A DNA stretch of 50,695 nucleotides. Source: Arcobacteraceae bacterium. GTDB taxonomy: Bacteria > Campylobacterota > Campylobacteria > Campylobacterales > Arcobacteraceae. A model generated the notes under the pieces. That model made no database searches. It had not been told where the DNA came from and worked only from the letters and a program-made list of their open reading frames with translations. The stretch spans positions 1 through 50,695 of the forward strand of contig JAOZJU010000006.1 of NCBI GenBank assembly GCA_029935705.1. The letters run 5' to 3'. Every line of letters starts with the position of its first letter. The stretch's first letter is position 1. Below are positions 1 through 50,695 of this stretch, piece by piece. The position numbers and the translations under genes were made by a program.

Positions 1-282
1 AACTATCTCGTCTATCACTTTTGGTTTTCTAAATATATCTACCATATCAACTTTGTGTGGAATATCGATCAAGCTTCTATAAACTTTTTGTCCAAGTATT
101 GTATCCTCTTTTGGATATACTGGATATATTGTGTATCCTGCATCTAAAAGATATTTTGCAACTTTATAACTATCTTTTCTTTCATCTGGACTACAGCCTA
201 TGATCGCTATGGATTTAGTAGAGTTTAATATATCTTTTAACTCATCGTCATCTGTATTTGTGTCAACCAATTCACAGTTCAT
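1..282 (-). CDS. CoA-binding domain protein (YccU-like), 3' end cut off by window edge
   Basis: The first 94 codons are visible, from an ATG at 280-282, and the frame is open to the window edge. The N-terminal part reads KSIAIIGCSPDERKDSYKVA and is followed by YLLDAGYTIYPVYP. This is the Rossmann-type nucleotide-binding start of the small CoA-binding family (COG1832-like, usually about 140 residues). The family is thought to bind CoA; its physiological role is unknown. The gene lies 175 bp downstream of gltX on the same strand, so it could be read from that operon or from its own promoter. The C-terminal third is outside the window. Confidence 0.75.
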   Translation of the reverse strand, partial: MNCELVDTNTDDDELKDILNSTKSIAIIGCSPDERKDSYKVAKYLLDAGYTIYPVYPKEDTILGQKVYRSLIDIPHKVDMVDIFRKPKVIDEIV

Positions 283-343
283 ATTTTTCCTTTTTTTGTT
301 TTGTCCATTTTATCTAAACAAGATAAAAAGCTCTTTAAAATAC

Positions 344-378
344 TGTTTTTATACAAAAAAAGATATGTTATAAAAACA
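344..378. repeat. AT-rich inverted repeat between gltX and the CoA-binding gene
   Basis: TGTTTTTATA at 344-353 is matched exactly in inverted form by TATAAAAACA at 369-378, with a 15-nt loop. It sits in the 175-bp gap after gltX. It could be a weak terminator for gltX or an operator for the next gene. The stem is almost all A-T, so chance is also possible. Apart from this and a shorter TTTATCT/AGATAAA repeat near 309-327, I see nothing in the gap. Confidence 0.3.
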
Positions 379-457
379 ATATAAATATATCTACAAAGAT
401 AGAATAAATGAGCAATACTGCTAAATCTATACAAGAGCTTATCAGTGCCCAGTTGTT

Positions 458-1867
458 CTATGTGGTTTTAAACCCTTTTGATATAGCTGTTTTTATCCTA
501 CAAATAGTTTCATCTATACCCAATACCCAAACTATATCATAAACAGCAGGAGCAGTGGTTTTGCCAGTTAAACTCAATCTTATAGGTTGGAAAAGTTGTG
601 GAAACTTAAGCCCATGTTTTTCTATAAATAGTTTTGTGATATCTTGTATATCTTGCGATGAGTTTATGTTGTTTTTGTTTTGTGTTAGCATATCTATAAA
701 ACTATTTAGCATATCATCTGTATCGTTTTTGATAAACTTATTTACACCTTTTTGGTCATAACTTTTGGGTTTGTTTATGATATCTTTGATCAATTGTTGA
801 AGTTCTATTGTGGTATTGACTCTTTGTTTACATAGATCTATAAGTGGATCTTTGTTTTTAAAGTTTGTTATATCTTCACCTAACTCTTTTAAAATATTTG
901 TCAATCTTTTTGTGTCGCTATTTTTGATATAAAAAGAGTTAAGCCACAATAGCTTATCTTGGTTAAACGATGATGAAGAGCTATTTATATCTTTTGGGTC
1001 AAATAGTTGTATCATCTCATCTATACTAAATATCTCTTGATCGCCATATGACCAACCCAAACGAACCAAAAAGTTCAAGATAGCTTCTGGTAAATAACCT
1101 TGAGTTTTGTAGTCCAAAACATCAAGAGCACCATCTCTTTTGGATAGTTTTTTGCCATTTTGGTTGTTGATCATAGGCATATGGTAAAAGTTTGGTATAT
1201 CAAAACCCAAAGCATCGTATATGACTATTTGTTTTGGAGTATTGCTTAAGTGGTCATCGCCTCTTAAAACATCACTTATGCCCATCAAAGCATCATCAAT
1301 AGCTACAACAAAATTGTATGTAGGCTCTCCATCATCTCTTGCTATGATGAAGTCATCTACCTCATTTGCTTCAAATTTCACATCTCCTTTGATACCATCG
1401 CGGACGATTATCTGTCCTGTTTTTGGTGATTTTATTCTCACTACTGGTTTGACATCTTGTGGGATTTGTGGCAAACATTTATCAACTTCTGGTCGCCATG
1501 TCTCATCATATTTAAAAGTTTGTTTATTTTGTATAGCTTCTTCTCTATCTTTTGCTAGTTGATCTTTGGTTTTATAACACTTGTATGCTTTGCCATCTTT
1601 TAAAAGCTGGTTGATATATTTTTGATATATCTTAGTTCTTTGGCTTTGAAACTCTATCTTGCCATCGTGCTTCATACCCACCCAATCAAAGGCATCAAAT
1701 ATAGCACTCAAGGCTGTTTCATTGTGTCTTTTTTTGTCTGTGTCTTCTATCCTTAGTTTGAACTCTCCATCATTTTTCTTTGCCCACAAGTAGTTATACA
1801 AAGCAGTTCTAAGTCCGCCTATGTGTAAATATCCAGTAGGACTTGGAGCAAATCTTGTTATAGTCAT
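458..1867 (-). CDS. gltX: Glutamyl-tRNA synthetase
   Basis: Class I aminoacyl-tRNA synthetase that charges tRNA with glutamate in the cytoplasm. The HIGH-type signature appears as LHIGG at residues 14-18 after RFAPSPTG. The KMSKS-type loop is KLSKR at 240-244. At 469 aa the length is normal for bacterial GltX. Many Campylobacterota carry two GltX paralogues, one of which can charge tRNA-Gln with Glu for GatCAB; I cannot tell which this is. The start overlaps the ilvH stop in an ATGA (1864-1867), so translation is probably coupled. It is the last gene of the thyX-to-gltX run. Confidence 0.95.
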   Translation of the reverse strand: MTITRFAPSPTGYLHIGGLRTALYNYLWAKKNDGEFKLRIEDTDKKRHNETALSAIFDAFDWVGMKHDGKIEFQSQRTKIYQKYINQLLKDGKAYKCYKTKDQLAKDREEAIQNKQTFKYDETWRPEVDKCLPQIPQDVKPVVRIKSPKTGQIIVRDGIKGDVKFEANEVDDFIIARDDGEPTYNFVVAIDDALMGISDVLRGDDHLSNTPKQIVIYDALGFDIPNFYHMPMINNQNGKKLSKRDGALDVLDYKTQGYLPEAILNFLVRLGWSYGDQEIFSIDEMIQLFDPKDINSSSSSFNQDKLLWLNSFYIKNSDTKRLTNILKELGEDITNFKNKDPLIDLCKQRVNTTIELQQLIKDIINKPKSYDQKGVNKFIKNDTDDMLNSFIDMLTQNKNNINSSQDIQDITKLFIEKHGLKFPQLFQPIRLSLTGKTTAPAVYDIVWVLGIDETICRIKTAISKGFKTT

Positions 1868-2361
1868 CGTTCAATAGCCACTACACCACTTCGCACTACC
1901 TCAAGAGGATTGTATTTGTTCATAACTTTTATAAAACTTATGATTCTGTGTGGTTCATCTGTAGCACTTACTACTACAGCATCGTCAGTTGCATGCAGTA
2001 TGCTTCCATGGTATGCACGAGACAATACATCTATATCGCTTAAGTTTTTGTCAAGTGGTATTTTGATAAGCACTGTATCTTTTTCTATAGCATTTTTGTG
2101 TTCTGTTACTGTTTTTACAGGCACTAATTTGTTTAGCTGTTTGACTATTTGGTCTATAGTTCTTGCTTTTCCGTTGGTTACAATAGTTACTCTTGAAAAT
2201 TCACTATCCATAATAGGAGCAACAGTCAGACTGTCGATATTGTATCCTCTGGCTGAAAATAGATCCACTATACGACTTAGTACTGAGTCTCTATTGACTA
2301 CAACTATTGACAACACCTCTCTTTTGTCTTCACTATCATAAAAATCTCTAAAACTACTCAT
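1864..2361 (-). CDS. ilvH: Acetolactate synthase small (regulatory) subunit
   Basis: Regulatory subunit of acetohydroxyacid synthase, which confers valine feedback sensitivity on the catalytic subunit in branched-chain amino acid synthesis. The N-terminal ACT domain is recognisable from about residue 16 ([16 protein letters not shown], then [12 protein letters not shown]). A second ACT-like C-terminal domain ends in [11 protein letters not shown]. The 165-aa length is typical. Its start overlaps the end of ilvB by 8 nt and its stop overlaps the gltX start, so all three genes look co-translated. The symbol ilvN is used for the same family. Confidence 0.95.
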
Positions 2362-4051
2362 TTTCGTCTCCTTCTAAAAGCATCATCTCGTCTAAAGAGT
2401 GCCCATTTGGCACCATAGGAAAGACATTTTCATCTTTGTTTACATCTACATCTATGATAGCTGGCAAGTTGCTCTTTATAGCACTTTGAAGTGCTTTGTC
2501 AAACTCCTCTTTAGTTTTTACTTTGTATCCCACTCCACCCATACTTGAAGCTAAAGTTACAAAATCTGGTTGTGTGTTTAACAAAGTTTCGGCATATCGC
2601 TTTTCATAAAAAAATGTCTGCCACTGTCTTACCATACCCAATCGGTTGTTGTTTAAAACTATATTGATAATAGGCAAACCATATTGAAAAGATGTCAGAA
2701 GCTCTTGGATATTCATCATGATGCTTCCATCTCCTGAGAAGTTTATAGATATTTTGTCTTTGTTTGCTCTTTTTGCTCCCATAGCATATGGTAGTCCTGC
2801 TCCCATAGTGCCTAATCCGCCACTGGTTATAAACTGCCTAGGATAAGAAAAAGGATAAAACTGTGCAGCCCACATCTGATGCTGACCTACATCTGTCGAT
2901 ATGATAGCTTTCTCGCCTAATATTTTGCCTGTTTGTTCTATGACCCATTGAGGCTTGATGGTTTTGCCATCCTCTATGTATCGCAATGGTTCTTTTGCTC
3001 TATATGATAGAAGCTTTTCTATCCACGGTGTATGGTCGTTGAAGTTATAATCATCTATTACTTCTAATATCTGTTTCATCACAACTTTAAGATCACCCAC
3101 TATTGGATAGTTTGGTTTGACTATTTTACCTATAGTTGCAGGGTCTATATCTATATGAACTACATGAGCTTTTTTGGCAAACACATCAAGTCTACCAGTA
3201 ACTCTGTCATCAAACCTAGCTCCTAAACATATAATCATATCTGTTTCACTCATAGCTTTATTTGCAGCATATTCACCATGCATACCAAGCATACCAAACA
3301 AAAGTGGATCATCGTAGCTTAAAACTCCTCTTGCCATAAGGGTTTCAACTACTGGGATATTTGTTTTGTTGACAAATTTGCGAATATCTTTATAACAGTT
3401 GCTCGAAACCGCACCACCACCTATATATATCACAGGTCTTGAAGCTTTTGATATATGACTTAAAGCACTTTTTATCTGTCTTAAGTTGCCTTTGGTTGTT
3501 GGTTTGTATGTAGGCAAAGGAAATGTTTGGTTATAATCAAACTTAGCAGTTTGTACCGATACATCTTTAGGCAAATCTATAAGCACAGGACCAGGTCGCC
3601 CTGTTTTGGCTATATGAAATGCTATTTTTAGAACTCTGTTAAGATCGTTTATATCATTGACTAAAAAGTTGTGTTTGGTACATGATCTACTAATTCCTAC
3701 GGCATCTATCTCTTGAAAAGCATCGGTTCCTATAACTATAGTCGGTACTTGTCCGCTTATGACGACTATAGGTATGCTATCGGTATAGGCAGTTGCTAAG
3801 CCAGTTACTGCATTTGTAAATCCAGGACCAGATGTCACTATAGCTACTCCTACTTTACCACTACTTCGAGCATATGCATCAGCACTATGGACTGCTCCTT
3901 GTTCGTGTTTTGTTAATATATGTTGAAAATCATTTTGTTTGTATATCTCATCATATACATTCATGATAGCACCACCTGGATAACCAAATACCACTTCAAC
4001 TCCTTCAAGAGCCAAAGCTTTAATAACCATCTGCGAACCTGTAAGTGTCAT
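2354..4051 (-). CDS. ilvB: Acetolactate synthase large (catalytic) subunit
   Basis: Thiamine-diphosphate enzyme that condenses two pyruvates, or pyruvate plus 2-oxobutyrate, in the first common step of valine, leucine and isoleucine synthesis. The catalytic glutamate that activates ThDP is E49 in TKHEQGAVH. The ThDP/Mg motif is GDGSIMMN, closing with LNNN about 25 residues later. The central domain ([20 protein letters not shown]) matches the FAD-binding fold of the family. The 565-aa length is normal. It lies 34 bp downstream of mqnC and overlaps ilvH. leuD near 28.5 kb belongs to the same amino acid family but is not linked. Confidence 0.96.
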
Positions 4052-4085
4052 AAAAATCCTTTTTATTTATTTTACCGAGATTGTC

Positions 4086-5132
4086 TTAAAATCTCTCCAA
4101 TATATTGTATGCTGTATCCCTTTTAGCAGGAGTTTCATCTATATCTTTGATCAGTCTTATCATCTGCTGTTGATTCATACTATTTGTAGTGCCAGCAGAG
4201 CTAACTACATTCTCTTCAAGCATAGTGCTTCCTAAGTCATTTGCTCCAAACTTCAAAGCAAGTTGTCCTATGTATGAACCTTGTGTCACCCACGAACTTT
4301 GGATATTTTGAATATTGTCAAAATATATTCTTGCTACTGCTAACAATCTTAAGTATCTGTTTGAACTTTGAGCTTGGATATTTGGAAACTGTTTTATCAA
4401 AGCTGTATTTTTGCTTTGAAAACTCCACATAATAAATGCTCTAAAACCACCAGTTTTGTCTTGTAGTTGTCTTATTTTATCCCAGTGCTCAACTATCTGT
4501 TCATCTGTCTCTACTGTGCCATACATCTGTGTCGCTGTTGATTTGATATTTAACTTATGGGCTATTTCATGGACTCTTAACCAATCTTTTGTATCAAGTT
4601 TTTTAGGTGCTATTATATCACGAACTTCATCATTTAGTATCTCAGCTCCTGCCCCTGGTATAGAGCTTAAACCTTTTGCTTTCAATCTTTTTAATACCTC
4701 TTCATAAGATAAGCGACTTATTTTTGCTATATAATCAATCTCAATAGAACTAAAACCATGTATAGCAATAGTAGGGTATTTGACAGATATATGCTCCAAA
4801 AGATCTTCATACCAATCTATTTTAAGTTTTGGGTGAACTCCACCTTGAAAAAGTATCTGTGTTCCACCAATCTCTAACAACTCATCAATCTTTTCATCTA
4901 TCTTTTCATATGTGAGTATATAAGCATCTTTGTCATTTATCTTGCGATAAAAAGCACAAAATTTACAATCAACCCAGCAGATATTTGTATAGTTTATATT
5001 TCTATCTACTACAAAAGTAGTGATACCTTTTGGATGAAGCGATTTTTTGATACTTGTTGCCATATTGGAAAGTTCAAGAAGAGGTTTGGTTTTTATCAGA
5101 GTTATCGCCTCTTGATTTGACAATCTTTTCAA
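4086..5132 (-). CDS. mqnC: Cyclic dehypoxanthinyl futalosine synthase (radical SAM)
   Basis: Radical SAM enzyme of the futalosine menaquinone pathway that cyclises dehypoxanthine futalosine. The [4Fe-4S]-binding CxxxCxxC motif is C52-W-V-D-C56-K-F-C59. Other family features are the HPKGITTFVVDRNINYTN start, LFQGGVHP, and IPGAGAEIL with RDIIAPKK. The 348-aa length fits MqnC rather than MqnE. The start overlaps the bamA stop in ATGA, and from memory mqnC and bamA are also adjacent in Helicobacter pylori. A related pathway gene, mqnX, lies on the other side of bamA. mqnA, mqnB, mqnD and mqnE are not in the window. Confidence 0.93.
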   Translation of the reverse strand: MKRLSNQEAITLIKTKPLLELSNMATSIKKSLHPKGITTFVVDRNINYTNICWVDCKFCAFYRKINDKDAYILTYEKIDEKIDELLEIGGTQILFQGGVHPKLKIDWYEDLLEHISVKYPTIAIHGFSSIEIDYIAKISRLSYEEVLKRLKAKGLSSIPGAGAEILNDEVRDIIAPKKLDTKDWLRVHEIAHKLNIKSTATQMYGTVETDEQIVEHWDKIRQLQDKTGGFRAFIMWSFQSKNTALIKQFPNIQAQSSNRYLRLLAVARIYFDNIQNIQSSWVTQGSYIGQLALKFGANDLGSTMLEENVVSSAGTTNSMNQQQMIRLIKDIDETPAKRDTAYNILERF

Positions 5133-7327
5133 AATTTTGTTCCAAGTGAAAAAGTAAAAAATTCCAAATCATCATCTTCTTCAGCTTCTATTGGTTTTGC
5201 CCATATCAGTCGTATGGGACCTACCATAGAATACCACTCAATAGCAACACCATAACTATACTTTTTGATATCATCAAATCTTTTTTTGCCTATTGAGCCT
5301 GCATCTAAAAAAGTTGCCCATCTTATCTTGGCACTTGGCAATAAAGGAAAAGTAACAGAGAGAGTAGAAGAAGCAAATCTAGTGTATGGTTCATCCGAAT
5401 TTCCACCAAAAGCTCCAGCTCGGTATCCACGAACAGAGTGAACACCACCTAACCAATAGGAGTCCCCCTCATGAATTTCGCCCAAATCCTCTATGGTTCT
5501 AACTCTTATTTTGTATCTTAATATCATATCAATATCTAAATATTTTTTCAATCCAAAATATTGCTTAAAAGAACCACTGGTTCTTAGATATTTAGAATCA
5601 CCGCCAACTCCAGCATACTCTATACTAAATCTTGTATCTATACCCTCTCGTGGCACATAATAATCATCTGTATTGTTATAATAGATATATGGAGTCAATG
5701 AACTAGTAACATAATCAACATCGTTTGTTGTATTGATATCTCGTGTCTCTGTTACTCTTTCAAGTTTATACAAAACACCAGTTCTTGTGTATCTTGATAG
5801 TTTTTTACCAATACCCAATGTGCCACCAACTCTTGAGGCTTTTAAACTATCACTTTCGTATTTGTTTTCGCTCTCACTTTTATACAAAGAACTGCTTCCG
5901 TCGTATTTGCTATCGTTTATAGATGGGTTGTTTAAAAATATTGTAGATTTTTGATTTATTGATGATTTTTCAAGACTAAAACCAAATGATTTGCCACTAC
6001 CAAATATATTTTTATCTTTGATAGAAGCATTTAGAGAAAAGCCGTTTTGTGAACCATAACCACCACCAAACATAAGTTCGCCAGTTCTTGCTTCTTTTAC
6101 TTTAACGACAAGATTCATCTTTTCTTGACTGACTCTTTGTTCATCTATAACAACACTATCAAAAAGTCCAGTTCGTCTTAAGGCATTTTTAGAATCTTTA
6201 AGATCTCTTAAACTATACAAATCACCAGGTGACAAATAGATATTTCGCCTTATTACTCTATCTATAGTTCTTTTGTTTCCAGATATTATAATATCGTTTA
6301 TGTATACTTTTTGTCCGGGGGTTATTTTGTAGCTTATATCTACTGTGTTGTTATATTTTTGCATATCGTAACCAACTTTTACAAAAGCATAACCAAACTT
6401 ACTAACCTCAAATTTTATAAACTCTACATCTGCTCTTAATTTTTTTAAATTAAATATATCACCACTTTTTAATTCTAATTTTGATTTGATTTGATTATAA
6501 TTTTTATCTTTTTTGGATAATTGTATATTGATCTTACCTATACGGTATTGTTTACCCTCTTTTATATCATATGATATGGTTGATTTTTTATTGTCATAAT
6601 CTACCTTCACTACTGCTTTGGATACCTCTATATCCATAAAACCATGCTCTAAATAAAGTTCTCGAATTCTGTGATGTTCAAACTGCAATTGTCCTGTTGC
6701 CATCACACCATCGTTTTGACCAAAAAACCAAGAACAACACTCCAGCTCTTTGTTTGCAATTACATCATCAAACTCTTCTTTAGTAAAATATTTAGCTCCG
6801 TTGTATTTGGTATTTGTGATGATTATCTCATCCCCTTTATTTACGATGATATTTAATGCAACTAAAGAGTTTTTAAGTTTTATTGTCTCTATCTCTATCA
6901 CATTTTTATTAAAGCCTTCATCTCTTAAAATCTCTTTAAGTTTTTCTTTTGCTTTATCTATTTTGTTTTTTGAATAGATAGAACCTTTTTTCAATCCAAT
7001 AATATCAAGCACAAGTGCTATATCTTCATCTCTTGCTTTATATCCTTGCATCTTGATATTGGCTATGATTGGTTTTTCTACAAATATATACTCCAATACA
7101 CCATTGTGGTTTAAAACTTTTATATCATCAAAATAATCAAGCATATAAAACTCTTTGATAGAATCATTTATCTTTTTTGGATCAATAGTGTCATCTATAT
7201 CAAAATCTATCATCGATTTTGCCACAATTGTAGAGACTTTTGTAAGGTTTGTAAATTTTATATCTTTTACTGTTTGTGCAAAACTTATAACACTAATGGC
7301 AAAGATAGATATCAGAACTTTTCTCAA
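5129..7327 (-). CDS. bamA: Outer membrane protein assembly factor BamA
   Basis: Omp85-family barrel that folds and inserts outer-membrane proteins. A signal peptide covers about residues 1-17 (ending SFAQ). POTRA repeats follow to about residue 410 (for example VYINDIIISGNKRTIDRVIRR), then the C-terminal 16-strand barrel. The conserved loop-6 motif is present as VRGY in GGVHSVRGY, and the protein ends in an aromatic beta-signal, SLGTKF. Length 732 aa is normal. The start is TTG at 7325-7327, preceded by AAAAGG; no ATG precedes the signal peptide. It has its own likely -10 box and overlaps mqnC by 4 nt. Confidence 0.95.
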   Translation of the reverse strand: MRKVLISIFAISVISFAQTVKDIKFTNLTKVSTIVAKSMIDFDIDDTIDPKKINDSIKEFYMLDYFDDIKVLNHNGVLEYIFVEKPIIANIKMQGYKARDEDIALVLDIIGLKKGSIYSKNKIDKAKEKLKEILRDEGFNKNVIEIETIKLKNSLVALNIIVNKGDEIIITNTKYNGAKYFTKEEFDDVIANKELECCSWFFGQNDGVMATGQLQFEHHRIRELYLEHGFMDIEVSKAVVKVDYDNKKSTISYDIKEGKQYRIGKINIQLSKKDKNYNQIKSKLELKSGDIFNLKKLRADVEFIKFEVSKFGYAFVKVGYDMQKYNNTVDISYKITPGQKVYINDIIISGNKRTIDRVIRRNIYLSPGDLYSLRDLKDSKNALRRTGLFDSVVIDEQRVSQEKMNLVVKVKEARTGELMFGGGYGSQNGFSLNASIKDKNIFGSGKSFGFSLEKSSINQKSTIFLNNPSINDSKYDGSSSLYKSESENKYESDSLKASRVGGTLGIGKKLSRYTRTGVLYKLERVTETRDINTTNDVDYVTSSLTPYIYYNNTDDYYVPREGIDTRFSIEYAGVGGDSKYLRTSGSFKQYFGLKKYLDIDMILRYKIRVRTIEDLGEIHEGDSYWLGGVHSVRGYRAGAFGGNSDEPYTRFASSTLSVTFPLLPSAKIRWATFLDAGSIGKKRFDDIKKYSYGVAIEWYSMVGPIRLIWAKPIEAEEDDDLEFFTFSLGTKF

Positions 7328-7352
7328 ATATGACCTTTTAATTTTAAATACT

Positions 7353-7358
7353 ATTATA
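7353..7358 (-). promoter_or_regulatory. Predicted -10 box for bamA
   Basis: The minus strand reads GATATAAT here, a perfect TATAAT hexamer, in the 55-bp gap between mqnX and bamA. It is 25 nt upstream of the bamA TTG start. No good -35 is visible, which is common in Campylobacterota, where periodic T/A runs replace it. Expression of bamA can therefore be partly independent of the upstream thyX-mqnX genes. Confidence 0.5.
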
Positions 7359-7382
7359 TCTTTTTTTGCTTAAGTAGGTCCA

Positions 7383-8606
7383 TCATATTATCTTTTTGCC
7401 ATCTATGTAGATATCTTTTATCTCTTTTTCTTGTAGGATTATATTTGTTGCAAGATTTTGTATATGTTTGTTTTCTATATCAAATGATATCAAATCAGCT
7501 TTATGACCTACTTTTATCTGTCCTGTATTTTGCCCTAGTGTTTTGCTCGCCATATTTGTTGCCATATAGAGCAACACTCTTGCTTTTGTTTCTAACTCAA
7601 TGTTTTGGTGCATAAAAAGTGCCATTTTTAACTCATCAAACATATTTAAACTATCATTTGAGCTTAAACCATCTGTGCCTAGTGATATATTGTTCATATC
7701 TTTTATATCAAGAAGTTTACCTCCTAATAGCATATTTGATTTTGGACAATGAACTATCATGGCTTTTTGTTTTATTATATAATCCAACTGGCTTTTTGAT
7801 GCATAACAACAATGAACAAAAGACAATATTTTGATATCTTTAAAGAGTTCTAAAAACTTATCTGCTGTTATTGAGCTTCTGTTTTTGTTAAAAAACTCAA
7901 GAAAAAATTCTGCCATAACTCCGCTGTTGTGCTCAAGCCACTGCTTCTCGTCATATGATTCTAAAAAGTGAGCAGTTACTGGTAGATTTTTTTCTTTAGC
8001 AATTTTTAGACATTTTTCTATAAGTGACAAACCTGTTGAGTATGGACTGTGTATCGCCACAGCTGGTGTAAAATTTTTGCTTTTAAACGATAGAGCTTTT
8101 TTAAGTTTTTTTTGAAAGTTTTCAAACAGCTCATCTATTTTTGATATATCTTGACCAATTGCTTCTATAAAATATGTCACTTTTAATTTAGATTTGATGC
8201 AACTGTTCATATCCAAACCATATGAACTTATAGCACCTATAGATGTAGTACCAGATTTTAATATATCGTCAAGTTGTTTATCTATACCACTTGTATCTAT
8301 TTTATCTATAAGCTCATCGCGATATTTCAAAACAGTTTTTAACCAAAGAGTGAAACTGCCATATTGCAAAGTGGATATATTAGCTGCAAATTCAAGATGA
8401 ATATGTGGATTGACCAATCCTGGCATTAGCACTGAGTTTGCACCAAGATGGACAAATTTTTTACTTTTGTATAGTTTTTGTAGTCTATTTTGATCACCAA
8501 AATCGATAATTTTGTCATCAAATACTACAAAACCATCTTTTATAATCGTAAAGTTTTTGTCACACAAAACTAACCAAGAGCTTTTTAAATATCTAATTTT
8601 TTCCAT
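7383..8606 (-). CDS. mqnX: Aminofutalosine deaminase (amidohydrolase family)
   Basis: Metal-dependent amidohydrolase that most likely deaminates 6-amino-6-deoxyfutalosine to futalosine in menaquinone synthesis. This is the role shown for the H. pylori family member HP0267. The metal-binding HxH is H68-I-H70 in MPGLVNPHIHLEF. Later ligand regions are AIHSPYS, HFLES, HCCYAS and SLGTDGLSSND. I set the start at ATG 8604-8606 (MEKIRYLK), because the longer frame only adds seven hydrophobic residues. This gives 407 aa. It overlaps the upstream small ORF by 14 nt. A generic chlorohydrolase or SAH deaminase is the alternative, but the nearby mqnC supports mqnX. Confidence 0.82.
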   Translation of the reverse strand: MEKIRYLKSSWLVLCDKNFTIIKDGFVVFDDKIIDFGDQNRLQKLYKSKKFVHLGANSVLMPGLVNPHIHLEFAANISTLQYGSFTLWLKTVLKYRDELIDKIDTSGIDKQLDDILKSGTTSIGAISSYGLDMNSCIKSKLKVTYFIEAIGQDISKIDELFENFQKKLKKALSFKSKNFTPAVAIHSPYSTGLSLIEKCLKIAKEKNLPVTAHFLESYDEKQWLEHNSGVMAEFFLEFFNKNRSSITADKFLELFKDIKILSFVHCCYASKSQLDYIIKQKAMIVHCPKSNMLLGGKLLDIKDMNNISLGTDGLSSNDSLNMFDELKMALFMHQNIELETKARVLLYMATNMASKTLGQNTGQIKVGHKADLISFDIENKHIQNLATNIILQEKEIKDIYIDGKKII

Positions 8607-8802
8607 TACAAGCACCAAAAAAATCACTATTTTTTATCTTTGTCAGCTTTTTTATCGTATCTTTTAGCACCTTATCCTCTTCTACAAGTGGTTTCATCAA
8701 GATGTTTTTTTGTGTTAGTGAATAGGTTTGGTTTTGAACTATTTGTAGTATCTGCTCTTTTATATCTTTTGTCATATTGTTTATTTGTTCTATATTTTTC
8801 AT
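8593..8802 (-). CDS. Small helical protein of unknown function
   Basis: A 69-aa, lysine-rich, predicted all-helical protein beginning MKNIEQINNMTKDIKEQ, with no signal peptide or membrane segment. I do not recognise a family. It is probably real because it starts inside the thyX stop (4-nt ATGA overlap, 8799-8802) and ends 14 nt inside mqnX. That is the same tight coupling seen throughout this operon. A leucine/isoleucine heptad-like pattern (ILQIVQNQTYSL, VLKDTIKKLTKI) suggests a short coiled coil. One cysteine lies near the C-terminus. Confidence 0.6.
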   Translation of the reverse strand: MKNIEQINNMTKDIKEQILQIVQNQTYSLTQKNILMKPLVEEDKVLKDTIKKLTKIKNSDFFGACNGKN

Positions 8803-9422
8803 ATCTTTTTTTCAGTTTTTAAACTATTTTCAAATAAAAATTTATGTTCGCCAGGGATATTTTCATATATCAAAAAAGCCAACTCTCTTATCTCCCATAG
8901 TGCTGCTTTGTCTGTTCTTAGGTTTAGAAAGTTTTGTAAACTTCTTGCATTGATACTCCATGTAAGTTCAGTTTTGTAACTCTCTGGCATACAAAACTTT
9001 GCTTTGTCGTTTGATATTCCGCTTTTTAGCACCACTCTTAGGTTCTCAAGTGCCTTAACTGACATATCGTCCACCATAGGTTCGCCAGTTTTGACACAAT
9101 ATTTACCAGCTCTGTCATCAAACTTTTCAAACGGCTTCTCATCTTTTAACTCTTTTATGGTATATCTTGTTGATTTGACACTCAAGCTAGCTATCCTATG
9201 TCTTGACAACTCTTGTAAAGTCGCTCTACTTATACCATCTATATAAAATGTGTAAAACAGATGCTCCAAAGTTGAGCTGTGTTTGTATCTGTTGCCTACT
9301 CTATCTATAAGCTCTCTATCTTTTTTGCCACCATCATCGCTTTTGTCAAAACTTTGCCAACAAGTCCTAATAGCATGAGCTGTTGTTTGTAAACTCGTGT
9401 GTTGTAAAAGTGTAATTTTCAT
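8799..9422 (-). CDS. thyX: Flavin-dependent thymidylate synthase
   Basis: Makes dTMP from dUMP using FAD, NADPH and methylene-tetrahydrofolate. The diagnostic ThyX motif RHRxxSxxxxSxRY is perfect, running from R74 to Y87. The 207-aa length is normal. There is no ThyA in the window, as expected in many Campylobacterota. It is the first gene of the run down to gltX and has a strong extended -10 box 24 nt upstream of its start. It is coupled by ATGA to the small downstream ORF. Confidence 0.96.
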   Translation of the reverse strand: MKITLLQHTSLQTTAHAIRTCWQSFDKSDDGGKKDRELIDRVGNRYKHSSTLEHLFYTFYIDGISRATLQELSRHRIASLSVKSTRYTIKELKDEKPFEKFDDRAGKYCVKTGEPMVDDMSVKALENLRVVLKSGISNDKAKFCMPESYKTELTWSINARSLQNFLNLRTDKAALWEIRELAFLIYENIPGEHKFLFENSLKTEKKI

Positions 9423-9445
9423 ATTTTTCCTTATTAAGAGACTAT

Positions 9446-9451
9446 ATTATA
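9446..9451 (-). promoter_or_regulatory. Extended -10 promoter for thyX
   Basis: The minus strand reads TTGTGGTATAAT ending at 9446. It combines a perfect TATAAT with a TGG just upstream, an extended -10. The same 12-mer stands before the tRNA-Met/Gly pair, the rhodanese gene and soxC. The spacing to the thyX ATG is about 24 nt, with AAGGAA as ribosome binding site. Confidence 0.65.
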
Positions 9452-9480
9452 CCACAAAAAAATAAATAGCAGTTGAAAAA

Positions 9481-9825
9481 TTAGCTTTTTTTGTGTTTGC
9501 GTTTTTGATAACTTTGCTCTTTTGTTACTTTTCTTATATTGTTTGCCATCTTTAAAAGAGTCTGCTTCTCTACTTTGAAATCATCTGTATGATTTTCATA
9601 AAATCCAAGTGTCGTATTGACAAACTCTTTTAACTCTTTTAAGTATCGGTTATCAAGTCGCATCGGGGTTTGGGCATTGATATTTTCATAATGCTCATCA
9701 ACTTTTTTTCTAAAATATATTATATCAAACTCTTCTTTTTTTATAGTGCTTATGATGCTGTTTAAAAATTTTTGCAAACTTCTTATATATTTTAGTCTAT
9801 TTATCTTGTCATCTTTTTTGCTCAT
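9481..9825 (-). CDS. Hypothetical basic helical protein
   Basis: 114 aa, highly charged and lysine-rich, with no signal peptide, membrane segment or cysteine. It begins MSKKDDKINRLKYIRSL and ends in a strongly basic tail (QSYQKRKHKKS), which would suit binding nucleic acid or ribosomes; that is inference from composition only. I do not recognise the family. The start overlaps the stop of the DUF2400 gene in ATGA (9822-9825), so the two are probably translated together and may share a job. Confidence 0.6.
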   Translation of the reverse strand: MSKKDDKINRLKYIRSLQKFLNSIISTIKKEEFDIIYFRKKVDEHYENINAQTPMRLDNRYLKELKEFVNTTLGFYENHTDDFKVEKQTLLKMANNIRKVTKEQSYQKRKHKKS

Positions 9826-10556
9826 ATTAAACCCTCTTGTCCTAAACGATATATAGCAAAATCGTATTTTATAGGGTCATTTTGATCAAATGACCTTAAC
9901 TTTTTTGTCAAAGATATCACTGCTTTTTGATCTGCTTGTTTGTGGTTTATCAGTTTTAGTTTGTTTGCGATATCAAAAAGGTGTGTATCAAGTGGCACAA
10001 GTAGGTGCTTTTTGTCTATACCACTCCACAACCCCATATCGAGAGAATCACACCTTATCATCCATCGCAAAAACATATTCCATCTTTTGTATGGTGAAGT
10101 TGTAGAGTTGTTTTTGCCAATTAAAAATGAAAACCCTCTTGAACGATATGTAGTGTGTTGATATATGATTGTTATGAGATACTGAATTGATTTGAAAATA
10201 TCTTGCTCTTTTTGAAACTCTTGTAAAAAAAGCTGATTTAGGTTAAATTTGTTTTTCAATCTTTTGATTGCTATAAACAAAGCTATAATATCCTCACTAT
10301 TTTGAAACCTATAGTAGTGGTTTTTAAGACTCTTTCTTATTGTATCGTCGCTTTTGTTTAAAAGTTCAAACTCCAAACTGTTTAAAAACTTGACTATAAA
10401 ACCAACTCTACCATAAGAAAACATAGCACAAATAAGTGATATATATTCGTCGTTGTATCTTTTTGCTACCATTAGTGGGTCTGGCTTGTCTATAGACAAT
10501 TCATATTTGGTATCTCTTTTTCTTCTCTCATCTTCAAGCAGTTGTTTGATATTCAT
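9822..10556 (-). CDS. TIGR02757 / DUF2400 family protein of unknown function
   Basis: A 244-aa protein matching the TIGR02757 (DUF2400) family. Recognisable stretches are KPDPLMVAKRYND near residue 24, SYGRV with FIVKFLN near residue 48, and the C-terminal block PLDTHLFDIANKL followed by DPIKYDFAIYRLGQEG. That last block resembles the helix-hairpin-helix/aspartate region of DNA glycosylases, which has led to suggestions of a DNA-repair role. No activity is established to my knowledge. It begins about 126 bp downstream of exbD and is coupled to the basic 114-aa protein. Confidence 0.78.
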   Translation of the reverse strand: MNIKQLLEDERRKRDTKYELSIDKPDPLMVAKRYNDEYISLICAMFSYGRVGFIVKFLNSLEFELLNKSDDTIRKSLKNHYYRFQNSEDIIALFIAIKRLKNKFNLNQLFLQEFQKEQDIFKSIQYLITIIYQHTTYRSRGFSFLIGKNNSTTSPYKRWNMFLRWMIRCDSLDMGLWSGIDKKHLLVPLDTHLFDIANKLKLINHKQADQKAVISLTKKLRSFDQNDPIKYDFAIYRLGQEGLI

Positions 10557-10586
10557 ATCTCATTCTACCTTAAAGAGCTTATAGTA

Positions 10587-10661
10587 CAACTGCCTACTAT
10601 TGTAGCTTCACAACTTGCAGATAGGTTGATATTGGTTGCAGATTCGTAGTAGGGCAAGTTT
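10587..10661. repeat. Imperfect inverted repeat downstream of exbD
   Basis: CAACTGCCTACTA (10587-10599) is matched in inverted form by TAGTAGGGCAAGTTT (10647-10661), with small bulges. The arms enclose about 47 nt that contain a direct repeat of TTGCAGAT-like sequence. The element lies between exbD and the DUF2400 gene. Transcribed, it could form a long stem acting as a terminator, processing site or small RNA. It is not near any gene start by less than 30 nt. Confidence 0.4.
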
Positions 10662-10663
10662 GC

Positions 10664-10680
10664 AAAAAAAAAGGGGGGGG
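10664..10680. repeat. A9G8 homopolymer tract beside the exbD stop codon
   Basis: Nine A (10664-10672) are followed directly by eight G (10673-10680). The tract begins 2 nt after the exbD stop on the minus strand, where it reads C8 then T9. Poly-G/C runs of this length are typical slippage sites in Campylobacterota. Here the tract is outside the reading frame, so length changes would not alter ExbD but could affect the 3' end of the mRNA. Confidence 0.8.
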
Positions 10681-10682
10681 TC

Positions 10683-11084
10683 TTATCGTTCATCTTTGTT
10701 TTTGTTTGTAATAAGACTTAAGTTATTTAGGTTTTCTGCTTGAAGAGCATCTAATAGTTTAACTATCTTCTCATAACGGACATCTTCATCGATTCTTAAT
10801 ACTACATATCGTTTTTTATCTTTGATGGTTTTTAAGGCTTCGCTTAACTGTTCAAATGACACCTCTTTGCCAAATATCGCTAACTTATCTACTGATAGCT
10901 CTATTGATACCTCTTTTGGTTTTATGGTTAGTTTGTCTGCTTTTGATGATGGCAAGTTCAAGACCAAAGCTAACTGTTCTTTTTTAAATACAGATGTAAC
11001 GATAAAAAATATCAACAATATAAAAACTACATCAATAAGTGGTGTAAGGTCAGGAGTGATACCCTCTCTTTTTTTTATTTTCAC
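10683..11084 (-). CDS. exbD: ExbD/TolR-family biopolymer transport protein
   Basis: Inner-membrane partner of the ExbB/TolQ proton channel that powers outer-membrane transport or envelope maintenance. It has one N-terminal membrane helix with the critical aspartate in TPLIDVVFILLIFFIVTSVF (D about residue 18), followed by a periplasmic domain. The 133-aa length is typical. It overlaps exbB in ATGA. No TonB, TolA or receptor lies nearby, so whether it serves TonB-type or Tol-type work is open. Its stop is followed at once by the C8/T9 tract. Confidence 0.85.
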   Translation of the reverse strand: MKIKKREGITPDLTPLIDVVFILLIFFIVTSVFKKEQLALVLNLPSSKADKLTIKPKEVSIELSVDKLAIFGKEVSFEQLSEALKTIKDKKRYVVLRIDEDVRYEKIVKLLDALQAENLNNLSLITNKNKDER

Positions 11085-11578
11085 AACTTTGCCAACAGTT
11101 TTGCTTCTATTTGATTTTCTATTTTATCAAGTATCCCTACAAAATAGTTATAAGCGATAAAGTGAGGAATAGCTACTATCATACCAGCAACAGTGGTTAT
11201 GAGTGCTATAGATATGCCAGCACTAAAAATAGATGGATCGCCTAAACCTAACTTTGATATACTATCAAATGAGCCGAGCACTCCTATAACTGTACCTAAC
11301 AAACCCAAAAGTGGTGAGATAGATGCTATGATTTTGATAGTATCCAACCCAAACTCCAACTTAGAGATCTCTTTTGTGATGATATTGTCAATCAATTTGC
11401 CATTTGAGTTGTCTTGATCTTTTACTTTTGAATAAATATCATCTGCTATACTATCTTTGTCGGTCATATACAACACAAGCGATTTCCACAAGATGATAGC
11501 AAAACCAATTATATTTAGACCTATGAGTATATATACTATCACACCACCCCTATCTATATAGCTTAACAACTGCATCAA
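11081..11578 (-). CDS. exbB: MotA/TolQ/ExbB proton channel family protein
   Basis: A 165-aa membrane protein with three predicted helices: about residues 13-35 (VIVYILIGLNIIGFAII), 80-105 and 120-148. The family signature region is ISPLLGLLGTVIGVLGSF, followed by GISIALITTVAGMIVAIP. It forms the ion channel complex with ExbD. The length is on the short side, closer to the minimal ExbB of Campylobacterota. It is coupled by ATGA overlaps on both sides, to argC upstream and exbD downstream. TolQ is the alternative name; there is no tol gene cluster here. Confidence 0.85.
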   Translation of the reverse strand: MMQLLSYIDRGGVIVYILIGLNIIGFAIILWKSLVLYMTDKDSIADDIYSKVKDQDNSNGKLIDNIITKEISKLEFGLDTIKIIASISPLLGLLGTVIGVLGSFDSISKLGLGDPSIFSAGISIALITTVAGMIVAIPHFIAYNYFVGILDKIENQIEAKLLAKL

Positions 11579-12561
11579 ACTATACCCAAACTATCATCAA
11601 AACCACACATCAAGTTTGCATTTAAAACAGCTTGTGACGATGCCCCACGACTTAAGTTATCAATAGCCGTGTTTATATATAGATATTTGCCATTTGTTGT
11701 AGCAAAAATATCACAAAAGTTAGTTTGGATATTGTCTTTGATAGCTGGTGGGTTTTCTCTTATTCTTATAAATTTATCCTCTTGATAATACTCCTTAAGC
11801 ACCTTTGTTGCATCGATTGTTTGATTTAATTTAACAAATATAGATATCAGCATACCGCGATATACAGGTATCAAATGTGGCACAAAATTTATATCAAAAT
11901 CTTTGTTTGATTGGATTTTTAATTGTTGCTCTATCTCACATATATGTCTATGTGTTAGTGGGTTATAAGCAAAACAATTTTCCTGGATATTTGCAAACGA
12001 TGTTACACTGTTTACCTTTTTTCCAGCTCCACTTATACCGCTTTTTGCATCTATATATATAGGTGAGCCATCATCTATATAGGATAAAAACGGCAAAAGC
12101 CCAAGTATGGTAGCAGTAGGATAACAACCAGGATTTGCTATAAGGTTAGTTTTTTTTATATCGTCACTATAACACTCAGGCAAACCATATACAGCATTAG
12201 ACAAGTTTTTTTTGTCCGTATGCGGACAGTAGTTTTTTTCGTATCTGTCTAGTGTCAAGCGATAATCCGCACTAAGATCTACAACTTTCAAGCCACCATC
12301 AAGTAGTTTTGGTACCAAAGCCATGGCAGTTTTGTGTGGCACACTTAAAAATACCAAAGATGATGTTAAAACTATATCGTCTATAGAAGTTTTTTCTATA
12401 TCTATATCAAAAACACCCTTTAAGTTGGGGTAAATATCTGTAAGTTTTTGACCTCCTGAACTATTTGATAGATATTTTATCTCAAATTTTGGATGTTTGC
12501 TTAATATATCTATAAGTTCAAGAGCAGTCCAGCCTGTGCCAACTATTGCTACATTTATCAT
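11575..12561 (-). CDS. argC: N-acetyl-gamma-glutamyl-phosphate reductase
   Basis: NADPH-dependent third step of arginine synthesis. The N-terminal dinucleotide-binding motif is VAIVGTGWTALELIDIL. The catalytic cysteine lies in NPGCYPTATILG, and HRHICEIEQ with VPHLIPVYRGM completes the family pattern. I start it at ATG 12559-12561 (MINVAIVG), which has the ribosome site AAAGGAAC. The longer frame begins at a TTG and adds seven residues that encode that site. This gives 328 aa. argH is about 20 kb away, so the arginine genes are scattered. Confidence 0.93.
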   Translation of the reverse strand: MINVAIVGTGWTALELIDILSKHPKFEIKYLSNSSGGQKLTDIYPNLKGVFDIDIEKTSIDDIVLTSSLVFLSVPHKTAMALVPKLLDGGLKVVDLSADYRLTLDRYEKNYCPHTDKKNLSNAVYGLPECYSDDIKKTNLIANPGCYPTATILGLLPFLSYIDDGSPIYIDAKSGISGAGKKVNSVTSFANIQENCFAYNPLTHRHICEIEQQLKIQSNKDFDINFVPHLIPVYRGMLISIFVKLNQTIDATKVLKEYYQEDKFIRIRENPPAIKDNIQTNFCDIFATTNGKYLYINTAIDNLSRGASSQAVLNANLMCGFDDSLGIV

Positions 12562-12578
12562 ATTGTTCCTTTTTGTTG

Positions 12579-13403
12579 TCAAAAACTTACCAATTTTTGA
12601 AGTTTTTTCAATGGTTTTTCATCTGTGTATATCTTTTGATATTTGATTTTGTTTTTGATAAAATTTCTTATAAGATTATCATCAAACTTTTTCATCTTTT
12701 GTCTATATATTTTTGCTGTTGGTTTGTCTATGATTATATTTTCTTGTGTATTTGTATTCATATCATTGATAGTCCAGTCTCCGTATAGTTCTAAATTTTC
12801 TTCAAGTTTATCACGAACTATTACAGCAAATAGTTCGTGCTTGTAAGAGACTATGTCAAGATTTATCTCATCTAAAAAATCACCAACGACAAACACCAAA
12901 GATGGTTTTTTTATTTTATTTAATATATAACTTTGCAAAATCTCAATATCAATCACAGATCCCTTTATAGTATCGAAACTATCTAAAACTGTTTTTACAA
13001 CCTTTTTGTTAGATGTAGGAGGGAAAAATGCAAGCTCTTTAGAACCAAAAAAAGCAGTAGTTAGTCTATCTTGAGAATACAACACAGAGTTTGCCAATAT
13101 CTCTAAACACTCTTTGAGTATAGTTTTTTTGGTTTTAAAACTACCAAAATCCAAACTCTTGCTAAATAAACACAAAATCACCACATCGAGTTGTTTGTTT
13201 TCGTTAAATATATTTACATAAGCATCTTGTGTCCTTGCTGTTACTTTCCAGTTGATATGTCTTATATCGTCATTTGTGTCGTATTGGCGAATATTTTTAA
13301 AATCAAGCCCATCTCCACTTAAATATGAGCTGTGCTCTCCTGTAATATGTGAAAATATATTTTTTCTGGTTTTTATTTTTATGGTGTTTTTTTTGTTTCT
13401 CAT
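12579..13403 (-). CDS. DUF58 domain protein (MoxR partner)
   Basis: A 274-aa cytoplasmic protein with the DUF58 signature near its start: GEHSSYLSGDGLDFKNIRQYD-type sequence at residues 22-42, then DIRHINWKVTARTQDAYVN. DUF58 proteins carry a von Willebrand A-like fold and are encoded next to MoxR AAA+ ATPases. The pair is thought to act as a chaperone or assembly system for membrane or metal complexes, but the function is poorly defined. It overlaps moxR by 4 nt. The usual further partners (BatA/BatB vWA proteins, transglutaminase) are absent. Confidence 0.85.
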   Translation of the reverse strand: MRNKKNTIKIKTRKNIFSHITGEHSSYLSGDGLDFKNIRQYDTNDDIRHINWKVTARTQDAYVNIFNENKQLDVVILCLFSKSLDFGSFKTKKTILKECLEILANSVLYSQDRLTTAFFGSKELAFFPPTSNKKVVKTVLDSFDTIKGSVIDIEILQSYILNKIKKPSLVFVVGDFLDEINLDIVSYKHELFAVIVRDKLEENLELYGDWTINDMNTNTQENIIIDKPTAKIYRQKMKKFDDNLIRNFIKNKIKYQKIYTDEKPLKKLQKLVSF

Positions 13404-14344
13404 GGGGTTGGCACTGCTTTGATAATCTTTTTGATTATATCATCTGTATCTATCTCATCAATAGTAGCTTCATAACTTAGTCGTATCCTATGTCTTAAAA
13501 CCATATATGCCATCTTTGTGATATGATATGGTGTTACGAACTGGCTATTTTGAAGATATGCATATGTTTTAGAAGTTTTAAATAGATTGATACTGCCTCG
13601 TGGACTTGCTCCAAACTCAATATATTTTGCTATATCATCCAAACCATAATTATGAGGTTCTCTTGTGGCAAATATGAGTTTGGTTATATATTTTATGAGT
13701 TCATCATCTATATGGATATTTGCTATTTCATTTTTGATAGTTTCAATATCGCTTTTGTTTATTATGGCACTTACCTCTTCAAAATCTTTTTTGACTACTC
13801 TATTTATGATATCAAACTCTTCATCTATAGTGTTGTATTGAACTTTTAATTTAAGCATAAATCTATCCAACGATGCTTCTGGTAACTCATATGTGCCATC
13901 TTGCTCTACTGGATTTGATGTAGCAAGCACCATAAATGGTTTTTCAAGTTTGATAGTATGCTCTCCTATAGTTACTTGATTTTCCGCCATAGCTTCAAGC
14001 AAAGCACTTTGGACTTTTGCTCCTGCTCTGTTTATCTCATCTGCAAGAAGCAAAGAGGTAAATATAGGTCCCTTCTTAAGTTTGAACTCATTGTTTTTGA
14101 TATCAAGTATTTCGTTGCCTGTTATGTCACTTGGTAGCAAATCTGGGGTAAACTGAACTCTTTTAAACTGTAGGTTCATCACATTTGCCAACGATTTTAC
14201 AGCAGTTGTTTTAGCAACCCCTGGAACCCCTTGTACCAATATGTGTCCATCTGACAATAAAGCTACTATCATACCCTCTATTAGTTCATCATGTCCTATG
14301 ATAACTTTTTGAATCTCTTCTTTTATCTTTTCAACTATTCTCAT
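13400..14344 (-). CDS. MoxR-family AAA+ ATPase
   Basis: A 314-aa AAA+ ATPase of the MoxR/RavA branch. The Walker A region is VQGVPGVAKTTAVKSLA (residues about 35-51) and Walker B is LLADEINRAGAKVQSALLEAM. Sensor 1 is VLATSNPVEQDGTYELPEA, and GASPRGSINLFKTSK is the family's sensor 2 block. Together with the adjacent DUF58 protein it probably forms a chaperone-like unit. It overlaps waaC and the DUF58 gene by 4 nt each. Confidence 0.92.
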   Translation of the reverse strand: MRIVEKIKEEIQKVIIGHDELIEGMIVALLSDGHILVQGVPGVAKTTAVKSLANVMNLQFKRVQFTPDLLPSDITGNEILDIKNNEFKLKKGPIFTSLLLADEINRAGAKVQSALLEAMAENQVTIGEHTIKLEKPFMVLATSNPVEQDGTYELPEASLDRFMLKLKVQYNTIDEEFDIINRVVKKDFEEVSAIINKSDIETIKNEIANIHIDDELIKYITKLIFATREPHNYGLDDIAKYIEFGASPRGSINLFKTSKTYAYLQNSQFVTPYHITKMAYMVLRHRIRLSYEATIDEIDTDDIIKKIIKAVPTP

Positions 14345-15339
14345 ATTTTGCCTTTTAAAAGTTTGTTTGCTATATTAGCTATATCTTGTGGTGCAATATT
14401 TTTGATAGAAAAATCATCTTTATCTAATTTGTTTGCATCTACAAAAGAGTTAGAATCTATTGTTTTGTTTATATCTGTTTCATAACTATTTCGTTTTGCT
14501 GGTGTATTGCCATATATAGTAATAGATGGTCTATTTAAAGCCCATGCCATATGTGTAGGACCAGTATCGCCACCTATTAGCAGTTTGGTTTTTGATATTT
14601 TGTATTTTAGCTCATCAAGAGTCAATCTGTTTGCCATATCTACATATGAACTATGATTAGATAGATAAATAGCTACTTTTTTTTCATAATCATTTGCCCA
14701 TATCACATCTATTGGTTGTTTTAAGATATTTGCAAGAAGTAGAAAATTTTCCTTTGGATATATTTTGTTTCTTTTGGAAGCACCAACGACAAATATTATA
14801 TTGTTGCTTTCATCTTTGTATCCATTTGAGTATAAAAATGGTTGTTTAGATAAAATATCTTTTGTGGATATATCTATATCTAAAGTTGATGCTATTAAGT
14901 GGCAGTTTCTTATTATCACATTTTTATCATACGATATAGCTATTTTTTTATCATAAAACCAACTTGCTGCTGATTCTCTTGTGGAGTTTTTATCAAACCC
15001 TGCTATATATGAACCCACAATTTTATTGCCAACTATTTTACTAACTATAGCTGACTTTATAAGCCCTTGTGCATCTATGACTACATCATATCTGTTTTTG
15101 GATATCTTATTTAAGTTTTTTATTTGTGAAAATATCTTAAATTTATCTCTTTTTATTGATTTTAGGTTTATAGGTATTATCTTGTCTATATCTTTGTTGT
15201 TTGACAAAATATCAGCAAAAGACTCTTCAACTATCCAGTCTATCTCTATATCTTTTATCAGTTTTTTGATAAACTGCAAAGAGACCATAGTGTGGATTAT
15301 GTCGCCTAGTGCTGAGAGTTTTACTATACATATTTTCAT
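14341..15339 (-). CDS. waaC: Lipopolysaccharide heptosyltransferase I
   Basis: GT9 glycosyltransferase adding the first heptose to Kdo-lipid A on the cytoplasmic face of the inner membrane. The family start is MKICIVKLSALGDIIHT. Further motifs are YDVVIDAQGLIKSA, STRESAASWFYDKK and, for ADP-heptose binding, LLIGGDTGPTHMAWAL with PSITIYGNTPAKRN. The 332-aa length is normal. It is unusual to find it here rather than in an LPS cluster: it sits between queC and moxR, with 4-nt overlaps on both sides. Confidence 0.9.
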   Translation of the reverse strand: MKICIVKLSALGDIIHTMVSLQFIKKLIKDIEIDWIVEESFADILSNNKDIDKIIPINLKSIKRDKFKIFSQIKNLNKISKNRYDVVIDAQGLIKSAIVSKIVGNKIVGSYIAGFDKNSTRESAASWFYDKKIAISYDKNVIIRNCHLIASTLDIDISTKDILSKQPFLYSNGYKDESNNIIFVVGASKRNKIYPKENFLLLANILKQPIDVIWANDYEKKVAIYLSNHSSYVDMANRLTLDELKYKISKTKLLIGGDTGPTHMAWALNRPSITIYGNTPAKRNSYETDINKTIDSNSFVDANKLDKDDFSIKNIAPQDIANIANKLLKGKI

Positions 15340-16019
15340 ATATCTGTCGCTTTGTATTTTATCTCATCTTTAAAACCAGCTTTTTTAAAACCATGCAATC
15401 TAAGCCTACAGCTATCGCAAACTCCACAAGCTTCAAACTCATCTTTATAACAGCTCCAAGTTTTTGAAATAGCGACAGATAGATCTTTTGCTATATGAAC
15501 TATTTGTTCTTTTGTTTTATCAATAAGCGGAGTTTGTATCGTGATATGGTGTTTTGTATTTGCTCCTTCATTGATACAGTTTTGTTGATTTTTGATAAAC
15601 TCTTTGGTACAATCAGGATAACCGCTTCCATCTTCGCTAACTACTCCTATAAATATATCAAAACTGTTGTATTTGATAGCAAGGGCAGTAGCGATACTCA
15701 GAAAGATACCATTTCTAAAAGGAACATAGGTTATAGGTATATTGTCATCTAAACCATCTATAGGGACATCAATATCTTTATCGGTCAATGCACTACAACC
15801 AATTTTTGTAAAAAATGGCAAATCAATCTCATATCTTTTTTTGGTTTCTATATCTAAAACATCACATATAGCTCTAAAAGTCTCTAGCTCTTTGTTTAGA
15901 GTTTTTTGACCATAATTAAAATGCAAAGCAACTATATCAAAACCTTTGTTTTTAGCAATATAAGCACAAGTTGTAGAGTCTAAACCACCACTTAAGACTA
16001 CTATTGCTACTTTATTCAT
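15336..16019 (-). CDS. queC: 7-cyano-7-deazaguanine synthase
   Basis: ATP-dependent enzyme making preQ0 from carboxy-deazaguanine in queuosine synthesis. The PP-loop is VVLSGGLDSTTCAYIA at residues 7-22. The C-terminal zinc site is formed by the cysteines in SCYKDEFEACGVCDSCRLR. The 227-aa length is normal. It overlaps moeA by 8 nt and waaC by 4 nt. No queD, queE or queF is in the window. Confidence 0.96.
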   Translation of the reverse strand: MNKVAIVVLSGGLDSTTCAYIAKNKGFDIVALHFNYGQKTLNKELETFRAICDVLDIETKKRYEIDLPFFTKIGCSALTDKDIDVPIDGLDDNIPITYVPFRNGIFLSIATALAIKYNSFDIFIGVVSEDGSGYPDCTKEFIKNQQNCINEGANTKHHITIQTPLIDKTKEQIVHIAKDLSVAISKTWSCYKDEFEACGVCDSCRLRLHGFKKAGFKDEIKYKATDI

Positions 16020-17229
16020 ATGTCAAGATATCCTTATAATTTTCTACAAACTCTTTGTTGTTTATATTTATCACTTCTAATATTTTCTCTTTTTGTAACT
16101 GCTTGACCGATTTTTCAAGAACTATAAAGCTATTGTTTTGGTTTAACACACTAACCATTCCTGGCAATTTTTTTGTAGCAACCTTAAAATACTCACCATC
16201 AAAAAAACCAGGAAGCAAAGTAGTAGTTCGCGGTTTATGTGAAAAACTATCTTTTAGTTTTGCTCTATACTGTTTGTGAAAAATATCATTTGAGTTTTTT
16301 AACTTTTGCAACAAGATAGTCCCAAACATCTCAAAAATTATTTGCGATGCAAATGGATTTCCAGGTAGATTTAGCACAAATGTATCTTTTATCTTGCCAA
16401 ATATTGTAGGTCTGCCTGGTTTTATAGCAATATCTTGAAATATAGTATCCATATCAAATCTATCAAAAGCTTCTTTAGTAAAATCAGCATCTCCTACACT
16501 AACTCCGCCAGAAGTGATAACCAAATCAAAATCAAGCGATTTTTCTATATGTTGCATAAGCGATTTGATGCTATCTTTTGCAGTTCCTATAAAAGTCACA
16601 TCACAGTGAAGCTCTTGACATCGAGCGATAAGTGATGGTGAATTTGAGTTGTATATTTGGTTTTTTTCTATCTTGGTGTTGTGTGCTTTTAGCTCTTCGC
16701 CACTTGCAAAGATAGCTACTTTTGGTTTTTTATAGACCAAAACTTCACTAATGCCTTGAGAGCTTAGCAAGCTTATATTTGCAAAATTTATTGTTTGACC
16801 TTTTTTAATGATATTTTCGCCTATTTTTACATCTTCACCTACTGCTCTTATGTTTTGATTTTGTTTGAACGAGCCTATGACTTTGATCTTGTTGTTTATA
16901 AACTGGACATTTTCTATAGGAACTACGACATCTGTATTCTCAGGTACACAAGCTCCTGTCATAATCTTCACAGCTTGTGAATCTTCTATATCAAAACTTT
17001 TATACTCACCGCTTAAAATTGTTCCTACGATTTCATGTGTTTGGTTGATATATGCCAACTTCATAGCATAACCATCCATAGCAGAGGTCCTAAACGATGG
17101 CAAGTTTATTGTCGCTGATATATCCATAGCAGATACTCTATTTGGTATCTGCTCTATTTTTAATAATTGTGTAGCTTTTTTTGTTTTGATATTTTGTATC
17201 AAACTTATAGCTTCTTGTGGTTGTATCAT
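16012..17229 (-). CDS. moeA: Molybdopterin molybdenumtransferase
   Basis: Inserts molybdate into adenylylated molybdopterin. Domain motifs in order are SAMDGYAM (about residue 49), MTGACVPENTDVVVP, GEDVKIGENIIKKGQ, the MoCF-type nucleotide site VITSGGVSVGDADFTKEA, and LPGNPFAS. The 405-aa length is typical. The start ATG has AAAGGATTAGA before it, 10 nt after the kinase stop. The product is needed for molybdoenzymes such as SoxC in this window. moaC lies 6 kb away in another operon. Confidence 0.94.
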   Translation of the reverse strand: MIQPQEAISLIQNIKTKKATQLLKIEQIPNRVSAMDISATINLPSFRTSAMDGYAMKLAYINQTHEIVGTILSGEYKSFDIEDSQAVKIMTGACVPENTDVVVPIENVQFINNKIKVIGSFKQNQNIRAVGEDVKIGENIIKKGQTINFANISLLSSQGISEVLVYKKPKVAIFASGEELKAHNTKIEKNQIYNSNSPSLIARCQELHCDVTFIGTAKDSIKSLMQHIEKSLDFDLVITSGGVSVGDADFTKEAFDRFDMDTIFQDIAIKPGRPTIFGKIKDTFVLNLPGNPFASQIIFEMFGTILLQKLKNSNDIFHKQYRAKLKDSFSHKPRTTTLLPGFFDGEYFKVATKKLPGMVSVLNQNNSFIVLEKSVKQLQKEKILEVININNKEFVENYKDILTYE

Positions 17230-17238
17230 TCTAATCCT

Positions 17239-18519
17239 TTATAATATTACAGTTGCTGTGGCACCTTTGGTTTTATTGTTTGTTATGCTTATCTTTGCTC
17301 CTATTGTGCTACTTGCATTTTTTGCTAAAAACAATCCCAAACCTACACCTTGTTTTTCTCCATATCTTTTAAATGGAGCAAAGATATCTACATCTTTATC
17401 TATACCTATACCTCTATCTATGATAGATACAACAGTTTTTGAGTTTTGTTGTGTCAGCTTTACTACTATATTTTCACCTTTTGGACTAAACTTTATAGCA
17501 TTTTGCACAAAATTTTGAACTATCTGCCCATATAAAGTAGCTTGTGTTGTGATAAAAAGTGAGCTTATATCACTCTTAAATAAAACCTTTATTTGTGATG
17601 ATTTACCAATAAGAGAAAAACTTTTGCAGATATCTTGCAAAAATGTGACAATATCAAAAGTAGTCTCTTTTTCAAACTTAGCTCCCTCTTGTCTTCCCAT
17701 ATCAAGCATAGATGATATGATCTTGTTTAGTTTGTTTATCTGCTCTATGTTTAAATTTATCGCTTGTTTGTATCTTGCTTCATCTCTTGGTTTTCTTATG
17801 GTTATCTCATTTTTAAGCTTCATTACAGCAAGTGGAGTTTTAAGCTCATGTGTGATACCTATAAACAACTCTTTTTGATATTTGATATGTGATTTTATTC
17901 TATTTGTAAGATTGTTTAAAGAGTTAACAATAGGATGAAACTCCAAAGGAAGTTCGCTTTTTTGTAGTTTTTGTATGTTGTTTATGTCAGTTTTTGATAT
18001 ATTTTTTGCAAATTTAGCAACAGGAGTGGTCAAAACTCTTGATATGGTCACAGAGTATATGATGACAAGTATCAACCCACCCATTGTAAATACAAATAGG
18101 TCTTTGAATATATTGTTAAGCATATTGTAGTTTTGTGTTAAATCTTGTGTGATGACGATAAAACCATCTTTAATTTCCCCAAAAGGATATTCAATCTTGT
18201 GGTAAACTCTATTATCTTCCTGCCAGCTACTATGGTATATCATCTGTTGTTTTTTGATGATTTGCATATCTATACTGGTGCTTGTTTTTGTAAGTTTGGT
18301 TAAATTTTTTAGACCATCTTCGCTTAGTTTGCCGATATTGTTAACCAATTTTGCATCTTGAATCATCTTTTTTTGAATATCAAGCGTCACGACAACTTTG
18401 ATATAGCTATAAAAGATAAAAGACAAAATAAGCAAAAATATCGTTGTAGATAAAACAAGCCGTTTTAAAAACTCCCTTTGAATGCTTTTATACAGAGTGC
18501 CTAATCCTCTTCTTTGCAA
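17239..18519 (-). CDS. Sensor histidine kinase
   Basis: Membrane sensor kinase paired with the response regulator upstream. Transmembrane segments lie at about residues 22-44 and 141-160, enclosing a roughly 95-residue periplasmic sensor. A HAMP-like linker follows. The phosphorylated histidine is H224 in GITHELKTPLAVMK. ATP-binding boxes are QNFVQNAIKFSP (N box), IIDRGIGI (G1) and GVGLGLFLAKNA (G2). The start is uncertain: the longest frame uses TTG at 18517-18519, overlapping the regulator by 19 nt without a clear ribosome site. The true start may be slightly downstream. The signal sensed cannot be read from sequence. Confidence 0.88.
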   Translation of the reverse strand: MQRRGLGTLYKSIQREFLKRLVLSTTIFLLILSFIFYSYIKVVVTLDIQKKMIQDAKLVNNIGKLSEDGLKNLTKLTKTSTSIDMQIIKKQQMIYHSSWQEDNRVYHKIEYPFGEIKDGFIVITQDLTQNYNMLNNIFKDLFVFTMGGLILVIIYSVTISRVLTTPVAKFAKNISKTDINNIQKLQKSELPLEFHPIVNSLNNLTNRIKSHIKYQKELFIGITHELKTPLAVMKLKNEITIRKPRDEARYKQAINLNIEQINKLNKIISSMLDMGRQEGAKFEKETTFDIVTFLQDICKSFSLIGKSSQIKVLFKSDISSLFITTQATLYGQIVQNFVQNAIKFSPKGENIVVKLTQQNSKTVVSIIDRGIGIDKDVDIFAPFKRYGEKQGVGLGLFLAKNASSTIGAKISITNNKTKGATATVIL

Positions 18520-19178
18520 TTATAACAAAACCTATAACCTCTTCTACGAATCGTCTCTATAGTTGATATCCCAAGTGGTTTATCCATCTTTTGACGAATT
18601 TGGTTTATCGCTACTTCTATCACATTTGGTGTTACAAGTTCTGGCTCTTCCCATATAGCATCAAGAAGTTGGTCTTTTGATACTATTTGACCCTTGTGTC
18701 TTGCTAAATGAGTTAGCACCTCAAAAGGTTTCCCTTTTAACTCTACTACTTTATCTTTATATGAAATCTTCTCTTCATCTGGATTTATGCTTAAATCCTC
18801 TATCACTATAGAGTTGCTTCCACCAAATCTAAGTTTTGCCTCAACTCTTGCTAAAAGTATATCATAATCGACAGGTTTAGTAACATAGTCATCAACTCCC
18901 ACACCAAATGCTTCAAGTATGCTATCTCTGTCATCTCTTGCGCTCATCATAATAACAGCAGTTCTGCCAAAACGATTTTTAATAATTTTAGTCAGCTCTA
19001 TACCGCTACCATCTGGAAGCATCCAGTCAACCAACACCATATCGTAGTGTCGCAAACCAATATAATACTCTCCATCTTTAAAATTTTCTACACTATCAAC
19101 TTGATATCCCTCATCCAATAACCCTTCAACAAGTGTCTTGTTTAGTGTTACTTCATCCTCTACTACCAATAATCTCAT
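18501..19178 (-). CDS. OmpR-family response regulator, HsrA/CosR-like
   Basis: A two-domain regulator of 225 aa. The receiver has a complete acidic pocket (E7/D8), phospho-acceptor D51, S79 and K101 (VTKP). The winged-helix DNA-binding domain contains long stretches that I recognise from H. pylori HsrA (HP1043) and Campylobacter CosR, including LKGKPFEVLTHLARH and EEPELVTPNVIEVAINQIRQ. Those orthologues are essential, atypical, phosphorylation-independent orphan regulators. This one keeps D51 and has a kinase gene overlapping its 3' end. C218, a position described as redox-relevant in CosR, is followed by C221, making a C-terminal CxxC. It heads the ten-gene run and has its own -10 box. Confidence 0.87.
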   Translation of the reverse strand: MRLLVVEDEVTLNKTLVEGLLDEGYQVDSVENFKDGEYYIGLRHYDMVLVDWMLPDGSGIELTKIIKNRFGRTAVIMMSARDDRDSILEAFGVGVDDYVTKPVDYDILLARVEAKLRFGGSNSIVIEDLSINPDEEKISYKDKVVELKGKPFEVLTHLARHKGQIVSKDQLLDAIWEEPELVTPNVIEVAINQIRQKMDKPLGISTIETIRRRGYRFCYNCKEED

Positions 19179-19200
19179 AAAAGCCTTCTTTTTTATTCCT

Positions 19201-19206
19201 ATTATA
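19201..19206 (-). promoter_or_regulatory. Extended -10 promoter for the response regulator operon
   Basis: The minus strand reads ATGGTATAATAGG, a perfect TATAAT with upstream TGG. It lies 22 nt before the regulator's start codon, so the leader is short. It is the only obvious promoter ahead of the long minus-strand run down to exbD. The flanking AT-rich segment 19220-19275 contains TTTGTCAACAAA-type near-palindromes that could be operators for the divergent thiC or for autoregulation. Confidence 0.55.
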
Positions 19207-19296
19207 CCATAAAATTTGCCATTTTTTCAAAAAATTGTTATAAATTTGAAAATTTGTCAACAAATTATGATTATTTTGCTACAAAACCATACTTTT

Positions 19297-19327
19297 TTGA
19301 CTAATTTTAATAATAGCTTGATACAAT
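19297..19327 (+). promoter_or_regulatory. Predicted promoter for thiC
   Basis: TTGACT at 19297-19302 and TACAAT at 19322-19327 are separated by 19 nt, slightly long. The thiC GTG start follows after AATAGGAGC. No TPP riboswitch is visible in the 170-bp gap: the conserved THI-box cores are not found and there is too little sequence between promoter and start to hold one. Confidence 0.45.
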
Positions 19328-19348
19328 GTCAAAAAATAGGAGCTAACT

Positions 19349-20686
19349 GTGAGAGATTATCTTGAAAAATACAAAAATGACAAAATCAGAACACAGATGC
19401 ATTATGCAAAAAAAGGTATAATCACTGAAGATATGAAAGCTGTAGCAATTGCAGAAAATCTAGATGAAAAGTTGGTATTAAATGAAGTGGCAAGAGGCAG
19501 AATGATAATTCCTGCAAATATAAATCACAAAACTCTAAAACCTATGGCTATAGGTATAGCTTCAAGATGTAAAATAAATGCAAACATAGGTAGCTCTGCA
19601 CTTGCATCTGATATAAACAGTGAGATAGAAAAGGTGGATATGTGCTTAAAGTATGGGGCTGATACTATCATGGATCTATCAACAGGAGGCGATCTTGATA
19701 AGATAAGAGAAGCAGTCATCAAGCATAGCACCGTGCCTATAGGAACCGTGCCTATATACCAAATCATAAAAGAGTGTGGCGATGATGTAAACAATCTTAC
19801 TATTGAAGTGATGCTTAAAACTCTTGAAAAACAGGCAAAACAAGGGGTGAGTTATTTTACCATACATGCTGGATTTTTGCTTGAAAATATGCCAAATATT
19901 GCCAAAAGAAAGATGGGCATAGTCTCTCGTGGAGGTTCGCTAATGGCAAGCTGGATGATGCATTATCACAAAGAGAATCCATTTTATGAGGCATTTGACG
20001 ATATACTAAATATCTGTGCAAAATATGATGTGTCACTCTCTTTGGGAGATAGCCTAAGACCTGGATGTTTACACGATGCAAGCGATGAAGCTCAGCTAAA
20101 TGAGCTTAAAATTTTAGGTGAACTGACCTTAAAAGCTTGGGAAAAAGATGTGCAAGTGATGATAGAGGGTCCAGGACATGTGCCACTTAATGAAATAGAG
20201 CGAAATATGAAACTTGAGCGAGAATACTGTCATGAAGCCCCATTTTATATATTAGGACCACTCGTTACTGATATAGCCGCTGGTTATGACCATATCAGTA
20301 GTGCAATTGGTGCAGCAGTGGGGGGATGGCACGGTTGTAGTATGCTTTGTTATGTTACTCCTAAAGAACACTTAGGTTTGCCAGATGCCCAAGATGTGCG
20401 AGAGGGTATCATCGCTTATAAAATAGCAGCTCATAGTGCAGATATTGCCAGAGGGCGAAAGGGTGCTAGAGATATAGATGACGAGATGAGTGATGCTAGA
20501 TATAACTTCAACTGGAATCGTCAGTTTGAACTAGCTCTTGATGGCGATAGAGCAAAAGAGTATCACGATGAGACACTGCCACAAGATGTGTTTAAAGATG
20601 CAGAGTTTTGTAGTATGTGTGGCCCAAAATTTTGTAGCTATAAAATCACAAGAGAGATAGTAGCAAACAATCCAGTTTTATCGTAG
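19349..20686 (+). CDS. thiC: Phosphomethylpyrimidine synthase
   Basis: Non-canonical radical SAM enzyme that converts aminoimidazole ribotide into the HMP-P pyrimidine of thiamine. The [4Fe-4S] site is the C-terminal CSMCGPKFC (CxxCxxxxC). Other landmarks are [31 protein letters not shown] and [14 protein letters not shown]. At 445 aa it is the short form without the N-terminal extension of enteric ThiC. The start is GTG at 19349 with GGAG 6 nt upstream. ThiC supplies cofactor for ThDP enzymes such as IlvB. Confidence 0.97.
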
Positions 20687-20785
20687 ATTGTTGATTGTAA
20701 GTGAGTTTAGTATTTAAAATTTGAACATCTTAACACAGATAAAAGATAGGAAAGTAAGAGTTTTCATAAGAAAGAATATTGGTTT

Positions 20786-21352
20786 ATGAGATGCATATCG
20801 TGTGAGAATTTTTCACTTAAAATTATCTGCAACCATTGCCAAGAGAAACTCTTAAGACCATCTGTATCTAAAAGAGAGTTAGATGATGGTTTTGTTGTAT
20901 ATAGTTTTTATAAATACGATGAGATAAAAAAACTCGTAGACTCAAAATACTATTTTCACGGAGATAGAGTATATCAAGTGATTTCAAAACTATCTTTTGG
21001 CAGATTTAAGCCAGATTTTAAGGATATGGTTACAGTAGTGCCAATAGATGATCATACACGACATGGTTTTTCACCTACAGCTATATTGGCAAAAAATTTT
21101 CAACACCCAAATCTAAAAGCAGTTTATGGAACATTGCAAGCTACAAATCATATCAAATATGCAGGAAAAAGTTTATTGTATCGCCAAAAACACAAAAGAG
21201 GGTTTCTCTATAAAGGCAAAAAAAATTTGAAAATAATTTTAGTAGATGATATAGTAACTACTGGTTTGACAATACTTGAAGCAAAGTTATCTATGGAGAA
21301 AAATGGGTGTGAAGTGTTGTTTGCTATCACTTTAAGCGATGCAAAACAGTGA
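20786..21352 (+). CDS. comF: ComF-family phosphoribosyltransferase-like protein
   Basis: A 188-aa protein with an N-terminal zinc-ribbon pattern (C3, C6, then CNHC around residues 14-18) and a C-terminal PRTase fold. The PRPP-binding loop is IILVDDIVTTGLTI near residue 155. ComF/GntX proteins act in uptake of transforming DNA in competent bacteria. It is shorter than the usual 220-240 aa, mainly in the middle, but the key motifs are intact. It follows thiC by 99 bp with a weak ribosome site and may be transcribed from the thiC promoter. Confidence 0.85.
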   Translation: MRCISCENFSLKIICNHCQEKLLRPSVSKRELDDGFVVYSFYKYDEIKKLVDSKYYFHGDRVYQVISKLSFGRFKPDFKDMVTVVPIDDHTRHGFSPTAILAKNFQHPNLKAVYGTLQATNHIKYAGKSLLYRQKHKRGFLYKGKKNLKIILVDDIVTTGLTILEAKLSMEKNGCEVLFAITLSDAKQ

Positions 21353-21383
21353 TATGGTTTTCATTGGATAGTAAATAATTTTA

Positions 21384-21460
21384 TGGAGCGGGTGACGCGA
21401 CTCGAACGCGCGACAGTCTGCTTGGAAGGCAGAAGCTCTAGCCAACTGAGCTACACCCGC
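21384..21460 (-). tRNA. tRNA-Gly (anticodon TCC)
   Basis: Full cloverleaf on the minus strand, 77 nt including encoded CCA. The acceptor stem is GCGGGTG paired with CACCCGC, followed by T and CCA. The D-loop region is TAGCTCAGTTGGCTAGAGC. The anticodon loop CTTCCAA gives TCC, and the T-arm contains GTTCGAGTC. It lies 9 nt after tRNA-Met and is probably co-transcribed with it. Confidence 0.95.
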
Positions 21461-21469
21461 AAAATTGTA

Positions 21470-21546
21470 TGGTGGGTCATGAAGGACTCGAACCTTCGAC
21501 CACTCGGTTATGAGCCGAGTGCTCTAACCAGCTGAGCTAATGACCC
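21470..21546 (-). tRNA. tRNA-Met elongator-type (anticodon CAT)
   Basis: Full cloverleaf, 77 nt with encoded CCA. The acceptor stem is GGGTCAT with ATGACCC. The anticodon stem and loop CTCGG-CTCATAA-CCGAG gives CAT. The paired first base and lack of three G-C pairs in the anticodon stem exclude the initiator. A CAT anticodon can also belong to tRNA-Ile2, in which the C is modified to lysidine. Elongator Met is my preference, not a certainty. Confidence 0.9.
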
Positions 21547-21559
21547 CTGATTATTTGAC

Positions 21560-21565
21560 ATTATA
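21560..21565 (-). promoter_or_regulatory. Extended -10 promoter for the tRNA-Met/tRNA-Gly pair
   Basis: The minus strand reads TTGTGGTATAAT, with a perfect TATAAT 13 nt upstream of the tRNA-Met 5' end. It carries the same 12-mer as the thyX, rhodanese and soxC promoters. The spacing suits a stable-RNA promoter with a very short leader. Confidence 0.65.
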
Positions 21566-21576
21566 CCACAACTTCC

Positions 21577-22764
21577 TTAAACTTCTCTTATGTTGTTTAT
21601 TTTTTTCATATAAAAGTTATTCATCATCTCTTCCATTTGGTTGTTTGAGATATATTCATAACCAAAAACATCTCTCCATATACTAAAATCCTCCATACAT
21701 AAATAAAAATATACATCACTATGCCAAGAGGCAAAACTATCATAAGCGGTTTTAAACATTTTAGTTTTAGTTTTTTTGTCATATGATTTTTTGTTGTTTA
21801 TATATTCAAACTTCATCTGTGTTATTTTGGTTTTGATATCTCTTTGTCTTAATTTTTTTAAGAGAGGTTTGATAAAAGTAAGTGTGCCAAAAGATACCAT
21901 CACTACTTCATTTGGAGAAAAATTTTCAACCACTTTTTTGTATATTTGGCGATACTCTTGTGAGCTATTTTTGTATTCTACAATTGGATGAAAGTGAAAA
22001 CCTACCAATACCCCTTTGTCGCTTAGTTTTCTAGCACTTTGAACTCTATCGTTTAAAGAAGCTGTCAAATGCTCTTCGTGTTTTATGATAGTTGGTGTAT
22101 TTAACGACCAAGTTACTATAATATTTTTTGGCACGACATTTTCAAGAAAATAGGTGATATTGTTTGATTTTGTTTTAAACTCCAATATCACATTTGGATA
22201 TTTTTTAGCAAAACTAAAAAGCTCATCAAGTATGCCAAACTTGTTGCCCCACATCAAGCTATCGCTACTTTGACCTGTGCCTATGTGATAGATTTTGTTT
22301 TTATCTAACTTTATGTTTTGAAGTTTTTGTTTGAAGTTTTCATCAAAACCTATATTGTTTTGATTGTAAAAACTCTGTATAGAACAATAACTACAATCAA
22401 AACCACAACTTTGAACAGCATCTAAAGTCAAAAGATTACAACATCTTGTGCCATTGCTAGCAACTGGACAGTCGCCAAGTATCTGCCCTTCGTTTTTGAT
22501 AGTTGTGATAGTGTAACTACTGTTTTTGTGTTTGATATCACTAAAAGTTTGATAATCATTTTGTTTGTTTTGTAACTCTTCATGATAGGATAGATATCTT
22601 TGAAAAAGTTTTTTACTAAGTTGTTTGTTTTGGTATTTTAGTTCCAAATTGGCAATAATTTTCTCATCGAGTGGTTTTTCATGCCACATATTTATATCTG
22701 TTAGGATATTTTGTAAAATTCGTTTTTGTGAAGAGGTAAAACTAAATTTAAAAATATCTATCAA
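21577..22764 (-). CDS. Spore photoproduct lyase-family radical SAM protein
   Basis: A 395-aa radical SAM protein with the cluster motif C120-G-F-D-C124-S-Y-C127. The segment after it, GTGQSSDSLMWG, and VTWSLNTPTIIKHEEHLTASLNDRVQSA-type sequence near residue 225 resemble the SPL family (thymine-dimer repair in Bacillus spores). Extra cysteines lie at GDCP and TRCC (C99, C108, C109). This organism is not a spore former, so a different DNA or small-molecule substrate is likely; I cannot say which. It is the last gene of the moaC operon, overlapping the DUF493 gene by 4 nt. Confidence 0.75.
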   Translation of the reverse strand: MIDIFKFSFTSSQKRILQNILTDINMWHEKPLDEKIIANLELKYQNKQLSKKLFQRYLSYHEELQNKQNDYQTFSDIKHKNSSYTITTIKNEGQILGDCPVASNGTRCCNLLTLDAVQSCGFDCSYCSIQSFYNQNNIGFDENFKQKLQNIKLDKNKIYHIGTGQSSDSLMWGNKFGILDELFSFAKKYPNVILEFKTKSNNITYFLENVVPKNIIVTWSLNTPTIIKHEEHLTASLNDRVQSARKLSDKGVLVGFHFHPIVEYKNSSQEYRQIYKKVVENFSPNEVVMVSFGTLTFIKPLLKKLRQRDIKTKITQMKFEYINNKKSYDKKTKTKMFKTAYDSFASWHSDVYFYLCMEDFSIWRDVFGYEYISNNQMEEMMNNFYMKKINNIREV

Positions 22765-23021
22765 ACTATCATCTTGATATCTTTATGTTTTCCAAACAGC
22801 TCATGTAAGTTTAACCTATCTTTTTCATCTGTTACAACTAGTTCGACAAGATAGCTTATAAACTTACCTTTACTGCTTGTGTTTGATAGCTTGCCTTTAA
22901 ACTCTCTTTTGCCTATAGTTTCATCTAAAACATCTTTTATACAAACCTCATTTTTCATAATAAGCTTGTATTTCCAAACACATGGATAATCAAGTTCAAG
23001 TTTTTTACAGCTTAAGTTCAT
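22761..23021 (-). CDS. DUF493 (YbeD-like) family protein
   Basis: A small cytoplasmic protein of 86 aa with the DUF493 outline: [14 protein letters not shown], then [18 protein letters not shown]. This is an ACT-like fold of unknown role. The start at ATG 23019-23021 has GTGGCAAAT before it and overlaps the moaC end by 17 nt. An upstream GTG at 23042 would add seven residues. It is coupled to the SPL-like gene by ATGA. Confidence 0.75.
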
Positions 23022-23472
23022 ATTTGCCACTTTTTCCACCACTTTTTTTCAAAAGTTTTATATCTTTAATAACCATACTTTTATCTACTGCTTTTACCAT
23101 ATCGTAAATAGTCAGCAAACCTATAGATACACCTGTTAGTGCTTCCATCTCTACACCTGTTTGACCTTTTAGTTTAGCTGTAACTATAAGTTTGAAACCA
23201 TCTTTTAGCTCATCTATATCGCAATTTATCGATGTGAGCATAAGCGGATGACACATAGGTATCAAAGTAGATGTCTGTTTTGCTCCTAATATAGCTGATA
23301 TTACTGCTGTTTGAAGCACTGGGCCTTTTTTGTTTTTATTGTTTAATACCATATCTAAAGCTTTTGCACTCATAGTGATAATCCCACTTGCTGTTGCTTC
23401 TCTGTTTGTATCATTTTTACTTGATACATCTACCATCTTTGGTCTGTTTTGTTCATCTAAATGTGTTAACAT
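23005..23472 (-). CDS. moaC: Cyclic pyranopterin monophosphate synthase
   Basis: Second enzyme of molybdenum cofactor synthesis. Recognisable blocks are [27 protein letters not shown], and [25 protein letters not shown]-type sequence that includes the catalytic region, ending KKSGGKSG. The 155-aa length is normal. It lies 5 nt after the stop of the upstream small membrane protein. It supports SoxC together with moeA in the other operon. Confidence 0.96.
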
Positions 23473-23476
23473 ATTG

Positions 23477-23854
23477 CTACTTTAGTTTAAAATAGGTATT
23501 TACCCATTTTATCTCATCTTGAGTTTTTAACTTGATTTGACACTTTAAACTGCCATCTTCATATAGCCAAATTGTGTTGTTTTTAAGTTTCAAGTTCTCT
23601 TTTGCCCAACCTTGCTCCAACTGCTCCAGCCTTTGATAGACATCTGTTATAGGTGGTTTCTCTTTTACACTCGAGCCTTTTTTGAGTATAGAAAATCCAC
23701 CAACTCTTTTTTCTAAATAATACGGTATATATGGTTTTAGTTTATTATACACCCTCTCATTTTTATACTGCGGTTTTGCTTCTTGTAGTGCTGCATAGCC
23801 AAGATAGAAAAAAAGCAGTGATAAAACTACTATAAAAATATTACTAAACTTCAT
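23477..23854 (-). CDS. Hypothetical single-pass or secreted small protein
   Basis: 125 aa with one N-terminal hydrophobic segment (residues 5-22, [18 protein letters not shown]), which is either a membrane anchor or a signal peptide. A polar domain with a predicted coiled-coil stretch follows ([18 protein letters not shown]). I do not recognise the family. It heads the moaC operon, has its own -10 box, and is divergent from another small membrane protein. Confidence 0.65.
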
Positions 23855-23883
23855 ATATACTTATCCTTTAAAGATTTTATGAT

Positions 23884-23889
23884 ATTATA
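23884..23889 (-). promoter_or_regulatory. Predicted -10 box for the moaC operon
   Basis: The minus strand reads GGATATAAT with a perfect TATAAT, 29 nt upstream of the first gene's start codon. It lies in the 52-bp divergent gap. No equally good box is visible for the plus-strand gene. Confidence 0.5.
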
Positions 23890-23906
23890 TCCAAAAAAGG
23901 TAAAAT

Positions 23907-24278
23907 ATGATAAAATTTTTAGAATTAGAAGGCGGATATCTCATAATAGCACTATTTATTCTTGCTATAACTTTGTTTGTAACAACTCGACCATATGTAG
24001 CAAATGGCAAACTGGTATTAAAAGGTATGGTTTTTGTCTCATTTGTTTTGGCTGGTTTTATTTTAGCACACTATTTTGTCACAACCACAAGAATGCAAGA
24101 TGTAAAAAGCAGTTTTTTAAAAAACAAAATAATCATTTGTGAGAGTAGGGAAGTAAGAAAAGTAGCTCAAAGTATCATCATAGATCCTTCAAAACAAAAA
24201 TGGGTATTAGATGGCGATGTTTTTAGATCGCCAAGCTACAATAGAGCTTTCCATACAGCAAGATGTATTGTAAAATAA
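23907..24278 (+). CDS. Hypothetical membrane protein with two predicted helices
   Basis: 123 aa. Hydrophobic segments lie at about residues 11-27 (YLIIALFILAITLFVTT) and 40-60 (GMVFVSFVLAGFILAHYFV). A soluble C-terminal half follows, with two cysteines (ICES and ARCIVK). The ribosome site is AAGGTAAA. I do not recognise the family. It lies between the divergent moaC operon and the convergent ccoI, and a link to cytochrome oxidase assembly is only a guess from position. Confidence 0.65.
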   Translation: MIKFLELEGGYLIIALFILAITLFVTTRPYVANGKLVLKGMVFVSFVLAGFILAHYFVTTTRMQDVKSSFLKNKIIICESREVRKVAQSIIIDPSKQKWVLDGDVFRSPSYNRAFHTARCIVK

Positions 24279-24348
24279 CAAACCAAACAGCTTTGTCGTA
24301 ACTTAAGCAATACACCTATAAGCTTTTTGTAGAGTTCAAGAGATAAAA

Positions 24349-24391
24349 TAAGCTTAAAAATTACCTTAAAGTCTCTATATTTATAAGCTTA
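24349..24391. terminator. Inverted repeat between convergent genes, possible bidirectional terminator
   Basis: TAAGCTTAAAAAT (24349-24361) and ATTTATAAGCTTA (24379-24391) are inverted copies with one mismatch, forming a 13-bp stem with a 17-nt loop. It lies in the 123-bp gap between the plus-strand 123-aa gene and the end of ccoI. A third TAAGCTT occurs at 24319-24325. The large loop and AT-rich stem make it a weak terminator candidate. Confidence 0.4.
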
Positions 24392-24401
24392 AAAGAGGTT
24401 T

Positions 24402-26777
24402 TTATTTGTTTCTAATAGAGTTGCCCACAACCAAAAGCGAACTCAAACTCATAGAGACAGCAGCTACAAGTGGTGAGACATAACCCAAAACCGCCAATGG
24501 TATAGTCAAGCTATTATAAACCAAAGAGAGCAAAAGATTTTGTTTGATAAGTTTGTATGTCTGTTTTGAGTGTACAAATGCTATTTTGAGTTTTTCAAGA
24601 GAACTATCCAAAAGCACCACATCGCTGATGCCTACAGATATATCAGCACCGCTTCCCATAGCTATAGATATATCTGCTTTGCTTAATGCTACTGCATCGT
24701 TTAGACCATCTCCTATCATCGTTATGATTTCATCTTTTTGTTTTAATCTGTCGATAAATTCAGCTTTTTGCATAGGGGTCATAGCACTTTTGTATTGTAT
24801 GATATTTAAATGGTCCGCTACAAACTTCACGGCTTTGTGATTGTCTCCGCTTAAAATTATCGTTTTTATATTTTGTTTTTGTAGGTATTTGACAATATCA
24901 AGTGCTTTGTTTTTAATGAGGTCAGAGAGTTCAAAATATGCTACTATATTGTTGTTTATTGCTACGACTAAAGTAGTGTTTGATGGCGATATGTTGTGTT
25001 TTATCTTTAACTTGTCAATATATTTTAAACTACTCGCTACTATTGTGTCGTCATTGTAACTAGCTTTTATACCAAAACCTGGTATGATTTGAAAGTTGTT
25101 TATATCTTTTGTTTTTATCTTTGTGTATCTATCTTGTAAAAACTTTTTGACCGCTTTTGAGACTGGATGTGTTTGAGTATCGACTAAAGAGTATATCAAA
25201 TCTACTGCTTTTTCATCTAATATATCAAATTTTGTTACACTCATCTTGCCTTGTGTTATAGTGCCTGTTTTATCAAATATCACAGTGGTAGTTTTAGCAA
25301 TAGTTTCTAAAAATTTTGCTTCTTTAAATATTATTTTATCTTTTGATAGTTTTGATATGCCTATAACTGTAGCCATAGGAGTAGCCAAAGCTAAAGCACA
25401 AGGACATGCTATAATGACTACTGCTATAGCATTGATAATAGCTACTTCAAAACCACCATCAAGGATAAAATACCACAATAAAAAAGTGCTAATAGACAGC
25501 AAAAGTATCACAGTGGAAAAATACTTAGATATCTCATTTGCTTTTTTTTCTATGATTGGTTTTTTTGACAGTGAACCTTCCATAGTGGTGATTATCTCAT
25601 TTATGGTTGAGTGTTGAAAATCAGTGGTTGCTTTGTATTGGATAGTTGAGTTTGTTACTATTGTGCCACTTATGATTTTTGAGCCTTTAGTTTTTGAAAG
25701 TGGTTTATGCTCTCCTGTTACAGAACTTTCATCAAAAGTAGCTTCACCTTTTGTCATGATGCCATCTACTGGTGCTTTCTCGCCAGCTTCTAACACTACT
25801 ATATCACCCACTTGTATCTCATCTATAAGAAGCGATAGTTTTTTGTTGTTTTTTAATACACAACAGTTTGTAGGCATCTGTGCTTTTACTTTATCCATAG
25901 TATCAATAGCATTTTTCTTGCCAATTGTTTCAAGATATTTGCCCACTAAAACAAAAGTGATAATCATAGTGACACTATCAAAATAGCTATGTCCTTCTAC
26001 TCCAAACATAACAAACAAGCTATAAATATATGCCATAGATGCACCAGAAGCAACTAAACTATCCATATTTACTATGCCATTTTTAGCTCCAAAATATGCT
26101 CCACGAAAAAATATGCTTCCACTATAAAAAAGAACAGGAGTAGTCAATACAAATTCAGCTATATGTATCGCTTTTAGTATATCTGGATCCATATAGGTAA
26201 AATATCCAGTATATTTTGCTACTGCTATCATCATGATATTTAAACTTGCAAAAACAGCAATTAGAAGTTTTAGAGAAAAAGATTTTTTTTCTTCTGCTAT
26301 CTTTTTTTCATTTTCAGTCTCATCATAAGCAGATGCATCATAACCAACCAATCTTATCTTTTGGATGATTTGTGAAAGCGATAGTTTGTCGTTTTGCCAC
26401 GATATTGTAGCTTTGTGATTTGTGAAGTTTATATCTGCTTTGATTATGCCATCTGTATCATATAATATCTTCTCATTTAACCATACACAAGCAGAGCAGT
26501 GAATACCATGAAGCACTAGATTTATTGTGCTTATATTTTTATCTTTTTTGATATATTTATCTTCAAAACTTTTGCTATCAAATTTTGCACTATCGTTTTG
26601 AGTGATTAGAGGAGGGGTTAAAGTTTTGTTGCCTATTTTGTCATAAAAACTACCCAACATACTATCTTGTAAGATATGATAGACACCTTGACAACCCTTA
26701 CAACAAAAATAGAGATCTTTATCTTTTATGAGTCTGTCTTCATCAAACGACAAATGACAGTGGTCGCACTTTCTCAC
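24402..26777 (-). CDS. ccoI: Heavy-metal P1B-type ATPase, CcoI-like copper transporter
   Basis: Membrane ATPase of the CcoI/FixI group that supplies copper for cbb3 oxidase assembly. The N-terminal cysteine-rich domain typical of CcoI has CDHC (residues 4-7) and CCKGCQGVYH. It is followed by the HMA motif GIHCSACVW. Core motifs are TGEHKPL (actuator), the membrane metal site CPCALALATP, the phosphorylated aspartate in DKTGTITQGK, and GDGLNDAVAL. 791 aa with eight predicted helices. The start is GTG at 26775-26777, overlapping the pyrD stop by 1 nt. No ccoNOQP or ccoS is in the window. Confidence 0.92.
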   Translation of the reverse strand: MRKCDHCHLSFDEDRLIKDKDLYFCCKGCQGVYHILQDSMLGSFYDKIGNKTLTPPLITQNDSAKFDSKSFEDKYIKKDKNISTINLVLHGIHCSACVWLNEKILYDTDGIIKADINFTNHKATISWQNDKLSLSQIIQKIRLVGYDASAYDETENEKKIAEEKKSFSLKLLIAVFASLNIMMIAVAKYTGYFTYMDPDILKAIHIAEFVLTTPVLFYSGSIFFRGAYFGAKNGIVNMDSLVASGASMAYIYSLFVMFGVEGHSYFDSVTMIITFVLVGKYLETIGKKNAIDTMDKVKAQMPTNCCVLKNNKKLSLLIDEIQVGDIVVLEAGEKAPVDGIMTKGEATFDESSVTGEHKPLSKTKGSKIISGTIVTNSTIQYKATTDFQHSTINEIITTMEGSLSKKPIIEKKANEISKYFSTVILLLSISTFLLWYFILDGGFEVAIINAIAVVIIACPCALALATPMATVIGISKLSKDKIIFKEAKFLETIAKTTTVIFDKTGTITQGKMSVTKFDILDEKAVDLIYSLVDTQTHPVSKAVKKFLQDRYTKIKTKDINNFQIIPGFGIKASYNDDTIVASSLKYIDKLKIKHNISPSNTTLVVAINNNIVAYFELSDLIKNKALDIVKYLQKQNIKTIILSGDNHKAVKFVADHLNIIQYKSAMTPMQKAEFIDRLKQKDEIITMIGDGLNDAVALSKADISIAMGSGADISVGISDVVLLDSSLEKLKIAFVHSKQTYKLIKQNLLLSLVYNSLTIPLAVLGYVSPLVAAVSMSLSSLLVVGNSIRNK

Positions 26778-27838
26778 TATTTAAAATCAGCTCCAACTGC
26801 TTGAGAGATATTTGTATAGTTGTCATCTTTAAGCAGTTTTATCAAACCATCGTTAATATCTTTAGGTACTGTAGGACCTTTATATATCAAACTTGTGAAA
26901 AGTTGCACCAAAGATGCACCAGCTTTTATCCTATCATAAGCATCTTGTGCTGTTGATATACCTCCTACTGCTATAAGAGTAGTTTTGTTATAAAATTTTT
27001 TGCCTATTGCTTTGAAAAGTTTATGTGATTTTTCTTTGATAACCTCACCAGATAAACCACCAAAATCATATGAACTACTCAACAAACTATAATCAATAGA
27101 TGTATTTGTAGCTATTATGCCACTAGCTCCATTTGTTATGGCAACTTCACAAAGCGATAAGGCAGTAGTCTCATCTAAATCAGCAGAGAGCTTTAGAAGT
27201 ATTGGTGTGTTTGTAATCTTTTTTGCTTTTACAAACAACTCTCGAATGAAATTTTCATTTTGCAAATCTCTTAATGCAGGTGTATTTGGACTTGATATAT
27301 TTATAGCAAGATAGTCACACTTTTTGTGAAATTTTTCTATAAGATATAGATACTCTTCTATCGTATGCTCCTCTTTTGTAGTTTTGTTTTTACCCAAGCT
27401 TACACCTATTGTTAGCTCATTTGGATATTGTAAATCAAGTTTTTCATATAGATAGTTTGAGCCTTTGTTGTTAAAACCCATACCATTTTGCAATGAAGCA
27501 GAGGCTATATGACGAAACACTCTTGGTTTTGGATTGCCACTTTGTGCTTTTTTTGTGATAGTGCCAACTTCTGTAAAACTAAACCCCAAAGCTTTCATAG
27601 AGTTTATCATATCGCCATTTTTGTCAAAACCAGCAGCAAGACCTATAGGATTTTTGATCGTTTTGTTGAATATATTTTGAGTTAATATCTCATCTTTTCG
27701 ATAGTTTTGTTTGACAAACCAGTTGTTTATTGGTTTGATATGTGGCAAAATTTTTAGTAAAAACTCTACTATAGTATGGGCGGTTTCTGGCGAAAAAAGA
27801 AATATAATTTTTTTCATTTTTAGATAAATTTGTTGCAT
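26777..27838 (-). CDS. pyrD: Dihydroorotate dehydrogenase (class 2, quinone-linked)
   Basis: FMN enzyme oxidising dihydroorotate to orotate and passing electrons to the quinone pool. Motifs are NPIGLAAGFDKNG, QNGMGFNNKG, VSLGKNKTT, the substrate-binding AINISSPNTPALR, and FGGLSGEVIK near the C-terminus. The N-terminal amphipathic segment (KKIIFLFSPETAH) places it in membrane-associated class 2. The longest frame begins at a TTG that overlaps a TATAAT box, so I chose the next ATG (27836-27838), giving 353 aa. ATG 27815-27817 is a further option. No Shine-Dalgarno is visible for any start. Confidence 0.92.
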   Translation of the reverse strand: MQQIYLKMKKIIFLFSPETAHTIVEFLLKILPHIKPINNWFVKQNYRKDEILTQNIFNKTIKNPIGLAAGFDKNGDMINSMKALGFSFTEVGTITKKAQSGNPKPRVFRHIASASLQNGMGFNNKGSNYLYEKLDLQYPNELTIGVSLGKNKTTKEEHTIEEYLYLIEKFHKKCDYLAINISSPNTPALRDLQNENFIRELFVKAKKITNTPILLKLSADLDETTALSLCEVAITNGASGIIATNTSIDYSLLSSSYDFGGLSGEVIKEKSHKLFKAIGKKFYNKTTLIAVGGISTAQDAYDRIKAGASLVQLFTSLIYKGPTVPKDINDGLIKLLKDDNYTNISQAVGADFK

Positions 27839-27847
27839 ATTGGGTTG

Positions 27848-27853
27848 ATTATA
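27848..27853 (-). promoter_or_regulatory. Predicted -10 box for pyrD-ccoI, very close to the start codon
   Basis: The minus strand reads TTTTTGTATAATC, a TG-extended TATAAT. Only 9 nt separate the hexamer from the chosen pyrD ATG, so the transcript would have almost no leader. It is 32 nt from the divergent rpsO -10 box. Confidence 0.5.
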
Positions 27854-27885
27854 CAAAAAGTTACTTAAGTTTAAGCAAAATTGGA

Positions 27886-27891
27886 TATAAT
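27886..27891 (+). promoter_or_regulatory. Predicted -10 box for rpsO-gatC
   Basis: GGATATAATATC contains a perfect TATAAT, 37 nt upstream of the rpsO ATG. It is divergent from the pyrD promoter, and the two share the AT-rich segment between them. Confidence 0.6.
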
Positions 27892-27928
27892 ATCATCACA
27901 AAATAAAAAACCTATCAAGGAGGTCATT

Positions 27929-28201
27929 ATGGCTTTAGATTTGGAAATCAAACAAGAGATCATCTCGAAGTTCCAGCGAGATACAAACGACACAGGCTCA
28001 GCAGAGGTTCAAGTAGCAATACTTACCGAACAAATTAAGGTTCTAACCGAACATCTTAAGGCAAATCACAAAGACCATTCGAGTAGATTGGGACTTTTAA
28101 AGATGGTTGGTAAAAGAAAAAGACTTCTTAAATACTTAAGACGAAAAAATTATACCAAATTTACACAGATTGTTGCTGATTTGAAAATAAGAGCAAAATA
28201 G
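27929..28201 (+). CDS. rpsO: 30S ribosomal protein S15
   Basis: 90-aa ribosomal protein that binds 16S rRNA in the central domain. Landmarks are [43 protein letters not shown] and [10 protein letters not shown]. The ATG at 27929 has a perfect AGGAGG 5 nt upstream. The longer open frame from 27881 covers the promoter and is not used. Followed by gatC after 3 nt. Confidence 0.98.
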
Positions 28202-28204
28202 TTT

Positions 28205-28492
28205 ATGACTATAAATGACGAGGTGATAAACAAACTATCTAAACTCTCATCTATAAAGATTGATGACAAAAGCAGAGAATCTTTGAAAAACGAACTTGAA
28301 GAGATTGTTCAGTTTGTCGAAAATCTAAATGAGGTAGATGTATCAAATGTCACATCCACATTTACTACTATAGATGGTGGCACAAAGTTTAGAGAAGATA
28401 TTGTCCATCTTGATAGTTCTATCATCGATGGCATAGTCAAAAACTCTCCAAAACACCAAGATGGCTACTTTATAGTGCCAAATATTATCTAA
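28205..28492 (+). CDS. gatC: Aspartyl/glutamyl-tRNA amidotransferase subunit C
   Basis: Small subunit of GatCAB, which amidates Glu-tRNA-Gln and Asp-tRNA-Asn. The 95-aa protein has the pattern [27 protein letters not shown] and FREDIV. It is co-transcribed with rpsO; gatA and gatB are not here. Its stop overlaps the convergent leuD stop by 4 nt. GatCAB use fits a mischarging GltX paralogue in this phylum. Confidence 0.93.
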
Positions 28493-28998
28493 CAGTTAAC
28501 TTTACAATTTTTTATCTCTTTTACAGCGAGATTCATCAAACCACCATTATCAACTAACTCTTGCATAAATGGAGGAATTGTCTTGAAGCTATACTGCTTA
28601 TTTTTGGTTATATTTTTGATCAAGCCTGCTTTTTCATCTACTATTAGTTTATCATATTTATCTATCTCATCGGTCTGTTTTATCTCATATATAGGAAGCC
28701 CCATATTAAATGAGTTTCTATAAAATATCCTAGCAAATGATTTAGCGATAACTGCTTTTATGCCCGCTGCTTTTAGAGCTATGGGTGCATGTTCTCTACT
28801 GCTTCCACAACCAAAGTTTTCACCAGCTACAATCACATCGCCCACTTGAACCATAGATGCAAACTTCTCATTTGCATCCTCCATGACAAACTTTTTTAAA
28901 TGTTGCGGGTCGCTACTGCTTAAATATCTTGCTGCTATTATCAAATCTGTGTCAATATTGTCTCCAAATTTCCATACTGTGCTTTCGTTTTTGTTCAT
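28489..28998 (-). CDS. leuD: 3-isopropylmalate dehydratase small subunit
   Basis: Swivel-domain subunit of isopropylmalate isomerase in leucine synthesis. Motifs are [40 protein letters not shown] and [17 protein letters not shown]. At 169 aa it is the shorter LeuD type found in Campylobacterota and archaea. leuC is not in the window. It is downstream of an M16 peptidase gene by 9 nt and probably shares its promoter. Ends in an unusual KVNC tail. Confidence 0.95.
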
Positions 28999-29007
28999 AT
29001 CATATCC

Positions 29008-30291
29008 TTATTTTGTGACTATAAAGAAGAAAAGTTCTCTTATTTCATCTCGTTTGGCTATAAAGCTGTTTAATTCACTTATAGTTAAATTGTCTATTTT
29101 TTCAAGCTGTTTTTTATCATAATCTTGGCTGAAACCCTTATAATACAAATCAAATGCTCTTCGTTGTTTTTGTGAAAATGTTTCATATTTTAGTGCAGAT
29201 GAACCCTTTAAAAACTCTTTTGCTGTTTTTAGTTCATCTTTTGTGACACCATTTTTGATAAAATCATCTATAATTTTGACAATAAGTTTTTTTGCTTTTT
29301 TTTCATTTTTTAACTGTGTTTGCATATATCCTGTAAAATATGAGTTTGTTTTATTTAGCACTGTATGGCTATATATAGAGTATGCCAAACCTCGTTTGAC
29401 ACGAATCTCTTCCATAAGCCTACTGCCAAAACCACTACCGCCTAATATAAAAGATGCTACTTTTGCTTTATAACTATCTTTGTCATCATATCTCATATTG
29501 TAAGATGAACCAAAATATATATATGCTTGTTTTGTATCTTTTTTGATTGATTGTTCTTTTGCTTGTGTAGATGGTTTGATATATTTACTATTGGTTTTGG
29601 CATATCTATTGAAGTTTTCAAGCAAAGGTTTTATGATATCTTTAAACTCTTTAAGAGTTATATCTCCACCACCTACAACGATAAGGTTGTTAAGATTAAA
29701 AAGTTTTTTGATATGGTTTTGGATAGATTTTTTATCTATTTTTTTAATCGATTTTTCATCTCCAATTGAGCTATGTTCAAGTGGTGTGTTTTTAAACATC
29801 ATTTTTTTCAATCCGCTACTTGCTACAAAATCAAAATCAAACTGTTTTTGTGCTACTCTTGAGAGTTGCTGTTTTTGCAATTTTTTTATCGTATCGTTTG
29901 TGATATTTGGGTCTTTTAGTAGTTTGTTAAGCAAAGATATGGCATATTGTTTTTCTGTTTTAAGAGAGTTTATCTCCAAAACAAATGTTTCAAAACCATG
30001 GCTAATATCAAGCGATATCGCTTTGTTTTCTAATAGTTTTGCAAACTTGGTTCCCCCATCTTTTTTGGTTCCTTCATGTAGTATGTTTGATACCATTGTA
30101 GTAATACCCGGAAGTTTTCCATCTTGGATATAACCGCTATTTGTAAATACTAATTGCAAGTTAAATATAGGCAGTTTGTCTGCTTGTTCAAAAACTATAG
30201 GCACTTTTGTGCCATCGTGGGTTATAAAATCAATCTGCGAAGCCATAAGCACTCCTTTGAGAAATAGCACAAAGATTAATAAGAATTTCAT
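29008..30291 (-). CDS. M16-family peptidase-like protein, catalytic motif missing
   Basis: A 427-aa secreted M16 homologue with a signal peptide (MKFLLIFVLFLKGVLMA). The usual zinc motif HxxEH is absent: the corresponding region reads SNILHEGTKKDGG. The C-terminal M16 block with KRGLAYSIYSHTV, typical of the substrate-binding half, is conserved. M16 enzymes often work as an active plus inactive pair. The second M16 gene of this window (39831-41159) has the intact motif and may be the partner. It overlaps the HIT gene by 4 nt. Confidence 0.85.
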   Translation of the reverse strand: MKFLLIFVLFLKGVLMASQIDFITHDGTKVPIVFEQADKLPIFNLQLVFTNSGYIQDGKLPGITTMVSNILHEGTKKDGGTKFAKLLENKAISLDISHGFETFVLEINSLKTEKQYAISLLNKLLKDPNITNDTIKKLQKQQLSRVAQKQFDFDFVASSGLKKMMFKNTPLEHSSIGDEKSIKKIDKKSIQNHIKKLFNLNNLIVVGGGDITLKEFKDIIKPLLENFNRYAKTNSKYIKPSTQAKEQSIKKDTKQAYIYFGSSYNMRYDDKDSYKAKVASFILGGSGFGSRLMEEIRVKRGLAYSIYSHTVLNKTNSYFTGYMQTQLKNEKKAKKLIVKIIDDFIKNGVTKDELKTAKEFLKGSSALKYETFSQKQRRAFDLYYKGFSQDYDKKQLEKIDNLTISELNSFIAKRDEIRELFFFIVTK

Positions 30292-30620
30292 TTTTTATAC
30301 ATAGCTCCTAATTTTTCGCCACTTAATAAGTGAAAGTGCAGATGTTTAACCTCTTGGCCACCATCTTTGGCAATATTTGTAATCAACCTATAACCACTTT
30401 TGTTTATATCAAGTTTTTTTGTGATAGTTTGTATAGTTTTAGTCATATTTGCCATAGTTTGTGGCAAAATATCTTCAAATGACTCTATATGTTTTTTTGG
30501 AATTATCAAAATATGTATTTTTGATAATCTGTTTATATCTTCAAAACACAAAAACTCATCATCTTCATATATCTTTTTTGATGGAATATCGCCATCTACG
30601 ATTTTGCAAAACAAACACAT
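30288..30620 (-). CDS. HIT-family nucleotide hydrolase
   Basis: 110-aa histidine-triad protein of the HinT branch, which hydrolyses AMP-linked phosphoramidates and related compounds. The active-site triad is HLHFHLL near residue 96. The zinc-type CLFC start (C2, C5), the IPSKKIYEDD block and ILIIPKKHIESF are typical. It heads the HIT / M16 / leuD operon with a good -10 box upstream. Confidence 0.9.
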   Translation of the reverse strand: MCLFCKIVDGDIPSKKIYEDDEFLCFEDINRLSKIHILIIPKKHIESFEDILPQTMANMTKTIQTITKKLDINKSGYRLITNIAKDGGQEVKHLHFHLLSGEKLGAMYKK

Positions 30621-30647
30621 AAATATCCTTTAGTTTTAACTTTTGTT

Positions 30648-30653
30648 ATTATA
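30648..30653 (-). promoter_or_regulatory. Predicted -10 box for the HIT-M16-leuD operon
   Basis: The minus strand reads GATATAAT in the 65-bp gap after nifS. A perfect TATAAT hexamer sits 27 nt before the HIT start codon, followed by AAAGGA as ribosome site. Confidence 0.5.
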
Positions 30654-30685
30654 TCTAATTTAAGTTAAGATTGATCAAAAAAAAA

Positions 30686-31888
30686 CTAATGCTCCTCTAT
30701 ATGTGCAGAAAATGCCTCTTGTGTTGCATATGTCATAGATATCTTACGAATCCTTGGCACTATAAGATTTAGTTTTTCTATCACATAGTCTATCTCTTCT
30801 TTGGTGGTATATTTGCTCAAAGCAAACATAACTGTGGCATTTGCTATCTCAACTTTCTCACCAAGTGCTTCTACTACCGCGCTAGCTTCCAAATCTTCAC
30901 TACTACAGCTACTTCCTGTAGATAGATATATGCCATTTTCACTCATATCCCAAAGCATAGCTTCACCTTCAATACCACGAAAAGAGGCTACTACTATGTT
31001 GTTTAGTCTTAAGTTTTTTGGGACATATGTTTTTGTGTCTTTGATCTTTAATATCGCTTCTTCTAGCTTATCTCTTAAAGCACCTATGTGATTTTTCATA
31101 TATGCAATATGCATATCGCTGTTTGCTTCTTGTGTCACAGATGCTGTTGCAAAAACACCATTGTTGTATACACTGCCAGCTCTTTTGCCACCCATGACAT
31201 TTTTTGCACCATGTATGAGAGGTTCATATGGAGCTTTGTTTTTGACATATAAAAATCCTACACCTTTTGGTCCATGAAACTTATGAGCAGAACAACTAAA
31301 ATAATCAACACCCAAAGATCTCAAATCCACTTTTATCTTGCCTATAGCTTGAGCACCATCTGTATGAAATGGCACATTTGCTGCTTGACAAATCTTTGCT
31401 ATATCTTTGATAGGTTGTATGGCTCCTGTCTCATTTGATGCAAATAGCACCGATACGAGTGCGGTTTTGTCTGTGATTGCATCTTTTAGTTCGTTTATAT
31501 CTATAAGACCATCTTTGTTTGTTGGCAGATATGTTACTTCCATACCAAACTCTTTACAATAAGCAAGTGGTGATTTGACAGATGAGTGTTCTGCTACTGT
31601 TGATATGATATGGTTTTTACTCTTATCTCTTAAAAATCTATGCAAAAATGTTTTAATAACTGTGTTATTACCCTCTGTTGTCGATGAATTGAAGATTATA
31701 TCATCGTCGTCATGGGCATTTAGAGTTTTATACAATATATCAAAAGCTTCGCTTAGTTTTGCTCTAGCTTCTATGCCATGCTTGTATATTACATTTACAT
31801 TGCCAAATGTTTTGGTATCATCAAAATATTTTTGGGCTATTGTTGGGTCAAGTTTTGTTGTTGAGTTGTTATCGAGATATATCTCCAT
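30686..31888 (-). CDS. nifS: Cysteine desulfurase, NifS/IscS type
   Basis: PLP enzyme that releases sulfur from cysteine for Fe-S clusters and thiolation. The PLP lysine is in CSAHKFHGPKG, preceded by FHTDGAQAIGK. The active-site cysteine is in STGSSCSSEDLEAS at the C-terminal loop. 400 aa is normal. NifU, its usual scaffold partner in this phylum, is not adjacent. The gene stands alone between argH and HIT. Fe-S customers in this window include MqnC, ThiC, LeuCD and the SPL-like protein. Confidence 0.92.
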   Translation of the reverse strand: MEIYLDNNSTTKLDPTIAQKYFDDTKTFGNVNVIYKHGIEARAKLSEAFDILYKTLNAHDDDDIIFNSSTTEGNNTVIKTFLHRFLRDKSKNHIISTVAEHSSVKSPLAYCKEFGMEVTYLPTNKDGLIDINELKDAITDKTALVSVLFASNETGAIQPIKDIAKICQAANVPFHTDGAQAIGKIKVDLRSLGVDYFSCSAHKFHGPKGVGFLYVKNKAPYEPLIHGAKNVMGGKRAGSVYNNGVFATASVTQEANSDMHIAYMKNHIGALRDKLEEAILKIKDTKTYVPKNLRLNNIVVASFRGIEGEAMLWDMSENGIYLSTGSSCSSEDLEASAVVEALGEKVEIANATVMFALSKYTTKEEIDYVIEKLNLIVPRIRKISMTYATQEAFSAHIEEH

Positions 31889-31972
31889 ATTGTTCCTTTG
31901 GTTTATTTTAGGAGTTTTTTTGTCCTTTATTTGATAATACTATAATAAACTTAAACTATATCAAAAAAATAG

Positions 31973-33364
31973 TTATTTTATCGATTTTAACCATTTTTCT
32001 ATCTCTTGCAATTGTCTGATAGTTTGCTTCTCGCTAGTACCTCCATAACTGTTTCGTGAGTTCATAGAGTTTCTTAAACTCAAACATGATAGTGCATCTT
32101 CGCTTATATTTGATAGATGTTTGTTTGAGGCTCTAAGTTCATCTATAGTTATTGCGGATATATCTTTGTTTAGTTTGTTTGCATAACTTACCACATCTTT
32201 GGTGATATGATATGCTTGTCTAAATGGCATTTGACACTTTTGCACCAAATAGTCAGCCAAATCTGTAGCACTTAAGTGTCCTACTTCACAAGCTTTTTCC
32301 ATATTTTCTTTGTTTATATATATATGTTTCATCATATCGTTTAAAATATCTAAAGATATCAATATAGTTTTGATACTATCAAATACCCCCTCTTTGTCCT
32401 CTTGTGTATCTTTGTTGTATGCAAGTGGCAGTGCTTTCATAGTAGTTAGCATCGCCATTAGGTTGCCATATATTCTGCCTGTTTTGCCTCGAAGTAGCTC
32501 TGGGACATCTGGATTCTTTTTTTGAGGCATGATAGAACTTGCTGTAGCATACTCATCGCTTATTTTTACAAAACCAAACTCGCTACTACTCCACAAAATA
32601 AGCTCTTCGCTCAATCTACTTATATGCATAGAGGTTAAACTTATGTTAAACAACATTTCCAAAACCATATCTCTGTTTGAACTTGTGTCCAATGCACTAT
32701 ATGTAGGAGCATCAAACTCTAAAAGTTTTGCTGTAAAATCTCTATCTATATTGTGAGAAGTTCCAGCTAATGCCGCACAACCCAATGGACACAAGTTGTT
32801 TCTGTGTGTAGAGCTTGCAAATCTTTCATAATCTCTTTTGAACATCTGAACATAAGCCAATATATGATATGCGAAGTTTATAGGTTGAGCATGTTGCAAA
32901 TGTGTCATACCAGGCATCATAGTGGTAGTATGTTTTGAGGCGATATTTGCAAATGTGGTTATGATATTTTTAAGTCTGTTTTGTATTTGATAGTTTTTAT
33001 CTCGTATATACATAGCAAAATCTGTTGCTACTTGGTCGTTGCGACTTCTTGCAGTGTGTAGTTTGCCAGCAGTGTCACCTATGAGTTTATATAAAGCACT
33101 CTCTATAGCCATATGTATATCTTCATCTTGGATATTCCAAACAAACTTACCATCGATTATTTGCTGTTTGATATCCAATAGTCCACCTTCAATAAGTTGC
33201 TGTTCATCTTTGTTGATGATATTTTGTTTAAACAACATCTGACAGTGTGCTATACTCGCTCGTATATCTTGAGCATACAATTGTTTGTCAAACATTATAG
33301 ATGCATTAAACTCATCTAATAGTTTTGCATTTTCGTTGCTTAATATCTGGTCATTTTTTTTCAT
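31973..33364 (-). CDS. argH: Argininosuccinate lyase
   Basis: Last step of arginine synthesis. Family signatures are [14 protein letters not shown], the [14 protein letters not shown] block and the fumarase-superfamily signature [15 protein letters not shown] start it at ATG 33362-33364 ([16 protein letters not shown]), which has AAAGGGCG upstream. The longer frame adds 26 residues of asparagine/lysine-rich sequence encoded by a repetitive CAAAA-rich leader and is unlikely. Length 463 aa. It lies just downstream of the restriction endonuclease gene. Confidence 0.95.
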
Positions 33365-33416
33365 AGTCGCCCTTTTTGTTTTGTTTGTTTTGTCTATTTT
33401 GTTGAATTTATTATTT

Positions 33417-34682
33417 TCAAATACACTCCAAATATCTATCAAACTGGTATATTTGTTTTATGACTTTTTTGTTATGACAATCGATCTTTTTTAATATATC
33501 ACAATCTTTTGAATATAAACTATCTTTATCATTTGTTGTTATGATAATATCTTTATCAAAATCACAAAACCTTGCTTCGTGTGAGTTTATATTTAGATAT
33601 ACATTTTTATTTTGTTTTTTAGTAAATTCCATATGTTTAGTTTTTTGTAAATATATCAAATTTTCTACATTGTCAAGTATTTGTACCTCTTTTTTATTTC
33701 TTGCTTTTGATATAGCTATTATATGGTGTAATTCAAAGTCTGATCTTTTTTTGATGTTGTGCAGTTTGAAATATTCTTGCTTTGGTTTGATACTTCTTTT
33801 TATATTTTCTGTAGTAAATATACCATAATTACCAATATTTAAAGCTATATTTTTATTCATTTTGTCTATTTGAAAATAGCTTGTCTGTTTTAAAAGTTTA
33901 AATATCTGTTGAGATTCATTGATCCAATTGTGAAAATCTCTTTTATTTGTTTTCTCACCTATAAAGTTATCTGGATTTGCATAACTTTGTATTTGCTCTA
34001 ATAAAATATTTTGTTGATATTTTTTTAATTCTCTATAGCTATCAAGCAATGCTATATGGTTGTTTATCGTAGTATCTTGAAAAATAAACATAAACTCATA
34101 TATAGTAATTGTATCATCTTTGTAGTTGCTATTGTATATCAAATCAACCAAACTACTAAGATAGTTATTGAATAAATTTTTATCTAAAATATCAGTAAAT
34201 ATTCTATGTTTTTGAACCAAATTTTTACTATTTATAAGTTTAATTGCATTTTCACTTAATGACACAAAATAGATACTAGATCTTTTTTGAGGGTTTGTTT
34301 CATTTTTATTTTTGTCGTATCTTTTTATCAACCCCATTCTGTGAAAATCTACAAAAAAGTTTTTTTTGATTGAGTTGTAAGTAGTTCTACCAGTTTTGTT
34401 GTAAATATTGTTTGTGATGGTTTTAAAATCTTTATAATCATCTATATCATAATCTTTTTTATTTTCTCTATAGCTATAATCTCCTCTTGGTATCTCAAAC
34501 AAATCTGTTTTGACTTGATTGTATATAGCTGTTATTGCATTCAAAACAAACTCAAGGTCATATCTGTTGTGTTGAGATATATGTATACCTCTATAATCAT
34601 CACTTTGAACTCTTTTGACAATATATTTCAAAAAAATATTATTTTTATCTATATCCAAAATGTTCTGTAAATTTTTATTCAT
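33417..34682 (-). CDS. Type IIS restriction endonuclease, MboII-like HNH nuclease
   Basis: 421-aa protein with an HNH (beta-beta-alpha-metal) active site near the C-terminus: H319-H320 in [11 protein letters not shown]341 in [10 protein letters not shown] and H350. Length and position directly after two methylases match R.MboII, whose target is GAAGA cut outside the site. I infer this mostly from the very close resemblance of the neighbouring methylase to M1.MboII. The start overlaps the methylase stop by 8 nt. The N-terminal 300 residues, rich in lysine and asparagine, are probably the target-recognition part. Confidence 0.75.
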
Positions 34683-35451
34683 ATAAGTTTGTCAACCTTT
34701 CTAAACTTAAGTTATAATATGTCTCATCTTTTTCACAACCTATATATACCCTATCTAATTTTTTTGCTACTATTGCTGTAGTGCCACTTCCCATAAAACA
34801 ATCCATTACAATGTCATTTTTGTTGCTACTGGCTTTTATAATTCGCTCTATCATATCGTGTGGTTTGGGTGTTAAGTGAGGCAGTTTCATAGTTTTACCA
34901 TTAATTTTTTCTTTGTGTCTTTGTGAGCTAAAGTGCCACACTTCACCACACAGTTTGCCTTTTTCGTTTGGATACCATCTTTTGCCATTTTTTAGTATGC
35001 CCTTTTGTGCCGCATGTGCTATACGGTTGGTGCTATCATAAGGCACTCTTATATCATCGAAGTTAAAAGTATGATTCTTACTTTTGGTGAAAAATAGTAT
35101 AGTCTCTTGACCGTTGCTGAATTTTCTTTTAGCTGCACCCATGCCATCTCTTTTGTCCCATGTTATCCAGTTTTGAAATACCATACCACGAGACAAGAGG
35201 TATTGAAATATAAACGAGCTATTAAATGGTGTATTAAATATATACAAACTTCCATTTGGTTTGAGTTTATCAATTGCCTTGTCTATCCAATCGTATGTCC
35301 AGTTAAAAAAGCTTTCATTTGATTTAAATGTGTCCCATTTTGCTTTTTTTAAATTGTATGGTGGGTCTGTAACTATCAAATCTATAGAAGCATTATCAAC
35401 ATTATCAAAAAAATCAAATACATCAAGATTGTAAATTTTGTTTATATTCAT
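34675..35451 (-). CDS. N6-adenine DNA methyltransferase, M1.MboII-like
   Basis: 258-aa beta-class amino-methyltransferase. Catalytic motif IV is D29-P-P-Y32 near the N-terminus and the AdoMet motif I is FMGSGTTA near the C-terminus, the order that defines the beta class. Long blocks (SLYIFNTPFN, FQNWITWDKRDGMG, LCGEVWHFSSQRHKEK) match what I recall of M1.MboII, which methylates adenine in GAAGA. Predicted role: protect the GAAGA strand. The start directly follows the stop of the second methylase (TGAATG). Confidence 0.88.
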   Translation of the reverse strand: MNINKIYNLDVFDFFDNVDNASIDLIVTDPPYNLKKAKWDTFKSNESFFNWTYDWIDKAIDKLKPNGSLYIFNTPFNSSFIFQYLLSRGMVFQNWITWDKRDGMGAAKRKFSNGQETILFFTKSKNHTFNFDDIRVPYDSTNRIAHAAQKGILKNGKRWYPNEKGKLCGEVWHFSSQRHKEKINGKTMKLPHLTPKPHDMIERIIKASSNKNDIVMDCFMGSGTTAIVAKKLDRVYIGCEKDETYYNLSLERLTNLYE

Positions 35452-36297
35452 TCAAACACTTTTTAATTTTTGATTTATAATATACTCATAACTATTCATT
35501 ATTTCATATCCTACATAATTTCTATTTAGTTGTTTCGCTACTTTAAGTGTAGTGCCACTTCCAGTAAATGGATCTAGCACAGTATCACCTTCAAAACTAA
35601 ATAGTTTTACACATCTTTTGACTATCTCTTGAGGCATGATAGCACTATGTTTGCCAAAAGCAATATCTTGTTTGTTTGGTATGGGTATATTCCATATTTG
35701 TTTAGTCCATTCTATCCACTCTTGTTGAGTTAGTTTGCTTTTTTCTTTTATCTCTTTGGTTGGTCCATAGATAGCTTTGCCATCTTTTACATAAACAGTG
35801 ATAAACTCACTGGTGTTTTGTGCATAGAAGTTTCGTGGATATGGATAACTGCCAAACATAAGTTTTTTACTACCATTGGTTCTATTCCATATATAGGTAT
35901 CGTATAGATGCATGTCTGTCTTATCTTGATACAATATTGAGTTTTGTATATCGCTATTTAAGTCAAATATATGTCTATTGTAATGAGTATTTAAATCAGC
36001 TTTTTTCATGGGCATAAGAGGGGTATTTATAATCAATTTACCATTTGGAGCTAATATTCTCTCACACTCATTCCATACTTTTAAAAGCTCTTTTATAAAG
36101 TTTTTATAGTTTGATATATCACCTAATTGTTCTTTGTGTTTGTTTGAGTGTGTCTCATTTTGATAACCATCTTTGCTATAATTTTTGATATTAAAATACG
36201 GCGGTGAAGTGATTATAAGATGGATACTATTGTTTGGTATCTCGCACATATTTTGAGATGATTTAAAATAAACTTGATTTATAAAATTACACACCAT
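35452..36297 (-). CDS. N4-cytosine DNA methyltransferase, M2.MboII-like
   Basis: 281-aa beta-class methyltransferase with catalytic S31-P-P-Y34, the variant usual for N4-cytosine enzymes, and AdoMet motif DPFTGSGTTLKVA near the C-terminus. In MboII-type systems a second enzyme modifies the TCTTC strand, because the target is asymmetric. It is the first gene of the three-gene system. Its upstream region contains a broken gene remnant instead of a clear promoter. Confidence 0.82.
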   Translation of the reverse strand: MVCNFINQVYFKSSQNMCEIPNNSIHLIITSPPYFNIKNYSKDGYQNETHSNKHKEQLGDISNYKNFIKELLKVWNECERILAPNGKLIINTPLMPMKKADLNTHYNRHIFDLNSDIQNSILYQDKTDMHLYDTYIWNRTNGSKKLMFGSYPYPRNFYAQNTSEFITVYVKDGKAIYGPTKEIKEKSKLTQQEWIEWTKQIWNIPIPNKQDIAFGKHSAIMPQEIVKRCVKLFSFEGDTVLDPFTGSGTTLKVAKQLNRNYVGYEIMNSYEYIINQKLKSV

Positions 36298-36342
36298 AAC
36301 TTCTGTCGGTTATCAAATCACTTTCTCTTGATAGCTCCACTC

Positions 36343-36540
36343 TTAACTCCTCTTTAGTTGGCTAAATGACAAGCATTTGGAGCTAAACAACTGATCATTG
36401 TTGTCTAATATGGAGTATTTTGCTACTGCTTGATATTTTTCGCTCACTTTATACGAACCTTTATATTGTTTGGTACTATTGTATCCAAATATACTTAAGG
36501 TTATATCTGTTGTTAAGATATATCTTTGCTGTAAAACCAA
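36343..36540 (-). pseudogene. Gene remnant beside the restriction-modification system
   Basis: A frame of about 65 codons with no ATG and no ribosome site starts at a TTG and ends KCLSFSQLKRS. Upstream in the same frame it extends only to a stop near 36560. The content (FGYNSTKQYKGSYKVSEKYQAV) looks like the C-terminal part of a secreted or lipoprotein-type protein, but I do not recognise it. Together with 36298-36342, where I see no gene, it marks the boundary between the inserted system and the older chromosome. Chance open frame is possible. Confidence 0.35.
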
Positions 36541-36561
36541 CTTGTTCTCTTTGCAGCTTTA

Positions 36562-37413
36562 CTATTTAAATTTTTTGTATATTGTTCTTGAACTATCTTT
36601 TTTGCTATCACTATATATAGTAGGTGTGCCGTTTACTTCCATATCATCTGCTATTTGTAAATCTTTTTTCATGATAGCCTCTATCTCTTTTGTATTTATA
36701 TCTTTTAATGTTAGTTTTGTTCCTAACTTTTTATTAAGACCGTCGAGTATCTTTTGTTCGTTTGTTTCTTCTGGGTCAAACTCTGTTTGAAAGTTTGCTT
36801 GATATATCTTTTTTGTAAGATTGTTTATCTTTCGATCCATTTTGAGTTTTATCATAGCTTTTGTTATAGTCATAGCCGCTGGATGTAAGCTTTCTAATGG
36901 CAAATGAATATAATACAAAGCGGTATCCTTTTTCTTTTTTATCTCATCTATAAGTCCTGGCAAATATGGGATACAAGCAGGACACAAAGGATCTGAAAAT
37001 ACAGCAACTTTATGTTTGGCTGTAAGTTTGCCAACTATTAGATGCTCTTTTGTATAGTGTTTTTCACTTAACTTAGGAGCCAAAAACTCTTTGTAGTTTT
37101 CGCCTGTATTTATATCAAATAGCTCTACGACAACCATCTTGCCATCTGTAAATAATTTATCTGTCGTTTCAAAATCACCCTTTGATGATTTTAGTTTCAA
37201 ATTAAGTGTATAAGCCACCCAACCACTTACAGGTAGGTCTTTTTTGACCTTGATAGATATATCGTTTATCTTTAAGTTTGTATTTGATAGTATTCTCTCT
37301 TTTTCAAAAGATATTACTTTCTTATCAAAATTTAGATCTGTTTTAGCACTACAGCTACTTATTGCCAATACTGCTACTATAGCTAACACTCTTATTATAA
37401 ATAATCTTTTCAT
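36562..37413 (-). CDS. Thioredoxin-fold thiol-disulfide oxidoreductase, probable lipoprotein
   Basis: 283 aa. The signal sequence ends in ISSC (C21), a plausible lipobox, so the mature protein is probably a periplasmic lipoprotein. Residues about 30-125 form an unrecognised N-terminal domain. The thioredoxin-like domain has C144-P-A-C147 in FSDPLCPAC and a cis-proline in NGTPTIY near the C-terminus, as in DsbA/DsbC/DsbG proteins. Likely role: disulfide exchange in the periplasm. Transcribed alone from a -10 box 24 nt upstream. Confidence 0.82.
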   Translation of the reverse strand: MKRLFIIRVLAIVAVLAISSCSAKTDLNFDKKVISFEKERILSNTNLKINDISIKVKKDLPVSGWVAYTLNLKLKSSKGDFETTDKLFTDGKMVVVELFDINTGENYKEFLAPKLSEKHYTKEHLIVGKLTAKHKVAVFSDPLCPACIPYLPGLIDEIKKKKDTALYYIHLPLESLHPAAMTITKAMIKLKMDRKINNLTKKIYQANFQTEFDPEETNEQKILDGLNKKLGTKLTLKDINTKEIEAIMKKDLQIADDMEVNGTPTIYSDSKKDSSRTIYKKFK

Positions 37414-37436
37414 TATTTTTTCCTTTTAATTTATTT

Positions 37437-37442
37437 ATTATA
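37437..37442 (-). promoter_or_regulatory. Predicted -10 box for the thiol-disulfide oxidoreductase
   Basis: The minus strand reads GATATAATAAAT, a perfect TATAAT 23 nt upstream of the start codon, with AAAAGGAAAA between as ribosome site. Divergent from mgtE. Confidence 0.5.
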
Positions 37443-37518
37443 TCTAAAGTTTCTTTGATTGCTCTTATTTTTGATAATATATCTTTACATATGTTACAAA
37501 ATTTTTATATAGTTATGT

Positions 37519-37524
37519 TATAAT
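37519..37524 (+). promoter_or_regulatory. Predicted -10 box for mgtE
   Basis: ATGTTATAATAC contains TATAAT with an upstream TG, 15 nt before the mgtE ATG; AAAGGAAC serves as ribosome site. No long leader exists, so an Mg2+ riboswitch (M-box) is not present. Confidence 0.55.
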
Positions 37525-37539
37525 ACATCAAAAGGAACG

Positions 37540-38880
37540 ATGGAACAAATTATGAACAAATTAGAAGAGTATCTCATATCAAAACCAACCGCCGAACTAC
37601 ACTTTGCAACTATAGCTAAACTACTAAAAGAACTTGATGATGACAAATTAGAAAAAGCTATCAAGTTAATTCCAGCAGAACTTTTAGGGGATGTAGCTCT
37701 TGAACTTCCTGATAGATACTTTGATGATATCATCACAAATAGAACCACAGATGAATTAAAGATAGCTATCACTGCTTTGGAGTCTGATGACCAACTTGAT
37801 TTTATACAGATGCTCGAACAGTTTGATAAAAATATAGCCAACAAACTGTTTGACAACTTGCACAAAGATGATCAAAAAGAGATAACCAAACTTAAAAAAT
37901 ACAAAGAGCACGAAGCTGGTGCTTATATGCAGCTTGAGGTATTTGAAGCTGTGATGGATGAAAACACTCATGATGTCATCAAAAGATTTGCTACACTCAA
38001 AAACAACAACGAACTTGAACATATCCAAAATTTGTTTATCACAAATAAACAAAAAAAACTTATGTTTACTATAGGTCTTGATGATCTACTTGTGTTTGAT
38101 TTTAAAAAATCACTTAAAGAAAATATAGAAACAAACAAAAATAGTTTTGAAGCTCACTATGCAAAAGATAGTGACAATATCAAAGATGTGGTTCATCAGT
38201 TTGAACAGTTTGACCTACCTGTCATACCAATAGTTGACGACAAGGGTCTATTGATAGGCAGGATTACATCTGATGATGTATATGATATCATCAACTCACA
38301 AGCTACTAAACAGTTGTATAATTTATCTGGTATAGATGATGAAGCAGAAGAGGATGACAATACTATAAAGATAGCAAAAACAAGAGCATCGTGGCTTGGG
38401 GTTAACTTGTTTACAGCAATCATAGCATCACTTGTGATAGGTTTCTTTCAAGATACTATCAACTCTATGGTGGCACTCGCTGTACTTATGCCAATAGTTG
38501 CCTCTATGGGTGGAAATGCTGGCACACAGACACTTACTGTTGTTGTTCGGCAATTAGCTTTAGGAGATATAGGCAAAAACGATGCAAAAAGGATTATCAA
38601 AAAAGAGTTAACAATCTCACTGCTAAATGGCATCTTGTTTGCTTTTGTTATATCTATCGTGGCATATCTATGGTTTGATATAGAGCTGTTAGGATTAGTA
38701 ATAGCACTTAGTATGATTATAAATATTCTTGTTGCTGGATTTTTCGGTGCAGTGGTGCCTTTGCTTTTGGACAATTTTAAAATTGACCCAGCTATAGGAA
38801 GCACTGTTGTTTTAACTACTGCTACAGATATAGTTGGATTTTTTAGCTTTTTAGCTCTTGCTACTTGGATATTGTTATGA
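37540..38880 (+). CDS. mgtE: Magnesium transporter MgtE
   Basis: 446-aa Mg2+ channel. The N-terminal superhelical domain (about residues 1-125) and a CBS-domain pair (about 125-250, including LPVIPIVDDKGLLIGRIT) form the cytosolic Mg sensor. The membrane part follows from about residue 290 with five helices and the family signature VASMGGNAGTQTLTVVVR. Start ATG 37540 has a good ribosome site; ATG 37552 is the alternative. The 3' end overlaps the convergent membrane-protein gene by 6 nt. Confidence 0.94.
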   Translation: MEQIMNKLEEYLISKPTAELHFATIAKLLKELDDDKLEKAIKLIPAELLGDVALELPDRYFDDIITNRTTDELKIAITALESDDQLDFIQMLEQFDKNIANKLFDNLHKDDQKEITKLKKYKEHEAGAYMQLEVFEAVMDENTHDVIKRFATLKNNNELEHIQNLFITNKQKKLMFTIGLDDLLVFDFKKSLKENIETNKNSFEAHYAKDSDNIKDVVHQFEQFDLPVIPIVDDKGLLIGRITSDDVYDIINSQATKQLYNLSGIDDEAEEDDNTIKIAKTRASWLGVNLFTAIIASLVIGFFQDTINSMVALAVLMPIVASMGGNAGTQTLTVVVRQLALGDIGKNDAKRIIKKELTISLLNGILFAFVISIVAYLWFDIELLGLVIALSMIINILVAGFFGAVVPLLLDNFKIDPAIGSTVVLTTATDIVGFFSFLALATWILL

Positions 38881-39702
38881 ACCTAGTCTTGATCCCTTTG
38901 ATACCAATCGATAGAGCATATAGATAAAAATAAGCGGAAAAACAATAGTTTTAAATATAAACACTATAACCAAATTTATGATATATTCACTTGTGTTGTT
39001 TGCTATAGTTTTATAGTTTTTTATCTTTTGTTTGTAAAATTTTAGTGAAACTATATCACTGATTTTGTTTGTCAATTTTTCTAAAAACCCCTTATTGTTG
39101 TTCTGCTCTTTTTTTACGACACTATTGTTTTGTAACTCTTGTGTTGATATGGTTAAACTCTCTTTCATCTTTTGTATATCGTAGTTTTGTTTGATATAAT
39201 ACTCATAAACATAACCGTTTGCAATAGTCATAATAGGTATGACAAATTTTAAAAATAGGAGCAAAGCAGTAGTTTTGTATACTGTCGTTTTGGTTTTATT
39301 TAAACCATCAAACCAATACAGTATATTTGAAACCACCACAACAGCCATAAGAGTATATACAAAAATATCTCCAGATACTATATTTATAAATATCTTTTGG
39401 ATACCAAGAGAGGTGATACAAAGTAGCATAATCCACGAAAATCTCTCTACTAAGTCATTGATAGGATCAAGTATCTCTCCTATAGTTATAGTAAGCCCAG
39501 GTGGTGAGATCTCTGTGCCTTGGACAACCGATATGACACCGTTTAAAGCTTTTGATACTGCATATATCGCTACTGCTTCTTGTAGCGAGTGGTTTATTAG
39601 CTCTTCGCCTTTTTTGTCTATATCTTTACTGCTGTTTGCAACTATCAATATGACAGATATAATCAATATAATAAATCCAAAAAATAACTTTTTATTGCTC
39701 AA
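38875..39702 (-). CDS. Hypothetical multi-pass membrane protein
   Basis: 275 aa. Hydrophobic segments lie at about residues 6-22 (LFFGFIILIISVILIVA), 88-110, 112-130, 143-165 and 242-265. A polar glutamine/asparagine-rich segment at 175-215 probably faces the cytoplasm or forms a coiled coil. I do not recognise a domain. No genes are clearly co-transcribed with it. Convergent with mgtE and divergent from tRNA-Leu. Confidence 0.65.
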   Translation of the reverse strand: MSNKKLFFGFIILIISVILIVANSSKDIDKKGEELINHSLQEAVAIYAVSKALNGVISVVQGTEISPPGLTITIGEILDPINDLVERFSWIMLLCITSLGIQKIFINIVSGDIFVYTLMAVVVVSNILYWFDGLNKTKTTVYKTTALLLFLKFVIPIMTIANGYVYEYYIKQNYDIQKMKESLTISTQELQNNSVVKKEQNNNKGFLEKLTNKISDIVSLKFYKQKIKNYKTIANNTSEYIINLVIVFIFKTIVFPLIFIYMLYRLVSKGSRLGS

Positions 39703-39728
39703 TCTATACTCCTTTAAACTTTTTATGG

Positions 39729-39734
39729 TATAAT
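39729..39734 (+). promoter_or_regulatory. Extended -10 promoter for tRNA-Leu
   Basis: ATGGTATAATTTA contains a perfect TATAAT with TGG upstream, 9 nt before the tRNA 5' end. It is of the same TGGTATAAT type as other strong promoters in this window. Confidence 0.6.
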
Positions 39735-39743
39735 TTATCCAAT

Positions 39744-39830
39744 GCGACCATGGTGGAATTGGTAGACACGCTATCTTGAGGGGGTAGTGTCCTTAAGGAT
39801 GTGCGAGTTCAACTCTCGCTGGTCGCACCA
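39744..39830 (+). tRNA. tRNA-Leu (anticodon GAG)
   Basis: Class II tRNA of 87 nt with encoded CCA. The acceptor stem is GCGACCA with TGGTCGC. The anticodon stem CTATC pairs with GGTAG around loop TTGAGGG, giving GAG. The long variable arm is built on TGTCCTTAAGGATG. The T-arm contains GTTCAACTC. Its CCA end directly abuts the stop codon of the convergent M16 peptidase gene, with no spacer for a terminator. Confidence 0.96.
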
Positions 39831-41159
39831 TCAGTTTTTAGAACTGCTCTTAATATCTTTTAATACAATAGTAGTTAAGTTGCTGTTGGTTAAATATCTT
39901 TTTGCTACATCTTGTATATCTTTTAATGTCAATTTTTCTACAGCTTCTTCATACTCAAACAGTGGCTTTATATCTCCTCTTATTAGATAACTACCATAAA
40001 GCGATGCTATGGAACTACTACTTTCAAGACTAAAAACAAAATCTTTTTTTGTGTTTAGTTTGATTTTTTCAAGCATTTGGTTGTTTATTTTACCCAATTT
40101 TATATTTTTGATGATTTTTTTTATCTCTTTTATTGCAACTTTTGGATCTTCTTTATCATTGCAGTTGCCTACAAACAAAAATAGACCAGGATCTTTTAGC
40201 TCCATATTGTAAGCATATATAGATGTCAAAAGTTGCTTTTTGTCTATAAGTGTTTCATGCAACAAACTGCTTTTGCCACTGCTTAAGAGTTCGCTCAAAG
40301 CCGACAAGGCAACTTGGTCATCGTGTTTGAAGTTTGGTATATGATAACCCATAGCAAACATCTGTGTTTGTGTGGATTTTTTTATTATGATATTTTTTTC
40401 ACCATTTTGTTTTGGCTCTTTTGTATGTATTTGTCTATCTATTTTTTCTGTGCTATTTTTTATATTGTTAAAATATTTCTCAGCCTTTTCAAACACCACA
40501 TCTTTGTTTATATCACCAGCTACAACCAAGATAGAGTTTGATGGCATATAGTGTTTTTGGTGAAACTGTTTGATATCTTGCAAACTCCAATTTTTTATAT
40601 CTTCCATAAATCCTATAGGAGTCCAGTGGTATGGATGATATGTAAAACTATTGTTAAAAAGCTTAAAATACAAAAACCCCATAGGTGAGTTATCGGTTCG
40701 CCACAATCTCTCTTGAAGCACCACATCTCGTTCAGATTGAAACTCTTTTTCATCAAGCTTGAGGTTTGCTTGAAGTTCAGCAAATAGTTCAAGTGATTTG
40801 TCAAGATTTTTGGTGCTTGAGTTGATGAAGTATTGAGTATAATCAAAACTTGTAGAGGCATTGTTAACCCCTCCAAAACTTTTGACAATAGTATCAAACT
40901 CGCCTGCTTTTAAGTTTTTGGTTGATTTGAAGTTTAGGTGTTCTAACATATGAGCTATACCACTTTTGCCCATCGTTTCATCGCGACTTCCTACATCGTA
41001 AAATATATTTGTGCTAATCACACCTGTGTTGTTCTCCATCGGCACTACAATGATTTTAAATCCATTTGAGAGTTTTTTTTCATAATATCTTGGCAGACTA
41101 CTTGACATCAACTCTCCTACAAATAACAAAACTAAAGATATTTTTAAAACCAATTTCAT
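39831..41159 (-). CDS. M16-family zinc peptidase, active type
   Basis: 442-aa secreted peptidase with a signal peptide (about residues 1-20, ending LMSSS). The inverted zinc motif is H70-M-L-E73-H74, and a downstream glutamate for zinc lies in SERDVVLQER (E143 or E150). The second, non-catalytic half follows. Such proteins resemble processing peptidase and PqqL. The inactive-type M16 protein encoded at 29008-30291 could be its partner. Separated from sppA by 8 nt; probably co-transcribed with it. Confidence 0.92.
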   Translation of the reverse strand: MKLVLKISLVLLFVGELMSSSLPRYYEKKLSNGFKIIVVPMENNTGVISTNIFYDVGSRDETMGKSGIAHMLEHLNFKSTKNLKAGEFDTIVKSFGGVNNASTSFDYTQYFINSSTKNLDKSLELFAELQANLKLDEKEFQSERDVVLQERLWRTDNSPMGFLYFKLFNNSFTYHPYHWTPIGFMEDIKNWSLQDIKQFHQKHYMPSNSILVVAGDINKDVVFEKAEKYFNNIKNSTEKIDRQIHTKEPKQNGEKNIIIKKSTQTQMFAMGYHIPNFKHDDQVALSALSELLSSGKSSLLHETLIDKKQLLTSIYAYNMELKDPGLFLFVGNCNDKEDPKVAIKEIKKIIKNIKLGKINNQMLEKIKLNTKKDFVFSLESSSSIASLYGSYLIRGDIKPLFEYEEAVEKLTLKDIQDVAKRYLTNSNLTTIVLKDIKSSSKN

Positions 41160-41167
41160 ATATCACC

Positions 41168-42040
41168 TTAATATGCCTGAAGTTCTATGGCTTTGCTTTG
41201 GACAATACCATAAAATTTGCTCTCCAAACTATCCATAAATTTGTCAAATTTATCTTGCTTTTTCCATACAGGATTTTTGATTTTAGATAGTGTTTGAAGC
41301 TCTTTTTTGGCTACTGATATCGTAGCTACTTTATCTATCAAGCCTACATTTTTTGCTTGCAAAGCTGTAAATATATGTCCATTTGCAAAAGTTCTGTGGT
41401 TTTGTTTTTTAAGTTTTCTTGCTGATGTTACATCATACACAAACATATCATATGTGTCGTCTATCACTTTTCTTAACTCTTTTTTCTCCATATCACTCCA
41501 AGGACGAAAAGCAGTGCCTATGCTTTTGTAAGCTCCCGTTTGTAAAGTCTGCGGTTTGATACCAATTTTATCAAGCAACTCTTTGGTATCCATACCGTTT
41601 ATGATCACACCAATACTTCCTACAATACTTCCTGGATTTGCTATGATTTTATCTGCCCAAATAGCAGAATAATAACTCCCACTTGCCATCACACCACTTG
41701 CATATGCTACTACTGGTTTGATCTTTTTTAGCTCTTTTATGGCATATGCTATCTCTACAGATGGAGCTACTGCACCACCTGGAGAGTTTATCTCAAACAA
41801 TACACCTTTGATATTTTCACTATTTTTTGCTTCTTCTATCTTTTCTAATACTTCACTAGCTGTTATGATAGGACCAAATAGTTGTATATTTTGCAAATTA
41901 GCACTTGTGAGTGATTTTTCATCAGATTGCCATACCATAGATATAACTATAGTTAGAAACACAACAGTTTTGAAGTTTCGCTGGATAAATCTAACAGGGG
42001 CGGTTATTGGCAAAAATACCAATTTTAGTTTTTCTAACAC
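41168..42040 (-). CDS. sppA: Signal peptide peptidase SppA, short form
   Basis: 290-aa membrane-anchored serine protease that degrades cleaved signal peptides. One N-terminal membrane helix lies at about residues 22-37. The catalytic dyad is S120 in GVMASGSYYSA and K172 in TGAYKSIGTAF. The SPGG motif (86-89) and the SIGVI region are conserved. This is the single-domain form found in Bacillus and Campylobacterota, half the length of the E. coli enzyme. It precedes the M16 peptidase gene, which suggests a shared role in envelope proteolysis. Confidence 0.93.
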   Translation of the reverse strand: MLEKLKLVFLPITAPVRFIQRNFKTVVFLTIVISMVWQSDEKSLTSANLQNIQLFGPIITASEVLEKIEEAKNSENIKGVLFEINSPGGAVAPSVEIAYAIKELKKIKPVVAYASGVMASGSYYSAIWADKIIANPGSIVGSIGVIINGMDTKELLDKIGIKPQTLQTGAYKSIGTAFRPWSDMEKKELRKVIDDTYDMFVYDVTSARKLKKQNHRTFANGHIFTALQAKNVGLIDKVATISVAKKELQTLSKIKNPVWKKQDKFDKFMDSLESKFYGIVQSKAIELQAY

Positions 42041-42083
42041 AATTAAAATCCTATCTTTTTTTTATTCTATCCAAAAAAGATAA

Positions 42084-42089
42084 ATTATA
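42084..42089 (-). promoter_or_regulatory. Predicted -10 box for sppA
   Basis: The minus strand reads GGGCTATAATTTATC, a perfect TATAAT 43 nt upstream of the sppA start. It separates the sppA-M16 pair from the rhodanese/sox transcript. Confidence 0.5.
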
Positions 42090-42106
42090 GCCCATATGAA
42101 CTCTTT

Positions 42107-42130
42107 AAAGCAGGACAAAAGTCCCACTTT
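42107..42130. terminator. Possible terminator after the rhodanese/sox genes
   Basis: AAAGCAGGAC-AAAA-GTCCCACTTT forms a hairpin: GGAC/GTCC and AAAG/CTTT pair, with two mismatched positions between them. It lies 27 nt downstream of the rhodanese stop. The plus strand continues with TTTTT immediately after the stem; the minus strand has only a short T run. Its position between two same-strand operons supports a terminator role, but the stem is imperfect. Confidence 0.4.
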
Positions 42131-42156
42131 TTAAGAAAATTTTATTTTATCAAAAA

Positions 42157-42999
42157 CTATAAAGCTTCGTTTGGTTTGATTTTACAATTTTTGTGTTTTT
42201 TGTCGCAACTATAAGATATATCATAGACAAAAACTCTTTTTGCAAGTTTCTCATCCTCTATACTTGTTCTTGCATCAACCGATATCAAACCAGTGTTACA
42301 ATAAAATACGATGATACCATCTTTTGGTAGTTTGCTTAAGTCAAGTTTTTCATTTTTGGTATCATATGGTATATTTATAGCCCCTTGTATATGTGACACT
42401 TTGTATTTCTCAGCTTTTCTTAAGTCTACTAGGTTTATACCTTTTGGTGCTTTTTTGCCACCTTTCATCTGGTCATATAACCAAAATTGATCAATAAGCC
42501 CATCTTCGTTTGCTTCACCATCTTCTGGTAGCAAGTATATATTGACACCATTTACAGTAATAGCTTTAAGTGGCGGTTTATAAGCTTTAGATGTTTGCTT
42601 TTTTTTGCCTTTTTTGCTCAATGCCATCACCGCTTTGCCTTTATCGTTCCATTCAGGATATCCACCCTTATATACAAGCACATTTTTATACCCATCTTTT
42701 TGAAGTTTAAAAGCTAATTTGTCTGATTTTTTACAAGCATAACCGTTGCAAAATGTTACTATTTTTGCTTTTTTGTTTGCTGGTAAAAATTTTTTTAGTT
42801 TTTTGTATTGTTTCACAGGGATATTGACAGAACCCATGATTGTGCCTCTTTGATACAACTTAAATGGTCTTGCATCTACAAACAATGCATCTTTGCTGTT
42901 GTATAGTTTTTGTGCTTCATCTATCTTGATGATATTTAACTTTCCCTTTGCTATTAGAAACGATGTTCCTATAAGTAGTACTAATAATATTTTTTTCAT
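42157..42999 (-). CDS. Periplasmic two-domain rhodanese-like protein
   Basis: 280 aa with a signal peptide (MKKILLVLLIGTSFLIAKG). The first rhodanese domain (about residues 28-130) has a candidate active cysteine in VTFCNGYACKKS. The second (about 180-270) has one in VFYCNTGLISVDART. A lysine-rich linker joins them. Both domains contain the cysteine needed to carry persulfide. Its place downstream of soxZ suggests sulfur transfer or thiosulfate handling together with the Sox proteins. It also has its own promoter, so it may be expressed independently. Confidence 0.85.
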   Translation of the reverse strand: MKKILLVLLIGTSFLIAKGKLNIIKIDEAQKLYNSKDALFVDARPFKLYQRGTIMGSVNIPVKQYKKLKKFLPANKKAKIVTFCNGYACKKSDKLAFKLQKDGYKNVLVYKGGYPEWNDKGKAVMALSKKGKKKQTSKAYKPPLKAITVNGVNIYLLPEDGEANEDGLIDQFWLYDQMKGGKKAPKGINLVDLRKAEKYKVSHIQGAINIPYDTKNEKLDLSKLPKDGIIVFYCNTGLISVDARTSIEDEKLAKRVFVYDISYSCDKKHKNCKIKPNEAL

Positions 43000-43027
43000 A
43001 TTTTTCCTTTTTGTTTTTCTGTATCCT

Positions 43028-43033
43028 ATTATA
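43028..43033 (-). promoter_or_regulatory. Extended -10 promoter for the rhodanese gene
   Basis: The minus strand reads TTTGTGGTATAATAGG, a perfect TATAAT in the 12-mer shared with the soxC, thyX and tRNA promoters. It is 28 nt upstream of the start codon, in the 86-bp gap after soxZ. Confidence 0.65.
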
Positions 43034-43085
43034 CCACAAACTACTCAAATTTAACTTAAAAATTTCAAGTAGTTTTTGGGTTTTA

Positions 43086-43391
43086 TCATTTTATCTTTTT
43101 TGTTTCTGTTTTAGTTTTACCTAACTTGTCCACCCAAGTCATAGTGATACTATCACCTTTTTTTGCACCTATTATTTTGTTGTCTAGCTTATATTTTAGT
43201 ATAGGATTTTTTGATAAAAATTGACTCGAAGATACTTCAAACACTACTTTGCCACCTATGGTTGCTTTCCAGTTGGTGATAAAATTTGCCTCTACACCTT
43301 TTGTTTTTGCTGCTCTATATGGTAGCATAATATGCTTTGCCATCGCTTTTACTTTTATGATATCATTTTTTAATTTTGCTTTTATTTTCAT
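43086..43391 (-). CDS. soxZ: Thiosulfate oxidation carrier subunit SoxZ
   Basis: 101-aa partner of SoxY; the heterodimer carries the sulfur substrate in the periplasm. Recognisable features are the MKIKAKLKNDIIKVKAM start, the MLPYRAA-type segment and the Ig-like fold with GDSITMTWVDKLGK near the end. The start is ATG 43389-43391 with AAGGAGAAAT upstream. A longer frame from 43475 overlaps soxY and is not used. It lacks its own signal peptide, as is normal: SoxY carries it through Tat. It follows soxY by 10 nt. Confidence 0.92.
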   Translation of the reverse strand: MKIKAKLKNDIIKVKAMAKHIMLPYRAAKTKGVEANFITNWKATIGGKVVFEVSSSQFLSKNPILKYKLDNKIIGAKKGDSITMTWVDKLGKTKTETKKIK

Positions 43392-43401
43392 ATATTTCTC
43401 C

Positions 43402-43863
43402 TTATCCTTCACATCCGCCCAAAGCGACTTCGAGCGATTTGCTATCTTCATACAACTTGCCATCAACACCTTCAACTATCACAGTGATTGTGCCTGATTC
43501 TTGCATCTTCATCTTTAGACTATTGTCTATAATAGTTCCATCAAAGACACTAAACACAGCGACTAAACTTTCTGGGTTTTTGTCTTGTAGCACTGCTACT
43601 GATTTAGCTTTGATATCAGATGAAAACTTCACAGGAATCGCTCCACCATTTGCTGCAACTTTTGGTATATTTAAAGTTACACCCTTTTTTATGGTCTCAT
43701 TTGTGCCATATAGTTCTTTTATCGCATCTGCTACTTTGTGGCTTTTGTCTCCCTCCCATGCACTTTTGTTTGATTTTCTATAATCTTTTGCCATCATAAT
43801 TGTTGGCGACATAGCAGTTGCGACAGCAATAGCTCCCAAACTTAAAAAATTTCTTCTTTTCAT
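43402..43863 (-). CDS. soxY: Thiosulfate oxidation carrier protein SoxY
   Basis: 153-aa carrier with a Tat signal (RRNFLSLG, residues 3-10, cleaved around MMAKD). Sulfur intermediates are bound through the single C-terminal cysteine. The swinging arm here ends GGCEG instead of the canonical GGCGG, and I checked the codons GGC-GGA-TGT-GAA-GGA-TAA. The rest of the protein matches SoxY (for example TLNIPKVAANGGAIPVKF). It lies in the order soxC-D-Y-Z, suggesting the second SoxYZ set of Campylobacterota dedicated to SoxCD. Confidence 0.92.
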   Translation of the reverse strand: MKRRNFLSLGAIAVATAMSPTIMMAKDYRKSNKSAWEGDKSHKVADAIKELYGTNETIKKGVTLNIPKVAANGGAIPVKFSSDIKAKSVAVLQDKNPESLVAVFSVFDGTIIDNSLKMKMQESGTITVIVEGVDGKLYEDSKSLEVALGGCEG

Positions 43864-43873
43864 TTTTTCTCCT

Positions 43874-45022
43874 TTATTTTAAGTTGATCATATAATCAAC
43901 CACTTTTTTAAACTCATCGTCACTTAATGTTGTTCCACCTTTTGGTGGCATCACATTAAGCCCTTTGATACCTCTTTTGTATACCCCTTTGATACCGCCA
44001 TTTTTCATTTTGGCTTGCCAGTCGCTCTTTTTGCCAGCTACTGGAGCTTGCATACTATCGTTTGCATGACACATAGCACAGCTTTCATCATAGACTTTTT
44101 TGACATTTAGCTTATCTTTTGCTAAAGCTGGCTTATCTTTTTTGTTTGAAAGTGGTGGGTGAAAATCTTTTATGCCACCATTTCTTACTCGCACTATTTT
44201 AGCTGACTTTTTTTGACAGTTTTTCATACATCTTTTAGCATATGCTACTTTTATAGCCCCAAAGTTTTTTGGGTTTTTGTAGTATTTTCGCACTCGTTCA
44301 AGCGAACCTTTGCCATCTATTTTGGGTTCAAATCCATCAACATTTGGCATCTTTATCTTTAGAAACTTTTCTCTTGTAAGTTCATACTCATCATCTACAA
44401 GTTTTCCATCTATCTTTATCTCGTTGATATTAAGTATATATGCTACAAGTGCATACACTTCATCATCTTTTAGAGTTTTGCTTCTTGTATGTGGCATACC
44501 ATCTCTTATATACCACCAAAGTGTGCTAGCTTGTGGCCAATAAGAACCAAACACTCTCACTGGTCCATCGGCATCTGGACGGTTTCGTTGGTTTTTGAGA
44601 GTTTTTTGCATATTATATCCACTTCCTTTTGATAAAGCAGGATAACCTCCGCCACCGCTACCAAAATCTCCATGACAGCTTACACATTGTGCTTCATAAA
44701 GCTCTTCACCATCTTCGACAGTTCCGCTACCTTCAGGCAAACCAGTGCCATCTGCCATGATATCAGTATCCCAAGCTTTAAGCTCATTTGAAGTTGGTTT
44801 TCTACCAAACTTGTATCCACCTTTTAAAGTTTTTTCATTTATTTTATAAGGTCCTGTTTTGCCATTTTTCACTGGATGATAGACACCACCATCTATTGTA
44901 GGGTGGTTACTCATAGTTCCAACAGCCGAAGGTATATATTCACCCTTTTTGGCATAAACACTAGTTGTCAAAAAGAGTAGAAACAAACCTACAAACAAAA
45001 ATTTATGATCTAAGTTGAACAT
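43874..45022 (-). CDS. soxD: Sulfur dehydrogenase cytochrome c subunit SoxD
   Basis: 382-aa periplasmic dihaem cytochrome. The signal peptide is about residues 1-24 (ending SVYA). Haem-binding sites are CVSCH near residue 112 and CAMCH near residue 318. An extra cysteine pair lies in KRCMKNCQ. It passes electrons from SoxC during oxidation of the SoxY-bound sulfane sulfur. The start ATG 45020-45022 lies inside soxC, with a strong GGGAGG ribosome site, so the two are translationally coupled. Confidence 0.93.
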   Translation of the reverse strand: MFNLDHKFLFVGLFLLFLTTSVYAKKGEYIPSAVGTMSNHPTIDGGVYHPVKNGKTGPYKINEKTLKGGYKFGRKPTSNELKAWDTDIMADGTGLPEGSGTVEDGEELYEAQCVSCHGDFGSGGGGYPALSKGSGYNMQKTLKNQRNRPDADGPVRVFGSYWPQASTLWWYIRDGMPHTRSKTLKDDEVYALVAYILNINEIKIDGKLVDDEYELTREKFLKIKMPNVDGFEPKIDGKGSLERVRKYYKNPKNFGAIKVAYAKRCMKNCQKKSAKIVRVRNGGIKDFHPPLSNKKDKPALAKDKLNVKKVYDESCAMCHANDSMQAPVAGKKSDWQAKMKNGGIKGVYKRGIKGLNVMPPKGGTTLSDDEFKKVVDYMINLK

Positions 45023-46343
45023 GATTTACCTCCCCAGTTTTAGTAACTTCCCAAGTCTCTAAGCCATTTCTATGATAGACACTCTCTACACCCATAACTT
45101 CTGTTTCTTGATCGACTGTAGGTTGAATATATCCAGCATCATCCATAGCACGAGAGGTTAGAAGTAGCCTTTGTCCTTTTCTGTATTTGTGCATAAAACT
45201 CCATCTTGTCCAACATTTTGGTAGTACTAGACCTTTGAGTTTTGCTTTTTTGAAGCTTCTACCACCATCAAATGATATATCAACACCTATTATAGTCCCC
45301 ATACCAGACCAAGCTAAACCCTCTATCTCTATCAGGTCGCCATCTTTTAAATCTGTCCATGGTATCTCTGGACTAGGGCTTGTGACAGTTGAGTTTACCT
45401 CATTGGCATAAAAATGTTGAATAGCTTTGCCTGTTGGTTTAAGAGCTGTATATTTGCTTGTTTCCTCTTTGGCAAACCACGGCTCGCTCGCAAACTCAAG
45501 TCTTTTTAACCATTTGACACATAAGTTTCCTTCCCAACCAGGTAGCAAAAGTCGCACAGGATAACCTTGCTCAGGTCTTAATGCTTCGCCATTTTGACCC
45601 CATACTATCATCGCATCATCAAGAACTTTGTCTATAGGGACAGTTCGCCCCATCTCTGAGTTGTCACTTCCCTCGCTTAACATCCATTTTGCTTCTGGTT
45701 TAAGCCCTAAGTCTTTCAAGATAGTTTTGATATATACACCAGTCCATTGGGCACAACTCATAAAACCTTTTGCAAACTGCAAAGAGTTGTATTGAGGTGC
45801 TCTCCACTCTTGACCGCCATTGGCTGGACACTCAATAAAGTGTGTTCTTGTGACACTTGGATATCTTTTAAGCTCCTTTAAAGTCAAAACTATTGGCTTT
45901 TTGACAAGTCCGTGTATCATAAGTCTAAACTTATTTGGATCAACATGAGCAGTGCCACCATGACTTCTACTAAAAAATAGTCCATTTGGAGTGATAATCC
46001 CCTCTATATCTTGTATAGGAGATACAGCTATTGCCGCCCTATAGTTACCCGATGCTAGAAGTTTGGTATATCGTCTTGTGACATTGTGTTCATAAGCCGA
46101 GGGGATACCATACAAATTTTTAGTAATAGGATCGCCCCACTGTTGTCCCCAAGGGGCATGATGAGTTATCGCTTTGTCATCGCCAAACACCTTGACAGGA
46201 TCAAGCACTGACATAGCAGCTATAGCACTTACAGATACTACAGCTGACTTTTTAAAAAATTCTCTTCTACTCTTTTGAGTTGGTTCAAATTTTGTCATAT
46301 TTTGTTTAGAATTATCATCTAAACTTATATTTGTTTTTTTCAT
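45003..46343 (-). CDS. soxC: Sulfane dehydrogenase molybdopterin subunit SoxC
   Basis: 446-aa molybdoenzyme of the sulfite-oxidase family. The Tat signal is SRREFFKKSA (about residues 24-33). The molybdenum-ligating cysteine is in THFIECPANGGQEW. The dimerisation domain (IEGLAWSGMGTIIGVDISFDGG) follows. With SoxD it oxidises SoxY-bound sulfane sulfur, allowing complete oxidation of thiosulfate to sulfate. It is the first gene of the module and is preceded by a strong -10 box. MoaC and MoeA encoded in this window help supply its cofactor. Confidence 0.95.
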   Translation of the reverse strand: MKKTNISLDDNSKQNMTKFEPTQKSRREFFKKSAVVSVSAIAAMSVLDPVKVFGDDKAITHHAPWGQQWGDPITKNLYGIPSAYEHNVTRRYTKLLASGNYRAAIAVSPIQDIEGIITPNGLFFSRSHGGTAHVDPNKFRLMIHGLVKKPIVLTLKELKRYPSVTRTHFIECPANGGQEWRAPQYNSLQFAKGFMSCAQWTGVYIKTILKDLGLKPEAKWMLSEGSDNSEMGRTVPIDKVLDDAMIVWGQNGEALRPEQGYPVRLLLPGWEGNLCVKWLKRLEFASEPWFAKEETSKYTALKPTGKAIQHFYANEVNSTVTSPSPEIPWTDLKDGDLIEIEGLAWSGMGTIIGVDISFDGGRSFKKAKLKGLVLPKCWTRWSFMHKYRKGQRLLLTSRAMDDAGYIQPTVDQETEVMGVESVYHRNGLETWEVTKTGEVNHVQLRS

Positions 46344-46383
46344 TTTTCTCCTTTGTAAAAAATATTAGCTTAAAGCATATCGC

Positions 46384-46433
46384 ATTATACCACAAATATT
46401 TGAAACTAAAACCCAAATATGAAAAAAGTTTCA
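46384..46433 (-). promoter_or_regulatory. soxC promoter with overlapping inverted repeat
   Basis: The -10 box is TATAAT on minus (46384-46389) in the 12-mer TTGTGGTATAAT. A perfect inverted repeat, TGAAACT (46401-46407) and AGTTTCA (46427-46433), flanks and overlaps the -35 position. Its 7-bp arms are spaced 19 nt apart, which suits a dimeric regulator. The rest of the 246-bp divergent gap up to 46589 is AT-rich with no gene. Confidence 0.5.
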
Positions 46434-46557
46434 TAGTATATCTACAGCTTATTTTACATATAACACAAATCTATTTTTAAGTTTCTATTTTATGTAAAGA
46501 TAAAAAGTATTGATATATTGTTATACAAAACGATAGTTAAGTTTTATAATTTTTAGC

Positions 46558-46563
46558 TATAAT
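46558..46563 (+). promoter_or_regulatory. Predicted -10 box for the MOSC gene
   Basis: GCTATAATAAG contains a perfect TATAAT, 26 nt before the TTG start. GGAG lies 5 nt before the start. Divergent from the soxC promoter. Confidence 0.55.
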
Positions 46564-46589
46564 AAGCAAGTTAAAAAATTGGAGAACTA

Positions 46590-47039
46590 TTGAAATCAAA
46601 AAACTCTATCGATATAGTCGCACTTTATATATCTACACCTACTGGTCTGAAGAAAAAAGAGAGCATAGTAGTCGACAAATTGGGCATTGAAGATGATAAA
46701 TTTTATGGCAAATCGCAAAACAGAGCGGTGCTTATCACATCTACATATGCTTATAGTTTGATAAGAAAAAACAATATACCTATCTCATTTGGAGAGTTGG
46801 GCGAAAATATATTAGTAGATTTTGATATCCACAAATTAAAAAAGGATGACACACTACATATAGGCGATGTGTTGCTACAAATCACACAACCATGCACCAT
46901 ATGTGATCATCTATGCAAAATAGATAAAAAAGTCCCAAAACTACTAAAAGAGGATAGAGGCATATTTGCCAAAGTTATAAAAGCTGGCACTATAGCAAAG
47001 AGTATGAAAGGAAAGCTGACATCACATTTTGCAAATTAA
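46590..47039 (+). CDS. MOSC-domain protein
   Basis: 149-aa protein of the MOSC superfamily (beta-strand-rich domain shared with Moco sulfurases and YiiM). Family marks are GIEDDKFYGK, FGELGENILVD, and the conserved cysteine in TQPCTICDHLCK. It is thought to handle sulfur or molybdenum cofactor chemistry, but the substrate is unknown. Start TTG 46590 has TTGGAGAAC before it. It is divergent from soxC, which makes a cofactor or sulfur link attractive though unproven. Confidence 0.85.
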   Translation: MKSKNSIDIVALYISTPTGLKKKESIVVDKLGIEDDKFYGKSQNRAVLITSTYAYSLIRKNNIPISFGELGENILVDFDIHKLKKDDTLHIGDVLLQITQPCTICDHLCKIDKKVPKLLKEDRGIFAKVIKAGTIAKSMKGKLTSHFAN

Positions 47040-47137
47040 GCCGTCATGTGAGTTTGTGGTTTTCTTTAGTAGCAAAACTTTGTGTATAAAATACTCTATT
47101 GTTTAAAATGGCACAATCAAACTTAAGTTAGTTATGG

Positions 47138-47143
47138 TATAAT
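47138..47143 (+). promoter_or_regulatory. Extended -10 promoter for the helicase gene
   Basis: ATGGTATAATAAT contains TATAAT with TGG upstream, 17 nt before the TTG start of the helicase. AAAGGAAA serves as ribosome site. Confidence 0.6.
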
Positions 47144-47160
47144 AATATCAAAGGAAAATT

Positions 47161-49200
47161 TTGGCAAAAGATATACTAAAAGATTTGAATCCCACACAAC
47201 AAGATGCAGTCAAACATATAGATGGTCCTATGCTCATATTAGCAGGGGCTGGTTCTGGCAAAACAAAGACTATCACTACAAGATTGGCATACCTTATATC
47301 GCTTGGAATTGACCCGTCATCTATCCTTACACTTACTTTTACAAACAAAGCAGCAAAAGAGATGAAACATAGAGCTTACTCTCTCATAGATGATATCACA
47401 ATCCCGCCATTGCTTTGCACTTTTCATAAGTTTGGTTTGATATTTTTAAAGTTTCATATCCAAAAATTGGGGCGAAAAAACAATTTTATGATAGTAGACA
47501 CAGATGACAAAAAAAGGATACTTAGAAGTTTGGAAAAAGAGCTTGAGATACCTATGGTAGCATCTATGATATCAAAATTTAAAAACAGTTTTACATCAGT
47601 AGAAGATGCTATGATTTTAAACGATACAAACTCAAAAGAGGTAGCAAATGTTTATGAAGCTTATGAAAACTATCTTCACAAAAACAATCTTGTGGATTTT
47701 GACGATCTTCTGTTTTTGCCATACAAACTTCTGATGCAAGATGATAAACTATGTGAAGAAACAAGCAAAAAATACAACTATATCATGGTAGATGAATATC
47801 AAGATACAAATGAACTTCAGTTTAAACTACTTCAAAAACTATGCCACAGTCACCAAAATATAAGTGTAGTAGGAGATGACGACCAAAGCATATACGAGTG
47901 GAGAGGTGCTACGATTAAAAATATCCTAAATTTTGACAAAGAGTTTAAAGATGTCAAAATAGTAAAACTAGAACACAACTATCGTTCAACACACGAGATA
48001 CTCAAATATGCAAATACTCTCATAGAGCACAATCAAGACAGACTTGGCAAGAAACTAATAGGCACCAAAGAGCAAGGAGAAAAACCAAAAGTTTATGAAT
48101 CTTTCAATGAAACTCTTGAAACCCAAAAAATTATAAGAGATATAAATGCCCTGCTTGACAACGGTGAAGAACTAAACGATATGGCTATATTGTATAGAGT
48201 AAATGCTATAAGTAGGCAGCTAGAAGATGGTTTGACTAAAGCTTCTATCAACTACAAACTAATAGGTGGTAAAAGATTTTATGAAAGAGCAGAGATCAAA
48301 GACCTTATCGCATACTTTAGGACTATTGCAGAACCAAATGACAACTTTTCGTTTAAACGAATCATAAACCAACCCAAAAGAGGCATAGGAAAAACGACTG
48401 TTGATAAGATAGAAGGTTTATCAAAAACCAAAAATATATCTATGTTTGAAACTATAAGTCAAGTCTCAAGCGATGAGATGACTACACTTATAGGCAAAAA
48501 AAACTACAGAACTCTCAAGCTTTTTGAAGCTTCTATATACGAGATTCAGGATATTTTGAAAAACTCAAAGATGCTTTTTATTGACCATTTTGATGATATG
48601 TTTGAGTTTAAACAATCATTTAAAAAACTTTTCGATGGTGAAGATAGGATAGCAAATATAGATGAATTTTATGGACTTTTGAGGGATTATTTGATCAAAG
48701 ATGAAAAAAACGACATAGCAAGTTTTTTAAATATCATATCTCTTTCAAGCGACAAAGAGGATTTAGACGGTGGTGCTATATCGCTTATGAGTATCCACTC
48801 AAGTAAAGGTTTGGAGTATAAACATATATTTGTAGTAGGACTTGAAGAGGGGTTTTTCCCTCTGCTAAATGCTGACATACAAGAAGAAAGACGATTGGGA
48901 TATGTAGCATTTACAAGAGCAAAAAGTTCATTGACTGTCAGTTTTGTGCAAAATAGATTTTATAAAGGCAAGAGGTCAAACCTAACAAAAAGCAGGTTTT
49001 TAGTAGAAAGTGGTCTGCTAAAGGGTGGATTTAAGATGAAAAAGATAAGCAGTTTTGCCAAAGGTGATGCAGTAAAACACAATCTTTTTGGTCTTGGCAC
49101 TATAGAGATGGTCAAACCAGCGGGCAGTTTGTATAAACTGAAGATAAATTTTGGTGGCAACAAAAGAGAGATTATGTCAAGTTTTGTCACAAAGCTATAG
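47161..49200 (+). CDS. UvrD/Rep-family superfamily I DNA helicase
   Basis: 679-aa 3'-5' helicase acting in replication restart or repair. Motif I is AGAGSGKTKTI (about residues 29-39), motif Ia LTFTNKAAKEM, motif II VDEYQDTN, motif III VVGDDDQSIYEWRGA, motif IV HNYRS, motif V SIHSSKGLEYKHIFVVGLEEGFFP and motif VI RRLGYVAFTRAK. The C-terminal region (HNLFGLGTIEMV) matches the UvrD/PcrA tail. Start is TTG 47161. UvrD, PcrA and Rep cannot be separated by eye. The stop overlaps the ribosome site of the next gene. Confidence 0.93.
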   Translation: MAKDILKDLNPTQQDAVKHIDGPMLILAGAGSGKTKTITTRLAYLISLGIDPSSILTLTFTNKAAKEMKHRAYSLIDDITIPPLLCTFHKFGLIFLKFHIQKLGRKNNFMIVDTDDKKRILRSLEKELEIPMVASMISKFKNSFTSVEDAMILNDTNSKEVANVYEAYENYLHKNNLVDFDDLLFLPYKLLMQDDKLCEETSKKYNYIMVDEYQDTNELQFKLLQKLCHSHQNISVVGDDDQSIYEWRGATIKNILNFDKEFKDVKIVKLEHNYRSTHEILKYANTLIEHNQDRLGKKLIGTKEQGEKPKVYESFNETLETQKIIRDINALLDNGEELNDMAILYRVNAISRQLEDGLTKASINYKLIGGKRFYERAEIKDLIAYFRTIAEPNDNFSFKRIINQPKRGIGKTTVDKIEGLSKTKNISMFETISQVSSDEMTTLIGKKNYRTLKLFEASIYEIQDILKNSKMLFIDHFDDMFEFKQSFKKLFDGEDRIANIDEFYGLLRDYLIKDEKNDIASFLNIISLSSDKEDLDGGAISLMSIHSSKGLEYKHIFVVGLEEGFFPLLNADIQEERRLGYVAFTRAKSSLTVSFVQNRFYKGKRSNLTKSRFLVESGLLKGGFKMKKISSFAKGDAVKHNLFGLGTIEMVKPAGSLYKLKINFGGNKREIMSSFVTKL

Positions 49201-49208
49201 GAGAGCTT

Positions 49209-50474
49209 ATAAAAAAGGTTGAACTTCTTTCTCCTGCTGGAAACTTAGAAAAACTTAAAATCGCACTCGCTTATGGTGCCGATGCCGTATATGGAGGAGT
49301 GAGCCACTTTTCACTTCGCATAAGAAGTGGCAAAGAGTTTACATATGAGAGTTTTAAAGAGGGTATAGACTATACTCACAAAAAAGGCAAAAAAATCTAT
49401 GTAACGATAAACGGCTTTCCATTTAACTCGCAAATCGATCTACTAAAAAAACATATACAAAAAATTGCTTCATACAAACCAGATGCCCTAATAGTAGCTA
49501 CACCTGGAGTGGTAGTTTTGTGTAAAGAGCTAGCTCCTACTATACCTATACACCTATCAACTCAAGCAAATGTTATGAACTATCTTGATGCAAAGGTTTA
49601 TTATGATATGGGTGTAAGCAGAATCATTGTTGCACGAGAGATAAGCTTAAAAGATATCAAAGAGATAAAACTAAAACTACCAAAATTAAGCATAGAGGTA
49701 TTTGTGCATGGTTCCATGTGTTTTGCTTATAGTGGCAGATGTCTTATAAGCTCTTTGCAGTTAGGAAGAGTGCCAAACAGAGGTTCTTGTGCAAATGACT
49801 GTAGATTTAACTATACTTTATATGCCAAAAATGAAGACCACGGAACTATGTTTCGCCTTGAAGAGCAACCAGATATCGGCACATATATATTCAATGCCAA
49901 AGATATGAACTTGTGTAGTCATATAGATGAGATAATAAAAAGCGATTCAATAGATAGCTTGAAGATAGAAGGGCGAACAAAATCTTCGTATTATGTAGCA
50001 GTAACAACAAGCTCTTACAAGATGGCTATAGATGATTTTTATGCAAACCGTTTTGATGCTAAGAGATATCAAACAGAACTACATACCACAAAAAATCGAG
50101 GTTTTACCGATGCATATTTGATACACAAACCATTTGAAAAATATACAGACCAAAATTTTGACTATGCTTTAAGTTCTGGTGGTATGGAGGTTTGTGGGTT
50201 TGTAGTAGAGGATGAGAAACATTTTATGTGCAAATACAAGATATATCCTGGCGACCTATTGGAGATATTTGCCCCAAAAAGTTTTGATATAAAGCAGATA
50301 AACAACGACATAGGCGAGATATATAATCAAGATGACAAATATTTTATAAAGTTTAAAACTATTTTGACACAAGATAACAAAGAGCTTCAAAGTGTCCATA
50401 GTGGCAATCTAAATCCTATACAACTACCTGGCAAACTACCATATATGACTATGTTTAGAAGAAACATCACTTAG
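49209..50474 (+). CDS. U32-family peptidase, apparent ATA start
   Basis: Member of the U32 (YegQ/RlhA-type) family. The N-terminal hallmark VELLSPAGNLEKLKIAL and GADAVYGG is encoded in frame from 49218 on, so the first standard start (GTG 49299) would delete conserved sequence. Going back in frame, the only reasonable initiator is ATA at 49209-49211, giving (M)KKVELLSP as in homologues, with AGGAGAG at 49199-49205. The cysteines of the family's Fe-S site appear in HGSMCFAYSGRCLIS and RGSCANDCR. Length 421 aa. Related proteins hydroxylate RNA or are called collagenase-like; the function here is unknown. Confidence 0.88.
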   Translation: MKKVELLSPAGNLEKLKIALAYGADAVYGGVSHFSLRIRSGKEFTYESFKEGIDYTHKKGKKIYVTINGFPFNSQIDLLKKHIQKIASYKPDALIVATPGVVVLCKELAPTIPIHLSTQANVMNYLDAKVYYDMGVSRIIVAREISLKDIKEIKLKLPKLSIEVFVHGSMCFAYSGRCLISSLQLGRVPNRGSCANDCRFNYTLYAKNEDHGTMFRLEEQPDIGTYIFNAKDMNLCSHIDEIIKSDSIDSLKIEGRTKSSYYVAVTTSSYKMAIDDFYANRFDAKRYQTELHTTKNRGFTDAYLIHKPFEKYTDQNFDYALSSGGMEVCGFVVEDEKHFMCKYKIYPGDLLEIFAPKSFDIKQINNDIGEIYNQDDKYFIKFKTILTQDNKELQSVHSGNLNPIQLPGKLPYMTMFRRNIT

Positions 50475-50534
50475 GTGAAAATTTTACTTGCTTGTGTTAA
50501 AGATAAAGCCATATATATTTTTATTACACCTCTC

Positions 50535-50577
50535 GCTGCTTTTTTAGAAAAACCAGCACAAAAATCGGTTCGGCAGA
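50535..50577. repeat. 43-nt direct repeat, copy 1
   Basis: Begins GCTGCTTTTTTAGAAAAACC and ends GGTTCGGCAGA; identical to copy 2 at 50653-50695. The first part can fold: GCTGCTTTTT against AAAAACCAGC, one mismatch, loop TAG. The repeat lies 61 nt after the U32 gene. In one frame it encodes AAFLEKPAQKSVRQ. Confidence 0.85.
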
Positions 50578-50603
50578 TGCTATTGTAGGGATAAGGTTTT
50601 GCT

Positions 50604-50630
50604 CTTGTATCAAGCTTCGCTTGACACAAG
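50604..50630. terminator. Hairpin between the two 43-nt repeats
   Basis: CTTGTATCAAGC (50604-50615) and GCTTGACACAAG (50619-50630) form a 12-bp stem with one mismatch and a TTC loop. It is followed by ATATTTTA on plus. It resembles a terminator for the U32 transcript, but the T run is interrupted. It may instead be part of the repeat element. Confidence 0.5.
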
Positions 50631-50652
50631 ATATTTTAAAGCACATACCTTT

Positions 50653-50695
50653 GCTGCTTTTTTAGAAAAACCAGCACAAAAATCGGTTCGGCAGA
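50653..50695. repeat. 43-nt direct repeat, copy 2, at the window end
   Basis: Exact copy of 50535-50577, starting 118 nt further on and running to the last base of the window. The spacer between copies is 75 nt and unlike the repeat. The repeat may continue beyond the window. Confidence 0.85.

Follow-up and report, generated by a model that had tools for sequence, protein, structure and literature searches.

The window, a stretch of 50,695 nucleotides from an Arcobacteraceae bacterium, carries an HsrA/CosR-type response regulator (CosR) that keeps its phospho-acceptor and is adjoined by a sensor histidine kinase (CosS). We consider it highly probable that this is a canonical, phosphorylation-competent CosRS pair, inherited as such, and that the orphan forms arose separately by deletion of cosS followed by decay of the receiver. 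In Helicobacter pylori and Campylobacter jejuni respectively, HsrA and CosR are essential, work without phosphorylation and serve as drug targets, and our comparison supports the view that these kinase-less regulators descend from CosR–CosS pairs after kinase loss. Orthology, intact motifs, linkage, co-divergence and the pattern of loss were established here, whereas phosphotransfer in C. fetus is published (PMC3938529); we infer phosphotransfer in the window organism, its regulon and the order of events.

The kinase was named CosS by Hwang et al. in 2014, with cosS downstream of cosR in non-thermotolerant campylobacters and homologues recorded in Arcobacter butzleri, W. succinogenes, S. deleyianum and H. 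pullorum (PMC3938529). C. fetus CosS phosphorylates the D51-bearing CosR of C. fetus, but no phosphotransfer to C. jejuni CosR occurred, even with N51D, and the thermotolerant Campylobacter species lack D51 in CosR (PMC3938529). The idea of an ancestral pair was in substance already published in that study (PMC3938529). The kinase-less cases g61, g42 and f4/g58 described below are absent from it, and we found no phylum-wide survey of CosR and CosS in the open-licence literature.

An intact CosR–CosS pair

The features of the regulator are as follows.

18501–19178, minus strand: cosR (hsrA-type), OmpR-type response regulator gene; open reading frame with ATG start, 225 aa (Pfam receiver and Trans_reg_C, solved relatives, tree)
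18843–19169, minus strand: CosR receiver domain with E7, D8, S79 and K101 (Pfam, alignment)
19026–19028, minus strand: codon of the phospho-acceptor D51 of cosR (alignment column 51)
18528–18752, minus strand: CosR winged-helix DNA-binding domain, with recognition helix PNVIEVAINQIRQKMD as in CosR/HsrA (Pfam, alignment; helix limits from PMC10936212)

Both domains are recognized by Pfam (receiver, 3e-23; Trans_reg_C, 4e-20). The residues first read from the sequence (E7/D8, D51, S79 and K101) are borne out by the alignment, in which columns 7, 8, 51, 79 and 101 hold E, D, D, S and K. Among proteins of solved structure, the regulator most resembles C. jejuni CosR (8UVX; 1.9e-104) and H. pylori HP1043 (2HQR; 2.7e-74), and the closeness of the DNA-binding half to HsrA/CosR, also claimed at the outset, proved real, at 84% identity to each; receiver identity is 58% to C. 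jejuni CosR and 34% to HP1043. Recognition helix α8 (limits 184–199; PMC10936212) is unchanged from CosR/HsrA. C. fetus CosR binds C. jejuni targets only weakly (PMC3938529), so regulators that share this helix may still differ in their regulons.

The sequence-only reading would have been refuted by a DNA-binding domain that groups with ordinary OmpR regulators, and the tree shows no such grouping: 104 HsrA/CosR sequences form one group with 100% SH-aLRT support, the window protein sits among the sequences of its own family, and the 22 OmpR-type paralogues, taken from the same phylum, all lie outside. The window regulator is a true HsrA/CosR orthologue. With D51 and the pocket intact and a kinase adjoining, it does not fit the orphan atypical response regulator class (HP1043 type); it fits the CosRS class, as a D51-bearing CosR beside a CosS orthologue with intact kinase motifs.

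The kinase gene overlaps or directly follows cosR, depending on its start.

17239–18519, minus strand: cosS, sensor histidine kinase gene; open reading frame of 426 codons from TTG 18519 (Pfam), with CTG 18493–18495 the likelier start
18100–18402, minus strand: CosS sensor region of about 95 aa between two transmembrane helices (hydropathy; AlphaFold2 pLDDT 84)
17848–17850, minus strand: codon of H224, the presumed phosphorylated histidine, in the H-box ITHELKTP (kinase motif alignment)
17245–17532, minus strand: CosS ATP-binding domain with N, G1, F and G2 boxes (Pfam, motifs)
18496–18510, minus strand: end of cosR, stop codon and probable cosS ribosome-binding site AAGAGGA, suggestive of translational coupling

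HisKA (4e-10) and HATPase_c (4e-18) domains were detected by Pfam and the N, G1, F and G2 boxes are all intact; with D51 and H224 in place, the claim of a retained phospho-acceptor and an adjoining kinase holds. Because the CosS proteins of relatives begin two to four codons ahead of a conserved KSI motif in the alignment and TTG 18519 has no Shine–Dalgarno sequence, translation more likely starts at CTG 18493–18495, which has AAGAGGA in front of it and lies 5 nt beyond the cosR stop codon. The 19-nt overlap proposed earlier would exist with the TTG start and vanish with the likelier CTG; cosR and cosS are tightly coupled whichever holds. In two C. fetus-like loci (L144 and L145), the numbering published for C. 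fetus CosS (H190) is consistent with a start within the first transmembrane helix, and a conserved upstream TTG start gives H218.

The sensor region is predicted to adopt a helix–helix–four-strand fold outside any named family. Pfam matched 0 of 53 CosS sensor regions, and a Foldseek search of the PDB returned nothing at E ≤ 0.001, with weak likeness to PAS-like receptor domains, for example those of WalK and CitA. As nothing beyond this weak likeness emerged, we propose no signal for CosS.

Loss of the kinase and of receiver constraint across the phylum

CosR is present in all 397 sampled genomes of the phylum, and the window locus is not special, the paired form being the rule in most families. 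Among 130 representatives, 70 hold CosS and a D51-bearing CosR, none holds CosS without D51, 17 keep D51 without CosS (groups g42, g43, g61 and f5) and 43 have neither, D51 being substituted or deleted in these 43, all of which lack CosS. Two genomes were counted as paired although cosS lies apart from cosR, about 3.5 kb away in G133 and on another contig in G210. Group g27 corresponds to H. pylori and g23 to the thermotolerant campylobacters by 99% CosR identity to the solved proteins; we infer the other group names. Orphan genomes searched whole contained no CosS-grade kinase, the best other kinase reaching E 5e-23 compared with 7e-71 or better for true CosS. CosS is never seen without D51, whereas several groups keep D51 with no CosS, so the kinase was most likely lost before the phospho-acceptor. 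The tree holds at least six changes of each trait, with few independent losses, and in an independent-pairs test of kinase loss against D51 loss significance was unreachable with so few supported events.

Three observations stand beside this survey. In one thermotolerant-type Campylobacter genome (L172/L173; G173, f3/g23), a frameshift, either real or a sequencing error, divides cosR, despite reports that this gene is essential; some genomes of families f6, f9 and f13 have a second, degenerate CosR-like paralogue beside the paired CosR (L198–L202); and records labelled Helicobacter pylori PMSS1 (L042) and Desulfosporosinus (L031) hold Arcobacteraceae-type cosRS and are probably mislabelled MAG contigs.

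The same family groups emerge from the CosS and CosR trees, and distances in CosS correlate more strongly with those of the receiver (r = 0.77) than with those of the DNA-binding domain (r = 0.50). It is highly improbable that CosS is unrelated to its neighbour CosR rather than being its cognate kinase: the separated cosS of G133 is a single genome, to be set against linkage in nearly all families, co-divergence of the two proteins, movement of the genes as a unit in Arcobacteraceae, receiver decay that follows the loss of exactly CosS, and the phosphotransfer seen in C. fetus (PMC3938529).

Loss of constraint in orphans is concentrated in the receiver, where mean entropy is 0.72 in paired and 1.42 in orphan proteins, as against 0.29 and 0.35 in the DNA-binding domain. 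Entropy rises most at positions 19, 51, 53, 55, 80, 82, 86, 103 and 105 and in helix 1, and the sites variable among orphans yet nearly constant among pairs are 8–9, 51, 53–57, 79–80, 82–83, 86, 103 and 105, together with 11, 13, 15, 18 and 19 of helix 1. These comprise the phosphorylation pocket and what, from the general features of the family, is probably the kinase-docking surface. Where receiver positions are invariant among the pairs, the three orphan lineages that have lost D51 depart at 22–30%, compared with no more than about 5% in paired families that served as held-out controls. The departure is 0% in g61, as expected if its kinase loss is recent.

The window CosR itself departs at 103 (F to V) and 105 (F to Y), which are invariant in other paired CosR and probably lie near the kinase contact, and also at 87 (E to I). 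These substitutions would suit a CosR that, like its H. pylori and C. jejuni counterparts, is already largely independent of phosphorylation, with CosS modulating it or acting mainly as a phosphatase, and so would the genetics of C. fetus, in which a cosR knockout was unobtainable and a cosS knockout was obtained with little phenotype (PMC3938529). We regard this as possible but doubtful, as all phosphorylation residues are intact in the window and the receiver residues are kept in every paired family, decaying only where CosS is absent.

We favour a phosphorylation-competent pair and propose the following mechanism. CosS, a membrane histidine kinase with an external sensor region of about 95 aa, would autophosphorylate on H224 and pass the phosphoryl group to D51 of CosR, which would act as an OmpR-type dimer on the direct-repeat targets used by HsrA/CosR and control an essential, conserved regulon. 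The pair would be the inherited state in the window lineage, and the orphans of Helicobacter, of thermotolerant Campylobacter and of a further genus (f4/g58) would stem from separate events in which cosS was deleted from cosR-cosS-fdx-ppx; phosphorylation pocket and kinase-docking surface would then have decayed with the DNA-binding half frozen. It also seems likely that the route from pair to essential orphan was repeated and ordered, with cosS deleted from one and the same position in each of several lineages (thermotolerant Campylobacter, f3/g61, f4/g58, Helicobacteraceae and perhaps f5), D51 persisting for a while (g42, g43 and g61), then pocket and docking surface decaying beside an unchanging DNA-binding domain. 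With forms across the phylum that range from paired through just-orphaned to fully degenerate, the timing and manner in which the DNA-binding half became independent of phosphorylation can be tested.

Gene order, promoter and genome context

In f3 (many genera), f4, f6–f10 and f12, cosR-cosS is followed by a ferredoxin gene (fdx) and, where the flank is long enough, by ppx; in g23, g61, g58 and f5 the order is cosR-fdx-ppx without cosS, with 2–370 nt between. In f5 cosR and fdx are 2–3 nt apart and D51 is kept, an arrangement that would fit an ancestral orphan form, with cosS inserted in the ancestor of the other families and later lost in some. We think this unlikely: the branch of the f5 CosR is long and fast, and the protein is missing the acidic residue D8 and other pocket residues, which looks like decay, and the orphans of f2, f3 and f4 are nested inside paired groups. 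The sequence-only reading had taken the paired form to be ancestral, which stands with respect to the Helicobacter and thermotolerant Campylobacter orphans and may or may not extend to the phylum root, as the deep family f5 lacks cosS, which could have been gained after f5 split off.

In Arcobacteraceae, the family of the window, ferredoxin and ppx never adjoin cosRS, and the ferredoxin gene of the window genome lies at another site; as fdx and ppx are not beside it, the cosRS pair moved as a unit in this family. The downstream moeA was rejected as part of the system, being nearby in 0 of 80 related loci, and is local.

One promoter element was predicted upstream of cosR.

19201–19206, minus strand: predicted extended −10 element TGG-TATAAT of the cosR promoter

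We sought the repeat type of HsrA/CosR targets, TTTAAG-N5-TTTAAG, by sequence scoring. Most other Arcobacteraceae match at 11/12 upstream of cosR and 21 of 26 sampled genomes of the family have a site at p < 0.05, whereas the window matches at 7/12 and its cosR promoter (19179–19300) has no CosR box, scoring no better than shuffles. Because the predicted box is missing, autoregulation of cosR may have been lost in the window genome. Elsewhere in most Arcobacteraceae (for example L092 and L106), a CTTAAA-N4/5-TTTAAA box is conserved about 80–100 nt before cosR, and read on the non-coding strand this box matches the HsrA motif, an arrangement also seen at hp1043.

The window genome (1.28 Mb, 99.6% complete) encodes about four histidine kinases and four clear response regulators; the three relatives belonging to other genera have far more, with 22–75 HATPase_c and 24–74 receiver matches, and signalling in the window genome is apparently strongly reduced. 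The window adds one more intact pair, and its retention where reduction has left about four response regulators and four kinases suggests that CosRS is hard to lose.

Comparison with named systems

The closest studied counterpart is CosRS of C. fetus (PMC3938529), which like the window has a D51-bearing CosR, cosS directly downstream, the same domains and tight gene coupling; both trees place C. fetus-like genomes (f3/g16) as orthologues. It differs in that CosS identity is only about 37% and in that the window has no ferredoxin and ppx genes downstream; the published phosphotransfer concerns C. fetus alone (PMC3938529). CosR and CosS of Aliarcobacter butzleri (Abu0375 and its neighbour; PMC3938529) belong to the same family as the window (f1) and share the paired form and D51. 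The CosS of the window genus has diverged, with 46% identity to its own genus mate and about 40% to others, and the window has no predicted CosR box upstream of cosR.

H. pylori HsrA/HP1043 and the CosR of C. jejuni and C. coli have a DNA-binding domain 84% identical to that of the window and the same recognition helix. Unlike the window regulator, both are orphans with degenerate receivers in genomes without CosS: HP1043 has four residues including D51 deleted, and C. jejuni/C. coli CosR has N or S at position 51.

Follow-up and report, generated by a model that had tools for sequence, protein, structure and literature searches.

What are the two identical 43-nt repeats with which the window, a stretch of 50,695 nt corresponding to contig C55 of a 78-contig, 1.28-Mb Arcobacteraceae assembly, comes to its end? 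The repeat (GCTGCTTTTTTAGAAAAACCAGCACAAAAATCGGTTCGGCAGA) lies at 50535-50577 and again at 50653-50695, 118 nt apart from start to start and with a 75-nt spacer between, and in all of these figures our re-reading agrees with an earlier sequence-only reading of the same DNA. No exact direct repeat in the window is longer, and equally long sequences simulated by a first-order Markov model reach 15-18 nt. A hairpin in the spacer at 50603-50631, TCTTGT-a-TCAAGC(TTC)GCTTGA-c-ACAAGA, has 12 pairs and one A-C mismatch and the spacer folds better than its shuffles (z −2.56), which bears out the strong 12-bp hairpin reported before. Each repeat had also been said to fold on itself; a hairpin, here called P1, can indeed be read inside the 43-mer, yet taken by itself the 43-mer has no folding advantage over shuffled sequence (z 0.10). 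The second copy coincides with the contig end, and the figure of 43 nt is a length set by the assembly, because the homologous contig C78 runs on with TGCTATTG.

Comparison of the ends of all contigs (156 ends) places 13 of them in one cross-matching repeat cluster, the next largest clusters holding three or two ends, and so the suggestion that the window stops where a dispersed repeat broke the assembly holds well. Many of the smaller clusters are exact 55-nt overlaps, indicating an assembly graph with k=55. Strong matches to the 161-nt query are located solely at contig ends, with no strong copy found inside any contig of the assembly. A 23-nt core of the repeat has 9 matches in the genome and its reversed control none, so the outcome that was to argue for a local event, only two copies genome-wide, is not what the genome contains. 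Had a 118-nt stretch simply been duplicated in tandem on the spot, two adjacent and identical copies would result, but the homologous copies at another 12 contig ends rule this out, and after the genome search the explanation retains practically no probability. A CRISPR array was rejected also, the spacer not being unique and recurring on other contigs (C78, 94%).

The repeat becomes intelligible through intact copies in G002, which is the same-genus Guaymas MAG B24_G6, as identical match coordinates show. There a half-element of about 175 nt consists of P1, a short A/T-rich hairpin, then the linker AAAAATCG, and then P2, an imperfect hairpin of about 135 nt with a conserved apex AAACTCG..CTCAAACAGTT and an internal loop TTAACG. 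The 43-mer is the 5' part of this half-element (P1, linker AAAAATCG and 5' arm of P2), and so is a fragment of the unit rather than the unit itself. In the first window copy P1 occupies 50535-50557 on the forward strand (GCTGcTTTTT-TAG-AAAAAcCAGC, from direct reading and folding); its arms differ in G002 yet still pair. It is followed on the same strand, at 50558-50602, by the linker ACAAAAATCGG and the 5' arm of P2 (..GCAGATGCTATTGTAGGGATA..), with 82% identity to the intact G002 element. The spacer hairpin at 50603-50631 (forward strand, loop TTC), here palindrome A, occupies the place where the apex of P2 is expected; its core TCAAGCTTCGCTTGA has 5 occurrences in the window's genome and none in three congeners. 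A junction leading from palindrome A to P1, TATTTTAAAGCACATACCTTT (50632-50652, forward strand), is recurrent, similar sequences preceding P1 on C78, C56, C69 and C1. The second copy then begins with a P1 identical to that of the first (50653-50675, forward strand) and with the linker and the start of the 5' arm of P2 (50676-50695, forward strand), cut by the contig end where C78 and C69 continue the same sequence.

The 3' arm of P2 that the window copies lack was located in the same genome on contigs C41 and C64. Pairing of the window's 5' arm with the C41 3' arm is worth −26.5 kcal/mol and with the G002 arm just −12.4 kcal/mol, from which it follows that the P2 arms changed together within each lineage. 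Family membership of the window copies rests on the link to G002 and on these 3' arms at other contig ends. Taken together, the window repeats probably represent a dispersed, intergenic palindromic element, non-autonomous and of MITE- or REPIN-like kind, of which they are two truncated 5' halves; the element is decayed and nested in this genome. Palindrome A within P2, together with partly tandem copies in the order B-A-B (A being palindrome A), would be impassable for a short-read assembly at k=55, and the element thereby accounts for where the assembly breaks (13 places). The B-A-B order is present on both C55 and C78, and the window end may border a longer array. Within the window the visible copies all lie on one strand.

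In this marine bacterium the copies are intergenic and, where a neighbouring gene was readable, stand beside ordinary ones such as those for peptidase U32, asparaginase, hemB, dxs and a glycolate oxidase-like protein, among others (names assigned by reading the proteins, except U32, PF01136). No evidence of recent movement was seen in the window's genome.

Beyond this genome the family is widespread. A model built from six copies (R1) finds matches in 40 of 104 Arcobacteraceae genomes, spread over 9 of 20 genera, and matches of a second model (R2) extend into other families of Campylobacterota, with further places in Ilyobacter polytropus (nine), Fusobacterium vincentii (three) and Aureibacter tunicatorum (two); matches in other Campylobacterota, in Fusobacteriota and in Bacteroidota are weaker than those in Arcobacteraceae. 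R2 misses the window copies because these are without a 3' arm. The exact pattern had 0 matches in 84,980 genomes scanned, a set from which near relatives may be absent, and so the exact sequence looks lineage-specific. Ten element-bearing loci had no match to the Rfam 15 covariance models up to E=1, a phage collection contained no match to the element, and in the literature no paper was found with the apex sequence or with Arcobacter together with such repeats. If the reading as a family is right, several phyla share a palindromic element that is large, structured and of conserved fold, that has no Rfam entry and that, within the scope of these searches, is apparently undescribed so far. As separate observations, G030 (L356-L361) carries seven near-identical copies, the one at L356 lying after 23S and 5S rRNA genes and L360 showing a tandem duplication, and on plasmid pAT2 of Aureibacter tunicatorum (L425, L439) both identical copies adjoin tandem tyrosine recombinase genes in a mirrored duplication, with a 63-aa 'hypothetical protein' annotated across the element.

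In the relatives the half-elements are often paired. P1 points outward in 15 of 16 close opposite-strand pairs (counted by hand from the R1 and R2 match lists), giving composites of about 430-550 nt with long inverted ends (e.g. G059, G122); the terminal inverted repeats of the G059 and G122 composites are not visible in the truncated window copies. Presence and absence at one site is seen between cysH and cysD, a gap that in one genus is short in most genomes (e.g. 16-82 nt where measured). The element is there in G012, G048, G055 and G122 and as eroded remains in G038 and G060, and the site is empty in G106, a genome with 97% identity to G012 over its cysH fragment. Comparison with G012 suggests that G048 lost the P2 apex between short CTAAAAA repeats. 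Nesting recurs in G002, where a palindrome of about 85 nt breaks P2 at two different points in copies L125, L132 and L316 and is absent from copies L113 and L117. Another family of palindromes, with GCACGAGTGAGACATC or a near variant at its end, is dispersed in the congeners G001 and G003 (L297, L301, L304), and in G002 it has inserted within the main element (L125, L132, L316). The family thus combines multi-copy dispersal, covariation of palindromic arms, inverted pairing, nesting and empty/filled site polymorphism.

Whether the fold is maintained in RNA or in DNA can be addressed from the covariation. Across 71 distinct rows of the P2 alignment 91.2% of cells pair and 38 of 40 pairs have changed on both sides, the covariation score being 0.620, while slid structures and shuffles reach no more than 0.187 and 0.156, respectively; the alignment (A3) contains a number of antisense rows and is fitted to the model, so that its pair counts are affected and the level is inflated, and the controls share A3 and are far lower. 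G-T wobbles make up 17 of 2267 cells (0.75%), fewer than A-C mismatches (45). In tRNAs of the same loci G-U pairs amount to 6.9%, a control that drops mismatches by construction, so that the wobble share alone is comparable. Selection on RNA is expected to hold G-U well above A-C on one strand. This is seen on neither strand of the element, implying a structure at the DNA level or else correction of one arm by the other. Covariation this strong and nearly free of G-U wobble speaks for DNA hairpins over RNA, and wobble-free covariation may serve as a simple test of DNA-level versus RNA-level structure in bacterial repeats. A structured RNA (an mRNA 3' stabiliser, terminator or riboregulator) that became multi-copy by chance would fit the strong and conserved secondary structure and the fact that most copies in the window's genome come after the 3' end of a gene. 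It is made rather unlikely by G-U pairs being scarcer than A-C mismatches, by the lack of an Rfam match at E≤1, by a cysH-cysD copy that is gained and lost freely, and by the absence of any terminator-like site called in 46000-50695, which also disposes of an intrinsic terminator there.

Comparison with known repeat classes places the element near several of them. REPINs and BIMEs are REP doublets moved by RAYT Y1 transposases, and they too are intergenic palindromes with frequent inverted pairs, tandem clusters and remnant-like singlets (PMC3116915); in contrast, the unit here is about 175 nt and not the 20-40 nt of a REP, it has two hairpins of which one is a long covarying stem, and four congeneric genomes are without a Y1 transposase. 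Dispersed extragenic palindromes are thus present, as are, in the relatives, inverted doublets, while a 20-40 nt unit and a RAYT are not, and so the element works like a MITE or REPIN yet does not qualify as a REPIN, its unit being too long and RAYT absent. As to MITEs, these are non-autonomous elements with terminal inverted repeats. Like them the element is short and non-coding, has long inverted ends in G059 and G122 and is present or absent at a site; unlike them it displays no clear target duplication, conserves its internal half-structure, and had no parent transposon emerge from the PF01797 search and the pairs read. Of the REP/MITE-like family first proposed, then, the dispersed, palindromic and intergenic character stands, REPIN membership falls by unit length and RAYT, and MITE status is putative. 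A catalogue of stem-loop repeat families from 40 bacterial genomes likewise comprises multi-copy intergenic sequences sharing a fold (PMC2267715); its main text names none of the Campylobacterota genera searched for and no Fusobacterium, and the fold of the present element was not identified in it.

A DNA-structure element in another sense has also to be weighed, in which P1 and the linker form a BoxC/PIT-type intrastrand triplex motif promoting rearrangement. BoxC/PIT/TM_ECO motifs are intergenic and linked with genomic instability, and by the ITxF class II rule from the same source (PMC4666352) P1 plus linker has Y-R-R geometry in 38 of 58 relatives, a result that 0.09% of shuffles also give. 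The element differs in being A/T-rich, with a consensus not of the CCCTCNCCC type. Both window copies fail that rule, and the conserved P2 that follows is left without explanation, which makes this account very unlikely.

For the dispersed palindromic element, spread would proceed by a DNA-level process using a single-stranded folded form, on which a transposase or recombinase supplied in trans might act, along the lines suggested for REPINs and MITEs; copies may erode through hairpin-promoted deletion between short repeats. A linked transposase and target duplications had been named as things to look for. The Y1 transposase domain PF01797 is absent from the four congeneric genomes G000-G003 (controls positive), which discards a RAYT-driven REPIN, and no transposase-like ORF was seen inside the inverted pairs that were read. 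Target duplication is not clear between filled and empty cysH-cysD sites, the flanks of which are heavily diverged. Loci that naturally carry or lack the element could, on this reading, help in tracking down the enzyme that moves it.

Genes between paired copies raise the matter of cargo. Pairs of G045 with P1 outward (L362, on contig C16, and L363, on C126) have Septu ptuAB-like genes and a ThsB-like TIR gene between them, and two copies of like orientation flank a DUF1016 nuclease gene. Inverted half-elements could on this evidence be transposon ends or cassette boundaries delimiting mobile units able to carry cargo, defence genes included. That is decidedly unlikely, given that the examples come from one MAG (86% complete, 6% contamination), that most pairs are empty (about 450 nt) and that in the window's genome the copies have housekeeping genes as neighbours; no defence cargo was found there in ORFs adjoining 12 of the 13 contig ends, the remaining end (C48) having no ORF of 80 aa within the 574 nt read. 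The G045 cargo is a lead only, from a single incomplete MAG. DUF1016 nuclease and mqsRA genes stand beside the G045 inverted pairs (L362, L363). Folded attC sites serve integron cassettes, and by analogy with these the structured DNA family of Campylobacterota, Fusobacteriota and Bacteroidota might have its folded single strand as a recombinase substrate and its inverted pairs as minimal mobile units, sometimes with defence genes. We regard this broader proposal as unlikely.

Upstream of the window repeat lies the peptidase U32 gene (49299-50474, forward strand; PF01136, E 1.2e-77), with its stop codon 60 nt short of the element. Among named relatives, its product is closest to proteins of Arcobacteraceae and Guaymas MAGs (82-84% identity), and the repeat is absent downstream of the U32 orthologues in three relatives (L032-L034). 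Gene order near the repeat was rearranged, as the UvrD helicase and U32 genes (47161-50474) are co-directional in the window and convergent in the close relatives L033 and L034. Further upstream, at 43874-46343, genes for a molybdopterin oxidoreductase and a di-haem cytochrome c form a SoxCD-like arrangement (PF00174, PF03404, PF13442).
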